From positions 1 through 64,000 of the forward strand of contig NZ_SCFY01000006.1 of NCBI RefSeq assembly GCF_007049795.1: a stretch of DNA of 64,000 nt, in the 5' to 3' direction. The notes beneath the pieces are model-generated. The model made no database searches and was not told the DNA's origin. It saw only the letters and a program-made list of their open reading frames with translations. Below, piece by piece: positions 1-64,000 of the stretch. The first letter of the stretch is position 1; every line of letters starts with the position of its first letter. Both the position numbers and the translations under genes were made by a program. This DNA is from Ectopseudomonas mendocina. Its GTDB lineage: Bacteria > Pseudomonadota > Gammaproteobacteria > Pseudomonadales > Pseudomonadaceae.

Positions 1-63
1 CCAATCGTGTGCCTGAACCCGGAGCGGGAAGCGGTACTGCAGCAAACATCAAAGGCAGCGTGA
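1..63 (+). CDS. Possible C-terminal tail of an unidentified protein (partial)
   Basis: The first frame is open from the window edge to a TGA at 61-63 and would encode 20 residues ending QQTSKAA. This could be the tail of a plus-strand gene starting outside the window, or chance. No family can be assigned from so short a piece. It abuts the broken end of the AIPR remnant, so a recombination boundary lies close by. Confidence 0.2.
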   Translation, partial: PIVCLNPEREAVLQQTSKAA

Positions 64-84
64 CACGCTCACGCGACAACTACC

Positions 85-478
85 TTGAAAATCGCCGAGA
101 TTCGGGGAACCACATCGGCTAACCGATCCTCCTCCACTACGGACAGCTTGACCTGAACGTAAACATGATCAAGGTTCCTGCCCAAACCATCGCGAGCATA
201 GAGCAGAGACGCAGTGGTTTGCCCTCCGTTTACAACTTGGAAATCCTTGATGTGGGAAATAGCCAATGCACCGCTGGGGAGCCTTCGCGTCTGTACGGAG
301 GACGCCGTAGCCGTTACGCCATTGTTGTACGCAAAGAACATCCCGGGCTCTTCCGCGATGGTGCGCAGAATGCCTTTGTTGACACCGGTCTTTGCCTGCA
401 GGTACGTCCTGACGTTCTGCTCGAGTAGGCGATTACCAAATGCGGCGAAGACCTTGGCCAGTACCGAGCAGTCCCCAG
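85..478 (-). pseudogene. AIPR-family (abortive phage infection) protein, internal fragment
   Basis: About 120 residues match the core of AIPR proteins, a family found in phage-resistance loci. The telling stretches are FGNRLLEQNVRTYLQ, GVNKGILRTI, FFAYNNGVTATA and VVNGGQTTASLLYA, followed by VKLSVV and VVPRIS. A complete AIPR protein has several hundred residues. Here both ends are missing: the 5' side runs straight into the ATPase fragment, and the frame is lost after VVPRIS near position 95, with a stop at 69-71. It is non-functional as it stands. It is read in the same direction as, and just after, the ATPase fragment, as in the restriction-like cassettes where GHKL ATPase, Z1 helicase, nuclease and AIPR genes occur in order. 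The family call is firm; the exact breakpoints are approximate. Confidence 0.75.
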
Positions 479-801
479 CCAAATCTTCCAAGATCGTCGG
501 GCTCCCGCTCATCCTGTGGATTGGCACTGGCGGGGCGCATGGCGATCTTTAGCGTCTCCAAGTCCATGCCAGTCCCGTCGTCACGGATCCTTACGACAAC
601 ATCACTCTCCTCGGGCTCGAACGAGATATCCACCCGAGAGGCCTTGGCCTTGATGCTATTGTCGATTAAGTCCGCGAGAGCTGCCGCTAGGTCGTAGTTA
701 CCAAAACTTCGTGCGGTCGCCATCAGGTCCCTTGCCTGGGGCGGATTCGTTATCCTCAATTCCCTCTCCTCAGCCCATACCACCGGGCAATATGGCAACA
801 A
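479..801 (-). pseudogene. MutL/MORC-type GHKL ATPase, N-terminal fragment
   Basis: The first ~108 residues carry the ATP-binding signatures of GHKL ATPases: an N-box DLIDNS (residues 44-49), DDGTGM (74-79) and the start of the lid, DDLGRFG (102-108). In intact homologues this last motif continues GLGLKTAS; here it turns into unrelated sequence and stops at 433. Proteins of this type head restriction-like cassettes with Z1 helicase, PD-(D/E)XK nuclease and AIPR genes (MutL homologues in restriction systems, related to eukaryotic MORC). The rest of the ATPase, any helicase and nuclease, and the start of AIPR appear to have been removed by one deletion ending at about 478. The start at 801 is the only ATG in reach. 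Confidence 0.7.
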
Positions 802-1074
802 GCCACTACAACATTATCCTTAGCCATAGTACGGGTACGAGACTATCCAGATTCATGGCAAATGGCCACTTCCTAGCCGCGCCCTTTTCTGCACCGGGTT
901 GCATCGGAGATAGAGCCAATGCCCGCTACTGGATGCTTTGAGCCTGCCGCATCAGACTGGATGCCGGCCATAGTCGACTACCACAGCTTATGATCTCAGC
1001 TCGTAGCTGACCTTGCCTGTAGGTCGGCCACACCGACTACGATCATGAAGCTGGAGAAATTAAATGTGTAGACA
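802..1074. other. Gene-free stretch between the defence remnant and the alpA module
   Basis: No convincing coding frame, RNA gene or known repeat is visible here. It would hold the promoter of the ATPase remnant. Base composition is less GC-rich than the core genome, as is usual for island DNA. Confidence 0.4.
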
Positions 1075-1093
1075 GTAGGACTGAAAATCCTAC
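1075..1093. repeat. Small hairpin with a 7-nt loop beside alpA copy 1
   Basis: GTAGGA and TCCTAC form a perfect 6-bp stem around the loop CTGAAAA. Size and loop resemble a tRNA anticodon arm (GAA, Phe), but no other tRNA parts surround it. A different hairpin, also with a 7-nt loop, sits at the equivalent place beside alpA copy 2 (13939-13965). Confidence 0.5.
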
Positions 1094-1106
1094 GTTCCAA
1101 GCAGAC

Positions 1107-1132
1107 AAAAAAACGCCGGTCAATCGACCGGC
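1107..1132 (-). terminator. Rho-independent terminator of alpA copy 1
   Basis: GCCGGTC and GACCGGC (1115-1132) form a 7-bp GC-rich stem with loop AATC. On the minus strand it is followed by an almost pure T run, just after the alpA stop. The copy-2 terminator has the same arms with a different loop. Confidence 0.85.
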
Positions 1133-1139
1133 CTCTTTA

Positions 1140-1322
1140 CTATCTCGCTGCGGCTGCACTGGCTATCCAGTCGTCGACTTCGTGCTGAAGCCAGCGGCTG
1201 GCTCGACCGATCTTCACCTGTCTCGGGAAGTCACCCTCTCGGATACGGCAGTAGATAGTTTTACGACTCAATCCGACTTTGCGGCTAACCGCATTGAAGT
1301 CTAGAAGGATCATCTCAGACAT
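1140..1322 (-). CDS. alpA: AlpA-family helix-turn-helix regulator (copy 1)
   Basis: A 60-residue protein starting MSEMILLDF, with an AlpA/excisionase-type winged helix: VSRKVGLSRKTIYCRI as the recognition region, then FPRQVKIGRASRWLQHEVDDWI. Such proteins activate or help excision of P4-like elements next to the integrase. The start at 1322 is preferred over an upstream in-frame ATG at 1358 because GGGAGGTGGG precedes it. The protein is identical to copy 2 at 14008-14190. It lies downstream of the integrase remnant on the same strand, as copy 2 lies downstream of the intact integrase. Confidence 0.85.
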   Translation of the reverse strand: MSEMILLDFNAVSRKVGLSRKTIYCRIREGDFPRQVKIGRASRWLQHEVDDWIASAAAAR

Positions 1323-1564
1323 AACCCACCTCCCAGAAAGAGAGGCCGGTGGATTCATGCGGGCACTGCGGTGGTAATGCGTTCCTCATAGCTGACTGCT
1401 CTGCCGGATCGTGCCTTCAAGGCATTAGTTCTACTTTTCCAATTCCACTGCGCATCAAGTAGACAACGTCACAGCAGCAAACCTAGAGGCTCCGGATAAC
1501 CTCACACCTGTATATTTCCACAGCAACATAGGCTGCGCAACAAAATACTTGACTTTTCTGAAAC

Positions 1565-1985
1565 TTATCCAATTTCGAACAAATCTAGCTGCTCAGCTTG
1601 ATGCTCATCCTCATCAGAACTATCGAGCAGGCGGCCAAGCGCGGCATCGAAGGCCTCCATGGTCGGGCGCATCTGAGGCAATTTCGCTTCAGGGTTATTG
1701 CGGTAGTGCGTTACGACAACGCCTGTTTGCCCGTGTGACTGCAAAGCGTCACTATCGAAATCCTTGATACCGTTGCGCTGCATGAACTGCGTGCACGTGC
1801 GCCGGATATCACGCGGGGTAAATTTCGGCACGGGTTGGCCATCCAGCTTGGCATGCTCAGTCGCAAACCACTCGCTCACCGCATGAGACAAACTGGACGG
1901 GTGAATCGGCGTTTGCCCATCAATGCTCCATGGGTATACAGCCCCTTGCGGCTGCAAGGCACGAACCTGCTCCAGCACCTGCACC
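1565..1985 (-). pseudogene. Tyrosine integrase, C-terminal remnant (copy 1)
   Basis: About 137 C-terminal residues, from VLEQVRALQP to the stop, match the intact integrase at 14433-15896 closely. Two catalytic regions remain: TPRDIRRTCTQFMQ (Arg) and SHGQTGVV..HYRNN (His, Tyr). The N-terminal DNA-binding domains and most of the catalytic domain are missing; similarity ends at about 1985, where unrelated DNA starts. The frame continues to 2074 but that part is not integrase-like. Without the core-binding domain it cannot recombine DNA. It marks a second, older copy of the same kind of element. Confidence 0.85.
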
Positions 1986-2039
1986 GGCAACTTGGTGCAT
2001 ATCTGCGGTGGCAAAAAATCCGCAGAGCTGCACCGTGGT

Positions 2040-2392
2040 GCTGACCGAACGCTGGTGATCGAGAAACCCCGCATTTTGAAATTGATTGAGTGGGCTGCTC
2101 ACAGGATGTCGAAGTGCCAACGCACCAACACTGCTATCAGAGACCGCTTTCGCAGGGAATGCCGGAGTCTCTGGTCTAGACGCAAAAAGCATCCAACGCT
2201 AAAGAGCTTCCGACATCAGATCGGCTCGATTCTGAAAGCGTCTGGAGAAAATCCGGAAACCATGGCGTACATCATGGGGCATCAGTCCACAGAATCGATC
2301 AGCGTCTATGGCGATGGGCGCTCTGGCGCAGACCGAAAAAGCCACATCAGACCTGCAGAGGGCATTGACCTGTCCAGGGTACGAAAACCCAA
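2040..2392 (+). pseudogene. Second-type tyrosine recombinase, C-terminal remnant
   Basis: On the plus strand a frame encodes LKSFRHQIGSILKASG, then YIMGHQSTESISVYG and HIRPAEGIDLSRVRK. These are the R-H...GH...Y pattern and tail of a tyrosine site-specific recombinase that is clearly different from the island integrase. The upstream part, including the first catalytic Arg, is absent or degenerate, and there is no good start codon. The stop of this frame lies at 2502-2504, after a tail without family resemblance. It lies head-to-head with the minus-strand integrase remnant, so the two fragments meet in a recombination scar at about 1985-2040. Confidence 0.6.
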
Positions 2393-2565
2393 GAGTCCTC
2401 CACGGTACGGAAACGGCAGGGTGATTGGCCTGATTGAATTTCAAGCCGCTACTCGTGGCTGGCTTCCAGGCCCCTCAACGGGCCCAAACCATCAAAAAGG
2501 ATAGCTATCGCCCGTGGGCGAAAGCAGACGGCCATATCCAATACTGATTGCAACAGGCTGGAATC

Positions 2566-4243
2566 GGCCCAGGCTGTGTAAAAACGCTGGCATCGACCTT
2601 GCTGTGATTTGATGGATTCAAATCAGCGGGGGATGCAGATGAAGCGCTTTATCCAGGGAGAGCATCGAGGCCAAAGCACACTGCTTCCCGAGAGCCTGAA
2701 TGACTACGTGACGGACACCAACCCGGTGCGGGTGGTCGATGTTTTCGTCGATGAACTCGATCTTGGCCAACTGGGTTTCGATGGCGTCATCCCGGCTGAA
2801 ACTGGTCGGCCTGCCTACCATCCTGCCGACTTGCTGAAGATCTACATCTACGGCTACCTCAATCGCATCCAATCCAGTCGCCGCCTTGAGCGAGAGGCTC
2901 AGCGCAACGTCGAGCTGATGTGGCTGACCGGGCGTTTGATGCCGGACTTCAAGACCATCGCCAATTTCCGCAAGGATAACGGCAAGGCAATCCGCGGCGT
3001 CTGTCGGCAGTTCGTGGTGCTGTGTCAGCAGCTCGGTCTGTTTGCCGAGGCGCTGGTGGCCATCGACGGCAGCAAGTTCAAGGCGGTCAACAATCGTGAC
3101 CGCAACTTCACCAGTGCCAAGCTGCAACGTCGGATGGAGGAGATCGAATCCAGCATCAGCCGCTACCTGACAGCGCTAGATACCGCCGACCGACAGGAAC
3201 CCGTAGTGGCACAGGCCAAGGCAGAGCGCCTGCACAGCAAGATTGCCGCCCTTAAAACCAAGATGCAGGAACTGCGAGATATCGGGGCTCAGCTTGAGTC
3301 CGCCCCGGACAAGCAGATCTCCCTGACCGATCCAGATGCCCGCTCGATGATGACTCGCGGCACCGGCTTGGTTGGCTACAACGTCCAGGCTGCGGTCGAT
3401 ACGAAGCATCACCTGATCGTGACGCACGAGGTCACCAACAACGGCGTCGACCGCGACCAATTGAGTGCCATGGCCAAGCAGGCACGGGACGCGATGGGCG
3501 TGGAATCACTGTCGGTGGTCGCCGACCGGGGGTATTTCAAAAGTGAGGAAATCCTCGCCTGCCACGAAGTAGGCATCACCACCTTCGTGCCCAAGGCCAA
3601 GACATCGGCCGCCGCAGCAGCTGGTCGCTTTGGTCGCGATGATTTCATCTATGACGCGGCCCATGACGAGTACCGTTGCCCAGCCGGAGAACGCTTGGTC
3701 TGGCGTTTCTCGACGGTTGAGAAAGGCCTGAAACTGCACCGTTACTGGAGTTCGCACTGCCAAGGTTGTGCGTTGAAAGATCAGTGCACGCCGAGCGCAC
3801 AGCGGCGGGTGAGTCGCTGGGAGCACGAGTCGGTGCTCGACGCGATGCAGTCCCGTCTAGATCAGGCGCCGGAGATGATGCGCATCCGCCGTCAGACGGT
3901 GGAACATCCGTTCGGCACGTTGAAGGCCTGGATGGGCGCCACTCATTTTCTCACCAAGACGCTCGACCGGGTGAGCACGGAAATGAGCCTGCATGTGCTC
4001 GCCTACAACTTCAAACGGGTGCTGAACCTGCTGGGCAATAGTGCGCTGATGGCCGCAATGAGGGCCTGAAACCCCACTGGCAGCTCGTTGAACTCGTCAC
4101 CAAGCATCGCGGAGCCACACTTGCCCGAATCGGTTGAATGACTCGGATCGACACACCAGGAGTCCGTAGGGCCTCTGGGCGCCGCTAAAACAATCCAATA
4201 TCCAGCTATCCATCACCCGCTGCGTTTTTACACAGTCTGGGCC
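2566..4243 (+). mobile_element. IS1182-family insertion sequence
   Basis: The element is 1678 bp measured to the outermost matching bases, with 22-bp terminal inverted repeats at 2566-2587 and 4222-4243 (21 of 22 positions match) and one transposase gene. The outermost four bases, GGCC, are themselves a palindrome on both sides, so they may be target sequence rather than IS. It lies between the integrase graveyard and the metal cargo. Both ends and the transposase look intact, so it may still be active. Confidence 0.85.
2639..4069 (+). CDS. IS1182-family transposase
   Basis: A DDE-type transposase of about 476 residues starting MKRFIQGEHRGQSTLLPESL. The N-terminal DUF772-type region (AYHPADLLKIYIYGYLNRIQ, SSRRLEREAQRN, DFKTIANFRKDN) is followed by the first Asp in LVAIDGSKF, a coiled segment, the second Asp in VVADRGYF, and the Glu in EHPFGTLKAWMG near the end. 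Length and motif order suit a full-length enzyme. The start at 2639 has a GGGGG run 7 bp upstream; ATG at 2633 and TTG at 2609 are alternatives. No frameshift is seen. Confidence 0.9.
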   Translation: MKRFIQGEHRGQSTLLPESLNDYVTDTNPVRVVDVFVDELDLGQLGFDGVIPAETGRPAYHPADLLKIYIYGYLNRIQSSRRLEREAQRNVELMWLTGRLMPDFKTIANFRKDNGKAIRGVCRQFVVLCQQLGLFAEALVAIDGSKFKAVNNRDRNFTSAKLQRRMEEIESSISRYLTALDTADRQEPVVAQAKAERLHSKIAALKTKMQELRDIGAQLESAPDKQISLTDPDARSMMTRGTGLVGYNVQAAVDTKHHLIVTHEVTNNGVDRDQLSAMAKQARDAMGVESLSVVADRGYFKSEEILACHEVGITTFVPKAKTSAAAAAGRFGRDDFIYDAAHDEYRCPAGERLVWRFSTVEKGLKLHRYWSSHCQGCALKDQCTPSAQRRVSRWEHESVLDAMQSRLDQAPEMMRIRRQTVEHPFGTLKAWMGATHFLTKTLDRVSTEMSLHVLAYNFKRVLNLLGNSALMAAMRA

Positions 4244-4315
4244 AAAAGCAGACATCCGCAACAAGATGTTGTCCTACGTCCGCTATCGATGTCACGTGAC
4301 CAACCCGGAGCAGGT

Positions 4316-5305
4316 TCAGCCGTTGAGCGGTTCGCTAGTCTCGGCACGATCACGGCAAAGAAACGCTGGCACAGCCCGGACATAGACCAGTTCAGCAACC
4401 AGCTCGACAAGGGTCTGGGTAATCACCGCAGCGGCGGCGAGCCCCCGCAGCTGTTCAGGCAGCGCTAATGCAAGGGGCAGCACCACCAGTGAGTTGCGCG
4501 TCGAGCTGCTGAAGATCACAGCCCTTGCCGACCGCACAGGCAGCTTGCACACCTTGGAGACCAGTGCACCGATTACGGGAGCCAAGAAGGCAAAGGCGAT
4601 GTAGATCGGCAGTACGGGAGCAAGCCTGCCGATCTCATTCACTACGGGAGCAATCTGCGAGCCGACCACGGCTATGAGCACCGCCGCCATGGCCGGCACA
4701 GGTAACCAGGCCCAAGCATCAGCCCATGTCTTCACCGCTGCGGAGCGCTTTACCAATGCTTCTGTCAGCAGTGCCAGGATCAGCGGGGCCATGGTGAGTG
4801 CCAGAAAGGCTTCGACAAAGGGGCCTATCGACACGACCACCCCCGAAGTATCACTCAGCATAAGCCCCAGGTAGAGGGGTAAAAGAGCAAGCTGAAGTAA
4901 CAGCAAAATCGGCGTCGCCGAAAGGATCAGGCGTGAGTCACCCCGGCCAATGTGGGTGAACACAACCACGTAATCGATGCAGGGCGTCAGTAACACCAAT
5001 AGCACGCCAATCAGGATGGCGGGATGTCCATCCAAGAAGCGGGTCAGCCCCCAAACCAGGAGAGGAATCAAAACAAAATTGGCGACTAGGAGCGCAGCCA
5101 TGAAGGGCTTGTTGCGCATGCCATCTTTAAGGTTCAGGAACGGAATCTGAAGAAACATCGCATACATCAGAACAGCGATGGTGGGCGTGACCAAGACCGA
5201 CAATCCCTGGGCGGTGTTCGGAGCCAGCAAGCCGCCAATCGCCGCGACAATCACTGCTACGAAGTAGATCGGTACTTGGTTCTGCTCTAGTGCATCTCTT
5301 GTCAT
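4316..5305 (-). CDS. ACR3/bile-acid-symporter superfamily exporter, probable arsenic resistance protein
   Basis: A 329-residue membrane protein with about ten hydrophobic segments, of the BASS fold to which ACR3 arsenite exporters belong. LLTPCIDYVVVFTHIGRGDS near the middle fits the conserved Cys-bearing helix of that group, and FSSSTRNSLVVLPLALA fits its second conserved motif near the C-terminus. Related proteins are usually annotated as arsenic resistance protein. The substrate is inferred; no arsR or arsC lies beside it. It is convergent with the IS, and its start faces the promoter region of the small secreted protein at 5684. The cadmium genes nearby support a role in metal or metalloid export. 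Confidence 0.75.
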   Translation of the reverse strand: MTRDALEQNQVPIYFVAVIVAAIGGLLAPNTAQGLSVLVTPTIAVLMYAMFLQIPFLNLKDGMRNKPFMAALLVANFVLIPLLVWGLTRFLDGHPAILIGVLLVLLTPCIDYVVVFTHIGRGDSRLILSATPILLLLQLALLPLYLGLMLSDTSGVVVSIGPFVEAFLALTMAPLILALLTEALVKRSAAVKTWADAWAWLPVPAMAAVLIAVVGSQIAPVVNEIGRLAPVLPIYIAFAFLAPVIGALVSKVCKLPVRSARAVIFSSSTRNSLVVLPLALALPEQLRGLAAAAVITQTLVELVAELVYVRAVPAFLCRDRAETSEPLNG

Positions 5306-5683
5306 GGTTCACTCAAAGTCATGGTTTGCTCTCCGCGTTAGGGAGGACAAGGATGGTTAGCTAGGGATAAGGCAAGCAGCGCTAACGGCCAATGGTCATT
5401 CATCAATGGCTGCTTCAGGCCTGTACTTGCAGGTCAAAAAGGGCAAGGTCGACCCAAACTGGGCACCCTGAAAATTCGATCATTGGCCAAAAACGGAAGC
5501 ACTGATTTTTCCAGCATGCATCCTAGCCCGCCCCACCTAAGCCGCACAGGTATCGCCATGGTGCTTGTGCCTACTCCCCGAGAATGGTCTCATTGCGGAG
5601 CAATTCGTACGGCAACCGTATCTTCATACCAATGAGGGTCGGAGCAAATACCTCCCACCACTATACATATCGACATCATCCCG
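5306..5683. other. Divergent intergenic region in the metal cargo
   Basis: No coding frame is convincing. The region separates the ACR3-like gene (minus) from the small secreted protein (plus) and should hold both promoters. It contains a copy of the GGCTGCTT-type Pseudomonas intergenic word at about 5407, related to the one at 12298. Confidence 0.4.
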
Positions 5684-6043
5684 ATGCCCAGGCGTAAGGT
5701 CACAATCCAAGTAGTGCTTACACTGAGCATGGCATTGCTGCTGGTCATGGGTTGGCATATGTCTTCCCTGTTGGTTGGTGCAGAGCCGCAAGCGGGATTC
5801 AAGAGCGAGTCAACGCACAGCAGCTTGCTGACAGAGGCAGCCCCCTCTTGCGTCTTTTGTGCAGGTCACCGGCACTCGCCGATGACTGCCGACCATGTGC
5901 ACGAGACCCCTTACCTTGGGCCGCTGCTTATCCTGCCAGCCCAGGCAGAAAGCAACATCCTGGCTACCCTGCCGGATCAAGCCGCACCAACTCGCCCGGT
6001 CTACTTGATTGAGCGCCCTCCGCGATCCAGCCGCGTGATCTAA
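5684..6043 (+). CDS. Small His/Cys-containing exported protein, unknown function
   Basis: A 119-residue protein with one N-terminal hydrophobic segment (VVLTLSMALLLVMGW, residues ~10-24) acting as signal or anchor. It is followed by a compact possible metal site, CVFCAGHRHSPM, then DHVHET (residues ~56-74): two Cys and five His within twenty residues. It resembles the DUF2946 type of small proteins found beside metal transporters, but I cannot confirm the family. The gene precedes another small exported protein and dsbB/dsbA on the same strand, which suggests a shared periplasmic metal/thiol role. The start at 5684 lacks a strong ribosome site. Confidence 0.6.
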   Translation: MPRRKVTIQVVLTLSMALLLVMGWHMSSLLVGAEPQAGFKSESTHSSLLTEAAPSCVFCAGHRHSPMTADHVHETPYLGPLLILPAQAESNILATLPDQAAPTRPVYLIERPPRSSRVI

Positions 6044-6090
6044 ACAAAGCCGCACTGCGGCTAAAGACCACTGCAATCCAGGATCAACTT

Positions 6091-6288
6091 ATGCAATCGC
6101 TTTCTCCGCGCGAGCCTGGGGCGTTGTTTGCGCACCTGCGCCGCCCGATGCGCTTATTACTGCTCGCTATCGTGCTGATGCTCGTGGGCATGGCAGATGC
6201 ACTGGCTCAAGACGTCACCACGAACGATATCGCGTCGGCGGTAGTTCCCGTGCCACCCACCTCTGTAGAGGGTAGATATCAACCATGA
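6091..6288 (+). CDS. Very small exported protein upstream of dsbB, unknown function
   Basis: A 65-residue frame with a clear signal peptide: RRPMRLLLLAIVLMLVGMADALAQ, cleavage expected after ALAQ at about residue 40 (or an internal start at the second Met, residue 20, giving an ordinary 21-residue signal). The mature part is only about 25 residues (DVTTNDIASAVVPVP..). Its end overlaps the start of the DsbB gene by four bases (ATGA at 6285), typical of translational coupling. That overlap is the main reason to regard it as real. No function can be assigned. Confidence 0.5.
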   Translation: MQSLSPREPGALFAHLRRPMRLLLLAIVLMLVGMADALAQDVTTNDIASAVVPVPPTSVEGRYQP

Positions 6289-6728
6289 TGGAAACAGAGA
6301 CAAACACTCGCTTTCCCAGCCCCTGGAGCCTGTTGCTTATGGCCTGGGGTATTGCGTTGGTTTCGACCTTAGCCGCCTTGTTCATCGGCGAGGTCATGGG
6401 CAAAACGCCCTGCGTGCTCTGCTGGTTCCAGCGCGCATTCATGTTTCCACTGGTCGTGATTCTGGCCGTTGGTTGCTACACCTCGGATTTCGGCGTCTGG
6501 CGTTATGCGTTGCCGGTTACCGTCGTGGGCGGGCTCATCGCGCTCTACCACAGCCTGCTCTACTTCGGGGCCATACCAGAGAGCATCAAGCCCTGTGGGG
6601 CAGGCCCGTCCTGCTCCAGCGCTGACATGACGATTTTCGGCAGCGTCCCTCTGCCACTGCTTTCGCTGGTCGCATTCACCCTTATCGCTGTTCTTCTTGT
6701 TCTCATCCGTCGGAGGTCTTCCCTATGA
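6285..6728 (+). CDS. DsbB-family disulfide bond formation protein
   Basis: A 147-residue, four-helix inner-membrane protein. It carries the quinone-side pair C43-V-L-C46 and a second periplasmic pair, C104 and C110, as in DsbB/BdbC enzymes that reoxidise a DsbA partner and pass electrons to quinone. The partner gene overlaps it by four bases (ATGA). It is not the housekeeping dsbB: it is shorter and sits in a mobile metal-resistance cluster. It probably serves the adjacent DsbA-like protein in maturing or protecting periplasmic metal-binding proteins; that role is inferred. Confidence 0.85.
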   Translation: MMETETNTRFPSPWSLLLMAWGIALVSTLAALFIGEVMGKTPCVLCWFQRAFMFPLVVILAVGCYTSDFGVWRYALPVTVVGGLIALYHSLLYFGAIPESIKPCGAGPSCSSADMTIFGSVPLPLLSLVAFTLIAVLLVLIRRRSSL

Positions 6729-7369
6729 GCAGACGTGCAATCGTCCTCGTGATCAGCATTCTTACTGCGCTCGGCTTCGCTGCTGCGGCGTTCTTTTATG
6801 ATCGATATTCGGCCAGTGAAGAGACTCCGCCAGTTGCTCCAGTCGCTAGCTCATTGGTGCGCTTCCATTCGCCCGTTATCGGCACCGCCAATGCGCCCGT
6901 AACCATCGTTGAGTTCTTCGATCCGTCCTGCGAGGCCTGCCGCGCCTTCTTTCCAGTAGTGAAACAGATCCTGGCTGAGAACCCGAACGATGTGCGCCTG
7001 GTGCTGCGTTACGTCCTCTTCCATGAAGGCTCTGAAACAGCAGCAAGAATCCTCGAAACTGCACGCAAGCAGGGGGTCTTCGAGCCTGTTCTGGAAGCAC
7101 TCATGGTGGCGCAACCGCAATGGCACAGTGACCCACAGGTGCTGAAGGCCTGGGAGGCTGCTGAAGCGGCAGGCTTGGATGTGGAGAAGGCCCGTGCAGA
7201 GATGATGGCTGCCGATATCACCGAGACGCTGAAAAGGGACTCTCAGGATGCCCAGGCGGCTGGTGTGCGCCAGACACCTACGTTCTTTGTGAATGGCAAG
7301 CCGCTATTGAGTTTCGGCGCGCAGCCACTGAATGATCTGGTCAAAGCTGAAGTCGAACAAAGCAAATAA
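6725..7369 (+). CDS. DsbA-family thiol:disulfide oxidoreductase
   Basis: A 214-residue protein with an N-terminal membrane anchor or uncleaved signal (residues ~5-25) and one thioredoxin-fold domain with an inserted helical part. The active site is C69-E-A-C72 in VEFFDPSCEACRAFF, and the cis-Pro loop is in QTPTFFVNGKPL near residue 188. Such proteins oxidise or isomerise periplasmic cysteines. CEAC differs from the CPHC of classical DsbA and fits the DsbA-like proteins paired with short DsbB proteins. Translation is coupled to dsbB; a long hairpin follows and ends the operon. Confidence 0.88.
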   Translation: MSRRAIVLVISILTALGFAAAAFFYDRYSASEETPPVAPVASSLVRFHSPVIGTANAPVTIVEFFDPSCEACRAFFPVVKQILAENPNDVRLVLRYVLFHEGSETAARILETARKQGVFEPVLEALMVAQPQWHSDPQVLKAWEAAEAAGLDVEKARAEMMAADITETLKRDSQDAQAAGVRQTPTFFVNGKPLLSFGAQPLNDLVKAEVEQSK

Positions 7370-7402
7370 GCGCTAACCGTCTGCATACAGCTGAGCCAGA
7401 CT

Positions 7403-7442
7403 CACCACCTGCCATGTAGCGTGCCTCGCATGGCAGGTGGTG
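7403..7442. terminator. Long hairpin between convergent dsbA and cadR
   Basis: CACCACCTGCCATG and its exact reverse complement (7403-7416, 7429-7442) form a 14-bp stem with a 12-nt loop, placed between the two convergent stop codons. It most likely ends transcription from both sides, although neither side has a long T run. Confidence 0.6.
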
Positions 7443-7450
7443 GCGCATGT

Positions 7451-7903
7451 TTAGTGGCGGTGGCTTTTCCCAACATGGGTGTGGCCATCATCCGGAAGCG
7501 CACTGACACCGCCAGTGGTATTCAGGCGCTGGAGGATTCCACACTCATCTACGCCGCGCTCAGAGGAACAGCGGTGTCGTAACTCAATCAGCTGTTGTTG
7601 CAGGGCCAGCAGACTGGTCACGCGCGCTTGCACATGCTCAATGTGCTCATCCACTAAGCTATTCACACCCTCACAGTTCCCCTCTGGCCGATCCATCAGC
7701 GCCAGCAGGCTTCTGATCTCGTCCAGGGTCATGTCTAGCGTTCGGCAGTTGCGAATGAACGTAAGCCGCTCAAGGTGCTCACTGCTGTAAAGGCGGTAAT
7801 TACCCTCGCTACGGGCCGGAGCCGGCAACAGCCCCTCGCGCTCGTAATAGCGAACCGTTTCAACCTGGCAATCGGCAAGCTTGGCCAGCTCTCCAATCTT
7901 CAT
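7451..7903 (-). CDS. cadR: CadR, cadmium/lead-responsive MerR-family regulator
   Basis: A 150-residue MerR protein. The N-terminal winged helix (MKIGELAKLADCQVETVRYY) is followed by a dimerisation helix and a metal site with C77, C112 and C121. The His-rich tail (DDGHTHVGKSHRH) is typical of Pseudomonas CadR. With Cd(II), and less so Zn(II) or Pb(II), CadR untwists the promoter it is bound to and activates cadA. It is divergent from cadA, and its operator lies in the 82-bp gap. The identification is firm on tail, cysteine spacing and context. Confidence 0.93.
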   Translation of the reverse strand: MKIGELAKLADCQVETVRYYEREGLLPAPARSEGNYRLYSSEHLERLTFIRNCRTLDMTLDEIRSLLALMDRPEGNCEGVNSLVDEHIEHVQARVTSLLALQQQLIELRHRCSSERGVDECGILQRLNTTGGVSALPDDGHTHVGKSHRH

Positions 7904-7925
7904 GAATTACCTCTTCAGCAAACGC

Positions 7926-7957
7926 TTGACCCTGTAGTGGCTTTAGGGTGTTCACTC
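7926..7957 (+). promoter_or_regulatory. CadR operator and stretched cadA promoter
   Basis: ACCCTGTAGTGGCTTTAGGGT (7929-7949) is a near-perfect palindrome lying between a -35 box TTGACC (7926-7931) and a weak -10 at about 7951-7957. The spacer is about 19-20 bp, the over-long arrangement that MerR-family activators need. It sits directly upstream of cadA. Confidence 0.85.
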
Positions 7958-7985
7958 TACACAACTGTTCAACGAGGATACCTTC

Positions 7986-10421
7986 ATGGCTGGCTGCTGC
8001 GGTGACGAATACAAACCTGAAGCGGTTTCAAAGGATGTCTGCTGTGACGCCAACGAAGCAAGCAAGTGCTCTGCCACAGCGGCGACAGCAGTAAATGCCG
8101 TAACCGGCTCCAGGCTCAGCAGCTTCCGCATTGCGCAAATGGACTGCCCTACCGAGCAGACGCTGATTCAGGACAAACTGAGCAAGCTCGCAGGCATAGA
8201 TAAGCTCGACTTCAACCTGATCAATCGGATTCTTGGGGTATGGCACAGCTTGCCGTCGACCGCGCCTATCGAAGCGGCGATCTCGTCCCTGGGAATGCAG
8301 GCAGAACCGCTATCTGCTGAAGGGCAAGCCCGCATCAAAATCGAACAGATGGACTGCCCAACTGAAGAAAAGCTGATCCGCGACAAGCTGACCTCGCTAC
8401 CCGGTATCAGTGCATTGGAGTTCAACCTGGTTCAACGTGTACTGACGCTCAGCCACACAGCAGAAGCGCTGCCAGCAGCACTGGCAGCGATTCGCGAGCT
8501 TGGTTTCACGCCAGTGGTTGAGGGTTCAGCAACAGCACGTGAAGAAGAGCAAGGCACCCCTCACAAGAAAGCCTGGTGGCCCTTGGCGCTCTCGGGGGTG
8601 GCCGCCTTATCGGCGGAAGTGATCCACTTTGCCGAGCTTGCGCCAGATTGGGCTGTGGCTGGCGTGGCGCTGCTCGCCATTCTGCTGTGCGGCCTGACGA
8701 CCTATAAAAAGGGCTGGATCGCGCTGAAGAACCGCAACCTGAATATCAATGCGTTGATGAGTATCGCTGTGACCGGTGCGGTGCTGATTGGGCAATGGCC
8801 AGAAGCGGCCATGGTCATGTTCCTCTTTTCTGTCGCCGAGTTGATCGAAGCGAAGTCGCTGGATCGGGCTCGCAATGCCATCCGTGGCCTGATGGATCTG
8901 ACGCCAGAGCGCGCCACGGTGCAGCAGGTCGATGGCACATGGCTGGAAGTTGACGTTAAAACCATCGCCGTAGGCGCATTGGTCAGGGTTCGACCGGGCG
9001 AACGAATCGGTCTCGATGGCGAAGTTACTGCCGGCAACTCCACCATCAACCAAGCGCCCATCACGGGGGAAAGCCTGCCCGTAGAGAAAACCATCGGCGA
9101 TCCGGTTTTTGCGGGAACCATCAATGAAGCCGGCTCCCTGGAATACCGAGTCCTGGCCGCCGCAGCCAACACCACGCTGGCACGTATCATTCACGCGGTC
9201 GAAGAGGCGCAGGGTTCACGCGCGCCGACCCAGCGCTTTGTCGATCAATTCGCCAAGGTATACACCCCTGTCGTATTCCTATTCGCCCTGGCTATCGCCA
9301 TTGTGCCGCCACTCTTCATGGCCGAGCCCTGGTACGACTGGATCTACCGTGCCCTGGTACTGCTGGTGGTTGCCTGCCCTTGCGCCTTGGTCATCTCGAC
9401 ACCTGTCACCATTGTCAGTGGTTTAGCTGCGGCTGCACGCAAAGGCATCCTGATCAAAGGCGGCGTTTATCTGGAAACTGGCGGCAAGCTTGGCTTCCTG
9501 GCCCTCGACAAGACCGGAACCATTACCCATGGCAAACCCGTGCAAACCGATTACATGCCACTGGTTGAACAGGACTCAGAACTCTGTCGCACTCATGCTG
9601 CCAGCCTCGCCAGTCGCTCTGATCACCCGGTTTCGCAAGCGATAGCCAAGCACGCCACTGAGAATGGCCTGATGTTCGCTACCGTTGAGGGATTCGAAGC
9701 CCTGCCGGGTCGAGGTGTACGGGGCACCATTGAAGGCATGGATTTCCACCTGGGTAACCACCGTCTGGTGGAAGAGCTTGGCCTCTGCTCACCCGAGCTG
9801 GAAACGACGCTGGAACGTCTCGAACGCCAAGGCAAAACAGTGGTGGTGTTGTGCAATCCGCAGCGTGCCATTGCCCTGTTCGCCGTTGCCGATACCGTCA
9901 AGGACTCCAGCCGCCAGGCAATCGAGGAGCTTCATGCGCTGGGTGTGAAGACCACGATGCTGACTGGCGATAACCCGCACACCGCAGAAGCCATCGCACA
10001 GCAGGTGGGCATCGACGAAGCACGCGGCAATCTCCTGCCAGTCGACAAATTGCAGGCCGTTGAAGCATTGCAGGCGCGCGGCTACGTTGTTGGGATGGTG
10101 GGCGACGGCATCAACGATGCGCCTGCGCTGGCGAAGTCCGAAATCGGCTTCGCCATGGCCGCCGCCGGCACGGACACGGCCATCGAAACTGCGGATGTGG
10201 CCTTGATGGATGACGACCTGCGCAAGATCCCGGCCTTCATCCGCCTATCCCAACAGACCGCCGTCATCCTCAAGCAGAACATCGTGCTGGCGTTAGGGAT
10301 CAAGGCCCTGTTTCTCGCCATTACCCTAACGGGGCAGGCGACGATGTGGATGGCCGTCTTTGCCGACATGGGCGTCAGCCTGCTGGTGGTGTTCAACGGC
10401 CTGCGCCTGCTTAAAAAGTAG
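7986..10421 (+). CDS. cadA: CadA, Zn/Cd/Pb-exporting P1B-type ATPase
   Basis: An 811-residue inner-membrane pump that exports Cd(II), Zn(II) and Pb(II) at the cost of ATP. The N-terminus holds a short Cys-rich stretch (GCCGDEY..VCC) and two metal-binding-like domains whose core is QMDCPTE (residues 51-57 and 121-127); these keep only one Cys each instead of CxxC. Then come eight helices with the CPC metal motif (VACPCALVIS, ~462), the actuator TGES (~360), the phosphorylation site DKTGT (~507) and GDGINDAP (~704). All catalytic motifs are intact. CadR controls it, and two small genes follow in the same operon. Confidence 0.95.
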   Translation: MAGCCGDEYKPEAVSKDVCCDANEASKCSATAATAVNAVTGSRLSSFRIAQMDCPTEQTLIQDKLSKLAGIDKLDFNLINRILGVWHSLPSTAPIEAAISSLGMQAEPLSAEGQARIKIEQMDCPTEEKLIRDKLTSLPGISALEFNLVQRVLTLSHTAEALPAALAAIRELGFTPVVEGSATAREEEQGTPHKKAWWPLALSGVAALSAEVIHFAELAPDWAVAGVALLAILLCGLTTYKKGWIALKNRNLNINALMSIAVTGAVLIGQWPEAAMVMFLFSVAELIEAKSLDRARNAIRGLMDLTPERATVQQVDGTWLEVDVKTIAVGALVRVRPGERIGLDGEVTAGNSTINQAPITGESLPVEKTIGDPVFAGTINEAGSLEYRVLAAAANTTLARIIHAVEEAQGSRAPTQRFVDQFAKVYTPVVFLFALAIAIVPPLFMAEPWYDWIYRALVLLVVACPCALVISTPVTIVSGLAAAARKGILIKGGVYLETGGKLGFLALDKTGTITHGKPVQTDYMPLVEQDSELCRTHAASLASRSDHPVSQAIAKHATENGLMFATVEGFEALPGRGVRGTIEGMDFHLGNHRLVEELGLCSPELETTLERLERQGKTVVVLCNPQRAIALFAVADTVKDSSRQAIEELHALGVKTTMLTGDNPHTAEAIAQQVGIDEARGNLLPVDKLQAVEALQARGYVVGMVGDGINDAPALAKSEIGFAMAAAGTDTAIETADVALMDDDLRKIPAFIRLSQQTAVILKQNIVLALGIKALFLAITLTGQATMWMAVFADMGVSLLVVFNGLRLLKK

Positions 10422-10437
10422 GAACGGAGGATTGAAG

Positions 10438-10800
10438 ATGAAAGCAGCATTGCAACTGGCAATTGAACAAGCCTTTCAACAGGCCGAGCACGCCATGCAG
10501 GAGAGACGTAATACCGATGCCTTTGAATGGCTGGAGCGCGCACACATCCTGACTCAACGCCAGCCCTTGCTGCACGCTAGGTCACACTGGCTGATGCTCA
10601 CGCTCGGTTGGCAGATTGGCGATTATCGCGAGGTGGCCGGGCAAATACCGCGCATTTTCGCGGCCTTGTTGTTCTCCAAAATCTGGGTGCCCCTCGGCAA
10701 TACAGGCCGCTCCAGAGTCAGCGCGTTCAAGCCCATGCCGGTTCCTGAAGAACTCCAGGCCTTGCTTGCGAGCGATGAGCAAAACCCATCCAGTCGGTGA
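10438..10800 (+). CDS. DUF3703 family protein
   Basis: A 120-residue soluble protein, helical in appearance (AFQQAEHAMQERRNTDAFEWLERAHILTQR), that I recognise as DUF3703, a family found next to heavy-metal efflux genes. ATG at 10438 follows ACGGAGGA closely, 17 bp after the cadA stop, so it is co-transcribed with cadA. Its molecular role is unknown. The C-terminal FKPMPVPEELQALL is typical. The next gene starts inside its stop codon. Confidence 0.8.
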   Translation: MKAALQLAIEQAFQQAEHAMQERRNTDAFEWLERAHILTQRQPLLHARSHWLMLTLGWQIGDYREVAGQIPRIFAALLFSKIWVPLGNTGRSRVSAFKPMPVPEELQALLASDEQNPSSR

Positions 10801-11267
10801 TTGTGTCCATGCAAGTCGATCTCGCCACCCAGCTGCCGTGCACACTTGCAGAGGTGATCGCCCAGGTGCGCACACCACGCCTGCTGCGTCAGGTTGCTTC
10901 ACCCTTATTGAGTTTCAGCCCGCTGGCTCCGGCTGAGTTTCCTGATACCTGGAGCGAGGGCACCTACTGGGTCAAGCTGAAGCTATTCGGCGTACTGCCC
11001 ATTGGCCGTCAGGCGATTGTGATTACCTACCCGCAGACGGAAAACGCTCAGACCTTCATGCTCAGAGACAACGGCTATAGCCCGCTAATCACCAAGTGGG
11101 ATCACGTCATTACGGCTCAAGAAGTGAGTGGCGGAACGCTTTACCGAGATCGCGTGACTATCGAGGCCGGCATCCTCACCCCGTTCGTGTGGCTTTTTGC
11201 GCGCCTGTTTTACGCCCACCGTCAGCGCCGCTGGGCAGCTTTGGCGGCAAAAGGCTTTAGCCACTGA
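10797..11267 (+). CDS. START/SRPBCC-like protein, unknown function
   Basis: A 156-residue protein starting with GTG at 10797, which overlaps the TGA of the DUF3703 gene (GTGA); ATG at 10809 is an alternative. The pattern TYWVKLKLFGVLPIGRQAI, KWDHVI, LYRDRVTIEAG and a C-terminal basic YAHRQRRWAALA looks like a START-type lipid/cofactor-binding fold, but this is my inference. It is the last gene of the cadA operon. No signal peptide is seen, so it should be cytoplasmic. Confidence 0.65.
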   Translation: MIVSMQVDLATQLPCTLAEVIAQVRTPRLLRQVASPLLSFSPLAPAEFPDTWSEGTYWVKLKLFGVLPIGRQAIVITYPQTENAQTFMLRDNGYSPLITKWDHVITAQEVSGGTLYRDRVTIEAGILTPFVWLFARLFYAHRQRRWAALAAKGFSH

Positions 11268-11492
11268 AGCACGCCATGCCCAGACAGGGCTGCTCACCTA
11301 GAGAGCAATACCTCTTGGCCACTGAAAATTCGCTCCCCCAGGCAACCTCCGTGGTCGGGGCAGCTTTAATACAACCTGAAGCAGGTACGGGGTCAACTTT
11401 TGACCTGCATCAGGCTACACCCGTCTTCGAGGTCTATATTGGCTACTGGTGACTCACCCCACGACCCACTTTCACCTGCAAGGAACTGAGCA

Positions 11493-12053
11493 ATGAAAGC
11501 ACCAAAACTCGCCGCGTTCGCTTTGGCGGCTGCGCTTTTTCCGGCCTTAACCTTTGCGCAGCAGGACTCCAGTGCCACCAGCCAGGCTCAACAGCAGCCA
11601 ATGAGCGTTGAGCAATTTGATCAAGAGATGGCGAAGGCACAAGAAAACCTGAAGAAAATGCAGGAGCAAATGAACCAAATTCAGAAAGCTAGCGACCCTG
11701 CACAGCGTCAGAAACTGATGCAAGAGCACCAAACCATGATGCAGCAAGGAATGCACATGATGAACGGAATGCGTGGCGGCGGAATGATGGGGTGCTGCGG
11801 AGGGGGCATGCAGGGCGGTCACATGATGGGTGACGGTCAGATGATGGGCGGTGGCCACATGATGGGTAACGGTAAGATGATGGGTGGGGGCCACATGATG
11901 GGCTGGGATCAAATGGGCAGCCACTACTCCCAGATGACGCCTGAGCAGATGAAGCAGCATCAATACATGATGGACAGGTACATGGGCATGCAACAGATGA
12001 TGATGGATCAGATGATGCAGCATCAGCAGCATATGGGCATGCCACAGCGCTGA
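11493..12053 (+). CDS. Met/His-rich exported protein, probable periplasmic metal binder
   Basis: A 186-residue protein with a classic signal peptide (MKAPKLAAFALAAALFPALTFAQ). The mature part has a charged, probably coiled-coil segment (FDQEMAKAQENLKKMQEQMNQI), then a Met/Gly/His-rich region of repeated HMMGxGxMMGGG units with a GCCGGG patch, and a Met/Gln-rich tail ending HQQHMGMPQR. Thioether and imidazole clusters of this kind bind Cu(I)/Ag(I) in CopA/CopC/PcoE-like periplasmic proteins; binding here is inferred. It has its own promoter region (225-bp gap) in the metal cargo. Confidence 0.75.
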   Translation: MKAPKLAAFALAAALFPALTFAQQDSSATSQAQQQPMSVEQFDQEMAKAQENLKKMQEQMNQIQKASDPAQRQKLMQEHQTMMQQGMHMMNGMRGGGMMGCCGGGMQGGHMMGDGQMMGGGHMMGNGKMMGGGHMMGWDQMGSHYSQMTPEQMKQHQYMMDRYMGMQQMMMDQMMQHQQHMGMPQR

Positions 12054-12444
12054 GACTTCACACTTATTCCACGGGCAGCATGCTGTTCCCGTACGGTATG
12101 AATACTCTCATGCGCCAGCCCAACTCACGCTAGGGGCGTTGGGCTCCCCCGATTCAATTTTTGGCTCACCTGAAGATTCAGCGCTAAAGCTCCTGTGAAT
12201 GGTGACTTTTTTGTGCGCTCCGTCGACGCATCAACCAATAGGGGGCACGAATACGTCAACTCTGTATCAGCGGACACCTACATGTCTGGCTGGCTAATGG
12301 CTGCTTTTGGCCGAGAGCTGCCGGTCATATCCAGCCCAAGAGGCTATCGAGTAACTACTTAATGAGGGGCGATTCACTATGCCCCTGGCTCAGCGCCAAG
12401 ATCATCGGTCGACCCTGGATATGTGCCTGGCAAAACTCCCCCTT
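12054..12444. other. Intergenic region with a Pseudomonas repeat word
   Basis: No coding frame is supported. It holds a weak hairpin after the Met-rich gene (12068-12090) and, at 12296-12328, the word GGCTGCTTTTGGCC followed by GAGAGCTGCCGGTCA, an intergenic repeat common in Pseudomonas. Relatives occur at about 5407, and reversed at about 4240. Confidence 0.45.
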
Positions 12445-13122
12445 CTACACCATAGGGACTTCACAGCCGAGATAAGTGCCTGAGAGCCTAACCCGATCGA
12501 AACTGTATACGTGTGTGTAGGGGCTCTCGATGCAGCGCCCGACGATGGGTAGCGCCTGATCAGGCTTACCCGGCATCAGAAGCACCCGCCCGCTGCAAAT
12601 CGGGCAATCAGCACTGAAACGGACAAATCTCGTCCACTGCTGCCCCTCGCTGTCGCGGTGCATTTCTAGCTCCGCAGAATCCTCAAGGATCGAGAGCAAC
12701 GCAGAGGGTGCCTTGATGACACGATCATCGACCAGTCGCCACCAGGGGGCATAGAAATTTGCCCAGATGAACCAGGCAAACAGCCCCCCAAGGGCAGCCT
12801 CCTCGATCATCTGCGGGTCGATATTGTGGCCGCTCCGGATGATCACGTCCTTTGCACGTCCGACTATCCTCAGCTCACCATTCGCCGTCACCTCCCCCAG
12901 ATCACCTGAAGCAAACCATCCTCCTTCGGGATTACCAACAACACCTTCCGCAGTGAGATAGCCCTGAAAGACATTCGGCCCTCGCACGAAGACTTCACCG
13001 GATGCACCGGGCCCATATTGAGCTCCCGCCTCGCCCAAGCTGACCTGCACCAAAGGAACCGGCACACCTGCAGTTTGTGCATCGGAAGAACTGAAAATCC
13101 TATAGTCCACAGCCCCAAACAT
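12445..13122 (-). CDS. Chimeric protein: acyl-CoA synthetase segment joined to a small membrane protein
   Basis: A 225-residue frame made of unlike parts. Residues 1-20 (MFGAVDYRIFSSSDAQTAG) match nothing I know. Residues ~21-111 are a clear piece of an AMP-binding acyl-CoA synthetase: ASGEVFVRGPNVFQGYL, WFASGDLGEV, GRAKDVIIRSGHNIDP. Residues ~112-225 have a short hydrophobic segment (LFAWFIWANFYAPWW), then a CPIC pair and an ending GTYLGCEVPMV unlike any synthetase. The enzyme piece lacks the ATP-binding and adenylation core, so it cannot be catalytic. It starts 5 bp after the stop of the upstream gene, which suggests the frame once encoded the partner of that gene and took in the synthetase piece. 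Confidence 0.55.
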   Translation of the reverse strand: MFGAVDYRIFSSSDAQTAGVPVPLVQVSLGEAGAQYGPGASGEVFVRGPNVFQGYLTAEGVVGNPEGGWFASGDLGEVTANGELRIVGRAKDVIIRSGHNIDPQMIEEAALGGLFAWFIWANFYAPWWRLVDDRVIKAPSALLSILEDSAELEMHRDSEGQQWTRFVRFSADCPICSGRVLLMPGKPDQALPIVGRCIESPYTHVYSFDRVRLSGTYLGCEVPMV

Positions 13123-13126
13123 ACAC

Positions 13127-13783
13127 TCAGAGTTCCTTCACCTTCTTCAACGCATGCAACCCATGCAGCGCTTCATCCCAAAGGTAACCACCCAGCTTCG
13201 AGATACTGGTAAACCACTCACTGCGTACGCCATCAATCAGCAGAATAACTCGACGATTGCTAACGAAGTCGCCATCAAAACTCATGGAGTAGTCGTCAAT
13301 CTGAAGCCCGCCCCACGGTTCGATCACTGAAGACGCGGCAATACCATCAGCAAAGGCATTGCCAGCGGTTTGGTACTCATCAATACCATCGTCCGTGCTT
13401 GCGTATGCATACAACTGCCTCCGCAGATAAGTGACAGACTGAGCAGTGCGATTCAACAACCAGACTGGCTGTTTATCCGAGCACCGCGAAAAGAAGGGTA
13501 TTGCCAAGTAAAGCCCTTCAGGCGCTTCCTGCTCATAGGCGTGCAAGTTCGCATGCGCGATAAGATCCGCCACCTGCGAGCGGCGCCTGGCAAGCACATC
13601 AAAAGCATCGTCATCCATTCTGGGGCGGCACCCACTAAAAGACTCCAGGGCAGTGCAGGCCGACGTCAGCCGCGCATACCGAGCCAACTCGTCTGCATGC
13701 TTCTGCGCCACTTGCGGATGGCATTTATCCGCAAGGCGTGAAGCCAGGCCCATGACCTCATCGTGAATGGGTCTACGAAACAT
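13127..13783 (-). CDS. Hypothetical island protein
   Basis: A 218-residue soluble protein starting MFRRPIHDEVMGLASRLADK. No recognised domain. A helical N-terminal third is followed by a mixed region with PEGLYLAIPFF, PWGGLQIDDYSMSFDGDF and a C-terminal WFTSISKLGGYLWDEAL. It has no signal peptide or membrane segment. It is read with the chimeric gene downstream (5-bp gap), lies just before alpA copy 2, and has no similarity that I can see to core genes. Probably an accessory gene of the integrative element. Confidence 0.6.
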   Translation of the reverse strand: MFRRPIHDEVMGLASRLADKCHPQVAQKHADELARYARLTSACTALESFSGCRPRMDDDAFDVLARRRSQVADLIAHANLHAYEQEAPEGLYLAIPFFSRCSDKQPVWLLNRTAQSVTYLRRQLYAYASTDDGIDEYQTAGNAFADGIAASSVIEPWGGLQIDDYSMSFDGDFVSNRRVILLIDGVRSEWFTSISKLGGYLWDEALHGLHALKKVKEL

Positions 13784-13938
13784 TTGATACTCCTTGATCC
13801 CCAGCGCTCAAATCAGGCTAACGCGCGAATAAGCATGAGCTAGATCTACGCAGAACGATGCAGGTAGTGGCCAACCGTTGATACTGATTCTGGTTCAAAC
13901 GGTCGACACCATATTCCTCCGACCAGCACTGTAGAAGC

Positions 13939-13965
13939 GATCATAGGATCAAAAGTCCTATGATC
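13939..13965. repeat. Hairpin with a 7-nt loop beside alpA copy 2
   Basis: GATCATAGGA and TCCTATGATC form a perfect 10-bp stem around TCAAAAG. Position and loop length match the hairpin at 1075-1093 beside alpA copy 1, though stem and loop sequences differ apart from the innermost TAGGA/TCCTA. Confidence 0.55.
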
Positions 13966-13973
13966 CTTTCAGG

Positions 13974-14000
13974 CAAAAAAATGCCGGTCATATGACCGGC
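13974..14000 (-). terminator. Rho-independent terminator of alpA copy 2
   Basis: GCCGGTCATATGACCGGC (13983-14000) is a perfect 18-bp palindrome followed on the minus strand by a T run, just after alpA. Confidence 0.85.
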
Positions 14001-14007
14001 CTCTTTA

Positions 14008-14190
14008 CTATCTCGCTGCAGCTGCACTGGCTATCCAGTCGTCGACTTCGTGCTGAAGCCAGCGGCTTGCTCGGCCTATCTTCACCTGTCTCGGGAAGTC
14101 ACCCTCTCGGATACGGCAGTAGATAGTTTTACGACTCAATCCGACTTTGCGGCTAACCGCATTGAAGTCCAGAAGGATCATCTCAGACAT
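14008..14190 (-). CDS. alpA: AlpA-family helix-turn-helix regulator (copy 2)
   Basis: The 60-residue product is identical to copy 1 (1140-1322), although the DNA differs at several bases. The helix-turn-helix VSRKVGLSRKTIYCRI is intact, and GGGAGGTGGG precedes the ATG at 14190. It lies 242 bp downstream of the intact integrase on the same strand, the usual place for the activator/excision factor of P4-like elements. Confidence 0.88.
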   Translation of the reverse strand: MSEMILLDFNAVSRKVGLSRKTIYCRIREGDFPRQVKIGRASRWLQHEVDDWIASAAAAR

Positions 14191-14432
14191 AACCCACCTC
14201 CCAGAAAGAGAGGCTGGTGGATTCATGTGGGCACTGCGGTGGTAATGCGTTCCTCATAGCTGACTGCTCTGCCGGATCATGCCTTCCAGGCATTAGTTCT
14301 ACTTTTCCAATTCCGCTGCGCATCAAGTAGACAACGTCACAGCAGCAAACCTAGAGGCTCCGGATAACCTCACGCCTGTATATTTACACAGCAACCTAGG
14401 CCGCACAACAAAATGCTTGACTTTCCTGGAAC

Positions 14433-15896
14433 TTATCCTTTCTCGAACAAATCCAGCTGCTCAGCCTGATACTCATCCTCATCAGGACTATCGAGCAGGC
14501 GGCTAAGCGCGGCATCGAAAGCCTCCATGGTCGGGCGCATCTGAGGCAATTTCGCTTCGGGGTTATTGCGATAGTGCACCTCGACAACACCTGTTTGTCC
14601 GTGCGACTGCAACGCGTCGCTATCGAAATCCTTGATGCCGTGGCGCTGCATGAACTGTGTGCAGGTACGCCGGATATCACGCGGAGTAAATTTCGGCACG
14701 GGCTGGCCATCCAACTTGGCATGCTCAGTCGCAAACCACTCGGTCACCGCATGAGACAGGCTGGACGCGTGAATCGGCTTTTGTCCACCAACGCTCCAAG
14801 GGTATACGGCCCCTGGAGGCTGCAAGGCACGAACCTGTTCAAGTATCTGCAAAGCCCTGCTGCTCAAGGGAACGAAGTGAGCACGTTTTTTACTGCCACG
14901 CCCTTTGCTATCGATGATCTTCAAGTACTTCTTTTGAAAGTTGTAGCTGGTCCAAGGCTCACGGATAAACTGGAGGGGGCGCTGCCCTGCAGTAGCAAAA
15001 GCAAAGTGAAAGACACGCGCCATAATTGCACCAACCGAATCGACCTTGGTAATGGTGTGCCAAAATTGCTTCAGCTCCTTATCCGTCAGAGCGCGCTCGC
15101 CAGGCTTTGATGTGTTCGGGACAGTCACTGGATCAGCAGGATTCATCTGCAGTCCGTAGCTTTTATTGCTGCTTCGGTCGATATGATGCTCAGCTTTCAA
15201 GCCAAAACTGAAAGCTGCCACGAGAAACGAACGAACCTTGCCAGTCTGACGCCCCGCTCCTCGGTCCCAGATTGGTTTCAGCAGTAGATTCACATGCTCT
15301 GGCCTGACATCCTTAGCCTTCATAGCCATGACATTGAGTCTCTGCTCCTGGCCATCGTCGGCCACCGAAACCACTTTTTCGCCCTCCAGATCGTTACGCA
15401 GAACGCGCTCAAACTCATCGATCTGCTGGGCTGATACACCCGAGCGCCTACGATCTTCGATGTAATCCCGGAACAGCTCAGAAAAGGTGCCTTTTGCAGC
15501 TTCGATTTCGGCGAGACGTTGCTGCTCGTGCAGCTGGCGTTGGAGCTCAGCCTGCCGAGCCTCCTCCTCAGCGGCACACTTGGCTTGATAGGCCTTTATG
15601 TCACCATGATCTGCTGCAATCTTGGCGAGACGAACAGCTTGCTCGCGAATTTCAGTAAGGGAGAGACCTGGGCTCTTCGGCGTTTTCTTGAAGACACCTA
15701 TCTTGACCTTCTGCCCACCCTCACCACGGCGGCGGTAGTAGGCCTCGACAGCTCCCGAGGTACGGCATTCGAACAAAATTGATCCGCTACCACGGCCTGG
15801 CAGCGAATCGGTCGCAGTCTGACCAGGCCGTAGCGCCTTCAACTCCACATCCGTTACAAACTTCCTACTGCTCGTCTTGCCCGATGCCTCTGCCAT
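14433..15896 (-). CDS. int: Tyrosine-type site-specific integrase
   Basis: A 487-residue integrase that should catalyse integration and excision of the island at the adjacent tRNA. It has an N-terminal arm-binding domain (to ~105), a coiled and charged linker (AAEEEARQAELQRQLHEQQR), a core-binding SAM-like domain (~130-240) and the catalytic domain. Catalytic elements visible: Arg in ATAGQRPLQF, DIRRTCTQF, the His box LQSHGQT and the nucleophile region VHYRNNPEAK. Its length is slightly above P4-type integrases and it looks intact. Transcription runs away from the att site at 16050-16094. Two direct 12-bp repeats lie directly upstream. Confidence 0.92.
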   Translation of the reverse strand: MAEASGKTSSRKFVTDVELKALRPGQTATDSLPGRGSGSILFECRTSGAVEAYYRRRGEGGQKVKIGVFKKTPKSPGLSLTEIREQAVRLAKIAADHGDIKAYQAKCAAEEEARQAELQRQLHEQQRLAEIEAAKGTFSELFRDYIEDRRRSGVSAQQIDEFERVLRNDLEGEKVVSVADDGQEQRLNVMAMKAKDVRPEHVNLLLKPIWDRGAGRQTGKVRSFLVAAFSFGLKAEHHIDRSSNKSYGLQMNPADPVTVPNTSKPGERALTDKELKQFWHTITKVDSVGAIMARVFHFAFATAGQRPLQFIREPWTSYNFQKKYLKIIDSKGRGSKKRAHFVPLSSRALQILEQVRALQPPGAVYPWSVGGQKPIHASSLSHAVTEWFATEHAKLDGQPVPKFTPRDIRRTCTQFMQRHGIKDFDSDALQSHGQTGVVEVHYRNNPEAKLPQMRPTMEAFDAALSRLLDSPDEDEYQAEQLDLFEKG

Positions 15897-15919
15897 TTTG
15901 CGTACCGTTTTGCGTACCG
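15896..15919. repeat. Two tandem 12-bp repeats at the integrase start
   Basis: TTTTGCGTACCG occurs twice back to back (15896-15907 and 15908-15919), overlapping the int start codon. Because 12 is a multiple of 3, the repeat leaves the upstream frame open. It may bind the integrase or a regulator, or reflect slippage. Confidence 0.6.
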
Positions 15920-16049
15920 TTTCTTAGGGCATGACCGGCCACACCCAGAACCAAAGGGAAACACCTAACCCCTTGAATTTAGGATAACGCGCTAAATCGG
16001 CTTTTTTCGGGAGACAACGGGAAACGACCAGAAACGTGCTTTTTACTGC

Positions 16050-16094
16050 CTCATAATCCTTTGGTCCACGGTTCGAGTCCGTGTGGGCCCACCA
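16050..16094 (+). tRNA. 3' fragment of a CAU-anticodon tRNA (island attachment site)
   Basis: The sequence holds the anticodon loop CTCATAA, its 3' stem, variable region, a T-arm with loop TTCGAGT, the 3' acceptor strand TGGGCCC, discriminator A and CCA at 16092-16094. The 5' half that should begin GGGCCCA is absent; upstream sequence is island DNA. Anticodon CAU means tRNA-Met or the lysidine-modified tRNA-Ile2, which cannot be told apart from this half. This is the duplicated core left by integrase-mediated insertion; the complete tRNA should be at the other end of the island. Confidence 0.85.
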
Positions 16095-16099
16095 CCTTC

Positions 16100-16124
16100 A
16101 AAGCCGCGCACTGCGCGGCTTTTG
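16100..16124 (+). terminator. Native terminator of the tRNA
   Basis: AAGCCGCGCACTGCGCGGCTTTT: an 8-bp stem (AGCCGCGC/GCGCGGCT) followed by TTTT, directly after the tRNA CCA. It marks the start of non-island chromosome. Confidence 0.8.
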
Positions 16125-16266
16125 TGTTTCTGCGATGAGAAAGAATCGCTGCGGCGGCCCACCAACTTCACCCACGCCACCCACAGAGCGTCTACGCGCC
16201 CCAAGGGCTATAACAATCTCCGGGGATGCCAAAACTGTGGCCGCACTAGATGGGAGTAATTAGACA

Positions 16267-16331
16267 GTGAGCCGAATAGCCGGCATTATCGGCTCACTGA
16301 ATGAGCCGAATAGGCTCGCTAATCAGCTCAT
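16267..16331. promoter_or_regulatory. Nested palindromes upstream of fic, probable operator
   Basis: GTGAGCCGA (16267-16275) and TCGGCTCAC (16289-16297) are 9-bp inverted arms. A second unit, GAGCC-GAATA-GGCTC (16303-16317), repeats the word GAGCCGAATA, and AGCTCATT (16325-16332) adds a half-site. The array ends 15 bp before the fic start and looks like an autoregulatory operator; the Fic protein has a C-terminal winged-helix-like region that could bind it. Confidence 0.6.
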
Positions 16332-16346
16332 TGATGAACAACGCTT

Positions 16347-17468
16347 ATGAATGACCCGCTCTGGATTTGGCAGCAGCCCGACTGGCCGCACTTCAGCTGG
16401 CAAGCCGAAGCGCTCGCCCCGCTGTTGCGAGCCTGCAGCCAGGCTCAGGGGCGTTTGTTGGGCATGCTCGGCGCGGTGGGCAGTGACACCGAAGTGCAGA
16501 GCAGCCTGGATGCCATGCTGCAGAACATCGTCACCTCCTCAGCCATCGAGGGTGAACAACTGAATGTCGGCTCGGTGCGCTCATCACTGGCGCGGCGCTT
16601 GGGGCTGAACGAAGAAGGCCGCACCACCTCGCGCTCCGAAGGGCTGGCCGAACTGCTGCTCGATGCCACCCACGCTCATCAAGAACCGCTAGATGAACAA
16701 CGACTTTTCACCTGGCACAGCTGGCTATTCCCCAACGATGATCAACTGCTGACTCGACCATTACACATCGGCGCGCTGCGCGGCGAAGAACCCATGCAGG
16801 TGGTTTCAGGTCGCATCGACCGCCCGACTGTACATTTCGAAGCCCCTCCCCGCGCAGGGCTGGAAGCGCAACTGGCGGACTTTCTCACCTGGTTCGAGAG
16901 CAGCCGCAGCGATGCCAGCCTCGACCCCTTTCTGCGTGCCGGCATCGCCCATTTCTGGTTCGTCACCCTGCACCCATTCGATGACGGCAACGGCCGCCTC
17001 ACTCGCGCCATCACCGACCTGGCATTGGCCCAGGGCGAACAGCAGGCCATCCGCTTTTACGCCATGTCCGCTAGTATTCTCGACGACCGCGCCGGTTACT
17101 ACCGCATTCTCGAAGCCAGTCAGAAAGGCGGGCTGGATATCACCAACTGGCTGCAGTGGTTTCTCGGAACATTGCTCAAGAGCCTGGAGCTGGCCCTTGC
17201 CAGTATCGACCGCGTGCTGGTGAAGGCTCGCTTCTGGCAGGCACACCGTAGCCAAACCCTATTAGCGGAGCAGATCAAAGTGCTTAACCGCCTGCTCGAT
17301 GGCGGCGAGCGCGGTTTCGAGGACGGTATCAGCGCAGCCCAGTACCAAGCCGTGGCCAAGGTTTCCAAAGCAACCGCGACCCGCCATCTGAGCGACCTGC
17401 TGGAAAAAGGCTGCATCGAGCGGCTACCCGGTGGCGGGCGCAGCACCCGTTACCAGATAGCACGCTGA
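16347..17468 (+). CDS. Fic-family protein, predicted protein AMPylator or related enzyme
   Basis: A 373-residue Fic protein. The DUF4172-type N-terminal domain includes the inhibitory helix SSAIEGEQL (residues ~63-71; S-x3-E-G), so the enzyme should be held inactive by its own N-terminal helix. The catalytic loop HPFDDGNGR (residues ~210-218) is complete with His, Asn and Arg. The C-terminal 80 residues contain a helix-turn-helix-like segment (AAQYQAVAKVSKATATRHLSDLLEKG) and GGGRSTRY. Fic enzymes transfer AMP or similar groups to proteins. The start ATG lacks a strong ribosome site. The target and any toxin role are unknown. Confidence 0.88.
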   Translation: MNDPLWIWQQPDWPHFSWQAEALAPLLRACSQAQGRLLGMLGAVGSDTEVQSSLDAMLQNIVTSSAIEGEQLNVGSVRSSLARRLGLNEEGRTTSRSEGLAELLLDATHAHQEPLDEQRLFTWHSWLFPNDDQLLTRPLHIGALRGEEPMQVVSGRIDRPTVHFEAPPRAGLEAQLADFLTWFESSRSDASLDPFLRAGIAHFWFVTLHPFDDGNGRLTRAITDLALAQGEQQAIRFYAMSASILDDRAGYYRILEASQKGGLDITNWLQWFLGTLLKSLELALASIDRVLVKARFWQAHRSQTLLAEQIKVLNRLLDGGERGFEDGISAAQYQAVAKVSKATATRHLSDLLEKGCIERLPGGGRSTRYQIAR

Positions 17469-17637
17469 GCGCCTAAACCGGGCTCATCAGCCTCTGGTGC
17501 GTCATCGCGCCATAGGACAATGGTCGCGATCCCCTTGAGCGATTGAAAGCAATTAGCCATTATCCGAGAGTGCCAAACATCTGGATTTAGGCACATCTGC
17601 TCGCCTCTTCATTAAGCAGCTCGGTTCAAGGAAGAAA

Positions 17638-18408
17638 ATGGATTACAGCCCGATAGTCGCCCAGGTCTGGGGCATGCTGACCTGGTTTATCCCGGCGGCC
17701 CTGCTGATCGGCCTGCTCAAATCGCCCTGGGCCAAGGGGCAGATCGGTGAACTGCTGGTGCGCCTGTTCGCCCATTGGCAGCTGGACAAACAGACCTACC
17801 GCCGCCTGCACAACGTCACCCTGAACACACCAGACGGCACTACGCAGATCGACCACGTATTCCTCTCGCCCTACGGTATCTTCGTCCTGGAAACGAAGAA
17901 CATGAGCGGCTGGATCTTCGGCAGCGAGAAACAGGCGCAGTGGACACAGACATTCCGCAAGCGCAGCTTCAAATTCCAGAACCCGCTTCGGCAGAACTAC
18001 AAACACCTAAAAGCCCTGGAAGTCACCCTTGGCGTCAGCCCCGAGCAACTGCAATCGGTGATCACCTTCGTCGGCGGCAGCACCTTCAAAACCGAAGTGC
18101 CGGCCAACGTGACCCAGGGCATCGGCTTTATCCGCTATATCCAGTCATTCCAGCAGCAAGTATTCAGCGAGTCTGAAGTCGACGCCATGCTGCACGCCCT
18201 GCAAACCGGCCGCCGCGCACGGACCCTCGCCACACACCGCGAGCATATACAAAACCTCAAGCGCCGTAGCGATCCGACGGCCGAGCGGCAATGCCCGAAA
18301 TGCGGCAGCGCCCTGGTTATTCGCACCTGTAAACACGGGGCCAATGTCGGCCAACAATTCTGGGGCTGCTCGACCTTCCCCAAATGCAAAACCATGCAGA
18401 GCCTTTAG
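17638..18408 (+). CDS. NERD-domain protein with C-terminal zinc ribbon
   Basis: A 256-residue protein. A short N-terminal membrane segment (MLTWFIPAALLIGLL) precedes a NERD (nuclease-related) domain: KGQIGELLV, TQIDHVFLSPYGIFVLETKN (the D...E-x-K nuclease-like core) and NPLRQNYKHLKAL. The C-terminus is a topoisomerase-type zinc ribbon, CPKCGSALVIRTC ... FWGCSTFPKC. NERD proteins are suspected to cut or process DNA; the conserved core suggests an active nuclease, anchored at the membrane. ATG at 17638 follows AGGAAG. It lies between fic and mrr, all on the plus strand, in what looks like a small defence patch. Confidence 0.85.
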   Translation: MDYSPIVAQVWGMLTWFIPAALLIGLLKSPWAKGQIGELLVRLFAHWQLDKQTYRRLHNVTLNTPDGTTQIDHVFLSPYGIFVLETKNMSGWIFGSEKQAQWTQTFRKRSFKFQNPLRQNYKHLKALEVTLGVSPEQLQSVITFVGGSTFKTEVPANVTQGIGFIRYIQSFQQQVFSESEVDAMLHALQTGRRARTLATHREHIQNLKRRSDPTAERQCPKCGSALVIRTCKHGANVGQQFWGCSTFPKCKTMQSL

Positions 18409-18446
18409 CACGCAGCCCTTACCTCATTTTTGCGTATGGAGTCGCA

Positions 18447-19363
18447 ATGTCCGTCCCAACGACCAGTTCATTGAGCCGATTCTGCGCTACCTGGCGGCCA
18501 CGCCCGAAGGCGCGACAGCACGTGACGCCCATGAGGCCGCTGCTGATGCGCTGAACTTGTCGGAAGCTCAGCGCCAAGAGCTAATTGCTAGCGGCCAGGC
18601 CACGTACAAGAACCGTGCAGGCTGGGCCCATGACCGCCTCAAGCGCGCCGGCCTGTCCAGCAGCGCCAAGCGTGGGTATTGGAAGCTGACCGACGCAGGT
18701 ATTACCTATGCAGCCCAGAACCCCGCCCCTCTGACTGTGGATCAGGTCGAACAGCTCGCCATCGGTTTTATGAATGTAAAATTGAAAACTCCGACTGACG
18801 CTGTCCCACTCGACGGACAAGAACAGTCTGCTCCTGCGGCCAACTCCGCCACTGTTAGCCCTGATGACCGCCTGGAGCAGGCTCTACGTGAGCTACGCGA
18901 GGCAACGGCTGCAGATCTGCTGGATAACCTTCTACAAGTCAGCCCGAATCGCTTTGAAGTCATCGTGCTGGATGTACTGCATAGCCTTGGCTACGGAGCT
19001 AGTCGCAACGATCTACAGCGCGTTGGCGGCAGCGGTGATGGCGGTATCGATGGGGTGATCTCACTAGACAAGCTCGGCCTGGAAAAAGTCTACGTCCAAG
19101 CCAAACGCTGGCAGGGCACGGTTGGCCGGCCAGAACTGCAAGCCTTCTATGGTGCACTCGCCGGACAGAAGGCTAAGCGTGGAGTGTTTATAACCACTTC
19201 TGGCTTCACCGCCCAGGCAGCAGACTTTGCCCGTTCCGTGGAAGGCATAGTTCTAGTTGATGGGAGTCGACTGGTCAACCTGATGATGGATTATGAAGTT
19301 GGCGTGACCTCACGCCTGCTTAAATTGCCGAAACTAGATAGCGACTACTTCGATGAGGAATGA
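18447..19363 (+). pseudogene. mrr: Mrr-type restriction endonuclease with a frameshift at its start
   Basis: The large frame encodes a nearly complete Mrr protein: an N-terminal winged-helix region (NDQFIEPILRYLAATPEG..WKLTDAGITYA) and a C-terminal PD-(D/E)XK domain with SPNRFEVIVLDVLHSLGYG, GGSGDGGIDGVI and VYVQAKRW. Mrr cuts methylated foreign DNA. The expected start, ATG at 18447 with GGAG five bases upstream, would encode MSVPT and then leave frame: comparison with the usual MSVPT-YDQFIEP suggests about four bases lost at ~18462, and that frame stops within about 35 codons. The catalytic frame has no good start near its natural beginning; its first ATG is 18344, inside the NERD gene. So the protein is probably not made, or is made from an odd start. 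Confidence 0.7.
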
Positions 19364-19369
19364 CTGGGA

Positions 19370-19420
19370 AGAAAATAAATCCGTCCCCTTTTCCTTTCTC
19401 CTGATGTCAAAACAACGCCG
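19370..19420. other. Junction between mrr and truncated egtD
   Basis: Contains AAATAAATCCGTCCCCTTTT (19374-19393), a word often found at the edges of IS200-like/REP-associated transposase genes in Proteobacteria. No transposase is here, so this may be the scar of a lost or rearranged element that removed the start of egtD. Confidence 0.4.
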
Positions 19421-19423
19421 TAG

Positions 19424-20221
19424 GACGAAATCATCCCGCGCACCGAGGAAACCATCCTGCGCCTGGCGGCGGACTATATCGCCGAGCTGGCCGGGCGTAA
19501 TGCCAGCCTGGTGGAGCTGGGCAGCGACGCCAGCCGCAAGATCCGCCTGCTGCTCGAAGCCCTGCGCCCGGCGCGTTACCTGGGCATCGATATTTCCCGT
19601 GAGTTTTTGCAGGTCTGCACGCGTCGACTCGCGGCGGACTATCGCTGGCTCGACGTGCACGCGCTGTGCGCCGACTTAAGCCAGCCGTTGAAGCTGCCCG
19701 CTGAGGCGCTGGAGCAACGCCCGCTGGCGTTCTTCCCTGGCTCCAGCATCGGCAATTTCGATCCAGATGAAGCCCGCGCCTTTTTGCGCAACCTGCATCG
19801 GACGCTACCAGCCGGCAGTGGCTTGCTGATCGGCGTTGATCTGGTCAAGCACCGCCAGGTGCTGGAGCGCGCCTACAACGATGCGGCCGGGGTAACCGCA
19901 CTGTTCAACCTCAACCTGCTCGAGCGCATTCGCAATGAGCTCGACAGCGATATCGACCCGCGCCGCTTCCAGCACCGGGCCTTTTACAACGAAGCCGAGT
20001 CACGCATCGAGATGCATCTGGTCAGCCGCCAGGCGCAGCGGGTGCGCATCGAGGATCGCGTGTTCGACTTCGCCGCTGGCGAAACCCTGCACACGGAGAA
20101 TTCCTACAAGTACACGCCCAGCGGCTTTCGTGAGTTGGCGGGCGAGTGCGGGTTCGCCTCGGTCGCCACGTGGTGCGACCCGGTGCAGCTGTTCAGCGTG
20201 CATTTTTTGCGGCGGGAATGA
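19424..20221 (+). pseudogene. egtD: EgtD-like histidine N-alpha-methyltransferase, 5'-truncated
   Basis: The frame resembles EgtD (makes hercynine from histidine with SAM, first step of ergothioneine synthesis) from IPRTEETILRLAADYI onward: SLVELGSDASRKIRLLLEAL, FFPGSSIGNFDPDEARAFL, GVDLVKHRQVLERAYNDAAG, EIEMHL-like RIEMHLVS and ETLHTENSYKYTP. About 55-60 N-terminal residues are gone; a TAG lies at 19421 exactly where similarity starts, and the only nearby start is an internal GTG at 19511. The SAM motif reads GSDAS where GSGTS or GSGAS is usual. A dead or dying gene. Confidence 0.8.
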
Positions 20222-20350
20222 AGGACGGCGAGAAACCCACCGTAGCGGGTGGGTTAGCGGCGCCGAATGCCGAGTTTTCCAGAAGCAGATGAAGGTGGTG
20301 CGCCGCGTAACCCACCAGCCGATGGACCGCGTTGCGCCTGCGCGATCATC

Positions 20351-20392
20351 AGCCCTCTCCCCCGCCCCCTCTCCCGCAAGCGGGAGAGGGGA
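20351..20392. repeat. REP-like CCCTCTCCC repeat (first of two)
   Basis: CTCTCCCGC-AA-GCGGGAGAG hairpin preceded by a second CCCTCTCCC block. The same design recurs at 23704-23747. Typical of dispersed intergenic repeats in Pseudomonas; it lies between egtD and the convergent small membrane gene. Confidence 0.8.
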
Positions 20393-20436
20393 GAAAGCGC
20401 GTTCGACTAGGCAGGCGAATAAGCTCGGAAAGGGCC

Positions 20437-20595
20437 TCAGCGTTTGGCGATGATGTACACCGCATGCACGATGCCGGGGATGTAGCCGAGCAGGGTGAGC
20501 AGGATGTTCAGCCAGAATGCGCCGCCGAAACCGACCTGGAGAAATACGCCTAGCGGCGGCAGCAGGATGGCGATGAGGATGCGGATAAGGTCCAT
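20437..20595 (-). CDS. YqaE/Pmp3-family small membrane protein
   Basis: A 52-residue protein with two membrane helices (ILIAILLPPLGVFLQVG and FWLNILLTLLGYIPGIVHAVYIIA). The PPLGV and GYIPGIVHA motifs define the YqaE/Pmp3 family, small membrane proteins linked to stress and membrane potential. ATG at 20595 follows AAAGGAGTACC; an upstream in-frame ATG would only add a hydrophilic, unrelated leader. Monocistronic. Function beyond the family is not known. Confidence 0.9.
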   Translation of the reverse strand: MDLIRILIAILLPPLGVFLQVGFGGAFWLNILLTLLGYIPGIVHAVYIIAKR

Positions 20596-20710
20596 GCGGT
20601 ACTCCTTTGCTTTCCATAAGGGGTACTGAAGCAGACCCACGCTGCGCCTTGCAGTTCAGGTCGAATCATTTGCACCTGATCTGGTTCGGCTTCTGGCCGT
20701 TATCGAGCAC

Positions 20711-21811
20711 TCACAGTCGCACGTCGAATTTATCCAGCAGCAGCTCGGTCGGTATGTCGGTACTGACCAGTTGATTGCGTCCGCGCTGCTTGCCGCTGTA
20801 TAGGCGGCGGTCAGCGGCGCGGTAAAGCTCGGCGGCGCTGCGACCGTCCCTGGGCCAGGTGGCCAGACCGAAGGTGGCGGACAGCGTGATCTGCTCGCCG
20901 TCGTATTCCAGCGGCTGTTCAGCAATCTGCTTGCGCAACTTATCTACCAGCGGGTCGGCGCCGGTGTTGTCGGTGTGACTGAGCAGCAGACCGAACTCCT
21001 CCCCACCCAGGCGACCGAGAAAGTCGGTCACGCGCAGACGCTGCTGGAGGATCTGGCAGATGTGTTGCAGCGCCATATCACCCGCCTCGTGTCCCCATTG
21101 ATCGTTGACCCGCTTGAAGTGGTCGACATCGAGCAGCACCAGAACCAGATGCCCGCTACTGCGTTCAGCCTCCTGAATGCTGCGTTGCAGCGCGTGATGA
21201 AAGCTGCCGCGGCTGGCCACGCCGGTCAGTGAGTCGGTCTGCGCCAGGCGCTCCAGCTCCTCGTAGGCCTGCATGCGCAAGCCGTCGTAGATGTGCACGA
21301 ACACCAGGATCAGCACGCCACACAGGGCGGCGTTGCCCAGGTCGATCAGGCCGCGGGTGTCCAGGGTCAGGTGATTGTCGGCGAAGTACAGCAAAAGCCC
21401 GGCGAACATGAACGGCGCGGTGAGCGTGAAGGCACGCTGCTTGCCCAGCAGCAAATAAGCCAGCAACGGGATCATGTACAGCCAGACGAATGCCGCTGAT
21501 GAGGCATCCGGCATGACGATGATGTAGAGGATGAAGCAGAAGGTCGGGATCAGGTACAGGTAGATCCACAGGTACAGATGGCGGGCGCGCTCGATGCGCC
21601 AGGCGCCGAACAGCAGCAAGGCGGTGCACAGCACTTCGAGGATGGCGAAGGAATAGTTGCCGGCCAGGACCTGCAGCACGGCAAAGCCGCCCAGGGTCAG
21701 GCCGGTGGCGAGCAGGATGGTGCGCATCAGCGCACGCTTGCCTGATTCGCGCAGCCCTTCGCAGTGCCCTGCGCCTACGTCCTTGTGATCGTTATAGTTG
21801 CCGTCGCCCAT
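20711..21811 (-). CDS. Membrane-bound diguanylate cyclase (GGDEF)
   Basis: A 366-residue protein with about six membrane helices in its first ~190 residues, then a GGDEF domain that makes cyclic di-GMP from GTP. LDVDHFKRVNDQWGHEAGD and the active-site loop GRLGGEEFG are intact. A product-inhibition site, RVTD, sits five residues before GGEEF, so feedback control is expected. The membrane half is presumably the sensor; its signal is unknown. ATG at 21811 gives the full length; MRTILLATG at 21727 is another possible start. Confidence 0.9.
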   Translation of the reverse strand: MGDGNYNDHKDVGAGHCEGLRESGKRALMRTILLATGLTLGGFAVLQVLAGNYSFAILEVLCTALLLFGAWRIERARHLYLWIYLYLIPTFCFILYIIVMPDASSAAFVWLYMIPLLAYLLLGKQRAFTLTAPFMFAGLLLYFADNHLTLDTRGLIDLGNAALCGVLILVFVHIYDGLRMQAYEELERLAQTDSLTGVASRGSFHHALQRSIQEAERSSGHLVLVLLDVDHFKRVNDQWGHEAGDMALQHICQILQQRLRVTDFLGRLGGEEFGLLLSHTDNTGADPLVDKLRKQIAEQPLEYDGEQITLSATFGLATWPRDGRSAAELYRAADRRLYSGKQRGRNQLVSTDIPTELLLDKFDVRL

Positions 21812-21894
21812 TTTATTGCCCAGCGCCGCCGCCCTCAGCGGTACGCAGCCCCCCGCCGCGCACCATCAGGCAACTATAGACGGCCTTGCCTGTT

Positions 21895-23190
21895 TTACAC
21901 AGCGTAACCCAGCACACGCGGCAGCCACAGGGCGATTTCCGGGAAGATCGCCACCAACAGCAGGGCACTGGACATCACCACGACGAACAACGCGGCCCAG
22001 CCGACGGTTTGTTCCAGGCGTATCTTGGCGACCTCGGCCGTGACCATCAGGTTGATCGCCACCGGTGGGGTGAACTGGCCGATGGCGATGTTCATCGCCA
22101 GCAGGATGCCGAACCACACCGGGTTCCAGCCGAAGTGCTGCATCACCGGAATCAGGATCGGCATCAGGATCAGGTAGATGGAGATGGCATCGAGCAGCAT
22201 GCCGGCCAGCAGCACGGCGAGCATCACCAGCGCCAGCAACACCCAGCCGTTATCCGACAGCGAGATCAGCCATTCGGCCAGATGGCGGAAGGTGCCGAGC
22301 ATGGTGCCGGCCCAGGCGAAGATGCAGGCCAGGGCGATGATCAGCATGACCACACCGGAGATCACCCCGGCTTCGCCACACAGGCGCCAGAGGCTGCGCC
22401 AGTCCAGCTCGCGGGTGACGAACAGGCCGATCAGCACGCCGTAGGTCACGCCGACCACAGCGGCTTCAGTGGGGGTGAACAGCCCGCTGCGCAGGCCGCC
22501 GAGAATCAGCACCGGGGCGAACAGCGCCGGCAGCGCCTGCTTGAAGCTCTCGCCCAGCGGCGGACGCTCGCCCTGCTCCGGGGATTCCCAGCCGTAACGG
22601 CGCGACAGCAGCCAGGCCGGCAGCAACAGCACCAGGCCGGCCAGGATGCCGGGGAACAGGCCGGCGGCGAAGAGCGCGCGCAGGTCCACGCCCGGTACCA
22701 CGATGGAGTAAAGGATCAGCGCAATCGACGGCGGAATCAGGATCGCCGTCGAGGCCGAAGCGGCGATCAACGTGGCGGAAAACGGCTTGGGGTAGCCCGC
22801 CTTGGTCATGCTCGGCAGCATCACCATGGCCACGGCAGCGGCATCGGCCGGGCCGGAGCCGCTCATCCCACCCATGATCAGACAGACCAGCACCGCGACC
22901 ATGGCCAGGCCGCCGTGGCGCGGCCCGATCAGCGCCTGAGCGAAGCGCACCAGCCGCAGCGCCACACCGGCTTTCTCGAACACCAGGCCGGTGAGGATAA
23001 ACAGCGGAATGGCGATCAGCGGGTACTTGGCGACACCGTTGTAGGTGTTGGTGCCCAGGGTGGCGAGCATGTCTGGCGACAGGCCGGCGATGATGCCAAT
23101 GGCGCCGGACAGGCCGAGGGCGAAGGCCACCGGCACACCAAGCGCCAGCAGCACGACGAAGCTGAAGATCAGCCAGAGATCAGGGCTCAT
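21895..23190 (-). CDS. dctM: TRAP transporter large permease (DctM type)
   Basis: A 431-residue membrane protein of about 12 helices, the channel-forming subunit of a tripartite ATP-independent periplasmic transporter that couples Na+ or H+ entry to uptake of an organic acid. Telltale parts are the start PDLWLIFSFVVLLALGVPVAFALG, GGMSGSGPADAAAVAMVMLP and IPPSIALILYS. Its start overlaps the end of the small-permease gene (ATGAGCCCTGA), so the two are translationally coupled. The substrate cannot be read from the permease. Confidence 0.93.
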   Translation of the reverse strand: MSPDLWLIFSFVVLLALGVPVAFALGLSGAIGIIAGLSPDMLATLGTNTYNGVAKYPLIAIPLFILTGLVFEKAGVALRLVRFAQALIGPRHGGLAMVAVLVCLIMGGMSGSGPADAAAVAMVMLPSMTKAGYPKPFSATLIAASASTAILIPPSIALILYSIVVPGVDLRALFAAGLFPGILAGLVLLLPAWLLSRRYGWESPEQGERPPLGESFKQALPALFAPVLILGGLRSGLFTPTEAAVVGVTYGVLIGLFVTRELDWRSLWRLCGEAGVISGVVMLIIALACIFAWAGTMLGTFRHLAEWLISLSDNGWVLLALVMLAVLLAGMLLDAISIYLILMPILIPVMQHFGWNPVWFGILLAMNIAIGQFTPPVAINLMVTAEVAKIRLEQTVGWAALFVVVMSSALLLVAIFPEIALWLPRVLGYAV

Positions 23191-23656
23191 CGCTGATTCT
23201 CCCGCGCAGACGATCCAGGGTGACCTGGGTCAGGCGCACGAATACCAGCAGCGCCAGGATCGGCAGCCAGATCACGTACCACCAGTTGGGCAGGCCAAGA
23301 CCGGGCGACTCGGAATTCCACTGGAATTCCTCCCAGGCGAACTGACCGCCGTACCAGCACACCAGCCCCAGCACCAGTGCACCAGCCAGCCACTGCAGCA
23401 GGATCAACGGCGTGCGCAGGCGCGGAAACAGGCGCTCGAGCAGGCCGATACGGATATGTCGGTTGCTGCGCATGGCCACCGACGCACCGGCGAAGGTGAG
23501 GATGACCAGCAGGAACACCGAGATTTCCTCGGTGAAGGCAAAGGAGGCATCGGTGAAATAACGCACCACGACGTTGGCCAGACTGATCAGGCTGATGATC
23601 ACCAGGGCCAGGGTGGCGAGCACGCGCTCCAGCGGCGCGTCGACTTGCTTGCTCAT
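23180..23656 (-). CDS. dctQ: TRAP transporter small permease (DctQ type)
   Basis: A 158-residue protein with four helices and the DctQ signatures FTEEISVFLLVILTFAGASVAMRSNRHIRIG and WYGGQFAWEEFQWNSESPGLGLPNWW. It is the bridging subunit between the binding protein and the large permease. It lies between dctP and dctM on the minus strand, separated from dctP by a REP-like repeat that may adjust expression of the membrane subunits relative to the binding protein. Confidence 0.92.
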   Translation of the reverse strand: MSKQVDAPLERVLATLALVIISLISLANVVVRYFTDASFAFTEEISVFLLVILTFAGASVAMRSNRHIRIGLLERLFPRLRTPLILLQWLAGALVLGLVCWYGGQFAWEEFQWNSESPGLGLPNWWYVIWLPILALLVFVRLTQVTLDRLRGRISDEP

Positions 23657-23703
23657 AAAAACCTCGAATGACCGACTTGGCGTTGTTCAGCGCAAGTGCC
23701 GCT

Positions 23704-23747
23704 GGCCCTCTCCCCCAGCCCCTCTCCCATAAATGGGAGAGGGGAGC
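23704..23747. repeat. REP-like CCCTCTCCC repeat inside the TRAP operon
   Basis: CCCCTCTCCCAT-AA-ATGGGAGAGGGG is a perfect 12-bp stem with a 2-nt loop, with a preceding CCCTCTCCC block; same family as 20351-20392. Placed between dctP and dctQ, it could protect the upstream dctP mRNA from 3' decay. Confidence 0.8.
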
Positions 23748-23818
23748 GGATCAGTGTCGCGCGACAAACTGGCAGCATCACGCCCGAAACCCTTGGGTTT
23801 CCGGTCAGATGAAACGAA

Positions 23819-24820
23819 TCAGGGCTGGGCCACGGCCTTGCGTGCGGCGTCCATCAGCTTATCGCCAATGCGCGGTGCCCATTTCTCATGCACGCTGGTA
23901 GTGGCTTCGACGAAGGCGGCACGCTCGGTGTCGCTCAGCTCAATCACTTCCACGCCGCGCTCACGTACATCGACCAGACGCTGCGCCTGGGCGCCGCGCG
24001 ACAGTTCGATCTCCCACTTGCCGGCGTCGATGGCGGCCTGGCTGAGCAGTTCGCGATCGTCCTCGGGCAGGGATTTCCATACGCGCTGGTTGACGGCGAA
24101 CACCAGCGGATCGGCCATGTAGTCCCACAGGGTCAGGTACTTCTGGCCGACTTGGTCGACACGCGCCACGTCGAAGACCGACAGCGGGTTTTCCTGGCCG
24201 TCCACCGCGCCGGTGGTCAGTGCCGGCTTGGCGTCGGCCCAGCTCATTTGCGTGGGGTTGGCGCCGAGGGCGGTGAAGGTGTCCTGGAACAGCGGCGAAC
24301 CGACCACGCGGATCTTCAGGCCCGCCAGATCGGCAGGGCTGCGCACTGGTTTGGCCGAGTTGGACAGCTGACGGAAGCCGTTCTCGCCCCAGGCCAGCGG
24401 CACGATGCCGCGCTGCTCGATGGCGGCGAAGGCCAGCTTGCCGGCTTCACCCTGGGTGATGGCGTCGAGGTCGGCGTCGTTCTTCATCAAAAACGGCAGG
24501 GAGAACAGGTTGAGTTCCGGCACCTGCGGCGACCAGTTGATGGTCGAGCCCACGGCCATGTCGATCAGGCCCGAGCGCATGGCGGAGAATTCCTTGGTCT
24601 GGTCGCCGGCGACCAGTTGCGCGTTGGGGTAGACGCGCAGGGTGATGCGCCCTTCGGAGCGTTCGTTGACCAGATCGGCCCACTTCTGCGCGGCCTGGCC
24701 CCAGGGGAAGGCGTCGGAAAGTACGGTGGAGACGGAGTATTCACGCGCCTGCGCGGTGGCGCACAGGGCGGTCAGCGCAGCGCCTGCGGCGAGCGCGGAG
24801 AAGAGTCGCTTGAGTTTCAT
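23819..24820 (-). CDS. dctP: TRAP transporter substrate-binding protein (DctP type)
   Basis: A 333-residue periplasmic protein with a clear signal peptide (LFSALAAGAALTALCATAQA). The DctP/YiaO fold is shown by QKWADLVNERSEGRI, QTKEFSAMRSGLIDMAVGS, LKIRVVGSPLFQDTFTALGANP and DGQENPLSVF, which includes the usual substrate-carboxylate-binding Arg region. It delivers an organic anion to DctQM. It is the first gene of the minus-strand operon dctP-dctQ-dctM and is divergent from the broken regulator at 25118. The substrate is unknown. Confidence 0.92.
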   Translation of the reverse strand: MKLKRLFSALAAGAALTALCATAQAREYSVSTVLSDAFPWGQAAQKWADLVNERSEGRITLRVYPNAQLVAGDQTKEFSAMRSGLIDMAVGSTINWSPQVPELNLFSLPFLMKNDADLDAITQGEAGKLAFAAIEQRGIVPLAWGENGFRQLSNSAKPVRSPADLAGLKIRVVGSPLFQDTFTALGANPTQMSWADAKPALTTGAVDGQENPLSVFDVARVDQVGQKYLTLWDYMADPLVFAVNQRVWKSLPEDDRELLSQAAIDAGKWEIELSRGAQAQRLVDVRERGVEVIELSDTERAAFVEATTSVHEKWAPRIGDKLMDAARKAVAQP

Positions 24821-25117
24821 CGGGGCGTCCTTGTGTGGATCTTGGCGTTATCGTTGTGGCACCGGCAAAGCGGTGCGGATCCAGCGGCGAGCGGATGGCT
24901 CGCCTGGCGCGCCTGGTCAGCGCGCAAAAGGGACACGGCAGGTGTCAGGGCTGCCGGGCAGGCCTTGTGAGCGATCGGCAGGTGCCGGCGGGTTACGCGC
25001 AGCCGCTCAACTATTCCAGAAGCGCGCGTCGAATGCCATTGTCCGATGACTGTTGACATTGCCCGCGCGGATCGGCGCCAACCATAATCAGCAGCTTCTG
25101 ACTTCGGACATTCGCCC

Positions 25118-26048
25118 ATGGCCATCTCCCGCGACGACCTCGACCAGCACGGCCTGATCATCGGCGTGTCGCCCGAGCGCTTTCGCGCGGTGGCCATGCC
25201 ACTGCTGTTCGATCACCTCGACGCGCAGTGCGAGGGCACCATCGAGGTCAATCGCTAGGCGCGGATCGTCTGGATCAGTACGCGCAGAAGGTCGGCATCG
25301 CCGATGCGCGCACGGCGCTGGGCAAGGAAATCGAGGAAGTGCTGCCGGCCAGCCGCCTGCGTGTGATGGTGGAAAGCGGCCAGCCGAGCTTGCTCGACCT
25401 GATGGTCTTCGGCAGCGAGCACTTCATGGTTACCCGCATTCCGCTGCGCGATGAGGATGGCACCCTGGTCGGCGCGCTGGGCTTCGTGCTGTTTCGACCG
25501 TGCCCGTCACCTCAAGCCGCTGACCAAGTACAACAACCTGCAGACGCAACTGCTCAGCGCCATGCCCGCCGAGCGGGAACGACGCCTGCTGCAGGATCAG
25601 CTGCAACTGGCCATCGGCTATTTTTCCGGCAGCCAGACGGCGCTAGATTACCAACCACTGTTCGAGGAGCGCCAGCGCCTGTACTGCAGCAGTCAACATC
25701 CGCTGTTCGCGGGTGAAACGCTGAGCGCCGACGACCTGCAGGACTGCGACCGGGTTGTGCATCCCTATCGTTTCATCGCCGCCGACGAGCCCTGGCAGGG
25801 CGGTAGCAGCAGCGCCCGTTGCGAGCAGGTCGAGGGCAGCCTGGCGTTCATCCTCTCCGGCGCGCACCTGGGCTATCTGCCCGAGCACATCGCCCAGCCC
25901 CGGGTGAACCGCGGTGGCCTGCGCGCGCTGCCCGGCACCTGGGACTTCACCGTGCAGTTTCGCCTGGCCAGCCACCGCGGCCATCCGCCCAGCGAGGCGC
26001 AGAAGCGCCTTCAGCGAGGATCTTCTGGATGCATTCAGCACCTGCTGA
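25118..26048 (+). pseudogene. Broken fusion of a sigma-54 activator N-terminus and a LysR C-terminus
   Basis: The 5' part encodes the PAS-like sensor start of a sigma-54-dependent activator (HGLIIGVSPERFRAVAMPLL, DARTALGKEIEEVLPASRLR, FGSEHFMVTRIPLRDEDG). It has a nonsense codon TAG at 25257 where Gln is expected, and an extra T near 25495 that shifts the frame after GALGFVLF. At about 25555 the sequence jumps to the effector domain of a LysR regulator (LQDQLQLAIGYFSGSQTALDYQPLF, ILSGAHLGYLPEHIA), itself frameshifted near 26005 before the tail AFSEDLLDAFSTC. The AAA+ and DNA-binding parts of the first protein and the helix-turn-helix of the second are missing. It once probably regulated the divergent TRAP operon. 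Confidence 0.8.
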
Positions 26049-26103
26049 AACATCCGGGGTCTATAGTGGTTGTTCCTTCCTCACCACACCTTCTGGAGTA
26101 CAC

Positions 26104-26658
26104 ATGAGCAAGACTTACAACGTCGCCGTACTGGTCGGCAGCCTGCGCAAAGCCTCCATCAACCGCAAACTGGCCCTGGCGCTGGCCGACCTGGCGCCGG
26201 CCTCGCTGAACCTGGAAATCCTCGAGATCGGTGACCTGCCGCTGTACAACGAAGACGCCGACGGTGACAGCGCTCCGCCCTCCTACGCGCCGTTTCGCAG
26301 CAAGCTCAAGGCAGCCGACGCGGTGCTGTTCATCACCCCCGAATACAACCGTTCGATCCCCGGCGCGATGAAGAACGCCATCGATGTCGGCTCGCGCCCA
26401 TACGGCCAGAGCGGCTTCAGCGGCAAGCCGGGCGCCGTGCTCAGCGCCTCGCCGGGTGCCATCGGCGGCTTCGGCGCCAACCACCACCTGCGCCAGTGCC
26501 TGGTGTTCCTCGACGTGCACGTGCTGCAGCAGCCGGAAGCCTATCTCGGCGGCGCCGGCAACTTCTTCGACGAGAACGGCGTGCTCAGCGACGGCATCAA
26601 ACCCTTCCTGCAGAAGTTCATAGACGCCTATGCGGCGTGGGTGGCCAAGCAGGCCTGA
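26104..26658 (+). CDS. NAD(P)H-dependent FMN reductase (ChrR/YieF-like quinone reductase)
   Basis: A 184-residue flavodoxin-fold enzyme. The FMN phosphate loop is VLVGSLRKASINRKLA near the start, followed by PLYNED, LFITPEYNRSIPGAMKNAID and SASPGAIGGFGANHHLRQCL. Such enzymes reduce FMN, quinones or chromate with NAD(P)H, often by two electrons to avoid radicals. ATG at 26104 follows TTCTGGAGTAC. It lies just after the LysR remnant, a frequent neighbour of such reductases, so its original control may be lost. Confidence 0.9.
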   Translation: MSKTYNVAVLVGSLRKASINRKLALALADLAPASLNLEILEIGDLPLYNEDADGDSAPPSYAPFRSKLKAADAVLFITPEYNRSIPGAMKNAIDVGSRPYGQSGFSGKPGAVLSASPGAIGGFGANHHLRQCLVFLDVHVLQQPEAYLGGAGNFFDENGVLSDGIKPFLQKFIDAYAAWVAKQA

Positions 26659-26736
26659 CGCCCTGCGCCGCCCTTTCCGGGCGGCGTTTCACACTGCCGA
26701 TATGCCTTGATACGTGGCCTGAATGACACTGGCGAC

Positions 26737-26752
26737 TAGACCGACCGGTCTA
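26737..26752. promoter_or_regulatory. Likely operator of the TetR regulator
   Basis: TAGACC-GACC-GGTCTA, 6-bp inverted arms 14 bp before the tetR-type start. TAGACNNNNNGTCTA-like sites are typical for regulators of this TetR subgroup, so autoregulation is likely. Confidence 0.7.
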
Positions 26753-26765
26753 CATAATCCAGGCC

Positions 26766-27347
26766 ATGACCAAGACCACTCGCGACAAACTCATCGACGC
26801 CATGATCGACGCTCTGCAACGCAAGGGTCTACATGGCGTTGGTTTGAACGAACTGCTGGCCGCCGCCGATGCTCCCAAGGGCAGCCTTTATCACCACTTC
26901 CCGAACGGCAAGAGCGAACTGGCCGTGGCCGCCATCGAGCGTGTCGGCCAGCGCGCCGAGCAGGCGTTCGCTGCGCTCTTCGAGCGTCAGTCCGATCCAC
27001 TCGATGCGTTGACCACCTGGCTGCAGGGCGCGCTTGGCCACTTGCAGGAAAGCGCATTCGAGCGCGGCTGCCCGTTGGCAACCGTCGCCCTGGAAAGCGG
27101 CCCGCAAGATCATGAAATTCGTGCAGCCCTGGCCAATGCCTTCGCCGCCATTCGCCAGGCCCTGCAGCAGCAGTTGCAGTTGCAACGTCATGGTTATCCA
27201 CAGCCGGAAGGGCTGGCCACCTTGTTCATCGCACTCTACGAAGGCGGTCTGCTGCAAGCACGTGTCGCCGGCAGCAGCGAGCCTCTGAAACAGGCCGTTG
27301 CCACCCTGCTCCACCTGACCCGCCAGCACCGCATGGAGCCCACCTGA
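26766..27347 (+). CDS. TetR-family transcriptional regulator
   Basis: A 193-residue repressor. The N-terminal helix-turn-helix (KLIDAMIDALQRKGLHGVGLNELLAAADAPKGSLYHHFPNGKSEL) is standard; the C-terminal ligand domain has ESAFERGCPLATVALE and a tail typical of the LmrA/YxaF-like subgroup. A palindrome lies directly upstream. It is followed after one base by an alpha/beta hydrolase gene, so the pair forms one operon in which the hydrolase may act on the inducer. The ligand is unknown. Confidence 0.9.
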   Translation: MTKTTRDKLIDAMIDALQRKGLHGVGLNELLAAADAPKGSLYHHFPNGKSELAVAAIERVGQRAEQAFAALFERQSDPLDALTTWLQGALGHLQESAFERGCPLATVALESGPQDHEIRAALANAFAAIRQALQQQLQLQRHGYPQPEGLATLFIALYEGGLLQARVAGSSEPLKQAVATLLHLTRQHRMEPT

Positions 27348-27348
27348 C

Positions 27349-28227
27349 ATGAGCACGAGCATTCGCCGCGAAACCCAACCCCTACTGGCCCTCGACGACT
27401 ATCCGCTGGCCGCCACGCGCTACCACGCCGAGCGCCCCCAGGCGCAGTTGCTGATCGCCGGCGCTACCGGCGTGCCGCAAGGTTTCTATCGGCGCTTTGC
27501 CGAACATGCCGCCAGCCGTGGTTTCAACACTATGACCCTGGACTACCGTGGCATCGGCCAATCCAGGCCCGACAGCCTGCGTGGTTTCGAGATGGAGTAT
27601 CTGGACTGGGCCAATCTTGACCTGGCCGCGGCGGTGGATCAGCACCGGCACGCCGAGCGTCCGCTGTTCATGATCGGCCACTCCTTCGGCGGCCATGCCT
27701 TCGGCCTGCTGCCCAATCATGATCAGGTCGCCGGCTTCTACACCTTCGGCACCGGCGCCGGCTGGCACGGCTGGATGCCCAAGGCCGAGCAAGTGCGCGT
27801 GCTGGCCATGTGGCGGGTGATCGGCCCGTTGATGACGCGCTACAAGGGCTACCTGGCCTGGAGCAAGCTGGGCATGGGCGAAGACCTGCCGCTGGGCGTC
27901 TACCGCCAGTGGAAGCGCTGGTGCCGTTTCCCCCGCTACTTCTTCGACGACCCGCAGATGCTGGGGCTGGCCGAGCGCTTCGCCCAGGTGAACACGCCGA
28001 TGGTGGCGCTCAACAGCCTGGACGACCTGTGGGCCCCGCCTGCCTCACGCGATGCCTTCATGGCCGCGTACGTCAACGCGCCCTACCAGGCGCGCACGCT
28101 CGACTCGCAGGCGGAAGGCCTGGGCACCATTGGTCATATGGGGTATTTCCGCCCGGCGGCGCAGCGCCTGTGGGACGAGACTCTGGATTGGTTCGAGCAA
28201 CTGCGCATCGAACAACGCGCGGCGTGA
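27349..28227 (+). CDS. Alpha/beta hydrolase family protein
   Basis: A 292-residue hydrolase. The nucleophile elbow is GHSFGGHAFG (Ser at ~105), and LDYRGIGQSRPDSLRGFEM precedes it, typical of the esterase/acyltransferase-like subgroup. LNSLDDLWAPP carries the likely Asp and IGHMGYF the catalytic His. The product is cytoplasmic, with no signal peptide. It starts one base after the tetR stop, so it is translated from the same message. The substrate cannot be told. Confidence 0.85.
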   Translation: MSTSIRRETQPLLALDDYPLAATRYHAERPQAQLLIAGATGVPQGFYRRFAEHAASRGFNTMTLDYRGIGQSRPDSLRGFEMEYLDWANLDLAAAVDQHRHAERPLFMIGHSFGGHAFGLLPNHDQVAGFYTFGTGAGWHGWMPKAEQVRVLAMWRVIGPLMTRYKGYLAWSKLGMGEDLPLGVYRQWKRWCRFPRYFFDDPQMLGLAERFAQVNTPMVALNSLDDLWAPPASRDAFMAAYVNAPYQARTLDSQAEGLGTIGHMGYFRPAAQRLWDETLDWFEQLRIEQRAA

Positions 28228-28255
28228 GCAGGCTGCTGAAAATCCATGGGCCAGA

Positions 28256-28281
28256 AAAAAGAAAACCCCGCGATTGCGGGG
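28256..28281 (-). terminator. Terminator-like hairpin
   Basis: CCCCGC-GATT-GCGGGG (28266-28281) with a T-rich tail on the minus strand. No minus-strand gene ends here, so it may act weakly for the plus-strand hydrolase gene or be a relic. Confidence 0.5.
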
Positions 28282-28289
28282 CCTTGCAG

Positions 28290-28605
28290 ACTGTAGTCCT
28301 GACATCCTTGATCTGCTCACCATCCTGGCGGCTGTCCAGCGTGTCCCTGTTTGTCTAGGCGCTTCCTGCGCTGAATCCATGTGCGGCAGAGTACGCCCGT
28401 ACCTGATCAACCAACAGTGGCGATATTCGGCACATCGTGTAAGCCATGGCTTACACGGAACCACCCTTGATCAACCGTCTCGCTTTGCCCTGAACATCCC
28501 GAGTTGGGCGAAAGCATTTGGCCATGTTTTTTGTGACGTGCGTCTTGCTAGACTGCAGTTTGTCCTACAAAAACAACAGACCCCGACAACGGCGGTCACT
28601 GGGGC
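28290..28605. other. Gene-free region upstream of the endonuclease gene
   Basis: No supported gene or RNA. Probably the promoter region of the endonuclease. AGCCATGGCT at 28443 is a small palindrome; nothing else stands out. Confidence 0.35.
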
Positions 28606-28611
28606 TCGAGT

Positions 28612-29271
28612 ATGCGCGCAGTCACCTTGCTTCTTGGTTGCCTGGCAACCGGCATCAGCACCTTCTCCCTGGCCAGCGGCCAGACCCGACTGGACGATGC
28701 CAAACAGGCCATCGATCAGGCGTTCTGGCAAGAGCTCTACGGCAGTGGTGGTACCACGCTCTACTGCGGCCAGACCTTCGCCCGCGAAAGCGGCACCCTG
28801 ACTGCCAGCCCGATCTACAGCAGCAAGCAGCTCAAGAGCGCGATGCGCTGCGTCACCGACCGCCAGTGCACCATCATGAACCCGCGCTATCCGTACATCG
28901 TCGCCGACCTGCACAACTACTACCCGGCGCTGACCCGCGTCGAGCTGGTACGGCGCAACGCCCAGTTCGCCGAACTGGCCGATGACGTGCCGAGCAAGTT
29001 CGCCGACATCGGCTGCGACCTGAAAACCAGCTTCCAACTGGTGGAGCCGCGGGACGAAGCCAAGGGCAATATCGCTCGCGCGATGTTCTACATGCATGTC
29101 GAGTACGGCCTGCCCATCGTCGGCCTGGTGCCGATGTACAAGGCCTGGCACCGCATGGACCCGCCGGATGCCGAGGAGAAGGCGCGCAACGACAAGATCG
29201 AGGTACTGCAGGGCACGCGCAATCGCTTTATCGACGATCCGTCCTTGGTGGATCAGCTGATCAGCGACTAA
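28612..29271 (+). CDS. Endonuclease I-family secreted nuclease
   Basis: A 219-residue protein with a signal peptide (MRAVTLLLGCLATGISTFSLASG). The endonuclease I family is shown by DLHNYYPAL in the middle and KGNIARAMFYMHVEYGLP, WHRMDPPDAEEKARNDKIEVLQGTRN and RFIDDPSLVDQL at the end; the Asn/Glu-rich DPP..E..RN..I motif holds metal. Members degrade DNA non-specifically in the periplasm or outside. Length and motifs are complete, with the usual Cys residues for disulfides. Monocistronic. Confidence 0.88.
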   Translation: MRAVTLLLGCLATGISTFSLASGQTRLDDAKQAIDQAFWQELYGSGGTTLYCGQTFARESGTLTASPIYSSKQLKSAMRCVTDRQCTIMNPRYPYIVADLHNYYPALTRVELVRRNAQFAELADDVPSKFADIGCDLKTSFQLVEPRDEAKGNIARAMFYMHVEYGLPIVGLVPMYKAWHRMDPPDAEEKARNDKIEVLQGTRNRFIDDPSLVDQLISD

Positions 29272-29282
29272 CTTCGATCACT

Positions 29283-29305
29283 GTGGGAGGGGCTTTAGCC
29301 GCGAC
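29283..29305. repeat. Dispersed repeat GGGAGGGGCTTTAGCCGCG
   Basis: A common Pseudomonas intergenic word. Further copies lie at 55979-56001 (same strand) and 60948-60969 (reverse). Confidence 0.75.
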
Positions 29306-29342
29306 GAAGCCACAGCGGATCGCCCTACGGTTTGTGGACAGC

Positions 29343-30056
29343 CTACGCTCTGCGCTTGTGCAGCGAGCGCAGCTTGTAGCGGTCACCGGGATGGATCAGC
29401 CGCGCGTAGCTGATCAGGTGATCGTCCGACCAGGTACGGCGGATCACGCTCAGGCAGGGCATGGCCGGGTCGATCTGCAGCAGCTCGGCCGTGCGCGCAT
29501 CCGCCAGTACCGCCTCCACCACATGCTCGACATCCGAGATCGGGCAACTGGCGACCAGCACTTCGTTGGGCGTGACCTGGGTGAAGTCGCTTTGCAGGTA
29601 ATGCGGCACCCAGCGCGGATTGACGAAACGATCCTCGAGCTGGATCGGCAGGCCATCCTGCAGGTGCACGAGGATGCTGTGAAACACCTCGCCACCCAGG
29701 CGCAACCCCAGCCGCAGGGCCACTTCGTCATCGGCGGCGATGGCTTCGCAGCGCACCACTTCGTTGCTGTATTCGTGACCGCGACCGCGCACTTCACTGG
29801 CGATATTCATCACCTCGTGCAGCGGCGACTCGGCCTTACGGTCGGTAACGAAAGTGCCCAGCCCGGCCTGACGCACCAGATAACCCTTTTGCACCAGGTT
29901 CTGGATCGCCTTGTTGGCGGTCATGCGACTGACGGAGAAATCCCGCGCCAGTTGCTCCTCGGGCGGGATCTGGTGATTGACCGGATAGGCGCCGCCGTGA
30001 ATGCGCTCGAGGAGGAAATCCTCGATGGCCTTGTAGCGCGGGGTGGGACTGGTCAC
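29343..30056 (-). CDS. hutC: HutC, histidine-utilisation repressor (GntR family)
   Basis: A 237-residue GntR/HutC-type regulator that represses hut genes until urocanate binds. The winged helix (RYKAIEDFLLERIHGGAYPVNHQIPPEEQLARDFSVSRMTANKAIQNL) is followed by the UTRA ligand domain (residues ~95-235), with RFVNPRWVPHYLQSDF and SVIRRTWSDDHLISYARLIHPG. The GTG start at 30056 is chosen because CCAAGGAG lies 6-12 bp upstream and the family starts here. It is the last gene of the hut operon and should bind the two GTATATAC sites between hutI and hutD. Confidence 0.92.
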   Translation of the reverse strand: MTSPTPRYKAIEDFLLERIHGGAYPVNHQIPPEEQLARDFSVSRMTANKAIQNLVQKGYLVRQAGLGTFVTDRKAESPLHEVMNIASEVRGRGHEYSNEVVRCEAIAADDEVALRLGLRLGGEVFHSILVHLQDGLPIQLEDRFVNPRWVPHYLQSDFTQVTPNEVLVASCPISDVEHVVEAVLADARTAELLQIDPAMPCLSVIRRTWSDDHLISYARLIHPGDRYKLRSLHKRRA

Positions 30057-30144
30057 GGCTGCTCCTTGGGTATGCCCGGTGCGCGGATGATAGCGGAGCT
30101 TGCGCCACGCTCCCACTTGCGGGAGCGGGCGCAAGCCAGACGCA

Positions 30145-31680
30145 TCAGCCTACCGACGGCAGCATGCCGGCTGGCAGCAGCGGCGTCAGCACGCGCTCGG
30201 CGAGCAGCGCGTCAGCGGCGGCGATGTCCGGGGCGAAGAAGCGGTCCTCGACGTAGTACGGCACCTTGGCGCGCAACGCCTGACGGGCCTGTTCCAGCGC
30301 CGGCGTGCTCTTCAGTCCTTCGCGGAAGTCCAGGCCCTGGCAGGCGCCCAGCCACTCCACGGCCAGCACGCCGCGGGTGTTGGCAGCCATGTCCCACAGG
30401 CGTTTGCCGGCAGCCGGGGCCATGGACACGTGGTCTTCCTGGTTGGCCGAGGTCGGCAGGCTGTCGACGCTGTGCGGGTGGGCCAGCGCCTTGTTCTCGC
30501 TGGCCAATGCCGCCGCGGTGACCTGGGCGATCATGAAACCCGAGTTCACCCCGCCATTGGCCACCAGGAACGGCGGCAGCTGCGACATGTGCTTGTCCAT
30601 CATCAGCGAGATACGGCGCTCGGACAGCGCGCCGATTTCAGCGATGGCCAGGGCGATATTGTCGGCAGCCATGGCCACGGGTTCGGCGTGGAAGTTGCCA
30701 CCGGAAATCACCTCGCCTTCAGCGGCGAACACCAGCGGGTTGTCGGAGACCGCGTTGGCCTCGACGCCGAGCACTTCGGCAGCCTGGCGCAGTTGGGTCA
30801 GGCAGGCGCCCATGACCTGTGGCTGGCAGCGCAGCGAGTACGGGTCCTGCACCTTGTCACAGGCGGCATGGGAGCGGCCGATCTCGCTGCTGTCGCCGAG
30901 CAGGTGACGGAAGGCAGCCGCCGCGTCGATCTGCCCGCGCTGACCACGAGCGGCATGGATGCGTGCATCGAAGGGCGAGCGCGAACCGAGCAGCGCCTCG
31001 ACGCTGAGCGCACCGCAGACGCTGGCGGCGGCGTACAGGTCTTCACCTTCGAACAGGCCGCGCAGCGCGTAGGCGGTGGATACCTGGGTGCCGTTGAGCA
31101 GCGCCAGGCCTTCCTTGGCGGCCAGGGTCATCGGCTCCAGGCCGGCGATGGCCAGCGCCTCGCTGGCCGGCAGCCACTGGCCCTTGTGACGCGCCTGGCT
31201 TTCGCCGAGCAGCACCAGCGACATATGGGCCAGCGGCGCCAGGTCACCGGAGGCGCCGACCGAGCCTTTCAGCGGGATATGCGGGTAGACCTCGGCATTG
31301 ACCAGGGCGATCAGCGCCTCGATCACCTGGCGGCGAATGCCGGAGAAACCACGTGCCAGGCTGTTGATCTTCAGCAGCATGATCAGGCGCACCATGGCGT
31401 CGCTCAGCGGCTCGCCGATGCCGGCGGCATGGGACAGCACCAGCGAGCGCTGCAGCTTTTCCAGATCGTCGTTGGCGATGCGGGTCGAGGCCAGCAGGCC
31501 GAAACCGGTGTTGATGCCGTAGGCGGTGCGGCCCTCGGCGATGATCTGGTTGACGCAGGCAACACTGGCGTCGATGGCCTGATGGGCGCTGGCGTCCAGG
31601 GTCAGGTGCACGGGCGCCTGGTAGGCGGCGCGCAGGTCGGCCAGGGTTAGTTGGCCGGGTTTCAGGTTCAGGGTGGTCAT
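30145..31680 (-). CDS. hutH: HutH, histidine ammonia-lyase
   Basis: A 511-residue cytoplasmic enzyme that removes ammonia from L-histidine to give trans-urocanate, the first step of the pathway. The Ala-Ser-Gly triad that cyclises to the MIO cofactor is at residues 143-145 in [22 protein letters not shown], the SDNPLVF loop and [17 protein letters not shown] are the other family marks. Start ATG at 31680, with GGAAG upstream. Full length; fourth gene of the operon. Confidence 0.95.
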
Positions 31681-31764
31681 GTTCTGTTCTTCCACGGTTG
31701 AGTTCGCGCCTGGCGAATCAGAGCCGAATAATGGCTGAAGTCGCGATACGTGCAGTGATTGGTG

Positions 31765-31785
31765 CGCCGGCCCGCTGGGCCGGCG
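31765..31785. promoter_or_regulatory. Strong hairpin between hutU and hutH
   Basis: CGCCGGCCC-GCT-GGGCCGGCG: a perfect 9-bp, all-GC stem with a 3-nt loop just after the hutU stop. There is no T run on the minus strand, so a full terminator is unlikely; it may stabilise or partly separate the messages. Confidence 0.65.
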
Positions 31786-31792
31786 TTGAGCC

Positions 31793-33457
31793 TCAGCCGA
31801 TCATCGGCAGCTTCAGGCCCTGCTCCTTGGCGCAATCGATGGCGATCTGGTAACCGGCATCGGCATGACGCATCACGCCGGTGCCCGGGTCGTTGGTCAG
31901 CACGCGGGTAATGCGCGCAGCGGCCTCGTCGGTGCCATCACAGACGATGACCATACCCGAATGCTGGGAGAAACCCATGCCCACGCCACCGCCATGGTGC
32001 AGCGACACCCAGGTGGCGCCGCTGGCGGTGTTGAGCAGGGCGTTGAGCAGCGGCCAGTCGGACACGGCGTCGGAGCCGTCCTGCATGGCCTCGGTCTCGC
32101 GGTTGGGGCTGGCCACCGAGCCGCTGTCCAGGTGGTCGCGGCCGATGACGATGGGCGCACTCAGCTCACCCGAACGCACCATCTCGTTGAACGCCAGGCC
32201 GAGCTTGGCGCGCAGACCCAGGCCCACCCAGCAGATACGCGCCGGCAGGCCCTGGAAGGCGATGCGCTCGCGGGCCATGTCCAGCCAGCGGTGCAGGTGC
32301 GCGTCGTCCGGGATCAGTTCCTTGACCTTGGCGTCGGTCTTGTAGATGTCCTCAGGGTTGCCGGACAGCGCCGCCCAACGGAACGGGCCGATGCCGCGGC
32401 AGAACAGCGGGCGGATATAGGCCGGCACGAAGCCGGGGAAATCGAAGGCATTGCTCACGCCCTCTTCCTTGGCCATCTGGCGGATGTTGTTGCCGTAGTC
32501 GAAGGTCGGCACGCCCATCTTCTGGAAGTCGAGCATGGCCTGCACGTGCACGGCCATGGACTGCTTGGCGGCCTTGACCACGCCAGCCGGGTCGGTGGCT
32601 GCACGATCCTTGTACTCGGCCCAGCTCCAGCCGATCGGCAGGTAGCCGTTGAGCGGATCGTGGGCGCTGGTCTGGTCGGTGACCATATCCGGGCGCACGC
32701 CGCGGCGTACCAGCTCCGGCAGGAGCTCGGCAGCGTTGCCCAGCAGGGCGACGGAGATAGCCTTACCTTCGGCGGTGTACTTGGCGATGCGCGCCAGGGC
32801 GTCGTCCAGATCGGTGGCCTGCTCGTCGACATAGCGGCTGCGCAGGCGGAAATCGATGCTGCTCTGCTGGCACTCGATGCTCAGCGAGCAGGCGCCGGCC
32901 AGGGTGGCGGCCAGCGGCTGGGCACCGCCCATGCCACCCAGGCCTGCGGTGAGCACCCAGCGGCCCTTGAGGTTGCCGGCGTAGTGCTGGCGACCGGCTT
33001 CGACGAAGGTCTCGTAGGTGCCCTGAACGATGCCCTGGCTGCCGATGTAGATCCACGAACCGGCGGTCATCTGGCCGTACATGGCCAGGCCCTTGGCATC
33101 CAGCTCGTTGAAGTGCTCCCAGCTCGCCCAGTGCGGCACCAGGTTGGAGTTGGCGATCAGCACGCGCGGCGCGTTGCTATGGGTCTTGAACACGCCGACC
33201 GGCTTGCCGGACTGCACCAGCAGGGTCTCGTCGTCATTCAGCTCCTTGAGGGTCTCGACGATCTTGTCATAGCACTCCCAGTTACGCGCGGCGCGGCCGA
33301 TGCCGCCGTACACCACCAGCTCTTTAGGGTTCTCGGCCACGTCCGGGTCGAGGTTGTTCATCAGCATGCGTAGCGGCGCTTCGGTCAGCCAGCTCTTGGC
33401 GGTGAGCGTGGTGCCGCGCGGGGCGCGGATTTCGGTGTCGCGGTATTTGGTGGTCAC
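31793..33457 (-). CDS. hutU: HutU, urocanate hydratase
   Basis: A 554-residue NAD-dependent enzyme that converts urocanate to 4-imidazolone-5-propionate. Family marks: [46 protein letters not shown] (NAD site), [25 protein letters not shown] and [17 protein letters not shown], which contains the reactive-site Cys. GTG at 33457 is taken as the start because AGAGGAAA lies just upstream and the length then equals that of known HutU proteins. It is read after hutG (26-bp gap). Confidence 0.95.
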
Positions 33458-33483
33458 AGCGGTTTCCTCTTGTTGTTCGGGGC

Positions 33484-34419
33484 TCAGAGGCTGAGCAGAT
33501 GGATCAGCCGCGCCGCCACCTTGGCGGTGCGGTTGTCGATGTCGTATTCGGGGTTGAGCTCGGCCAGGTCGGCCAGGCGCAGCTTGCCGCTGGCCTTGAG
33601 CCGTTCGAGCAGCGGCTCCAGCAGCTCCAGGCGCACGCCACGGGCGGCCGGGGCGCTGACGCCCGGCGCTTCGCAGGCCGGCAGCACGTCGATGTCGATG
33701 GTCAGGTAAAGCGCATCGCACTCGGCGGCGAAGGCGTCCAGCTCGGCGCCGATGGCATCGAGGGTCGACTCGCGAATCTCATGATCCTCGCGCACCAGCA
33801 CGTTCAGCTCGGCGGCGCGGGCGAACAGCGCGCGGGTGTTGCTGGCACGGCTGACGCCCAGGCAGGCGTAGCGGAATGGCCAGCCGCGTGCGGCGCACTG
33901 CTCGGCGATCTGCGCGAAGGGCGTGCCGGAGGAATGCACATGGGCCGGGTCGCGCAGGTCGAAGTGGGCGTCGAAATTGATGATGCCGATTTTTGGGGCT
34001 GGGTTGCCGGACAGGTGCTCGGCCAGACCCGACCAGCTACCGAAGGCGACTTCATGCCCACCACCGATCACCAGCGGCAGATGGCCGGCGTCCAGCAGCG
34101 CGCAGACGTTTTGGCCGAGGCGCGCCTGCGCGGCTTCCAGGTCGCCGTCCTCGCAGGTGATGTCACCGGCATCGTAGGCCGGCGCTTGGCGATGCCAGGC
34201 CAGGTTGGCCAGCGCCTTGCGCACGCATTGCGGCGCAGCGGCTGCGCCGACGCGGCCATGATTGCGGCGCACGCCTTCGTCGCAGGCGAAGCCAAGCAGG
34301 GCCAGCCCCGGCTGGCTGTCGTCTGCAAGCGCCTGGATACGCTGGTGCCAGCGCGCGCTGTCGGTTTCCGGGTCGGTGCGACCGCTCCAGGCGGCCATGC
34401 TGTGACGATCAGCGAGCAT
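33484..34419 (-). CDS. hutG: HutG, arginase-type formimidoylglutamase
   Basis: A 311-residue ureohydrolase (arginase fold) expected to split N-formimidoyl-glutamate directly into glutamate and formamide. Metal-binding motifs are intact: [19 protein letters not shown] and [10 protein letters not shown], followed by [11 protein letters not shown]. This is the enteric/Bacillus type of HutG, not the zinc N-formylglutamate deformylase that works with HutF in P. putida and P. aeruginosa. The start overlaps the hutI stop (ATGCTCGCTGA). No hutF is present in the window. Confidence 0.9.
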
Positions 34420-35626
34420 AGGTCACGACTCCATTGAACACGCGCTGGCGCAGACGCCCGGCCTGTACCGCGTAGGCCAGTTCGGCCGGTTGCTGGATAT
34501 CCCACAGGCACAGATCCGCCGGCGCGCCGACGGCGATGCGGCCGAGATCTGGCAGGCCGAGGGCGCGGGCGCCATGGGCAGTCATGCCGGCCAGGGCTTC
34601 GCGCGGGGTGAGGCGAAACAGGGTGCAGGCCAGGTTGGCCATCAGCGTCGGCATGCAGATCGGCGAGGTGCCGGGGTTGGCGTCGCTGGCCACGGCCATC
34701 GGCACGCCGTACTGGCGCAGCAATTCGATGGGCGGCAGCTGGGTTTCGCGCAGCACGTGGAAAGCACCGGGCAGCAACACGGCGACGGTGCCGGCTTCGG
34801 CCATGGCGCGCACGCCGGGCTCATCCAGGTATTCGATATGGTCGGCGGACAGCGCGCCGTAGCGTGCGGCCAATGCACTGCCGCCGAGGTTGGACAGTTG
34901 CTCGGCATGAGCCTTGATCGCCAGGCCATGGGCCTGAGCCGCCTGGTAGATGCGCTCGCACTGCGCCGGGGAAAAGCCGATGCCCTCGCAGAACACGTCC
35001 ACTGCATCGGCCAGCCCTTCACGGGCAGCGGCCGGGATCATCTCATCGCAGACCAGGCTGACGTAGTCGTCGGCGCGGCCGGCATATTCCGGCGGCAGAG
35101 CGTGGGCACCAAGCAGCGTGGTCAGCACTCGCACCGGGCGCAGTTCGCCGAGGCGGCGGGCCACGCGCAGCATCTTCAGTTCGTCGGCAAGGGTCAGGCC
35201 GTAACCGGACTTTATCTCCACTGTGGTCACGCCATCGGCCAGCAGCGCATCGAGACGCGGCAGGCTGGCGGCGATCAGCTCGTCTTCGCTGGCGGCGCGG
35301 GTGGCGCGTACGCTGCTGATGATTCCACCGCCGTTACGGGCGATGGTTTCGTAGCTGACACCTTCCAGGCGCTGCTCGAATTCACCAGCGCGGTCACCGG
35401 CGTAGACCAAATGGGTGTGGCAATCGACCAGCCCCGGAGTCATCACGCCGCCACGCCCAGCTTCGACTGCACCTTGAGCCAGCGCCTCGTCGAAGGTGCG
35501 CGACGGCCACAGGCCGGCGATGCAACCGTCCTCGACCAGCAGGTTCATCGCCTCGTCGAGCTGCGCCAGGCCGTCGAAGACCTGCACATCGCGCCAGAGC
35601 TGTTTCGAGGTGGAATGCATCGACAT
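34409..35626 (-). CDS. hutI: HutI, imidazolonepropionase
   Basis: A 405-residue amidohydrolase that opens imidazolone-propionate to N-formimidoyl-glutamate. Metal ligands appear in [15 protein letters not shown] (His-x-His, ~residues 72-74), [11 protein letters not shown], and [17 protein letters not shown] and LDEP are further family marks. First gene of the five-gene minus-strand operon, starting 20 bp from a HutC-type operator. It overlaps hutG by 11 bp, so the two are coupled. Confidence 0.95.
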
Positions 35627-35645
35627 GGGATTCTCCCGGCTTATT

Positions 35646-35657
35646 TTGTATATACAA
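35646..35657. promoter_or_regulatory. HutC operator before hutI
   Basis: TTGTATATACAA, a perfect 12-bp palindrome with the HutC core GTATATAC, 20 bp upstream of the hutI start. Confidence 0.8.
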
Positions 35658-35831
35658 TATGAGTGGATCGAATCGGCGTCAAGCCGTGACGCAACGGTCT
35701 GACCTTATGATCACAAGACCAGGCAAGGCATATGCAGCACGCCTTGATAGCCCTGAATAGAGCATGAACGACCTCTATCTGAAGACATCTTCGCCGACCT
35801 GGTGATCGAGACCGTTTGTCGCTCAATTACT

Positions 35832-35843
35832 ATGTATATACAT
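35832..35843. promoter_or_regulatory. HutC operator before hutD
   Basis: ATGTATATACAT, a perfect 12-bp palindrome with the same core GTATATAC, 12 bp upstream of the hutD start. Divergent operon and hutD are thus under one repressor. Confidence 0.8.
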
Positions 35844-35854
35844 TTGGAGAGATC

Positions 35855-36448
35855 ATGCCCTGCCTCCCGCTAGACCCCGCAACCGCTCGCGCGATGCCCT
35901 GGAAGAACGGTGGCGGCACCACAGTGGAGTTGGCCATTTCGCCAGCGGATGCCGATCTGGAGGATTTCGCCTGGCGAATCAGCACTGCTCAGGTGGCAGT
36001 GGATGGTGCCTTTTCCAGCTTCCCGGGCATCGACCGCAGCCTGGCCGTGCTCGCTGGTGACGGCATGTGCCTGCAACACGCCGACGGGCGGCGCGAAACG
36101 CTGCTCAGCGGTGACGCCATCGCGGTGTTCAGCGGCGAAGAGGCGATCAGCGCACAACTGCTGGACGGCCCGATCACCGACCTCAATCTGATGACCCGAC
36201 GAGGCCTCTGGATGCATCAGGTGCAGTTGCTGAAATGGCAGGGAACCCGAAGGCTGGAGAACGATGCGGCGGTGATGCTGCAGTGGAATGGGGGCCAGAC
36301 CGCAGTCGACGTGAATGCTGGCGGCGCGATGCACCCGCTAACGGCGGGCAATGGCCTGCTGATAGAGAACGAACCCGGCCAGTTGCACCTGCACGCACAA
36401 CGCCCCGCCCTGCTCTACGTGGCCAGGCTGAACCCGTGCGCACACTGA
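35855..36448 (+). CDS. hutD: HutD/Ves family protein
   Basis: A 197-residue cupin-like protein of the HutD family, found with hut genes and thought to limit hut expression or bind a pathway intermediate; its exact activity is not established. PWKNGGGTTVELAISP, FAWRISTAQVAVDGAFSSFPGIDRSL and DLNLMTRRG are the family marks. ATG at 35855 has GGAG five bases upstream; an earlier in-frame ATG at 35816 would place the HutC operator inside the gene and is rejected. Divergent from hutI. Confidence 0.88.
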   Translation: MPCLPLDPATARAMPWKNGGGTTVELAISPADADLEDFAWRISTAQVAVDGAFSSFPGIDRSLAVLAGDGMCLQHADGRRETLLSGDAIAVFSGEEAISAQLLDGPITDLNLMTRRGLWMHQVQLLKWQGTRRLENDAAVMLQWNGGQTAVDVNAGGAMHPLTAGNGLLIENEPGQLHLHAQRPALLYVARLNPCAH

Positions 36449-36450
36449 AA

Positions 36451-36482
36451 TAAAAAGCCCCAGCGCGCGGGCCGGGGCTCAT
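36451..36482. terminator. Terminator between hutD and the acyl-CoA dehydrogenase gene
   Basis: AGCCCC and GGGGCT arms (36456-36479) around a GC-rich interior, preceded by AAAAA and followed by CATTT. Serves the convergent gene pair, stronger for the minus strand. Confidence 0.7.
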
Positions 36483-36500
36483 TTGTGCGCGGCAGCGTGA

Positions 36501-38279
36501 TCAGAACTGCGCAGCGTCCAGCAGGTACAGCGATTCGCTACCTGCCTTGACCGATGCACTCAGCGAGTGAATGCGCGGCAGCAGGCGGGCGAAGTAGAAG
36601 CGCGCGGTGCCCAGCTTGCTGGCGTAGAACTCGTCCTGCCCTTCCTTGCCGATCGCAGCGCGTGCCATCAATGCCCACATATAGGCATAGGCGGTGTAGC
36701 CGAACACGTGCAGGTATTCGACCGAAGCAGCACCGATTTCGTTGGGGTTGCCCTTGGCACGGTCCAGCACCCAGGCGGTCAGCTCATCGAGGTTCTGCAC
36801 GGCAGCCGCCAGCGGCTTGGTGAACTCGGCGAGGTTGGTGTCAGCGGAGGCGACGAAGCCCTTGATCTCGTCGGCCAGGTGCTTGTAGAAGCTGCCGCCG
36901 CTACCCACGATCTTGCGCCCCATCAGGTCCAGCGACTGGATACCGTTGGTGCCTTCGTAGATTTGGGTGATGCGGCAGTCGCGCACCAGCTGCTCCTGGC
37001 CCCACTCGCGAATGAAGCCGTGGCCACCGAAGATCTGCTGACCATGCACGGTGGTTTCCAGCGCCATGTCGGTGAGGAAGGCCTTGGCCACCGGCGTCAG
37101 TAGCGCCACCAGCTCGTCGGCGCGCTGGGCGGTGGCCTTGTCCTCGCTGTACTTGGCGGTGTCGAGCTGCATGGCAACGTAGCTGGAGAAGGCGCGACCG
37201 CCCTCGTTCAGCGCTTTCATGGTCAGCAGCATGCGACGCACGTCCGGATGCACGATAATCGGGTCGGCGGCTTTGTCCTTGGCCACCGGGCCGGTCGGCG
37301 CGCGGCTCTGAATACGCTCGCGGGCGTACTCGATGGCGCTCTGGTAGCTGCGCTCGCCCAGGGCCAGGCCCTGGATACCAACGCCCAGGCGCTCGTAGTT
37401 CATCATGGTGAACATGGCATTGAGGCCCTTGTTCACTTCACCCACCAGGTAACCGGTGGCACCGTCGAAGTTCATCACACAGGTGGCCGAGGCCTTGATG
37501 CCCATCTTGTGCTCGATGGAGCCGCAGCCCAGGGCGTTCTTCTCGCCCAGCGAGCCGTCGGCGTTGACCATGACCTTGGGCACGATGAACAGCGAAATGC
37601 CTTTCGGGCCAGCCGGTGCGTCCGGCAGCTTGGCCAGCACCAAATGGATGATGTTTTCGGTCAGGTCGTGCTCGCCACCAGTGATGAAGATCTTGGTACC
37701 GCTGATCTTGTAACTGCCGTCAGCCTGAGGTTCGGCCTTGGTGCGGATGATGCCCAGGTCGGTACCGGCATGCGGCTCGGTCAGGCACATGGAACCGGCC
37801 CAGACACCGGCGTACATGTTCGGCAGGTACTGCTGCTTCAGCTCTTCGCTGGCGTGGTTGAGGATCGACAGACAGGCGCCGGCGGTCAGCATCGGGTACA
37901 GGCCGAAGGACAGGTTGGCCGAGTTGACCATTTCCTCGACCTGGGCGCCGATCACCTTGGGCATGCCCATGCCGCCGAATTCAGGCGAACCACCAACACC
38001 GACCCAGCCACCCTCGGCGTAGGTCTGGTAGGCCTCGGGGAAGCCGGCCGGGGTTTTCACCGCGCCGTTGTCCCAGGAGCAGCCTTCTTCGTCACCGCTG
38101 CGGTTCAGCGGGGCGATGCTGCCCGCCGTGACTTTGCCAGCTTCTTCCAGGATGGCACTGGCGGTCTCGGCATCGACCACCTCGGCCAGGGCCGGCAGCT
38201 CGGCCCAGAGCTTGGAGACTTCGAATACCTCATTGAGCACGAAGCGCATGTCGCGCAGGGGGGCTTTGTAATCGGCCAT
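36501..38279 (-). CDS. Acyl-CoA dehydrogenase, long form with C-terminal domain
   Basis: A 592-residue flavoenzyme that introduces the alpha-beta double bond in acyl-CoA. The start [20 protein letters not shown] is typical of the long FadE-like group in Pseudomonas. The FAD/substrate region MCLTEPHAGTDLGIIRTKAE..ISGTKIFITGGEHDL and the helical domain with IYEGTNGIQSLDLMGRKI are intact; the C-terminal ~120 residues form the extra domain. A close paralogue lies at 39888-41693, separated by a diguanylate cyclase gene. Chain-length preference cannot be read. Confidence 0.93.
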   Translation of the reverse strand: MADYKAPLRDMRFVLNEVFEVSKLWAELPALAEVVDAETASAILEEAGKVTAGSIAPLNRSGDEEGCSWDNGAVKTPAGFPEAYQTYAEGGWVGVGGSPEFGGMGMPKVIGAQVEEMVNSANLSFGLYPMLTAGACLSILNHASEELKQQYLPNMYAGVWAGSMCLTEPHAGTDLGIIRTKAEPQADGSYKISGTKIFITGGEHDLTENIIHLVLAKLPDAPAGPKGISLFIVPKVMVNADGSLGEKNALGCGSIEHKMGIKASATCVMNFDGATGYLVGEVNKGLNAMFTMMNYERLGVGIQGLALGERSYQSAIEYARERIQSRAPTGPVAKDKAADPIIVHPDVRRMLLTMKALNEGGRAFSSYVAMQLDTAKYSEDKATAQRADELVALLTPVAKAFLTDMALETTVHGQQIFGGHGFIREWGQEQLVRDCRITQIYEGTNGIQSLDLMGRKIVGSGGSFYKHLADEIKGFVASADTNLAEFTKPLAAAVQNLDELTAWVLDRAKGNPNEIGAASVEYLHVFGYTAYAYMWALMARAAIGKEGQDEFYASKLGTARFYFARLLPRIHSLSASVKAGSESLYLLDAAQF

Positions 38280-38452
38280 GACACATCCTCAGAAACGGAC
38301 TTACGTGAGAGAACCGAGTTTACTTGAACAACTTTACAGACACATAGGGTCGTGTTGTGACCAATTATTCACAAGAGGTCACTAAATCCCTGATGTGAAA
38401 ACCGCTCTACAACGGGCCGAGAAATGGGCGTGACCGTTCGTCTGACGGACGA

Positions 38453-39772
38453 CTACTCTCGATCCGCTGCCAGCTTCACAGCACCGCGCCCCTGACCGGC
38501 GCTACGGATGCAATTGCGCCCGGCGGACAAGGCGCTGTACAGAGCCTTGTCCGCCTCCTTGATCACTTCCTGCGGCGTTCGCTGCTCGGCCTGACGCTCG
38601 GCGACGCCCATGCTCACGGTCACCGATACCTCGCTGGCGGTCTTGCCGGCCCTGCGCTGCTTGCCTTCACGATCATCGCGCGGCCGGCTTTGCGAGTCGC
38701 GCAGTTGCATGCGGTACTGCTCGATGCCTATACGCACCGCTTCCATGTGCGGCATGCATTGCTCCACGGTCTTGCCAGGAAACAGCAAGGTGAACTCCTC
38801 ACCGCCATAGCGGTAGGCCTTGCCACCGCCACCGACCTTGCGCATCTGGCTGGCGACCAGACGCAACACCTGATCCCCCACGTCATGGCCGTGGGTATCG
38901 TTGAATTTCTTGAAGTGATCGACATCGACCATGGCAATCACGTAATCACGCCCCAGGCGCTGCAGACGCTCGTTGAGCGCGCGCCGCCCCGGCAGCCCGG
39001 TGAGCTCGTCACGAAAGGCCATCTGGTAGGCCTCGTGCGCTACCGCCGCGACCAGCATGAGCATCACCATGCTGATCATCACCTGCAGCGCATTGGCCAG
39101 GATGAACACCTGCGGCAGCATCCACAGCAAACCGCACAGCCCCATCAGTTGCGACGCGTGCAACGGCCTTGGCCGACGCAGGTACTGCACCAGCAGGGCG
39201 ATGAAGGCGACCAGGAACGCCACGTAAACCAACTGCGCCAGGCTCATCCAGGCGCCATGCAACGACGGCCAGTGAATCTTAGCCAACCAGTCGGCAATAC
39301 CCTGCGGATAACGGCGCGCCAAACCAAAGGCCACCGCGCTGACTGCCAGCAAGATCAGGGCGCGGGCGAACATGCCCTGCAGCAGGTGCGAACGCTCCTC
39401 CCAGCAGCCATAGAGGGCATAGAGCAGCGGTAGCAACAGGCAGATCAGATGGAAGACCAGAACCGCATCGTCGCGGATCTGGCCATTGTCACGAAAGTGA
39501 TTGACCTGGATATCCAGCAGGAAGTAGCCGACATACAGCACCAGCAGCAGGAAAATTTCCCGCTGACGGCCATAGACCAGACAGAACGCGCCGCCGAGCA
39601 GCAACAGCAACGTAGGCAATACATTGAACAGGGAGATGAAGAACTCGCTCAGCAGCGGCAAGCGTGCAGCCACCAACCCGCCGACCAGCAAGGGCAACGA
39701 CGAATAGAAGTGACTGAGGCGCAAATTGGCCAGACGGATCACGCTGACATCCTGAGCGAGAGATGGAGGCAT
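38453..39772 (-). CDS. Membrane-bound diguanylate cyclase (GGDEF)
   Basis: A 439-residue protein with seven or eight membrane helices in the first ~245 residues, then a GGDEF domain: DELTGLPGRRALNERL, MVDVDHFKKFNDTHGHDVGDQ and the active loop YRYGGEEFTLLFPG. No RxxD inhibition site sits before GGEEF, unlike the cyclase at 20711. A charged insertion (DSQSRPRDDREGKQRRAGKTASEV) lies between GGEEF and the final strands. It is placed between two acyl-CoA dehydrogenase genes; a functional tie to fatty-acid use is speculation. Confidence 0.9.
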   Translation of the reverse strand: MPPSLAQDVSVIRLANLRLSHFYSSLPLLVGGLVAARLPLLSEFFISLFNVLPTLLLLLGGAFCLVYGRQREIFLLLVLYVGYFLLDIQVNHFRDNGQIRDDAVLVFHLICLLLPLLYALYGCWEERSHLLQGMFARALILLAVSAVAFGLARRYPQGIADWLAKIHWPSLHGAWMSLAQLVYVAFLVAFIALLVQYLRRPRPLHASQLMGLCGLLWMLPQVFILANALQVMISMVMLMLVAAVAHEAYQMAFRDELTGLPGRRALNERLQRLGRDYVIAMVDVDHFKKFNDTHGHDVGDQVLRLVASQMRKVGGGGKAYRYGGEEFTLLFPGKTVEQCMPHMEAVRIGIEQYRMQLRDSQSRPRDDREGKQRRAGKTASEVSVTVSMGVAERQAEQRTPQEVIKEADKALYSALSAGRNCIRSAGQGRGAVKLAADRE

Positions 39773-39831
39773 TCTGCCTGCTTCGACTCTTGAAAACAGC
39801 GACAGGATGCGACATTCCCTTCAGTGTCCGG

Positions 39832-39870
39832 CGCAAAAACGACAACGCCGCCCCAGGGGGCGGCGTTGTG
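39832..39870 (-). terminator. Rho-independent terminator after the second acyl-CoA dehydrogenase
   Basis: AACGCCGCCCC-AG(G)-GGGGCGGCGTT: an 11-bp stem (39844-39867) followed on the minus strand by GTCGTTTTTG. Confidence 0.85.
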
Positions 39871-39887
39871 GTTCAACCGATCAGGCC

Positions 39888-41693
39888 TTAGAAGCCGAGC
39901 GCGAAGTGCTCTTCATCCATTTCCATCAGGTTGCTGGCGCCCGACAGCATGGCTTCGACATGCGTGCGGGTACGCGGCAGGATGCGCGCGAAGTAGAAGC
40001 GAGCGGTCTGCAGCTTGGCTTTGTAGAAAGCCTCGTCGCCAGTACCGGCAGCCAGCTTCTCGGCAGCCAGGCGCGCCATGTCGGCCCAGAAGTAGGCCAG
40101 GCAGGCGTAGCCGGAGTACATCAGGTAGTCCACGGAGGCGGCACCGACTTCTTCGCGATCTTTCATCGCAGCCATGCCGACTTTCATGGTGATGTCGCCC
40201 CACTCCTTGTTCAGCTTGGCCAGCGGCTCGACGAATTCCTTGACGGAATCGTTGCCTTCGTTGGCCTGGCAGAACTTGTGGACGATCTTGGTGAAGTTCT
40301 TCAGGGCACCGCCCTGAGTCATCAGCACCTTGCGGCCCAGCAGGTCGAGCGCCTGAACGCCGGTGGTGCCTTCGTACATCATGGAGATGCGGCAGTCACG
40401 CAGGTTCTGCTCCATGCCCCACTCGCTGATGAAGCCGTGGCCACCATAGATCTGCATGCCGTGGGAAGCGGCTTCGAAGCCCACTTCGGTCATGAAGGCC
40501 TTGGCGATCGGGGTCAGGAAAGCCAGCAGTTCGTCAGCGGCTTTCTTCTCTTCTTCGTCCTGGCTGTGCTGAACGATGTCCACCTGCTTGGCGGTGAAGT
40601 AGACCATGGCGCGGTTGCCTTCGGCGAACGCCTTCATAGTCAGCAGCATGCGGCGTACGTCCGGGTGCACGATGATCGGGTCAGCGGCTTTTTCCGGTGC
40701 TTTCGGGCCAGTCAGCGAACGCATCTGCAGACGCTCGCGAGCGTACTTGATGCCACCCTGGAAGCCGACTTCGGCGTGGGCCAGGCCTTGCAGCGCGGTA
40801 CCCAGGCGAGCGGTGTTCATGAAGGTGAACATGCAGTTCAGGCCCTTGTTGGCCGGGCCAATCAGGTAGCCAGTGGCGCCGTCGAAGTTCATCACGCAGG
40901 TGGCGTTACCGTGGATGCCCATCTTGTGCTCGATGGAGCCACAGGAAACGGCGTTGCGCTCGCCTACGCCGCCTTCGGCATTGGGCAGGAACTTCGGCAC
41001 GATGAACAGCGAGATACCCTTGGTACCGGCCGGCGCATCGGGCAGACGAGCCAGAACGATATGGACGATGTTATCGGCCATGTCGTGCTCACCCGCGGAG
41101 ATGAAGATCTTGGTACCGGAGACTTTGTAGCTGCCGTCGGCCTGCGGTTCGGCCTTGGTGCGCAGCATGCCCAGGTCGGTACCGCAATGCGGCTCGGTCA
41201 GGCACATGGTGCCGGTCCACTCGCCGGAAACCAGCTTGGTCAGGTAGGTGTGCTTCTGCTCGTCGGTGCCGTGAGCGCTCAGAGTGTTCATCGCGCCGTG
41301 GGAGAGGCCCGGGTACATGCCCCAGGACCAGTTGGCCGAACCGACCATCTCGCTGACAGCCAGACCGAGCGACTCAGGCAGACCTTGGCCGCCATGCTCG
41401 ACGTCATGGGCCAGGCTCGGCCAGCCGCCTTCAACGAACTGCTGATAGGCCTCTTTGAAGCCAGTCGGGGTTTTCACACCGGATTCGCTCCAGGTGCAGC
41501 CCTCGGTGTCACCCACACGGTTCAGCGGAGCCAGAACCTGCTCGCAGAACTTGGCGCCTTCTTCGAGGATGGCGTCGACCATGTCTGGAGTGGCGTCCTG
41601 GCAGCCAGGCAGGCTCTGGTAGTGCGCTTCATAACCCAGCAGTTCGTCGCGAACGAAACGAATGTCACGCAAGGGGGCCTTGTAGTCAGGCAT
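39888..41693 (-). CDS. Acyl-CoA dehydrogenase, long form with C-terminal domain (paralogue)
   Basis: A 601-residue FAD enzyme of fatty-acyl-CoA oxidation, start [19 protein letters not shown] with AGAGG upstream of the ATG at 41693. [41 protein letters not shown] and [19 protein letters not shown] correspond one-to-one to the paralogue at 36501. The two genes probably arose by duplication and now differ in substrate range or regulation. It has its own promoter and a strong terminator. Confidence 0.93.
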
Positions 41694-41862
41694 AACGGTA
41701 AACCTCTGCGGTGGATTCCTAGTAGTTGGGGTGACCGTCTTGGCGGTCGCTCTCGGGATCACTCCCGGCTGCCTGGCCACGAGGCTGCGGCCGAAGCAAT
41801 CAAACAGGCGTTTGAAACATACGTTTACGCCAACCCCTTGTCAAGCGCTGCCAATCGGCCGA

Positions 41863-42600
41863 CTACGCGACCAGATCGATGCGGGGCTCCGGCGCAGGCA
41901 ATTCACCCAGACGCCGATACAGATCAAGATTAGGCGCTGGCGGCGAAGCCTGCTGCGACTGCTCGGCCGACGGCTTATCGGCGGGTCGAGCCATGTCATC
42001 CGCCTTGTCCTCCGCGTCGGTACCGCTGGCCTCATCACGCCGCAACTCGGCTAGTTCGACGCGCGCCTGCGCCGCTTGCGCCTGGGCCAGAGCGGCTACA
42101 CGCAAGTCTTGCGGGGAGGGTTCGATGGGGGCGAGCGCTGCGCGCAGAACGATTTCCATCTTGCGCAGCGTCGCTTCGGGGTCATTGGGGACGGGGGCGG
42201 TGTCGATCCCTACTTCACCGGAAACGGCATAACTCTGCCCATCGGGGCCACGCTTGAAACTGTAGGTCGGTGCTCCCGCGTATTGCCCACCAACGGCAGC
42301 ATGCGCCTGCTCGTGGGTGCGCACCTCACGGTCACGCTGCACAAGGTCGTCGATTTCCAGCTGTTGCTGGCGCTGCTCTTGGGGGCTTGGCTCGGATTTG
42401 TCTGCGCGGCTCGATGGGTTGGCCTCGCGATCCGCCTCCTCTCGACCGAATGCCGCGGAGTCGGCTTGCTGCTCCTGCGGCGCCGCAACAGGTGCCTGAT
42501 CGGCACGGGCAATATCAGGGGAAACGTCGGACGACAGAGGCCTTGCCGAACTGACGGACGGCGCGGGAGTGAACGGTGGCAGGCTGCTGCCAATCTGCAT
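41863..42600 (-). CDS. SprA-like putative metalloprotease family protein
   Basis: A 245-residue protein. Its centre, REVRTHEQAHAAVGGQYAG, carries an HExxH-like HEQAH motif and is followed by PTYSFKRGPDGQSYAVSGEVGID and PEATLRKMEIVLRAALAPIEPSPQDLRVAA, the hallmark of the SprA-related family. The N-terminal ~80 and C-terminal ~60 residues are Pro/Ala/Gln-rich, probably disordered. No signal peptide. Protease activity is suggested by the motif only. It stands alone between acyl-CoA dehydrogenase and the short flagellar-like gene. Confidence 0.8.
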   Translation of the reverse strand: MQIGSSLPPFTPAPSVSSARPLSSDVSPDIARADQAPVAAPQEQQADSAAFGREEADREANPSSRADKSEPSPQEQRQQQLEIDDLVQRDREVRTHEQAHAAVGGQYAGAPTYSFKRGPDGQSYAVSGEVGIDTAPVPNDPEATLRKMEIVLRAALAPIEPSPQDLRVAALAQAQAAQARVELAELRRDEASGTDAEDKADDMARPADKPSAEQSQQASPPAPNLDLYRRLGELPAPEPRIDLVA

Positions 42601-42654
42601 GAGCGTCCTCCTGCCCCGCTGCTGGCCGCATCCGCACGGCCGGGGTGAGACGAC

Positions 42655-42954
42655 TTAAGCGCGGGTATCGATCAGGGTGCCTAGCACCTCGTCGGCGGTG
42701 TCGACGACACGTGCATTGGCGCGCACTTCGTTTTCACCGACACGCAGCGCCACGAGACTTTCGGTCAGGTCAGGGCGGTTACGCTCGGATATCTGCGAAC
42801 TCGGATTGACCTGATTCTGCGGTGGGGTCTGAGTAGTCTGCTGCGACGGGTTGATGGTGTTGCTGGCGATATCACCGGCGGCCTGCTCGACACGGCGTTG
42901 CCCGGCCTGAATACCGTTCAAACCCGAATTGAATGCGTTGGCGGAGATTTCCAT
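42655..42954 (-). CDS. Short flagellar-rod-like protein
   Basis: A 99-residue protein whose N-terminus (AFNSGLNGIQAGQRRVEQAAGDIAS) and C-terminus (LTESLVALRVGENEVRANARVVDTADEVLGTLID) resemble the two helices of flagellar basal-body rod/hook proteins such as FlgB/FlgC, without the middle domain. A Gln/Pro/Asn-rich linker joins them. No flagellar genes are nearby. It may be exported by the flagellar system or be a relic with another role. GGGGGCTGCC precedes the ATG. Confidence 0.7.
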   Translation of the reverse strand: MEISANAFNSGLNGIQAGQRRVEQAAGDIASNTINPSQQTTQTPPQNQVNPSSQISERNRPDLTESLVALRVGENEVRANARVVDTADEVLGTLIDTRA

Positions 42955-43053
42955 CGGCAGCCCCCTGAGGGATGTAGAACCTGATAACGGGTATTGAAGC
43001 AGAAATCGGCTAAAAAACGTACAGGCAAAAGGCTATGGTCAGTTTGCTGTTTA

Positions 43054-43740
43054 TTACCAGTCAGCCAGCAACTCGAGCTTGAGGTGTTCCGCCACCGCCG
43101 CGGCCGTCGCCTTGTCCAGGTGTGGCACACGCCCCAGGCAAGGCGCTGGTAGGCGCTCGGTGAGGGTGGCGAGGTTTTCCTCCAGACGTGAGGTCTTCGG
43201 CTCGACGATATTGGCCACCCAGCCGGCCAGTTTCAGCCCATCACGCTCGATCGCCTCTGCGCTCAGCAGCGCGTGGTTGATACAACCCAGGCGTACACCT
43301 ACCACCAGAATCACCGGGATGCCCAATGCAACGGCCAGGTCCGACAGGTTTTCCTCACCGGCCAGCGGTACACGCCAGCCGCCTGCGCCCTCCACCAGCG
43401 AGAAGTCCGCACCCTTGCCCAGGATCGCCTGCACCGGCGGCAGCAGGCTTGCGACATCCAGTTTGACGCCTACCTCACGGGCCGCCAGATGCGGGGCAAT
43501 GGCCGGTTCGAAGGCCAGCAGGTTGACCTCTTCATAGTGCAGCGGCAATGAACATTGGGCGAGCAAGGCCAGCGCGTCGTCGTTGCGCAGGCCATCGGCG
43601 GTTCGCACGCAACCGGAAGCGACCGGCTTGGCCGCTGCGGTGCTCAGGCCCTGCAGACGCGCCGCATGGAGCAGGCCAGCGGCGATAGTCGTCTTGCCGA
43701 TTTCGGTATCCGTGCCGGTGACGAAGTAGGCTTGGGTCAT
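43054..43740 (-). CDS. bioD: BioD, dethiobiotin synthetase
   Basis: A 228-residue ATP-dependent enzyme that closes the ureido ring on 7,8-diaminopelargonate with CO2. The P-loop FVTGTDTEIGKTTIAAGLL is at residues 6-24; AAKPVASGC and VEGAGGWRVPL bind substrate and magnesium. Last gene of the biotin operon, separated from bioC by 58 bp containing a repeat word. Full length. Confidence 0.95.
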   Translation of the reverse strand: MTQAYFVTGTDTEIGKTTIAAGLLHAARLQGLSTAAAKPVASGCVRTADGLRNDDALALLAQCSLPLHYEEVNLLAFEPAIAPHLAAREVGVKLDVASLLPPVQAILGKGADFSLVEGAGGWRVPLAGEENLSDLAVALGIPVILVVGVRLGCINHALLSAEAIERDGLKLAGWVANIVEPKTSRLEENLATLTERLPAPCLGRVPHLDKATAAAVAEHLKLELLADW

Positions 43741-43748
43741 CTGATCCT

Positions 43749-43776
43749 CGTGGGAGCGAGCTCTGCTCGCGAAGCG
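43749..43776. repeat. Dispersed GGGAGCGAGCTCTGCTCGCGAA repeat
   Basis: Copy between bioC and bioD; related copies in both orientations lie between bioF and bioB (46530-46605). Common intergenic Pseudomonas repeat type. Confidence 0.65.
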
Positions 43777-43798
43777 GGTGGGCGAGCGAGGTTCGTGC

Positions 43799-44644
43799 CT
43801 AGGAAGGCTTCTGCAGCACGCCGTACACCACCTGATAGGTGGCCGGCAGTCCCTGCGGCTGACGGAAGTGCTCGTAAGCCTCGATCAGCGCACGAATGCG
43901 CGAGCGCCCCGTCAGCCCACCCGGACGCCCCGGGTTGAGATTGTGCGCACCGAGGTCCTTGAGCGAGGTGGTCAGGCTGCGCAGATCGGAAAAGTGCAGG
44001 ACCTCCGCCTCGCGTTGCAGCGCCAGCACCTGCAGACCACTGACCTTGCACATGTGCTGATAGGCCTCGAAATGACGGAAGCGATTGACGTGGACCAGGC
44101 CGTCGACCGCCAGCCAGCTGTCACGCAGTTCCTGCAGCGTACCCACGCACAGGCTGGAGAACGCCAGCACGCCACCGGGACGCAACACCCGCTGCGCTTC
44201 GCTCAGCACGCGCGGGAAATCGGCACACCATTGCAGCGCCAGGCTGGAGAACAGCAGATCGACGCTGGCGCTTTGCAGCGGTAGCGCTTCGGCATCGCCG
44301 GCGATGAAATACGCAGCACCGCCCTGGGGCCTGGCGTGGCGCAACATGCCCTCGGCGATATCCACCGCCAGGCCCGCGCTCGGTGCATAACGTTCGGCCA
44401 GGGCGCGGGTGAAATGGCCTGTGCCGCTGCCCAGGTCCAGCCAGCGAAGCGGCTGTAGCGAAGCAGGCAAATGCGCCAGCAGCTGGTTGCCGACACTGCG
44501 TTGCAGCTCGGCCACCGAGTCGTAACTGGCTGCCGCACGGGAAAACGACGCGGCAACCTGACGCTTATCCGGCAACGCCACATCTCCGTAGGGCGCGCCG
44601 TGCGCACCAGGGAACTCCTGAGGCGCCATACGCAGTTCAGACAT
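43799..44644 (-). CDS. bioC: BioC, malonyl-[ACP] O-methyltransferase
   Basis: A 281-residue SAM methyltransferase that methylates malonyl-ACP to disguise it as a fatty-acid primer, the first step toward pimeloyl-ACP. SAM motif I is [38 protein letters not shown] and [12 protein letters not shown] are typical of BioC. The start MSELRMAPQ at 44644 overlaps the bioH stop (ATGTCTGA); an ATG 12 bp earlier is less likely. Confidence 0.94.
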
Positions 44645-45359
44645 CACTGGCCTCACGGATGAAATCGAGCATCAAGACCGCCAGGGCATCTGCCTGCTCG
44701 TGCACGAAGGCATGGCCGCATTCTTCCAGCACGTCCACCTCACCCTCTGGCAACAGCGCCAGCAGTGCATCGCCTGCCGCTGCTGGCACCAGCGCATCCT
44801 GCTCGGCCAGCAGGTGCAATTGCGGCCCGCTGTACGCCGCCAGCGCAGCGCAATTGTCCAGGCTCGCCAGCAGGCGCAGCCCGGCCAGCAGAGCGGACTT
44901 GTCGCTGGCCGACAGATGACTTTGCAGCTGCCGTGACAGGCCGCGCGCGTCGGCGCCACCCTGGGCACAGAGCATGGCAAAACGTTTGAGCGTAGCGCCG
45001 GCGTTCTCCTGACAGCCCCCGTAAAAGGTTGCGTAGGTCTTTGCCGGCATGGCCGTCGGCCAGGTATCGCTGGCGACGAAACAGACATTGCTGGCCAAGG
45101 TGATCAAGCCACGACAGCGCTTGCCACGACGCGCAGCCAGGGCGGCGGCCAACATGCCGCCAAGTGACCAGCCGGCCAGCCAGCAATCATGAGGTAAACG
45201 CGTATCCAACTCGTCGAGCCAATCGGCAGCGGCCGCACTGCTCAGTCGCGGCAGGGCTGGCACCTGCACCTGCATATCGCCACCCAACGCGTTCGCCAGC
45301 GGTTGCAGCAAGGCGCCGTCCAGGCCCCAGCCCGGCAATAGAATCAGCGTCTCACGCAT
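44637..45359 (-). CDS. bioH: BioH, pimeloyl-[ACP] methyl ester carboxylesterase
   Basis: A 240-residue alpha/beta hydrolase that removes the methyl group from pimeloyl-ACP methyl ester. [17 protein letters not shown] is the oxyanion start, [14 protein letters not shown] holds the nucleophile Ser, AEQDALVP the Asp region and [10 protein letters not shown] the His. MRETLI at 45359 overlaps the bioF stop (ATGCGTGA) and gives the family length. Confidence 0.93.
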
Positions 45360-46521
45360 CGGCCTGCACCTGCGGCCAGCACTCGGCCAGCGCCTCGAGT
45401 AGCAGTTCGAGCTGCGCATCGCTGTGCGCAGCGGACAGGGTCACGCGCAAACGGGCGCTGCCAGCCGGTACGGTCGGTGGGCGAATGGCGCCGACCAGCA
45501 GGCCGCGATCCTTGAGCAGCGCAGACAGCTTGAGCGCACGCGTACTGTCACCCACCAGAATCGGCTGAATCGGGGTGGGGCTGTCCATCAGACTCAGGCC
45601 GATCTCGGCGGCGCCCTGACGGAAACGGGCGATCAACCGCTGCAAGTGTTCGCGCCGCCAGCTTTCGCTGCGCAGCAGCTCCAGGCTCGTCAACGTGGCG
45701 CAGGCCACCGCCGGCGGTTGGCTGGTGGTGTAGATGTAGGGCCGGGCGAACTGGATCAGCGTCTCGATCAGCTCCTCGCTGCCGGCGACGAAGGCGCCGG
45801 CGGTACCAAAGGCCTTGCCCAGTGTGCCGACCAGCACCTGCACGTCATCCTGGCCCAGGCCAAAGTGCTCGACGATGCCACCACCGGTGGCGCCCAGCGG
45901 GCCGAAACCATGGGCATCATCGACCATCACCCAGGCCTTCGCGGCACGCGCCTCGGCGCACAGGGCCGGTAGATCGGCCAGGTCGCCGTCCATGCTGAAC
46001 ACACCATCGGTGACCACCAGGCAGTTGCCAGTGACCTTGCGCAGGCGGTTGGCCAGGCTCACTGCATCGTTGTGCAGGTAGCGGGAAAAACGCGCGCCGC
46101 AGAGCAGGCCGGCATCGAGTAGCGAGGCGTGGTTGAGACGATCCTGCAGTACGCTGTCGCCCTGCCCGAGCAAGGCGGTGACGACCGCCAGGTTGGCCAT
46201 GTAACCGGTGGAGAACAACAGCGCACGCGGCCTGCCGGTGAACGCGGCCAGGGCCTCCTCCAGTTCGTGATGCGGGGTGCTGTGGCCGATCACCAGATGC
46301 GATGCGCCGCCGCCAACGCCCCATTTTTCCGCGCCCTGCTGCATGGCGCGGATCACCTCGGGGTGATTGGCCAGACCGAGGTAATCGTTGGAGCAGAAAG
46401 CCAGCAGCTCCTGACCATCGGCCCGCACCTGCGGGCCCTGCGGGGTCTGCAGCAGCGGACGCTGGCGGAACAGGTCGGCGGCCTGGCGCTCGGCCAGGCG
46501 CGTAGCAAGATCGAAGCTCAT
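45352..46521 (-). CDS. bioF: BioF, 8-amino-7-oxononanoate synthase
   Basis: A 389-residue PLP enzyme that condenses pimeloyl-ACP with L-alanine. The start region [18 protein letters not shown], the glycine loop [32 protein letters not shown] and the PLP-lysine loop [15 protein letters not shown] are complete. It is read after bioB, with an 88-bp gap that contains repeat words. Confidence 0.95.
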
Positions 46522-46529
46522 GCACGTTT

Positions 46530-46605
46530 TCCGCAGGAGCGAGCGTCGCGAGCGAAAAACCAGGACAGGAGGTCATTCGCGAACAGAGCTCGCTCCCACA
46601 TAAAA
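46530..46605. repeat. Inverted pair of GGGAGCGAGC-type repeats between bioB and bioF
   Basis: CAGGAGCGAGCGTCGCGAGCG at 46532 and, reversed, CGCGAACAGAGCTCGCTCCCAC at 46578. In the message the two can fold together, which may shield the bioB part from decay. Confidence 0.55.
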
Positions 46606-46609
46606 GGAA

Positions 46610-47668
46610 TCAGGCCGAAGCAGCGTTGTAGAACAGCTTGGAATCGCGCTGCTCGACCAGCGCCTGTTCGATGGCCGCCTGGTGCACCTCGTCGGCGTGT
46701 TCTTCGCGCTCCTCAGGCTTGATGCCGAGGCGCTTGAACAGGGCCATGTCCTTATCCGCCTGCGGGTTGGCGGTGGTCAACAGCTTCTCGCCGTAGAATA
46801 TCGAGTTGGCGCCCGCCATGAAGGCCAGGGCCTGCATCTGCTCGTTCATCGCCTCGCGGCCGGCAGACAGGCGCACGTGGGATTTCGGCATCATGATCCG
46901 CGCCACGGCCAGGGTACGGATGAAGTCGAACGGATCGACGTCCTTCTCCTCGGCCAGCGGCGTGCCCTTGACCTTGACCAGCATGTTGATCGGCACGCTT
47001 TCCGGGTGCTCCGGCAGGTTGGCCAGCTGGATCAGCAGGCCGGCGCGGTCATCCACCGACTCGCCCATGCCGAGGATGCCGCCCGAGCAGATCTTCATCC
47101 CGGCCTCGCGCACGTAAGCCAGGGTCTGCAGGCGCTCGCCGTAGGTGCGGGTAGTGATGATGCTGCCGTAGAACTCCGGCGAGGTGTCGAGGTTGTGGTT
47201 GTAGTAGTCCAGGCCTGCGTCAGCCAGCGCCTGGGTCTGCTCCTGATCGAGGCGACCAAGAGTCATGCAGGTTTCCAGGCCGAGCTTCTTCACGCCCTTC
47301 ACCATTTCCAGCACGTAAGGCATGTCCTTGGCGGACGGATGCTTCCACGCGGCGCCCATGCAGAAACGCGTGGAGCCGATGGCCTTGGCCTCGGCGGCCG
47401 CCTCCAGCACCTTCTGCACTTCCATCAGCTTTTCCTTGTCCAGGCCGGTGTTGTAGTGGCCGGACTGCGGGCAGTACTTGCAGTCTTCGGGGCAGGCGCC
47501 GGTCTTGATCGACAGCAGGGTCGAGACCTGCACGCGGTTCGGGTCGAAGTGTTGGCGATGGACGCTCTGCGCCTGGAACAGCAGGTCGTTGAAAGGCTGC
47601 TCGAACAGCGCGCGAACCTCGGCGAGGCCCCAGTCGTGGCGGGTGGTGATTTCGGCGGTTGCGCTCAT
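46610..47668 (-). CDS. bioB: BioB, biotin synthase
   Basis: A 352-residue radical-SAM enzyme that inserts sulfur into dethiobiotin. The 4Fe-4S cysteines are C59, C63 and C66 in [41 protein letters not shown] and LSAGREAM supply SAM, substrate and 2Fe-2S ligands. ATG at 47668 is chosen (MSATAEITT) over an ATG at 47722; AGAAGGACTT precedes it. First gene of the operon bioB-F-H-C-D, downstream of a BirA-type site. Confidence 0.95.
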
Positions 47669-47756
47669 CTGAGAAGTCCTTCGACGCTTGGTGGCATCTG
47701 TTGTCAGGCCCACAGGGGGCATTCAGGCTTTGGCCATCATAAGTGGCGATTGGATG

Positions 47757-47788
47757 CTGTCAACCACGATAAAGACACAGGTTTACAT
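47757..47788. promoter_or_regulatory. BirA-type biotin operator
   Basis: CTGTCAACC, 14 bp, GGTTTACAT: close to the BirA consensus TTGTAAACC-(14-16)-GGTTTACAA. It lies 89 bp before bioB, so biotinyl-AMP-bound BirA probably represses the operon. Confidence 0.65.
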
Positions 47789-47864
47789 ATGATCAATTAA
47801 TAACCAATAGAACTTATGTCATGGCACAAGGCCAAATGCTTACCCCTCCCACAGGATGTTCTGC

Positions 47865-48158
47865 ATGCAGGTTGAAGGTTTTTTTGAAGGGCTCGGCGAA
47901 GCGCTGGGTCGCGCCATCCGTTTCATCGTCGACATGTTGTCCGGCGTGCTGGGCGCCATGGCCGATGCCATCGACGACTTTCTCCAGGGTATGGCCAGGG
48001 CCATTGGCATGGACGTGTCGATCTTCAGCATCATCCTGCTGATCATCGGCCTGCTGTTCCTGTTCAGCGGCGCTCGCTCTCTGCTGCGCGGCTCGATTAT
48101 CGGCGGGGTGATCTGGCTGTTTCTCGGCCTGATCGTCATGGGCTGGCTCATCCGCTGA
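47865..48158 (+). CDS. Small membrane protein, unknown function
   Basis: A 97-residue protein: an amphipathic N-terminal half (FFEGLGEALGRAIRFIVDMLSGVLGAMADAIDDFLQGM) and two membrane helices (IFSIILLIIGLLFLFSG and IIGGVIWLFLGLIVMGWLI). AGGA lies 8 bp before the ATG at 47865; an ATG nine bases earlier is less well spaced. Divergent from bioB. Similar small proteins occur in other pseudomonads, as far as I recall, without assigned function. Confidence 0.7.
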   Translation: MQVEGFFEGLGEALGRAIRFIVDMLSGVLGAMADAIDDFLQGMARAIGMDVSIFSIILLIIGLLFLFSGARSLLRGSIIGGVIWLFLGLIVMGWLIR

Positions 48159-48201
48159 CGCGAACTACACTTCTGGCACCACCGCTCATGGATGAGCCGC
48201 G

Positions 48202-48942
48202 ATGCCAGCGTTCGACCCAACCCTCCTGCAACGCCTCCCCTGGCTGCGACCGCGCCGCCATTGCCAGCTTTGCGACGAAACCACCGATCACCCCACGCAC
48301 GCGGTCTGCACGGCTTGCGAGGCCGAGTTGCCGTGGCTCGGTGCGCATTGCCTGATCTGTGCGGTGCCATTGCCGGCCCACGGCATGATCTGCGGCGCCT
48401 GCCAGAACAAGCCGCCGAGTTTCAGCCGTGTGGAGGCGCCCTGGCGCTATGCCTTTCCCGTCGACAATCTGATCACCCGCTTCAAGCATCAGGCGCAATG
48501 GCCTTACGGCCGTCTGCTCGCCGAGCTGTTGGCCGAGCACCTGCACCACGCCTTCGATGAAGGATTGCCACGCCCCCAGGCGCTGTTGCCCGTTCCATTG
48601 GCCCGCAAGCGCCAGCGGCGACGCGGCTTCAATCAGGCGCAGATGCTCGCCGACTGGCTGAGCACCAGCCTCGACCTGCCGGTAGAGCGTGACTGGCTCC
48701 AGCGCCGTGTCGATACGCCCGCACAGCAAGGGCTGGATGCCGCGACGCGCAAGCGTAATCTGCGTCAGGCCTTCAGCCTGGAACTGCAGGCCAAGGTGGC
48801 TGGCGCTCACCTGGCGCTGGTCGACGACGTGCTCACCACCGGCGCCACGGCGGGCGTACTCGCCCATCTGCTGCGTCGCGCCGGCGCCCTGCGCGTCGAT
48901 GTGTATTGCCTGGCCCGCACGCCACGGCCGGGCGACGCCTGA
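48202..48942 (+). CDS. comF: ComF-family phosphoribosyltransferase-like protein
   Basis: A 246-residue protein with an N-terminal zinc finger (CQLCDETTDH..C..CEAELPW and CLICAVPL..CGACQ) and a C-terminal PRTase fold: RKRQRRRGFNQAQMLADWL and the PRPP loop LVDDVLTTGATAG. ComF proteins help DNA uptake during transformation in several bacteria; the chemical reaction is not known. It precedes the ModE-like gene by 61 bp on the same strand. Confidence 0.9.
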   Translation: MPAFDPTLLQRLPWLRPRRHCQLCDETTDHPTHAVCTACEAELPWLGAHCLICAVPLPAHGMICGACQNKPPSFSRVEAPWRYAFPVDNLITRFKHQAQWPYGRLLAELLAEHLHHAFDEGLPRPQALLPVPLARKRQRRRGFNQAQMLADWLSTSLDLPVERDWLQRRVDTPAQQGLDAATRKRNLRQAFSLELQAKVAGAHLALVDDVLTTGATAGVLAHLLRRAGALRVDVYCLARTPRPGDA

Positions 48943-49003
48943 CTTGACGCGCCAGGCGCAGTCACGCACCTTGCCCGACATCCTTCCTGGCCACGCCTCA
49001 ATC

Positions 49004-49768
49004 ATGTCGCAGCTCGATCCCCTCGCCCAACTGCTCAGCCGCCGCCCGAAACGCCTGGCCCTGCTCGAGCAGATCGCCGAACAAGGCTCCATCACCCGCG
49101 CCGCCAAAGCCGCCGGGCTGAGCTACAAGGCCGCCTGGGATGCCATCGACGAGTTGAACAATCTGTCGGAGCAGCCCCTGGTCAGTCGCAATGTCGGCGG
49201 CAAAGGCGGCGGTGGTGCACGCCTGACACCCGCAGGCGAGCGTCTGCTGGCACTGCAACAACGCCTGCAGGCGCTGCAGGTGCAACTGCTGCAGGCCGCC
49301 GGTGATGACGCCGACCTGGAGTTGCTCGGCCGCCTGATGCTGCGCACCAGTGCGCGCAACCAGCTCACCGGCCGCGTGCGCGCGATTCACGCCCACGGCC
49401 ACAACGACCTGATCGATATCGAACTGCCCGGCGGCAGCCGCCTGCAAGCGCAGATCACCCATGACAGCACCGAGAACCTGCAACTGAGCGAAGGCAGCGG
49501 CGTGGTCGCCCTGATCAAGGCTGGCTGGCTGGAACTGCAGCCACTCGATGCACCGCCAGCAGAACAGCACAATGCACTCGAAGGCCGTATCGAACAGATT
49601 CTGCCGGCCAGCGACGGCCCCAGCGATGTGCGCATCAGCCTGCCTAATGGCCAAACCCTGTGCGCCCTGCTCGAATCCGCTCGCCTGGCCGAACTGGGAC
49701 TGCGCGTCGGCGACCAGGTACGCGCACAGTTCGCCGCCAGCCAGGTGCTGCTCGGTACGCAACTGTAG
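49004..49768 (+). CDS. ModE-like molybdate-responsive regulator
   Basis: A 254-residue protein. The LysR-type winged helix LLEQIAEQGSITRAAKAAGLSYKAAWDAIDELNN with VGGKGGGGARLTPAGERLL is the ModE DNA-binding domain; the C-terminal half holds two TOBE/Mop repeats (SARNQLTGRVRAIHAHGHNDLIDIELPGG and HNALEGRIEQILPASDGPSDVRISLPNG) that bind molybdate or tungstate. It likely controls molybdate transport or molybdoenzymes; no such genes are nearby. Confidence 0.9.
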   Translation: MSQLDPLAQLLSRRPKRLALLEQIAEQGSITRAAKAAGLSYKAAWDAIDELNNLSEQPLVSRNVGGKGGGGARLTPAGERLLALQQRLQALQVQLLQAAGDDADLELLGRLMLRTSARNQLTGRVRAIHAHGHNDLIDIELPGGSRLQAQITHDSTENLQLSEGSGVVALIKAGWLELQPLDAPPAEQHNALEGRIEQILPASDGPSDVRISLPNGQTLCALLESARLAELGLRVGDQVRAQFAASQVLLGTQL

Positions 49769-49866
49769 GGCGGCTGCAACTCGCTAATAACGCCAACGGC
49801 GGGTTACACCCGCCCTAGGTTCAGCGCAAGCCGGTAGACTGGGCGCCCACTCACGCGGAGCCGTTC

Positions 49867-50841
49867 ATGAGCCACCCCTTTTCCACCCTCACCCCGGATC
49901 TGGTGCTCGATGCCGTGGAGAGCCTTGGCTACCTCAGCGACGCCCGCGTATTGGCACTCAACAGTTACGAGAACCGCGTCTATCAAGTCGGCATCGAGGA
50001 CGAAACACCGCTGATCGCCAAGTTCTATCGCCCGGATCGCTGGAGCGATGCGGCAATCCGCGAGGAGCACAGTTTCAGCGCCGAGCTGGCCGAGCACGAG
50101 GTCCCGGTGGTGGCGCCACTGGCGCGCGATGGCGAGACACTGTTCGAGCACGGCGGCTTCCGCTTCGCTCTATTTCCCCGTCGCGGCGGCCGCGCGCCAG
50201 AGCCGGGCAACCTCGACCAGCTGTACCGTCTTGGTCAGTTGCTCGGACGCATGCATGCCATCGGCGCCAGCCGCCCTTTCGCTCATCGCGAAACCCTGGC
50301 GGTGGACAATTTCGGCCATGCAGCCCTCGCCTCTCTGCTCGATGGCGGCTTCGTGCCGCGCAGCCTGCTGCCGGCCTACGAGTCGGTAGCGCGCGACCTG
50401 CTCACCCGCCTGGATGAACTCTTCGCCCGTGTGCTCTACACGCCGATTCGCCTGCACGGCGACTGCCACCCAGGCAACCTGTTGCACCGTGACGACGCCT
50501 TCCATGTCGTCGACCTCGATGACTGCCGCATGGGCCCGGCGGTGCAGGACCTGTGGATGATGCTTGCCGGCGAACGTCATGAACGCCTCGGCCAATTGGC
50601 CGAACTGGTCGACGGCTACCTGGAATTCCACGACTTCGCCGCCCGCGAACTGCCGTTGATCGAAGGTCTGCGCGCGCTGCGCCTGATGCATCACAGTGCC
50701 TGGATCGCAAGGCGCTGGGATGACCCCGCTTTCCCTCTGGCCTTCCCCTGGTTTGCCGGCGAGCGCTACTGGGGCGACCAGATTCTCGCCCTGCGCGAAC
50801 AGATGGCAGCTCTGGATGAAGAGCCGCTGCGACTGTTCTGA
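49867..50841 (+). CDS. srkA: SrkA, stress-response Ser/Thr protein kinase
   Basis: A 324-residue aminoglycoside-phosphotransferase-fold kinase (YihE/RdoA), implicated in protecting stressed cells. It has the nucleotide Lys region YQVGIEDETPLIAKFYRPDRW, the HRD-like HGDCHPGNLLHRDD with catalytic Asp, and metal-binding VVDLDDCRMGPAVQDLW. WIARRWDDPAFP and FAGERYWGDQI are family-typical. Full length, monocistronic, with a perfect REP palindrome just after the stop. Confidence 0.93.
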   Translation: MSHPFSTLTPDLVLDAVESLGYLSDARVLALNSYENRVYQVGIEDETPLIAKFYRPDRWSDAAIREEHSFSAELAEHEVPVVAPLARDGETLFEHGGFRFALFPRRGGRAPEPGNLDQLYRLGQLLGRMHAIGASRPFAHRETLAVDNFGHAALASLLDGGFVPRSLLPAYESVARDLLTRLDELFARVLYTPIRLHGDCHPGNLLHRDDAFHVVDLDDCRMGPAVQDLWMMLAGERHERLGQLAELVDGYLEFHDFAARELPLIEGLRALRLMHHSAWIARRWDDPAFPLAFPWFAGERYWGDQILALREQMAALDEEPLRLF

Positions 50842-50844
50842 GCC

Positions 50845-50879
50845 GATGCAATCCGGGACCGCAGTTCCCGGATTGCATC
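50845..50879. repeat. REP palindrome after srkA
   Basis: GATGCAATCCGGGA and its exact complement TCCCGGATTGCATC form a 14-bp stem with a 7-nt loop, followed by CGGGCTAC. Typical Pseudomonas REP-like unit, possibly ending or protecting the srkA message. Confidence 0.75.
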
Positions 50880-51059
50880 CGGGCTACGCACCGACCGCGC
50901 CAAGTCCGCGCACCCATACAGTTGCGCGCACCGCGTAAAGTTTGCCTTACGACTTTGCCGGCGTTTCGGTATACATAAAAAGCTGAACGGACAGACAAGG
51001 CAGAGGCCAGAGCGCTAGAATTTCGCGGCAACCGTTAGCTGCCTAACCAAGGATTCTCG

Positions 51060-51953
51060 ATGGCCACCGCCAACCCGCAACGCGGGTACGTTCTGGGCCT
51101 TACCGCCTACATCATCTGGGGCCTGTTCCCGCTCTACTTCAAAGCCCTGCAAAGCGTGCCGGCGATGGAAATCATCGTGCACCGCGTGCTCTGGTCCGCG
51201 CTGTTCGGCGGCCTGCTGCTGCTCGTCTGGAAGCACCCTGGCTGGTGGCGCGAGCTGCGCGACAACCCCAAACGCCTGGCGGTGCTGGCCGGCTGCGGCC
51301 TGCTGATCGCGACCAACTGGCTGGTATACGTGTGGGCGGTGAACAACGACCGCATGATCGAGGCCAGCCTGGGCTACTACATCAACCCATTGATCAACGT
51401 ATTGCTCGGTCTGCTGATTCTCGGTGAGCGCTTGCGTCGCCTGCAGTGGCTGGCCGTGGCGCTGGCTGCGATAGGCGTGCTGCAACAACTGTGGCAGGTC
51501 GGCAGCCTGCCCTGGGTATCGCTGGTGCTGGCGCTGACCTTCGGCTTCTATGGATTGATCCGCAAACAGGCGCCTGTGGCGGCACTGCCCGGATTGGTGG
51601 TGGAAACCTGGTTGCTGGTGCCGGTGGCGCTGGCCTGGCTGGTTTTGCACCCTGCAGCGATGAGCAGCCAGGCCAGCTTCTGGACCAGTAGCGAAGCGCT
51701 GTGGCTGGCAGCTGCCGGCCCGATCACTCTGGTGCCGCTGGTGTGCTTCAACGCCGCGGCGCGGCACCTGCCCTACACCACGCTGGGCTTCCTGCAATAC
51801 CTGGCTCCGACCCTGGTGCTGCTGCAGGCCATTCTGCTGTTCGATGAACACTTCTCACCGAGCACCCTGCTGGCCTTCGCCTGCATCTGGGCGGGGCTTT
51901 TTGTGTACAGCCTGGATATCTGGCTGAACCTGCGCAAGCGCTCGATGCAGTAA
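51060..51953 (+). CDS. rarD: RarD, EamA-family permease
   Basis: A 297-residue inner-membrane protein with ten helices, the RarD group of the drug/metabolite transporter superfamily. GYVLGLTAYIIWGLFPLYFKAL at the start, NWLVYVWAVNNDRMIEASLGYYINPLINVLLG and PLVCFNAAARHLPYTTLGFLQYLAPTL are characteristic. RarD was named for chloramphenicol sensitivity; its natural substrate is unknown. AACCAAGG precedes the ATG. Confidence 0.93.
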   Translation: MATANPQRGYVLGLTAYIIWGLFPLYFKALQSVPAMEIIVHRVLWSALFGGLLLLVWKHPGWWRELRDNPKRLAVLAGCGLLIATNWLVYVWAVNNDRMIEASLGYYINPLINVLLGLLILGERLRRLQWLAVALAAIGVLQQLWQVGSLPWVSLVLALTFGFYGLIRKQAPVAALPGLVVETWLLVPVALAWLVLHPAAMSSQASFWTSSEALWLAAAGPITLVPLVCFNAAARHLPYTTLGFLQYLAPTLVLLQAILLFDEHFSPSTLLAFACIWAGLFVYSLDIWLNLRKRSMQ

Positions 51954-51959
51954 AAGGAC

Positions 51960-51976
51960 GGTGCGCACAGCGCACC
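51960..51976. repeat. GGTGCGC-N3-GCGCACC repeat
   Basis: A 7-bp inverted repeat followed by CTAA. Same family as the two copies at 62450-62466 and 62540-62556. Confidence 0.65.
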
Positions 51977-52188
51977 CTAAGCGGCTCGCAGACACCTCAG
52001 GGTGTCGCGGGGCCGCCCAGGTTGTGCGCACCGGTGTCGATAGGGCACTGAGCAGAAAACGCTCAACTATCCCCAGGCCGCGTCAGCCTTGGGTCTGCAC
52101 ACGCCATCCCTGGCTTATCCACAGACCCATCCCCGGCATTTGTGCACAAGCCTTTGATCCTGTTGAATTTTTAGCCAGACAATGAAAA

Positions 52189-52377
52189 GCCCCGCAGCAC
52201 TAGCTGGCCGTTGAAAACGTAGGCGAGGCAGGCAAGACAAGGCAAAAACGGCCGAAAAAGCGCAGTTTACGAGTTGTAAATGAGCATTTTGAGGCCGTTT
52301 TTAACGCAGTATTGCCAACGCAGGTAGTTTTCAACGGATAGCTGAGCGGTGCGCCGGGGCTCCACAGTGTACCCACA
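52189..52377 (-). terminator. gcvR-type gene terminator split by an inserted element
   Basis: The left arm AGCCCCGCAGCAC (52189-52201 region) and right arm GGTGCGCCGGGGCT (52349-52362 region) would form a terminator hairpin with a T-rich tail on the minus strand if the 130-bp element between them were removed. The loop would be TAGCTGAGC. Confidence 0.6.
52206..52338. mobile_element. Miniature inverted-repeat element (MITE-like)
   Basis: About 133 bp with terminal inverted repeats CCGTTGAAAAC (52208) and GTTTTCAACGG (to 52337), flanked by a 5-bp direct repeat TAGCT (52201-52205 and 52339-52343). No coding capacity. It lies in the loop of a terminator hairpin. The interior has AT-rich and CG-rich blocks (CGGCCGAAAAAGCG, TGAGGCCGTTTTTAAC) that also pair in part. 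Mobilisation in trans by some transposase is inferred. Confidence 0.7.
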
Positions 52378-52402
52378 GGCTGATCCACGCATACCGTGGA
52401 TA

Positions 52403-52921
52403 TCAATCCTCAGCGCGCAGATTCAGCTCCACCATCAGGTCATCGGCCAGGGTTTCCAGGCGTGCCTGCAATTGCTCCAGGGCCAGCGTCTCCGGCACGG
52501 CCAGCAGCGCTTCGGCGGTGAACAGCAACTCGCCGCTCATCGGCGCTGGCGCCACCTCGGTCAGCAGGCTCTCCAAATTGACGCCCTGCTCGGCCAGCAC
52601 ACGGGTGATATCGCGGACGATACCGGGCCGATCATTACCCACCAGTTCCAGGCGAATCGCGGTGAAGCGCCCGCCCGGCTCGCTGCCGCTGGCCGCCAGT
52701 TGCACGCGAATGCCTTGCGCGCTGAGGGCTTCGAGCGCCTTGATCAGGCCGCCGTGGGCCTCGGCCGGTACATCCACCCGCACGATCCCGGCGAACTGCC
52801 CGGCCATGCGCGCCATACGGCTCTCCAGCCAGTTGCCGCCGTGGGTCGCCACACAGCCCGCCAAGCGCTCGACCAAGCCGGGTTGGTCCTCGGCAATCAC
52901 CGTCAGTACCAGATGATCCAT
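52403..52921 (-). CDS. GcvR-like ACT-domain regulator
   Basis: A 172-residue protein of two ACT domains: HLVLTVIAEDQPGLVERLAGCVATHGGNWLESRM at the start and AIRLELVGNDRPGIVRDITRVLAEQGVNLESLLTEV in the middle. This is the layout of the glycine-cleavage repressor accessory protein GcvR. In enteric bacteria GcvR acts through GcvA; whether this holds here is not shown. Convergent with rarD; its terminator carries the miniature element. Confidence 0.88.
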   Translation of the reverse strand: MDHLVLTVIAEDQPGLVERLAGCVATHGGNWLESRMARMAGQFAGIVRVDVPAEAHGGLIKALEALSAQGIRVQLAASGSEPGGRFTAIRLELVGNDRPGIVRDITRVLAEQGVNLESLLTEVAPAPMSGELLFTAEALLAVPETLALEQLQARLETLADDLMVELNLRAED

Positions 52922-52957
52922 GTACTACCTCACTCGTTCACACAGGGTTCGAAAAGG

Positions 52958-53407
52958 TCAGTCGCGCAGCGACAACCAATAGGTGAAGAACTGTTCGTCA
53001 CGCACATAGCCAAGCCGCTCGTAAAGGCTCTGGCCGGCCAGATTGGTTTTCGCCGTTTCCAGTTGCAGACCACAGGCGCCGGTCGCCTCGGCATGTGCGC
53101 GGGCGGCATTCATCAATGCCTCGCCCACACCTGAGCGGCGGGCGCGTTCGTCGACATACAGATCGCTGAGCAACCAGGCCGGTTCCAGCGCCAACGAGGA
53201 CTGAAAGGGATAAAGCTGCACGAAGCCCTGCGCCGCGCCCTCCGCGTCGCGGGCGATGAACAATTGCGAATCACCGCGCTGCAGGCGCTGACCAAGAAAG
53301 CTGGCAACTTCCGCCGCGTCTCGCGGAACTTGGTAAAAGCGCAGGTAGCCGACGAACAGACGGGTGAGATCAACAAGGTCAGCAGCAACAACAGCGGATA
53401 CCGTCAT
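52958..53407 (-). CDS. GNAT-family N-acetyltransferase
   Basis: A 149-residue acetyltransferase. The acetyl-CoA loop is ALEPAWLLSDLYVDERARRSGVGEALMNAA, followed by LQLETAKTNLAGQSLYERLGYVRDEQFFTYWLSL. The substrate is unknown; the arrangement resembles acetyltransferases acting on small amines. Start ATG at 53407 with GGAG upstream; the frame stays open further upstream without family similarity. Divergent from glcB. Confidence 0.88.
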   Translation of the reverse strand: MTVSAVVAADLVDLTRLFVGYLRFYQVPRDAAEVASFLGQRLQRGDSQLFIARDAEGAAQGFVQLYPFQSSLALEPAWLLSDLYVDERARRSGVGEALMNAARAHAEATGACGLQLETAKTNLAGQSLYERLGYVRDEQFFTYWLSLRD

Positions 53408-53710
53408 GGCAGGCTCCGGAATGACTGAAAGGCAGTATAGGCGAGGTGGCGTAGGCCATATCGGCGCACTTGTCAGCAGCCAACTCAATTAATCGTGTAC
53501 GATTTTGCTTATTTTGTGGAACAATAGCGCACTTTTTTGCACGCACAGCGCACTAAATGTGACCATAAATAGTCTTTTGGTCGCAGACTGACGCTACCCC
53601 GCTGCATTTACCCAGGATCTTGATGTAGTATGCCGCGCTTTGGACTACAAGACGGAAAACCCGTCTCCAAAGCGGCTATTGAGTAGAGCTCAGAGAGAGT
53701 GAGGCAAGTG

Positions 53711-55888
53711 ATGACTGAACGCGTTCAAGTCGGCGGCCTGCAGGTCGCCAAAGCCCTGTACGACTTCGTGAACAACGAAGCCATTCCCGGTACCGGCATC
53801 GCTGCCGACCAGTTCTGGGCCGGTGCCGCTGCGGTCATCAAGGACCTGGCGCCGAAGAACCATGCCCTGCTGGCCAAGCGCGACGAACTGCAGGCGCAGA
53901 TCGACGCCTGGCACCAGGCGCGCAAGGGGCAGGCCCATGACGCGGCTGCCTACAAGGCCTTCCTCCAGGAAATCGGCTATCTTCTGCCGGAACCGGAAGA
54001 CTTCCACGCCACCACCACCAACGTCGACGAAGAAATCGCCCGTCTGGCCGGCCCGCAGCTGGTAGTACCGGTGATGAACGCGCGCTTTGCGCTGAACGCC
54101 TCCAACGCCCGCTGGGGCTCGCTGTACGACGCGCTGTACGGCACCGACGTGATCAGCGAAGAAGGTGGCGCCGAGAAGGGCAAGGGCTACAACAAGGTCC
54201 GTGGCGACAAGGTCATCGCCTTCGCCCGCGCCTTCCTCGACGAGGCCGCGCCGCTGGCTGCCGGCTCGCACGTCGACTCCACCGGTTATGCCATCGTCGA
54301 CGGCAAGCTGGTCGTCGCCCTCAAGGGTGGCAGCAACAGCGGCCTGCGTGACGACGCGCAACTGGTCGGTTTCCAGGGCGAGGCCAGCGCGCCGATCGCC
54401 GTACTGCTCAAGCACAACGGCCTGCACTTCGAAATCCAGATCGACGCCTCCAGTCCGATCGGCAGCACCGACGCCGCCGGCGTCAAAGACGTGCTGATGG
54501 AAGCCGCGCTGACCACCATCATGGACTGCGAAGACTCCGTCGCTGCCGTCGATGCCGACGACAAGGTGGTGGTCTACAAGAACTGGCTGGGCCTGATGAA
54601 GGGCGACCTGGCCGAGGAAGTGTCCAAGGGCGGCAGTACCTTCACCCGCACCATGAACCCGGATCGCGTCTACACCAAGCCGGACGGTTCCGAGCTGACC
54701 CTGCATGGCCGCTCGCTGCTGTTCGTGCGCAACGTCGGCCACCTGATGACCAACCCGGCCATCCTCGACGCCGAAGGCAACGAGATTCCGGAAGGCATTC
54801 AGGATGCGCTGTTCACCAGCCTGATCGCGGTGCACAACCTGATCGGCAACACCACGCGCAAGAACACCCGCACCGGCAGCGTGTACATCGTCAAACCGAA
54901 GATGCACGGCCCGGAAGAAGTCGCCTTCACCAGCGAAATCTTTGCCCGCGTCGAGGATGTGCTGGGCCTGGCCCGCAACACCCTGAAAGTCGGCATCATG
55001 GACGAAGAGCGCCGTACCACCGTCAACCTCAAGGCGTGCATCAAGGCTGCCAGCGAGCGCGTGGTGTTCATCAACACCGGCTTCCTCGACCGTACCGGTG
55101 ACGAGATCCACACCTCCATGGAAGCCGGCGCCGTGGTGCGCAAGGCGGCCATGAAGAGCGAGACCTGGATCGGTGCCTACGAGAACAACAACGTCGACGT
55201 CGGCCTGGCCACCGGCCTGCAGGGCCGCGCGCAGATCGGCAAGGGCATGTGGGCCATGCCGGACCTGATGGCCGCTATGCTCGAGCAGAAAATCGCTCAC
55301 CCGCTGTCCGGCGCCAATACCGCCTGGGTTCCGTCGCCGACCGCCGCCACCCTGCACGCCCTGCACTACCACAAGGTCGACGTGTTCGCCCGTCAGGCCG
55401 AACTGGCCAAGCGCACCCCGGCGTCGGTGGACGACATCCTGACCATCCCACTGGCCAAGGACACCAACTGGTCTGACGAAGAAATCCGCAACGAGCTGGA
55501 CAACAACGCGCAAGGCATCCTCGGCTACGTGGTGCGCTGGATCGACCAGGGCGTCGGCTGCTCCAAGGTGCCGGACATCAACGACGTCGGCCTGATGGAA
55601 GACCGCGCCACCCTGCGCATCTCCAGCCAACTGCTGGCCAACTGGCTGCGCCACGGCATCGTCAGCGAAGCGCAGGTGGTCGAAAGCCTCAAGCGTATGG
55701 CGCCGGTGGTGGATCGTCAGAACGCCAATGACCCGCTGTATCGCCCCATGGCCCCGGACTTCGACAACAACGTCGCCTTCCAGGCCGCGCTGGAGCTGGT
55801 CGTCGAAGGCACCAAGCAGCCCAACGGCTACACCGAGCCGGTGCTGCATCGCCGTCGCCGTGAGTTCAAGGCCAAGAACGGCCTGTGA
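53711..55888 (+). CDS. glcB: GlcB, malate synthase G
   Basis: A 725-residue cytoplasmic enzyme that joins glyoxylate and acetyl-CoA to malate, the second step of the glyoxylate bypass, needed on acetate, fatty acids and C2 compounds. Family marks: [63 protein letters not shown] (with a catalytic Arg region), [19 protein letters not shown] and [14 protein letters not shown] at 53711 (MTERVQ) has GAGG upstream. Full length, with its own terminator. Confidence 0.96.
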
Positions 55889-55910
55889 TTCGCTCATTGC
55901 GCGAATGAAT

Positions 55911-55936
55911 AAACCGCCCTCCGGGGCGGTTTTTTA
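55911..55936 (+). terminator. Rho-independent terminator of glcB
   Basis: AACCGCCC-TCCG-GGGCGGTT (55912-55931) followed by a T run. Confidence 0.92.
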
Positions 55937-55978
55937 TTGAGCAGTCGCGACTGAAGCCCTCCCACGGGCGCTAATGTT

Positions 55979-56001
55979 GTGGGAGGGGCTTTAGCCGCGA
56001 C
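55979..56001. repeat. Dispersed repeat GGGAGGGGCTTTAGCCGCG, second copy
   Basis: Same word as at 29283-29305; lies in the gap between convergent glcB and the sulfatase gene. Confidence 0.75.
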
Positions 56002-56007
56002 AGGCAG

Positions 56008-58074
56008 TCAGGGCTTGTTCTGCGCTGTTTTGTCCGCCGTCACGCCGGTGGTATTACTCAGCAGGCTGGCGGTGGCGGTCTGCACGAAGGCCGACAGCTT
56101 GCGCTCAAGATCGCTGCGCCGCTGCGCGTCGTCGATCACTTCGCCGCGCGCATCATGGCCCAGCTGGTAGCGATACAGGCGCGCATCACGGTCACGCGGT
56201 TTGACCAGGATATTGTCACCGGTCACCAGGCCCACGGTCTGGTCGCTGCCGGAGGGCTTGATCACCGCCACGCCGGCATCGCCCTCAGGCAGCGCCAACA
56301 GGTCGCGGCCCCAGCATTGCTGCTGCACGGGCTGGCCGAGGCGGCCCATGATGGTAGGTACAACGTCGATCTGGCTGCCAACGGTATCGCGGCTTTTTCC
56401 GAAGGTTTCCTGCACACCAGGGCCGATGAGCAGCAGCGGAACGCTGAAGCGCGACAGGTCTATCTCGGTGATCTGCTCGTCGTTGCCAAAGCCATGGTCG
56501 CCCAGCACCACGAACAGGGTGTCCTTGAAATAGGGCTCCTGGCGCGCCTTGGCGAAGAACTGGCCGAGCGCCCAGTCGGCATAGCGCATGGCCGTCAGGT
56601 GCTGGTCCAGCGAGCCATGGCCGGTGACGGGTTCGACCGGCAAGTCTTCCGGCAGGGCATAGGGCGTGTGGTTGGACAACGTCTGCAACAGCGCATAGAA
56701 GGGTTTGCCCTGACTGCCGAGCTTGGCCAGCTCCTCGGCGCCGCGGCTGAACATGTCCTGATCAGACACGCCCCAGGTCGGGTCGATGAACACCGGGTCG
56801 ACGAAGTCATCTCGGCCGACGAAGTTGCGCATGCCCTGATTGGCGAAGAAGCCGGACTGGTTATCCCAGGCGAAGCTGCCGTTGTACACGTAGACATCGT
56901 CGTAGCCGCGAGCGCTGAGCAGTTGCGGAAGGCCGGAGAACTGGTGGCTGCCTTCCGGCATGCGCATCAGGTATTCGAACGCCGGCAGGTTGGGGAAGCA
57001 GGCCATGGTGGCGAACATGCCCTGGTGGGTATGGGTGCCGTTGGAGAACACGCGCTGGAACAACAGGCCCTCCTTGGCCAGCGCATCGAAGTTGGGGGTG
57101 ATGCCGTCCTGGTTGCCCATGGCGCCGATGTAGCGTCCGGCCATGCTCTCCATGAGAATCACCACCACGTTGCGCACCTGCGGCAGTTGGCCTTCGGCCG
57201 GCGGCGTGTAAACGCGGCGCACGGCGGCCTGGTCAGGGTCGATCAGTTCATCGCGCGGGGTCAGCAGCAGGTCGCGGGTGATCTGCTGCGCTTCGTCAGC
57301 CGGCAGGGTGGCCTTCCAGCTGTTGTCGCGGTGATCGGAGAAGAAGTTCTCGGCGGCGTCGACCAGGGTCAGGGTGCCATTGAGGCCCAGGTGATTGGCG
57401 AACATCGAATCGGTGGTATAGGCGTCGCCCCAGCGCAGCGGCGGGCCGGAGCGCAGTGTGCCACGGGCAGCGACCACGCAGACCAGCAGAAACAGTACGA
57501 ACACGGCGGTGCGAGCCGGCCAGCGCGGCGGCGCAGCATGCCCGCGCGCACGCGTTGCGCGCTCGATACGGCGGAACAGCCAGGCCAGCAGCAGCGTCGC
57601 CAGGGCCCAGGCCAGCAGCAGGCGCAGCACCGGGAAACCGTTCCAGATCATGCTGGTAACGGTGCCCAGGTCTTCCTGCATGTACTGGAACACCAGGCTG
57701 TTCAGGCGCTGGTGAAATTCGCGGTAGAAGTTCAGCTCGACCACGGCGAAGAACAGGCACAGGCTGGTGGCGAACGTCAGCCAGGCCACATGCAGCCGCC
57801 GGGCACGCATCGCCGTGACGCTGAGCAGCGAGAGGCTCAACGGCACGCACAGGTAGACGATCAGGCGCAGATCGAAGCGCGCGCCATTGATAAAGGCTTC
57901 GACGAAGGTGCTGGCCGGCGTATCGGCGATCAGCGCGTGGTTGTAGGCCAGAAGCCCCAGGCGAGCCAGGGCGAACAGCAGCAGCATGCACAGTGCGCTG
58001 CCGAGGATGAAAGCCAGGTGACTACCAACACTGACCTGCGCCGCCCCACGGGCAGCTGGTACGGATGACTGCAT
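56008..58074 (-). CDS. LTA-synthase-like membrane sulfatase/phosphoglycerol transferase
   Basis: A 688-residue inner-membrane protein with five helices in the first ~210 residues and a periplasmic sulfatase-fold domain. Metal and nucleophile motifs: NVVVILMESMAGRYIGAMG, FSNGTHTHQGMFATMACFP (Thr nucleophile), and VVLGDHGFGNDEQ; GPGVQETFG and VPTIMGRLG follow. Relatives transfer phosphoglycerol or phosphoethanolamine to surface glycans. In a Gram-negative cell osmoregulated glucans or LPS are possible acceptors. ATG at 58074 (MQSSVPAARG) fits the first helix best. Confidence 0.87.
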   Translation of the reverse strand: MQSSVPAARGAAQVSVGSHLAFILGSALCMLLLFALARLGLLAYNHALIADTPASTFVEAFINGARFDLRLIVYLCVPLSLSLLSVTAMRARRLHVAWLTFATSLCLFFAVVELNFYREFHQRLNSLVFQYMQEDLGTVTSMIWNGFPVLRLLLAWALATLLLAWLFRRIERATRARGHAAPPRWPARTAVFVLFLLVCVVAARGTLRSGPPLRWGDAYTTDSMFANHLGLNGTLTLVDAAENFFSDHRDNSWKATLPADEAQQITRDLLLTPRDELIDPDQAAVRRVYTPPAEGQLPQVRNVVVILMESMAGRYIGAMGNQDGITPNFDALAKEGLLFQRVFSNGTHTHQGMFATMACFPNLPAFEYLMRMPEGSHQFSGLPQLLSARGYDDVYVYNGSFAWDNQSGFFANQGMRNFVGRDDFVDPVFIDPTWGVSDQDMFSRGAEELAKLGSQGKPFYALLQTLSNHTPYALPEDLPVEPVTGHGSLDQHLTAMRYADWALGQFFAKARQEPYFKDTLFVVLGDHGFGNDEQITEIDLSRFSVPLLLIGPGVQETFGKSRDTVGSQIDVVPTIMGRLGQPVQQQCWGRDLLALPEGDAGVAVIKPSGSDQTVGLVTGDNILVKPRDRDARLYRYQLGHDARGEVIDDAQRRSDLERKLSAFVQTATASLLSNTTGVTADKTAQNKP

Positions 58075-58242
58075 GGATATGCCTTGCTCTTTTACGGAAT
58101 ACGGGGTCTGGCGCAGTCTGCCTGGGCACAAGTCAAAATTTCGTCAAGAACCTGCGCCCTCACCACCCTACTTAGGTGCAATGGGAAACACGGCGGGCCA
58201 GGGCCACACTGACACCATCCCGAGACTGCGAGGCGCAAGCCC

Positions 58243-60174
58243 ATGAGCAAGGCCGACGCGATGGCCGATGCGGGCAAGACTGCGGTGCTTCAGAACATCC
58301 ACGGCACCATGGAGTTCCTGCACAAGTTCCCGCCTTTCAACCAGATGGACACCGCCCACCTGGCGTTTCTGGTCGAGCATTGCCAGCTGCGCTTCTATGC
58401 CGAGGGCGACTCGATCATCAAACCCAGCGATGGCGTGGTCGAGCACTTCTACATCGTCAAGCAAGGGCGTGTGCATGGCGAGCGCCCGCACAGCGCAAGA
58501 CGCGGTACCGAGACCACCTTCGAGATCACCGCTGGCGAGTGCTTCCCCCTGGCAGCGCTGATCGGCGAGCGCGCCACGCGCACCGAACACCTGGCCGCCG
58601 AAGACACCTTCTGCCTGCTACTGGCCAAGCACGCCTTCATCAAGCTGTTCGCCGTTTCCAACCCGCTGCGCGACTTCGCCCTGCGCGGGGTCAGCAGCCT
58701 GCTCGATCAGGTCAACCAGCAGGTGCAGTTGCGTGCGGTTGAAACCCTCGGCGCGCAGTATTCGCTGGATACCCGTCTGGGCGAATTGGCCATGCGCCAA
58801 CCCATCGGCTGCGCGCCCGACACGCCGCTGCGCGATGCCGTTCGGCTGATGCACGAGCAGCACGTGGGCAGCATCGTGGTGCTCGACCCGGCCGACAAAC
58901 CGCTGGGCATCTTCACCTTGCGCGACCTGCGCCGGGTGGTCGCCGATGGCGTCGATCTGGCCCAGCCCATCGACAATCTGATGACACCCAATCCGTTTCA
59001 TCTGGCGCCGGATGCCAGCGCCTTCGATGCCGCCATCGCCATGACCGAGCGGCACATCGCCCACGTCTGCCTGGTGGAGCACGAGAAACTCTGCGGGGTG
59101 ATTTCCGAGCGCGATCTGTTCAGCCTGCAGCGCGTCGACCTGGTGCATCTGGCACGCACCATCCGCCATGCCGGCAAGGTGGAAACCCTGGCCGGGCTGC
59201 GCAGCGACATCCGCCTGCTGGTCGACCGCATGCTCGCCCATGGCGCCAGCTCGACGCAGATCACCCATATCGTCACCCTGCTCAACGACCACACCGTATG
59301 CCGGGTGATCGAGCTGACCCTCGAGGACATGGGCGATCCGGGCATCCCCTTCACCTGGCTATGCTTCGGCAGCGAAGGCCGCCGCGAACAGACCCTGCAC
59401 ACCGACCAGGACAACGGCATCCTCTTCGAGGCGGAAAATGCCAGCGAGGCTGCGACAATTCGCGAGCGCCTGCTACCCATCGCCCACGAGATCAACCAGC
59501 GCCTGGCGCAGTGCGGCTTCACCCTGTGCAAGGGCAACATCATGGCCGGCAATCCCGAGCTGTGCCTGTCGCGCCAGGAATGGTCACGGCGCTTTGCCGG
59601 CTTCGTCCTCGAAGCCACGCCGGAGAATCTGCTGGGCTCGTCGATCTACTTCGACCTGCGCACCATCTGGGGCCCGGACGAAGGCTGCGAACAACTGCGC
59701 AGCGAGCTGCTCGGCCGCGTCGCCAGCAACAGCCTGTTCCAGAAGATGCTGGCCGAGAACGCTCTACGCCAGCGCCCGCCGGTCGGGCGCTTCCGTGATT
59801 TCGTGGTGGCGCGTTCCGGCGCCGACAAGGACACCCTCGACCTCAAGGTGCAGGGCCTGACGCCTTTCGTCGACGGCGCGCGCCTGCTGGCACTGGCCAA
59901 CGGCATCAGCGCAGTCGGCACCCTCGAGCGTTTGCGCGCGTTGATCACCAAGGGCGTGATCGATGCGCTGGACGGCGCCGCCTATGAAGAGGCCTATCAT
60001 TTCATTCAGCAGACGCGCATGCAGCAGCATCAGCTGCAGGCACGTGACGAGCTGCCCTATTCCAATCGGGTCGACCCCGACCACCTCAACCACCTGGACC
60101 GGCGTATTCTGCGCGAGTCGTTCCGCCAGGCGCAGCGCCTGCAGAGCAGCCTGGCCATGAGGTATCAGCTATGA
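58243..60174 (+). CDS. cNMP-binding/CBS/DUF294 putative nucleotidyltransferase
   Basis: A 643-residue cytoplasmic signalling protein. Residues ~25-150 form a cyclic-nucleotide-binding domain (MVDTAHLAFLVEHCQLRFYAEGD-type region), ~170-285 a CBS pair (MHEQHVGSIVVLDPADKPLGIFTLRDL; HVCLVEHEKLCGVISERDL), and ~330-470 a DUF294 nucleotidyltransferase with FGSEGRREQTLHTDQDNG, the GSxGR..D.D active site. The last ~150 residues are the helical DUF294 C-terminal domain. It overlaps the exonuclease gene by four bases. Such pairs often sit near acetate permease genes. Confidence 0.88.
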   Translation: MSKADAMADAGKTAVLQNIHGTMEFLHKFPPFNQMDTAHLAFLVEHCQLRFYAEGDSIIKPSDGVVEHFYIVKQGRVHGERPHSARRGTETTFEITAGECFPLAALIGERATRTEHLAAEDTFCLLLAKHAFIKLFAVSNPLRDFALRGVSSLLDQVNQQVQLRAVETLGAQYSLDTRLGELAMRQPIGCAPDTPLRDAVRLMHEQHVGSIVVLDPADKPLGIFTLRDLRRVVADGVDLAQPIDNLMTPNPFHLAPDASAFDAAIAMTERHIAHVCLVEHEKLCGVISERDLFSLQRVDLVHLARTIRHAGKVETLAGLRSDIRLLVDRMLAHGASSTQITHIVTLLNDHTVCRVIELTLEDMGDPGIPFTWLCFGSEGRREQTLHTDQDNGILFEAENASEAATIRERLLPIAHEINQRLAQCGFTLCKGNIMAGNPELCLSRQEWSRRFAGFVLEATPENLLGSSIYFDLRTIWGPDEGCEQLRSELLGRVASNSLFQKMLAENALRQRPPVGRFRDFVVARSGADKDTLDLKVQGLTPFVDGARLLALANGISAVGTLERLRALITKGVIDALDGAAYEEAYHFIQQTRMQQHQLQARDELPYSNRVDPDHLNHLDRRILRESFRQAQRLQSSLAMRYQL

Positions 60175-60872
60175 GCAGGTTCACCTGGTTCACCGGCCGC
60201 GGCCCGGCCCTGACCCAGCAGCAGTTGCAACGCCGCCAGGCCTTGAGCGCACCGGCAGCATTCGACGAGCGCCCACTGCATGAGCAGCGCTTGGTCGTGC
60301 TCGATCTGGAAACCACCGGTTTGAACATGCGCCGCGATCAGGTGCTGGCCATCGGCGCGGTGGTGATCGACCACGGTGCCATCGACTTCGCCGAACAGTT
60401 CGAATGCACCCTGCACCAACCCGATCACCAGGCCAGCGCCAGCACCCTGATCCACGGTATTGCCCCCAGCGAAGTCGCTCGCGGCGTCGACCCCGCCGAA
60501 GGGCTGCTGGACTTCATGGAGTTCGTCGGCAGCAGCCCGCTGCTGGCGTTCCACGCTGGTTTCGATCAGCGCATGCTGGCCCGCGCACTGCGGCAGAGCC
60601 TGGGTTATCGCCTGCAACACAGTTTCTTCGACGTTGCCGAGATTGCCCCGCTGCTGTGCCCGCAGGCACGCATTCGCCAAGGCGGGCTCGACGACTGGGT
60701 CGCCGAATTCGGCCTGCAGGTGCACCAACGTCACAACGCCAGTGCCGATGCACTGGTCACCGCCGAACTGGCGCTGATGTTGTTCAGCAAGGCGCGCCGG
60801 CAGGGCATCGACAGCCTCTGCGAGCTGGAGCGCCAGCTGGCCAGCCGTCGCAGGCGCCAGCACGCCATGTAG
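60171..60872 (+). CDS. DnaQ-like 3'-5' exonuclease
   Basis: A 233-residue DEDDh exonuclease: motif I LVVLDLETTGLNMRRDQVLAIGAV, motif II SPLLAFHAGFDQRMLARAL, motif III HQRHNASADALVTAELALML. Related to the epsilon proofreading subunit but stand-alone and linked to cNMP/CBS/DUF294 proteins. The start overlaps the stop of the preceding gene (ATGA), so they are translated together. What it trims, DNA, RNA or a nucleotide signal, is unknown. Confidence 0.9.
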   Translation: MSRFTWFTGRGPALTQQQLQRRQALSAPAAFDERPLHEQRLVVLDLETTGLNMRRDQVLAIGAVVIDHGAIDFAEQFECTLHQPDHQASASTLIHGIAPSEVARGVDPAEGLLDFMEFVGSSPLLAFHAGFDQRMLARALRQSLGYRLQHSFFDVAEIAPLLCPQARIRQGGLDDWVAEFGLQVHQRHNASADALVTAELALMLFSKARRQGIDSLCELERQLASRRRRQHAM

Positions 60873-60947
60873 CCGCACGCTGCCAATCGCCTGGCAGCGG
60901 GCCCTCCATCTTGGCGCACACCTCGTGCGCATCGGAGCCACCAGGAA

Positions 60948-60969
60948 TCGCGGCTAAAGCCCCTCCTAC
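60948..60969. repeat. Dispersed repeat, reverse copy
   Basis: TCGCGGCTAAAGCCCCTCC, the reverse complement of the word at 29283 and 55979, in the gap between convergent exonuclease and trhP genes. Confidence 0.7.
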
Positions 60970-61023
60970 GGTTTTGTGGTTGCGGCGGCTGCGCCTCGCG
61001 CTTCTCAACCACCCTACGCAAAC

Positions 61024-62331
61024 CTACAGATCGCGCATCAGCAGTCCGTATTCCAATTGCACATCTGCCGGCAGCGGCAAGTACAGGATGTGACCATCGC
61101 CCGGCGCCACCTGCTGCGCCTGGCCCTGCGCGTTCTGCAGGTGTTCCAGTGTGAAGCGCAGATTGCCCTGCGGGGTCATCAGCTCCAGCCCGTCGCCCAC
61201 GGTGAAGCGGTTCTTCACCCGTACCTCGACCAGCTCGCCACGGCGCTCACCGGTCAGTTCGCCGACGAACTGCTGACGTTCCGCGACCGAGCTGCCGCGC
61301 TCGTAGTTCTGGTATTCGTCATGCACATGACGACGCAGAAAACCCTCGGTATAACCGCGATGCGCCAGTGACTCCAGGCTGCTCAGCAGGCTCGGGTCGA
61401 ACGGCTTGCCGGCCAGCGCATCATCGATGGCGCGGCGGTAGACCTGCGCAGTGCGCGCCACATAGAAATGGCTCTTGGTGCGCCCCTCGATCTTCAGCGA
61501 ATGCACACCCATACGCACCAGACGCTCGACGTGCTGCACCGCGCGCAGGTCCTTGGAGTTCATGATGTAGGTGCCATGCTCGTCTTCGAAGGCGGTCATT
61601 TCATCATCCGGCCGCCCCGCCTCCTGCAGCACGAATGCCTGGGTGGTGGGTGCGCCCTGGCCCAGAGTCGGCTCGACCACGCGGACGATTTCACCCAGCT
61701 CGTTCTCGCTCGCGGGCGTGGCCTGGTACTGCCAGCGGCAGGCATTGGTACAGGTGCCCTGGTTGGGATCGCGACGATTGATGTAGCCCGACAGCAGGCA
61801 GCGTCCGGAATAGGCCATGCACAGCGCACCGTGGACGAACACCTCCAGCTCCATCCCCGGCACCTGGTTGCGGATTTCCTCGATTTCCTCCAGCGACAAC
61901 TCGCGCGAGAGGATCACCCGGCTCAGCCCCTGCTGCCGCCAGAACTCGACGCTGGCCCAGTTCACCGCATTGGCCTGCACCGAGAGGTGAATCGGCATCT
62001 GCGGATAATGCTGACGCACCAGCATGATCAGGCCCGGATCGGACATGATCAGCGCATCGGGCCGCATCTCGATCACCGGCGCCAGGTCCTTGAGGAAGGT
62101 CCTGAGCTTGGCGTTGTGCGGAGCGATATTGACCACGACGTAGAACTGCTTGCCCTGCGCGTGCGCCTCCTTGATGCCGAGCGCGAGGTTGGCGTGGTCG
62201 AACTCGTTGTTGCGCACGCGCAGGCTGTAGCGCGGCTGCCCGGCATACACCGCATCGGCGCCATAGGCGAAGGCGTAACGCATGTTCTTTAGGGTGCCAG
62301 CCGGCGACAGCAGTTCGGGGAAAGGGGACAT
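61024..62331 (-). CDS. trhP: TrhP/YegQ, U32-family tRNA uridine-34 hydroxylation protein
   Basis: A 435-residue U32-peptidase-family protein that takes part in 5-hydroxylation of wobble uridine in tRNA, with prephenate as helper in E. coli. LSPAGTLKNMRYAFAYGADAVYAG starts the barrel; the Fe-S-type Cys cluster is in VHGALCMAYSGRCLLSGY and GTCTNACRW; HSLKIEGRTKSHFYVARTAQVYR follows. The C-terminal ~90 residues form the small extra domain. Length fits YegQ. Monocistronic. Confidence 0.93.
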   Translation of the reverse strand: MSPFPELLSPAGTLKNMRYAFAYGADAVYAGQPRYSLRVRNNEFDHANLALGIKEAHAQGKQFYVVVNIAPHNAKLRTFLKDLAPVIEMRPDALIMSDPGLIMLVRQHYPQMPIHLSVQANAVNWASVEFWRQQGLSRVILSRELSLEEIEEIRNQVPGMELEVFVHGALCMAYSGRCLLSGYINRRDPNQGTCTNACRWQYQATPASENELGEIVRVVEPTLGQGAPTTQAFVLQEAGRPDDEMTAFEDEHGTYIMNSKDLRAVQHVERLVRMGVHSLKIEGRTKSHFYVARTAQVYRRAIDDALAGKPFDPSLLSSLESLAHRGYTEGFLRRHVHDEYQNYERGSSVAERQQFVGELTGERRGELVEVRVKNRFTVGDGLELMTPQGNLRFTLEHLQNAQGQAQQVAPGDGHILYLPLPADVQLEYGLLMRDL

Positions 62332-62581
62332 GACCGCAAGCTCGAAAAATCAGGGGCTGGCGATTCTATGCAGGTGGCAGGCGTGGATATTGATCTGGGT
62401 CTATCGGGCGCAGAAAAGCGGCCGAGTCAGGCACCATCAGTGAAGGGGCGGTGCGCACGGCGCACCCTACAGTAAGAGGCATCAGCAAATAGGGAGTAGT
62501 CGCCCAGTTCACGCGCACCGATGCTGCGCTTTCACGTAGGGTGCGCCGCGCGCACCACTGCCGCGACGCAAGAATGGCGGG
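62332..62581. other. Intergenic region with two GGTGCGC-GCGCACC repeats
   Basis: GGTGCGC-ACG-GCGCACC at 62450-62466 followed by CTAC, and GTAG before GGTGCGC-CGC-GCGCACC at 62540-62556: two copies in opposite orientation, as REP pairs often lie. No gene is seen. Confidence 0.6.
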
Positions 62582-63088
62582 CTAGCGACACACTTGACGA
62601 TACAGCGCGTCGTCCTTGTCGATGCGCTTGAGCTGGGCAAGCTGAGGCTGCTTTTTCTCGTCCAACGGCAACAACTCGCCAGTTGCGCAATTGAGCAGAT
62701 GGGCGCGGTGCGAAACGTGGTCGATGTGCTGTTTCTCGAAGCGATAGAGCATGAACTCGGCCACTTGCGCGTCTTCCACCTGATCGCGCACGACACTCTT
62801 GCTGTCGAGCACGGTGAAGGCGGTAACCATCGGCACGAAGTAGCTCCACGGGCGCCAGAACACGTGACCCGCTTCGGTCGCGACCACGACCGACTCCTTG
62901 GGCTGGCGCGCCTGCTGATGCTCGAACCAGGAGTACTCGTAGAACACCTGATAGCCCAGCATCCCCAGGCCACCGAACAGTGGCACGATCCACTTCGGCA
63001 GTTTGTTACGCGTCAGTTTACGCAGCAGCAGAGCGATACCGGCAGCGCCGAGCCCCGCCACCACGATGGCAAGCAAAGTCCACAACAT
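62582..63088 (-). CDS. Membrane protein of unknown function
   Basis: A 168-residue protein with two N-terminal membrane helices (LWTLLAIVVAGLGAAGIALLL and WIVPLFGGLGMLGYQVFYEY). The ~120-residue domain after them carries SWFEHQQARQPKESVVVATE, PWSYFVPMVTAFTVLD and FMLYRFEKQHIDHVSHRAHLLNCATGELLPL. I recognise no catalytic motif. It lies directly downstream of the symporter gene, beyond a terminator. Similar proteins are, as far as I recall, conserved in pseudomonads without a named function. Confidence 0.75.
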   Translation of the reverse strand: MLWTLLAIVVAGLGAAGIALLLRKLTRNKLPKWIVPLFGGLGMLGYQVFYEYSWFEHQQARQPKESVVVATEAGHVFWRPWSYFVPMVTAFTVLDSKSVVRDQVEDAQVAEFMLYRFEKQHIDHVSHRAHLLNCATGELLPLDEKKQPQLAQLKRIDKDDALYRQVCR

Positions 63089-63101
63089 ATGGTTGTTCCC
63101 G

Positions 63102-63133
63102 AAAAAAGACGGGCCTCCAGTGGAGGCCCGTCT
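63102..63133 (-). terminator. Rho-independent terminator of the symporter gene
   Basis: ACGGGCCTCCA-GT-GGAGGCCCGT (63109-63132 region) followed on the minus strand by CTTTTTTC. Confidence 0.9.
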
Positions 63134-63179
63134 GTCAGACCCTGGACCATCGAACGATGGCGTCAGGCCAGGATTATGC

Positions 63180-64000
63180 TTAGTGGTTCAGAGCGGCACC
63201 AGCACCTTTGGGGGTACGTACGCTTTCCACCAGGTCCTGGATTTCCTGCGGCGGCTCAGCGGTGACCATCGATACGCCGTAGGCCACGGCGAAGTTGATC
63301 AGGGCGCCGACGGTACCGAAGGAAGCCGGGGAGATACCCATGAACCACTGGTCCGGGGTATTGGGCAGCATGTTGGTCTCCGGAATGAAGAACCAGCCCA
63401 GGTAGGTGAAGATGTACAGCAGGGTGATCACCAAGCCGGCGACCATACCGCAGATCGCACCCTTGTCGTTCATGCGCTTGGAGAAGATCCCCATCATCAG
63501 CACCGGGAACAGGGTCGCAGCTGCAATACCGAAGGCCAGCGCCACCACCTGCGCGGCGAACCCTGGTGGATTCAAGCCCAGATAGGTTGCCAGCAGAATC
63601 GCAGCCGCCATCGATAGCCGCGCCGCGATCATCTCGTTCTTCTCGCTGATCTTCGGATTGATCAAGGTCTTGATCAGGTCATGACTGATCGCCGAAGAAA
63701 TTGCCAGCAACAAACCAGCCGCCGTCGACAGTGCCGCCGCAATGGCGCCCGCCGCGATCAGACCGACTACCCAGGCAGGCAGATTGGCGATCTCCGGGTT
63801 GGCCAGTACCAGGATGTCGTTGTTCACGGTCAGCTCGTTACCGTTCCAGCCACGCTCCTGAGCGGTCGCAGCAAAGGCCGGTGCAGCATCGTTGTACATC
63901 TGGATGCGGCCGTCGCCGTTCTTGTCTTCCCACTTGATCAGGCCGGTCTGTTCCCAGTTCTTGACCCACTCAGGACGCTCTTCGTAGGACAGGGCAGGGG
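63180..64000 (-). CDS. Sodium:solute symporter, acetate permease (ActP) type, 3' part
   Basis: The C-terminal ~273 residues of a symporter; the gene continues beyond the window. GAIAAALSTAAGLLLAISSAISHDL is the conserved SSS-family helix, followed by RLSMAAAILLATYLG and GIFSKRMNDKGAICGMVAGL. A hydrophilic insert with DKNGDGRIQ (calcium-loop-like) precedes it, which suits the large acetate-permease-like subgroup rather than proline or sugar symporters. With malate synthase and the DUF294/exonuclease pair nearby, acetate or another short acid is the likely substrate. Confidence 0.85.
   Translation of the reverse strand, partial: PALSYEERPEWVKNWEQTGLIKWEDKNGDGRIQMYNDAAPAFAATAQERGWNGNELTVNNDILVLANPEIANLPAWVVGLIAAGAIAAALSTAAGLLLAISSAISHDLIKTLINPKISEKNEMIAARLSMAAAILLATYLGLNPPGFAAQVVALAFGIAAATLFPVLMMGIFSKRMNDKGAICGMVAGLVITLLYIFTYLGWFFIPETNMLPNTPDQWFMGISPASFGTVGALINFAVAYGVSMVTAEPPQEIQDLVESVRTPKGAGAALNH

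Follow-up and report, generated by a model that had tools for sequence, protein, structure and literature searches.

Chimeric or mosaic open reading frames (ORFs) that arise by illegitimate recombination are a general phenomenon in the variable regions of bacterial genomes. The 225-aa ORF at positions 12445-13122 (minus strand) of the window, the whole stretch of 64,000 nucleotides analysed here, is similar to these ORFs in its sharp joins, short microhomology, and location in the variable zone of an island. The only difference found is that this ORF happens to stay in frame. Two described or conserved protein types are represented in it. The best-scoring curated model is that of PRK07529-type acyl-CoA synthetases (NF005714), which covers residues 35-109; in comparison with these enzymes, the chimera has just about 100 residues and is devoid of the P-loop and C-terminal lysine regions. 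The second relative is an unnamed 342-aa membrane/CPxC protein encoded in genome G317. The last ~114 residues of this protein are present in the chimera with 96% identity, while the N-terminal two thirds, along with the main membrane segment, are absent; its CoiA-family partner has no match within the window. Because the defining parts of both families are missing, the ORF is assigned to neither of them. It is a real splice of leftovers from two unrelated genes. We consider it, with a probability of roughly 87%, to be an accidental scrap that illegitimate recombination left in the island's variable zone, and most likely not a working gene.

General features of the chimeric ORF

As the original prediction had proposed, the ORF is a three-part in-frame chimera. 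All parts are located on the minus strand: a leader of codons 1-12 (13087-13122), a fragment of an acyl-CoA synthetase gene corresponding to codons ~13-111 (12790-13086), and the 3' third of a membrane/CPxC gene together with approximately 70 bp of its 3' flank (12374-12796). The endpoints of homology to the respective relatives are sharp: 13087 (G078); 12791 (G113); and 12796 (G317). At the right join (12790-12796, minus strand), sequence comparison revealed TGCCCTT as common to the chimera and G317, and GGGGCTGTTTGCC is also shared by both shortly after this border. The synthetase gene of G113 carries GCCCT at the matching place. The overlap between the parental sequences would, at a guess, amount to 5 to 7 bases. 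We infer that the right join was formed at short microhomology, with which its sequence is consistent.

The genome assembly, a draft, consists of 58 contigs, which might speak for an assembly artefact. Both joins, however, are present in the single-contig genome G255 (L051:4062 onward; 99.2% nucleotide identity over 634 bp), so the chimera is not an assembly error and this explanation has a negligible probability.

Origin of the acyl-CoA synthetase fragment

The AMP-binding synthetase piece named in the original prediction was recovered, with a length of about 100 residues. NCBIfam model PRK07529 (acyl-CoA synthetase) matched residues 35-109 with an E-value of 2e-23 (82.6 bits, against a cutoff of 632), and PF00501 matched residues 15-56 below its cutoff (E 1.9e-5; 24.1 versus 29.9 bits). 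At E <= 1e-22, matches to this piece were detected in three of 398 genomes of the genus, namely in the genome under study, in G255, which has the same chimera, and in G113. The latter match, 69% identical over residues ~15-111, lies inside an intact 644-aa synthetase, with the chimera aligning to residues 386-494. S. stutzeri KOS6 has 82% identity over a stretch of 44 aa; its related synthetase is only partly readable, as the preceding sequence consists of N. A donor from the own genome was rejected, the best paralogue being 50% identical.

The motif positions in the G113 synthetase are 233, 377, 454, 470, and 557. The fragment contains SGDLGE and GRAKDVIIRSGHNIDP; the latter, the hinge region of an adenylate-forming enzyme, occurs at residue 470 of the G113 protein. 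The P-loop region of such an enzyme, TGGTTGLPK in G113 (residue 233), is outside the retained part and absent from the chimera. Also absent is the C-terminal lysine region, PLTPFAKVARF in G113 (residue 557), which lies beyond the join.

Relatives of the membrane/CPxC part

Residues 112-225 of the chimera have matches in nine of 398 genomes of the genus at E <= 1e-6, the own genome included. The search for an intact relative of this C-terminal part was successful: in G317 (L050:16796-17218; 89.4% nucleotide identity) it forms the end of the intact 342-aa protein. G255 possesses, elsewhere on its chromosome, a separate intact membrane protein of 327 aa with 89% identity to the C-terminal part. 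Further intact relatives were found in P. otitidis and on two plasmids, one from Acinetobacter and one from Psychrobacter. The alignment of five sequences of the CPxC part displays 27 invariant columns, including C62, C65, and C86, all of which are kept in the chimera. The strongest hydrophobic segment of the G317 protein (about residues 182-216) is absent; the mean hydropathy does not exceed 1.3 in any 19-residue stretch of the chimera, as compared to a peak of 2.78 in the G317 protein. At E <= 0.1, the membrane proteins of G317 and G255 have no match in Pfam and PADLOC, and that of G317 has none in NCBIfam.

Fourteen sequences were searched for the neighbourhood of this gene. Its full or nearly full-length copies were oriented divergently to a CoiA-family gene at nine of nine loci. 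This arrangement was seen at L009, L010, L050, L052-L056, and L077, with membrane/CPxC proteins of 326-418 aa in the ORFs listed. The Pfam domain CoiA_N in the neighbouring protein scored above the cutoff in the G317 copy and below it in the G255 copy, and PADLOC gave a weak match to the DruB N-terminal model (3.1e-5 in G255). The two genes possibly represent an undescribed defence or DNA-handling pair. G317 also contains a second stretch (L050:4565-4819) with 38% identity to the CPxC end, close to a tRNA-Met repeat (L050:4864-4919).

In the layout originally suggested, the synthetase piece had been inserted into an otherwise present membrane gene, and the membrane-gene part is indeed preceded in frame by synthetase sequence. 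A search of the own genome (G000, the 58-contig draft) with residues 1-228 of the G317 protein, however, gave no match at E <= 0.001, so that most of the gene is missing rather than split, and the synthetase piece is bordered on its left by the 218-aa module, an arrangement also seen in G078. An insertion is thus extremely unlikely.

Island module and the left join

The 218-aa gene upstream of the chimera (13127-13783, minus strand) is 100% identical in G255 and 95% identical in G078. Its product has no family match in Pfam, NCBIfam, or PADLOC. Matches to this orphan occur in eight of 398 genomes of the genus, in five of which (the own genome and G255 included) they are full or nearly full length with 62-100% identity. 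The module continues with genes for an AlpA-type regulator of 72 aa (14008-14226, minus strand; PF05930, 1.3e-11) and an island integrase of 487 aa (14433-15896, minus strand), the latter identified by its context and by weak profile matches that do not reach the cutoffs. It is followed by a repeat of a tRNA-Met 3' end at 16050-16122, the likely attachment site, which is 98.6% identical to L052:19271-19343; that sequence overlaps a tRNA-Met gene at L052:19299-19375. No whole tRNA gene was found within the window.

A second, partial copy of the alpA/integrase 3' end is located at 1076-2086 of the window and has ~91-92% nucleotide identity to L051, L070, and L073. Its integrase part is 76% identical at the amino acid level over residues 318-487. 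This second copy suggests two islands in tandem. The window also contains a Met/His/Gln-rich ORF (11493-12053); close to it lie a MerR-like ORF (7451-7903) and one resembling heavy-metal P-type ATPases (7986-10421), all three named by eye from their translations.

The DNA of the window is homologous to that of G078 (L070) at 90% and without interruption between 16132 and 13087. This stretch comprises the tRNA repeat, the integrase, alpA, the 218-aa gene, and the first 36 bases of the chimera. The corresponding frame in G078 has no upstream start codon and is open for just ~37 codons, which indicates that codons 1-12 of the chimera are intergenic DNA behind the 218-aa gene and that the ATG is a local accident. 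The unrelated N-terminus considered possible in the original prediction does exist, but it is these 12 codons of intergenic sequence.

G078 has the palindrome ATAGGA-TTTTCAG-TCCTAT at the left join. The window retains the left arm and the spacer (13091-13103) and departs from the G078 sequence within the right arm. Among 249 genomes of the genus, a draw to which G255 did not belong, the left join was found at <=3 mismatches in one, the own genome. A palindromic site of the same type, ATAGGA-N7-TCCTAT, was identified by pattern search between alpA and the 218-aa gene (13943-13961); this is the one match in the window at <=1 mismatch, versus 0.03 expected. Copies of TAGGA-N7-TCCTA were recorded at 13943-13961 and about 1076-1095 of the window and at 12243 and 13097 of L070. 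The latter two copies lie on either side of the 218-aa gene of G078. A reading of the palindrome as the anticodon arm of a tRNA was dropped.

The search with the integrase yielded 21 matches in 19 of 298 genomes. Of the 20 matches besides the window's own full copy, the nine with >=76% identity were aligned (L157-L163, L175, and L176); the remaining 11 have 44-49% identity. Homology ends at the site in five of these nine loci, one of them (L175) being the window's own second, partial copy; it ends 13 bases before the site in one (L176) and extends past it in three. The palindromic site may mark a point of cargo exchange, but the same picture would be expected if a functional site were followed by DNA that diverges fast. 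The two arms around 7 bases resemble, in our opinion, the crossover site of a tyrosine recombinase. The synthetase piece begins inside the right arm of TAGGA-N7-TCCTA, and another copy of this sequence ends the integrase-alpA module. These observations would fit a non-random left join, with the chimera as debris left when cargo was exchanged site-specifically at the islands' inner border, separate from the tRNA attachment site. We regard this version of events as rather unlikely.

Occurrence in other genomes

The synthetase piece and the membrane part occur together in two of 398 genomes of the genus, the own genome and G255. The search for homologues of the complete chimera in many strains, which would have made it an ordinary family, gave no others, and the copy in G255 is broken. 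A scan of genome contigs gave 129 relatives; among the 80 loci kept, 78 matched the synthetase piece only, two the membrane part only, and none both. For L076, L077, and L098 the scan ranges crossed the join; a repeated search identified an intact membrane gene in L076 and L077 and synthetase only in L098. In G064, a genome of the same species, neither the membrane part nor, at 1e-22, the synthetase piece gave a match. PADLOC had no match for the chimera. Megablast gave no match to it among 72,556 plasmid records. In tblastn searches of plasmids, synthetase matches were obtained and the membrane part was found alone in H19 and H30 (among the 40 of 1087 records listed). The tblastn search of phages returned 11 records, all of which were <60% identical and covered less than 80% of the query, and the 30-mer at the right join had no exact match in viral contigs.

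G255 shares 12568-16132 with the window at 98.3% identity, both joins included (98-99% DNA identity at the joins). There are no differences in the 218-aa gene, one in 12791-13126, and five in 12568-12790, two of which are gap positions. The G255 ORF ends at 132 aa owing to a frameshift that follows codon 126, near 12746. From 12568 on, the sequence of G255 is unrelated to the window. In G012, the integrase module is 98.2% identical and the chimera is absent: homology breaks off at 13375 and resumes at 12378-12299, with AGT shared at the jump, and the 218-aa gene is cut at about residue 137. G012 may have arisen from the arrangement of the window by deletion, or its join may be of independent origin.

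Openness of the frame and selection

An open frame of 225 codons across both joins had been judged unlikely without selection or very recent origin. Recent origin agrees with the presence of both parts in just the own genome and G255. The argument for selection did not hold. Behind the leader of the window, random pieces of 297-299 nt from the G113 gene were fused in silico to 3' parts of the G317 gene that were likewise chosen at random. Among 20,000 such fusions, the frame of the native stop was open, with a start >=60 codons upstream of the join, in 42% and, with a start >=90 codons upstream, in 35%. These shares refer to fusions in the sense orientation, as in the window; allowing either orientation would about halve them. 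The openness of the 225-codon frame is no more than chance would give. In addition, the G255 copy is frameshifted and cut short, and the region is missing in G012.

Comparison of 105 codons of the CPxC part between the window and G317 gave 24 substitutions in synonymous and three in nonsynonymous codons (pS 0.33; pN 0.012; pN/pS about 0.04), which indicates that this part was strongly constrained, presumably mostly before the fusion. In the G255 chimera, codons 127-185, behind the frameshift, differ from the window by three nonsynonymous and no synonymous changes; at each of these three codons, G317 matches the window. The ratio of 3:0 (G255) differs from that of 3:24 (G317) with a Fisher p of 0.005; this becomes 0.016 with the synonymous difference of codon 57 added and 0.034 with that of codon 126 too, the latter adjoining the G255 indel. 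The substitution pattern reveals decay in G255 and speaks to this broken copy, not to that in the window.

The ATG of the chimera lies 4 bp behind the stop codon of the 218-aa gene, with AAGGA upstream, and translation by coupling to that gene is therefore conceivable. A new functional fusion gene might be produced in this way, in which the CPxC domain and a short hydrophobic stretch keep a role. The intact 225-codon frame, its start close behind the 218-aa stop, and the retained invariant columns with their three cysteines speak in favour of this possibility. The broken frame in G255, the loss of the region in G012, the low hydropathy relative to the G317 protein, and the restriction of the combined parts to two genomes of the genus make it very improbable.

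Proposed origin and significance

The most probable explanation is illegitimate recombination in the variable zone just behind the conserved integrase-alpA module of an island with a tRNA-Met repeat. As the comparison with G078 shows, a fragment of a synthetase gene was joined behind the 218-aa gene, inside the palindromic site. In a later or simultaneous event, the 3' end of this fragment was joined to the last third of the membrane/CPxC gene, probably at a microhomology of 5-7 bases. The frames matched by chance, as expected in about one case in three, and an accidental ATG behind the 218-aa stop opened the reading frame. If a product is made, it would lack the P-loop, the C-terminal lysine region, and the main membrane segment, and most likely has no function. 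Against a scrap it may be said that the window copy is intact and possibly translated by coupling, that just two genomes carry the fusion, and that the signal of relaxed constraint comes from G255, whose frame is already broken, and becomes weaker with the one or two added synonymous differences.

The ORF as a gene is probably without importance. It provides a clear example of how a chimera can remain in frame for 225 codons without any need for selection, both source genes having relatives and the sister copies being broken or absent. It also calls for caution before ORFs of this kind are labelled acyl-CoA synthetases or membrane proteins. Of all parts, just the palindromic site at the edge of the cargo may merit follow-up.
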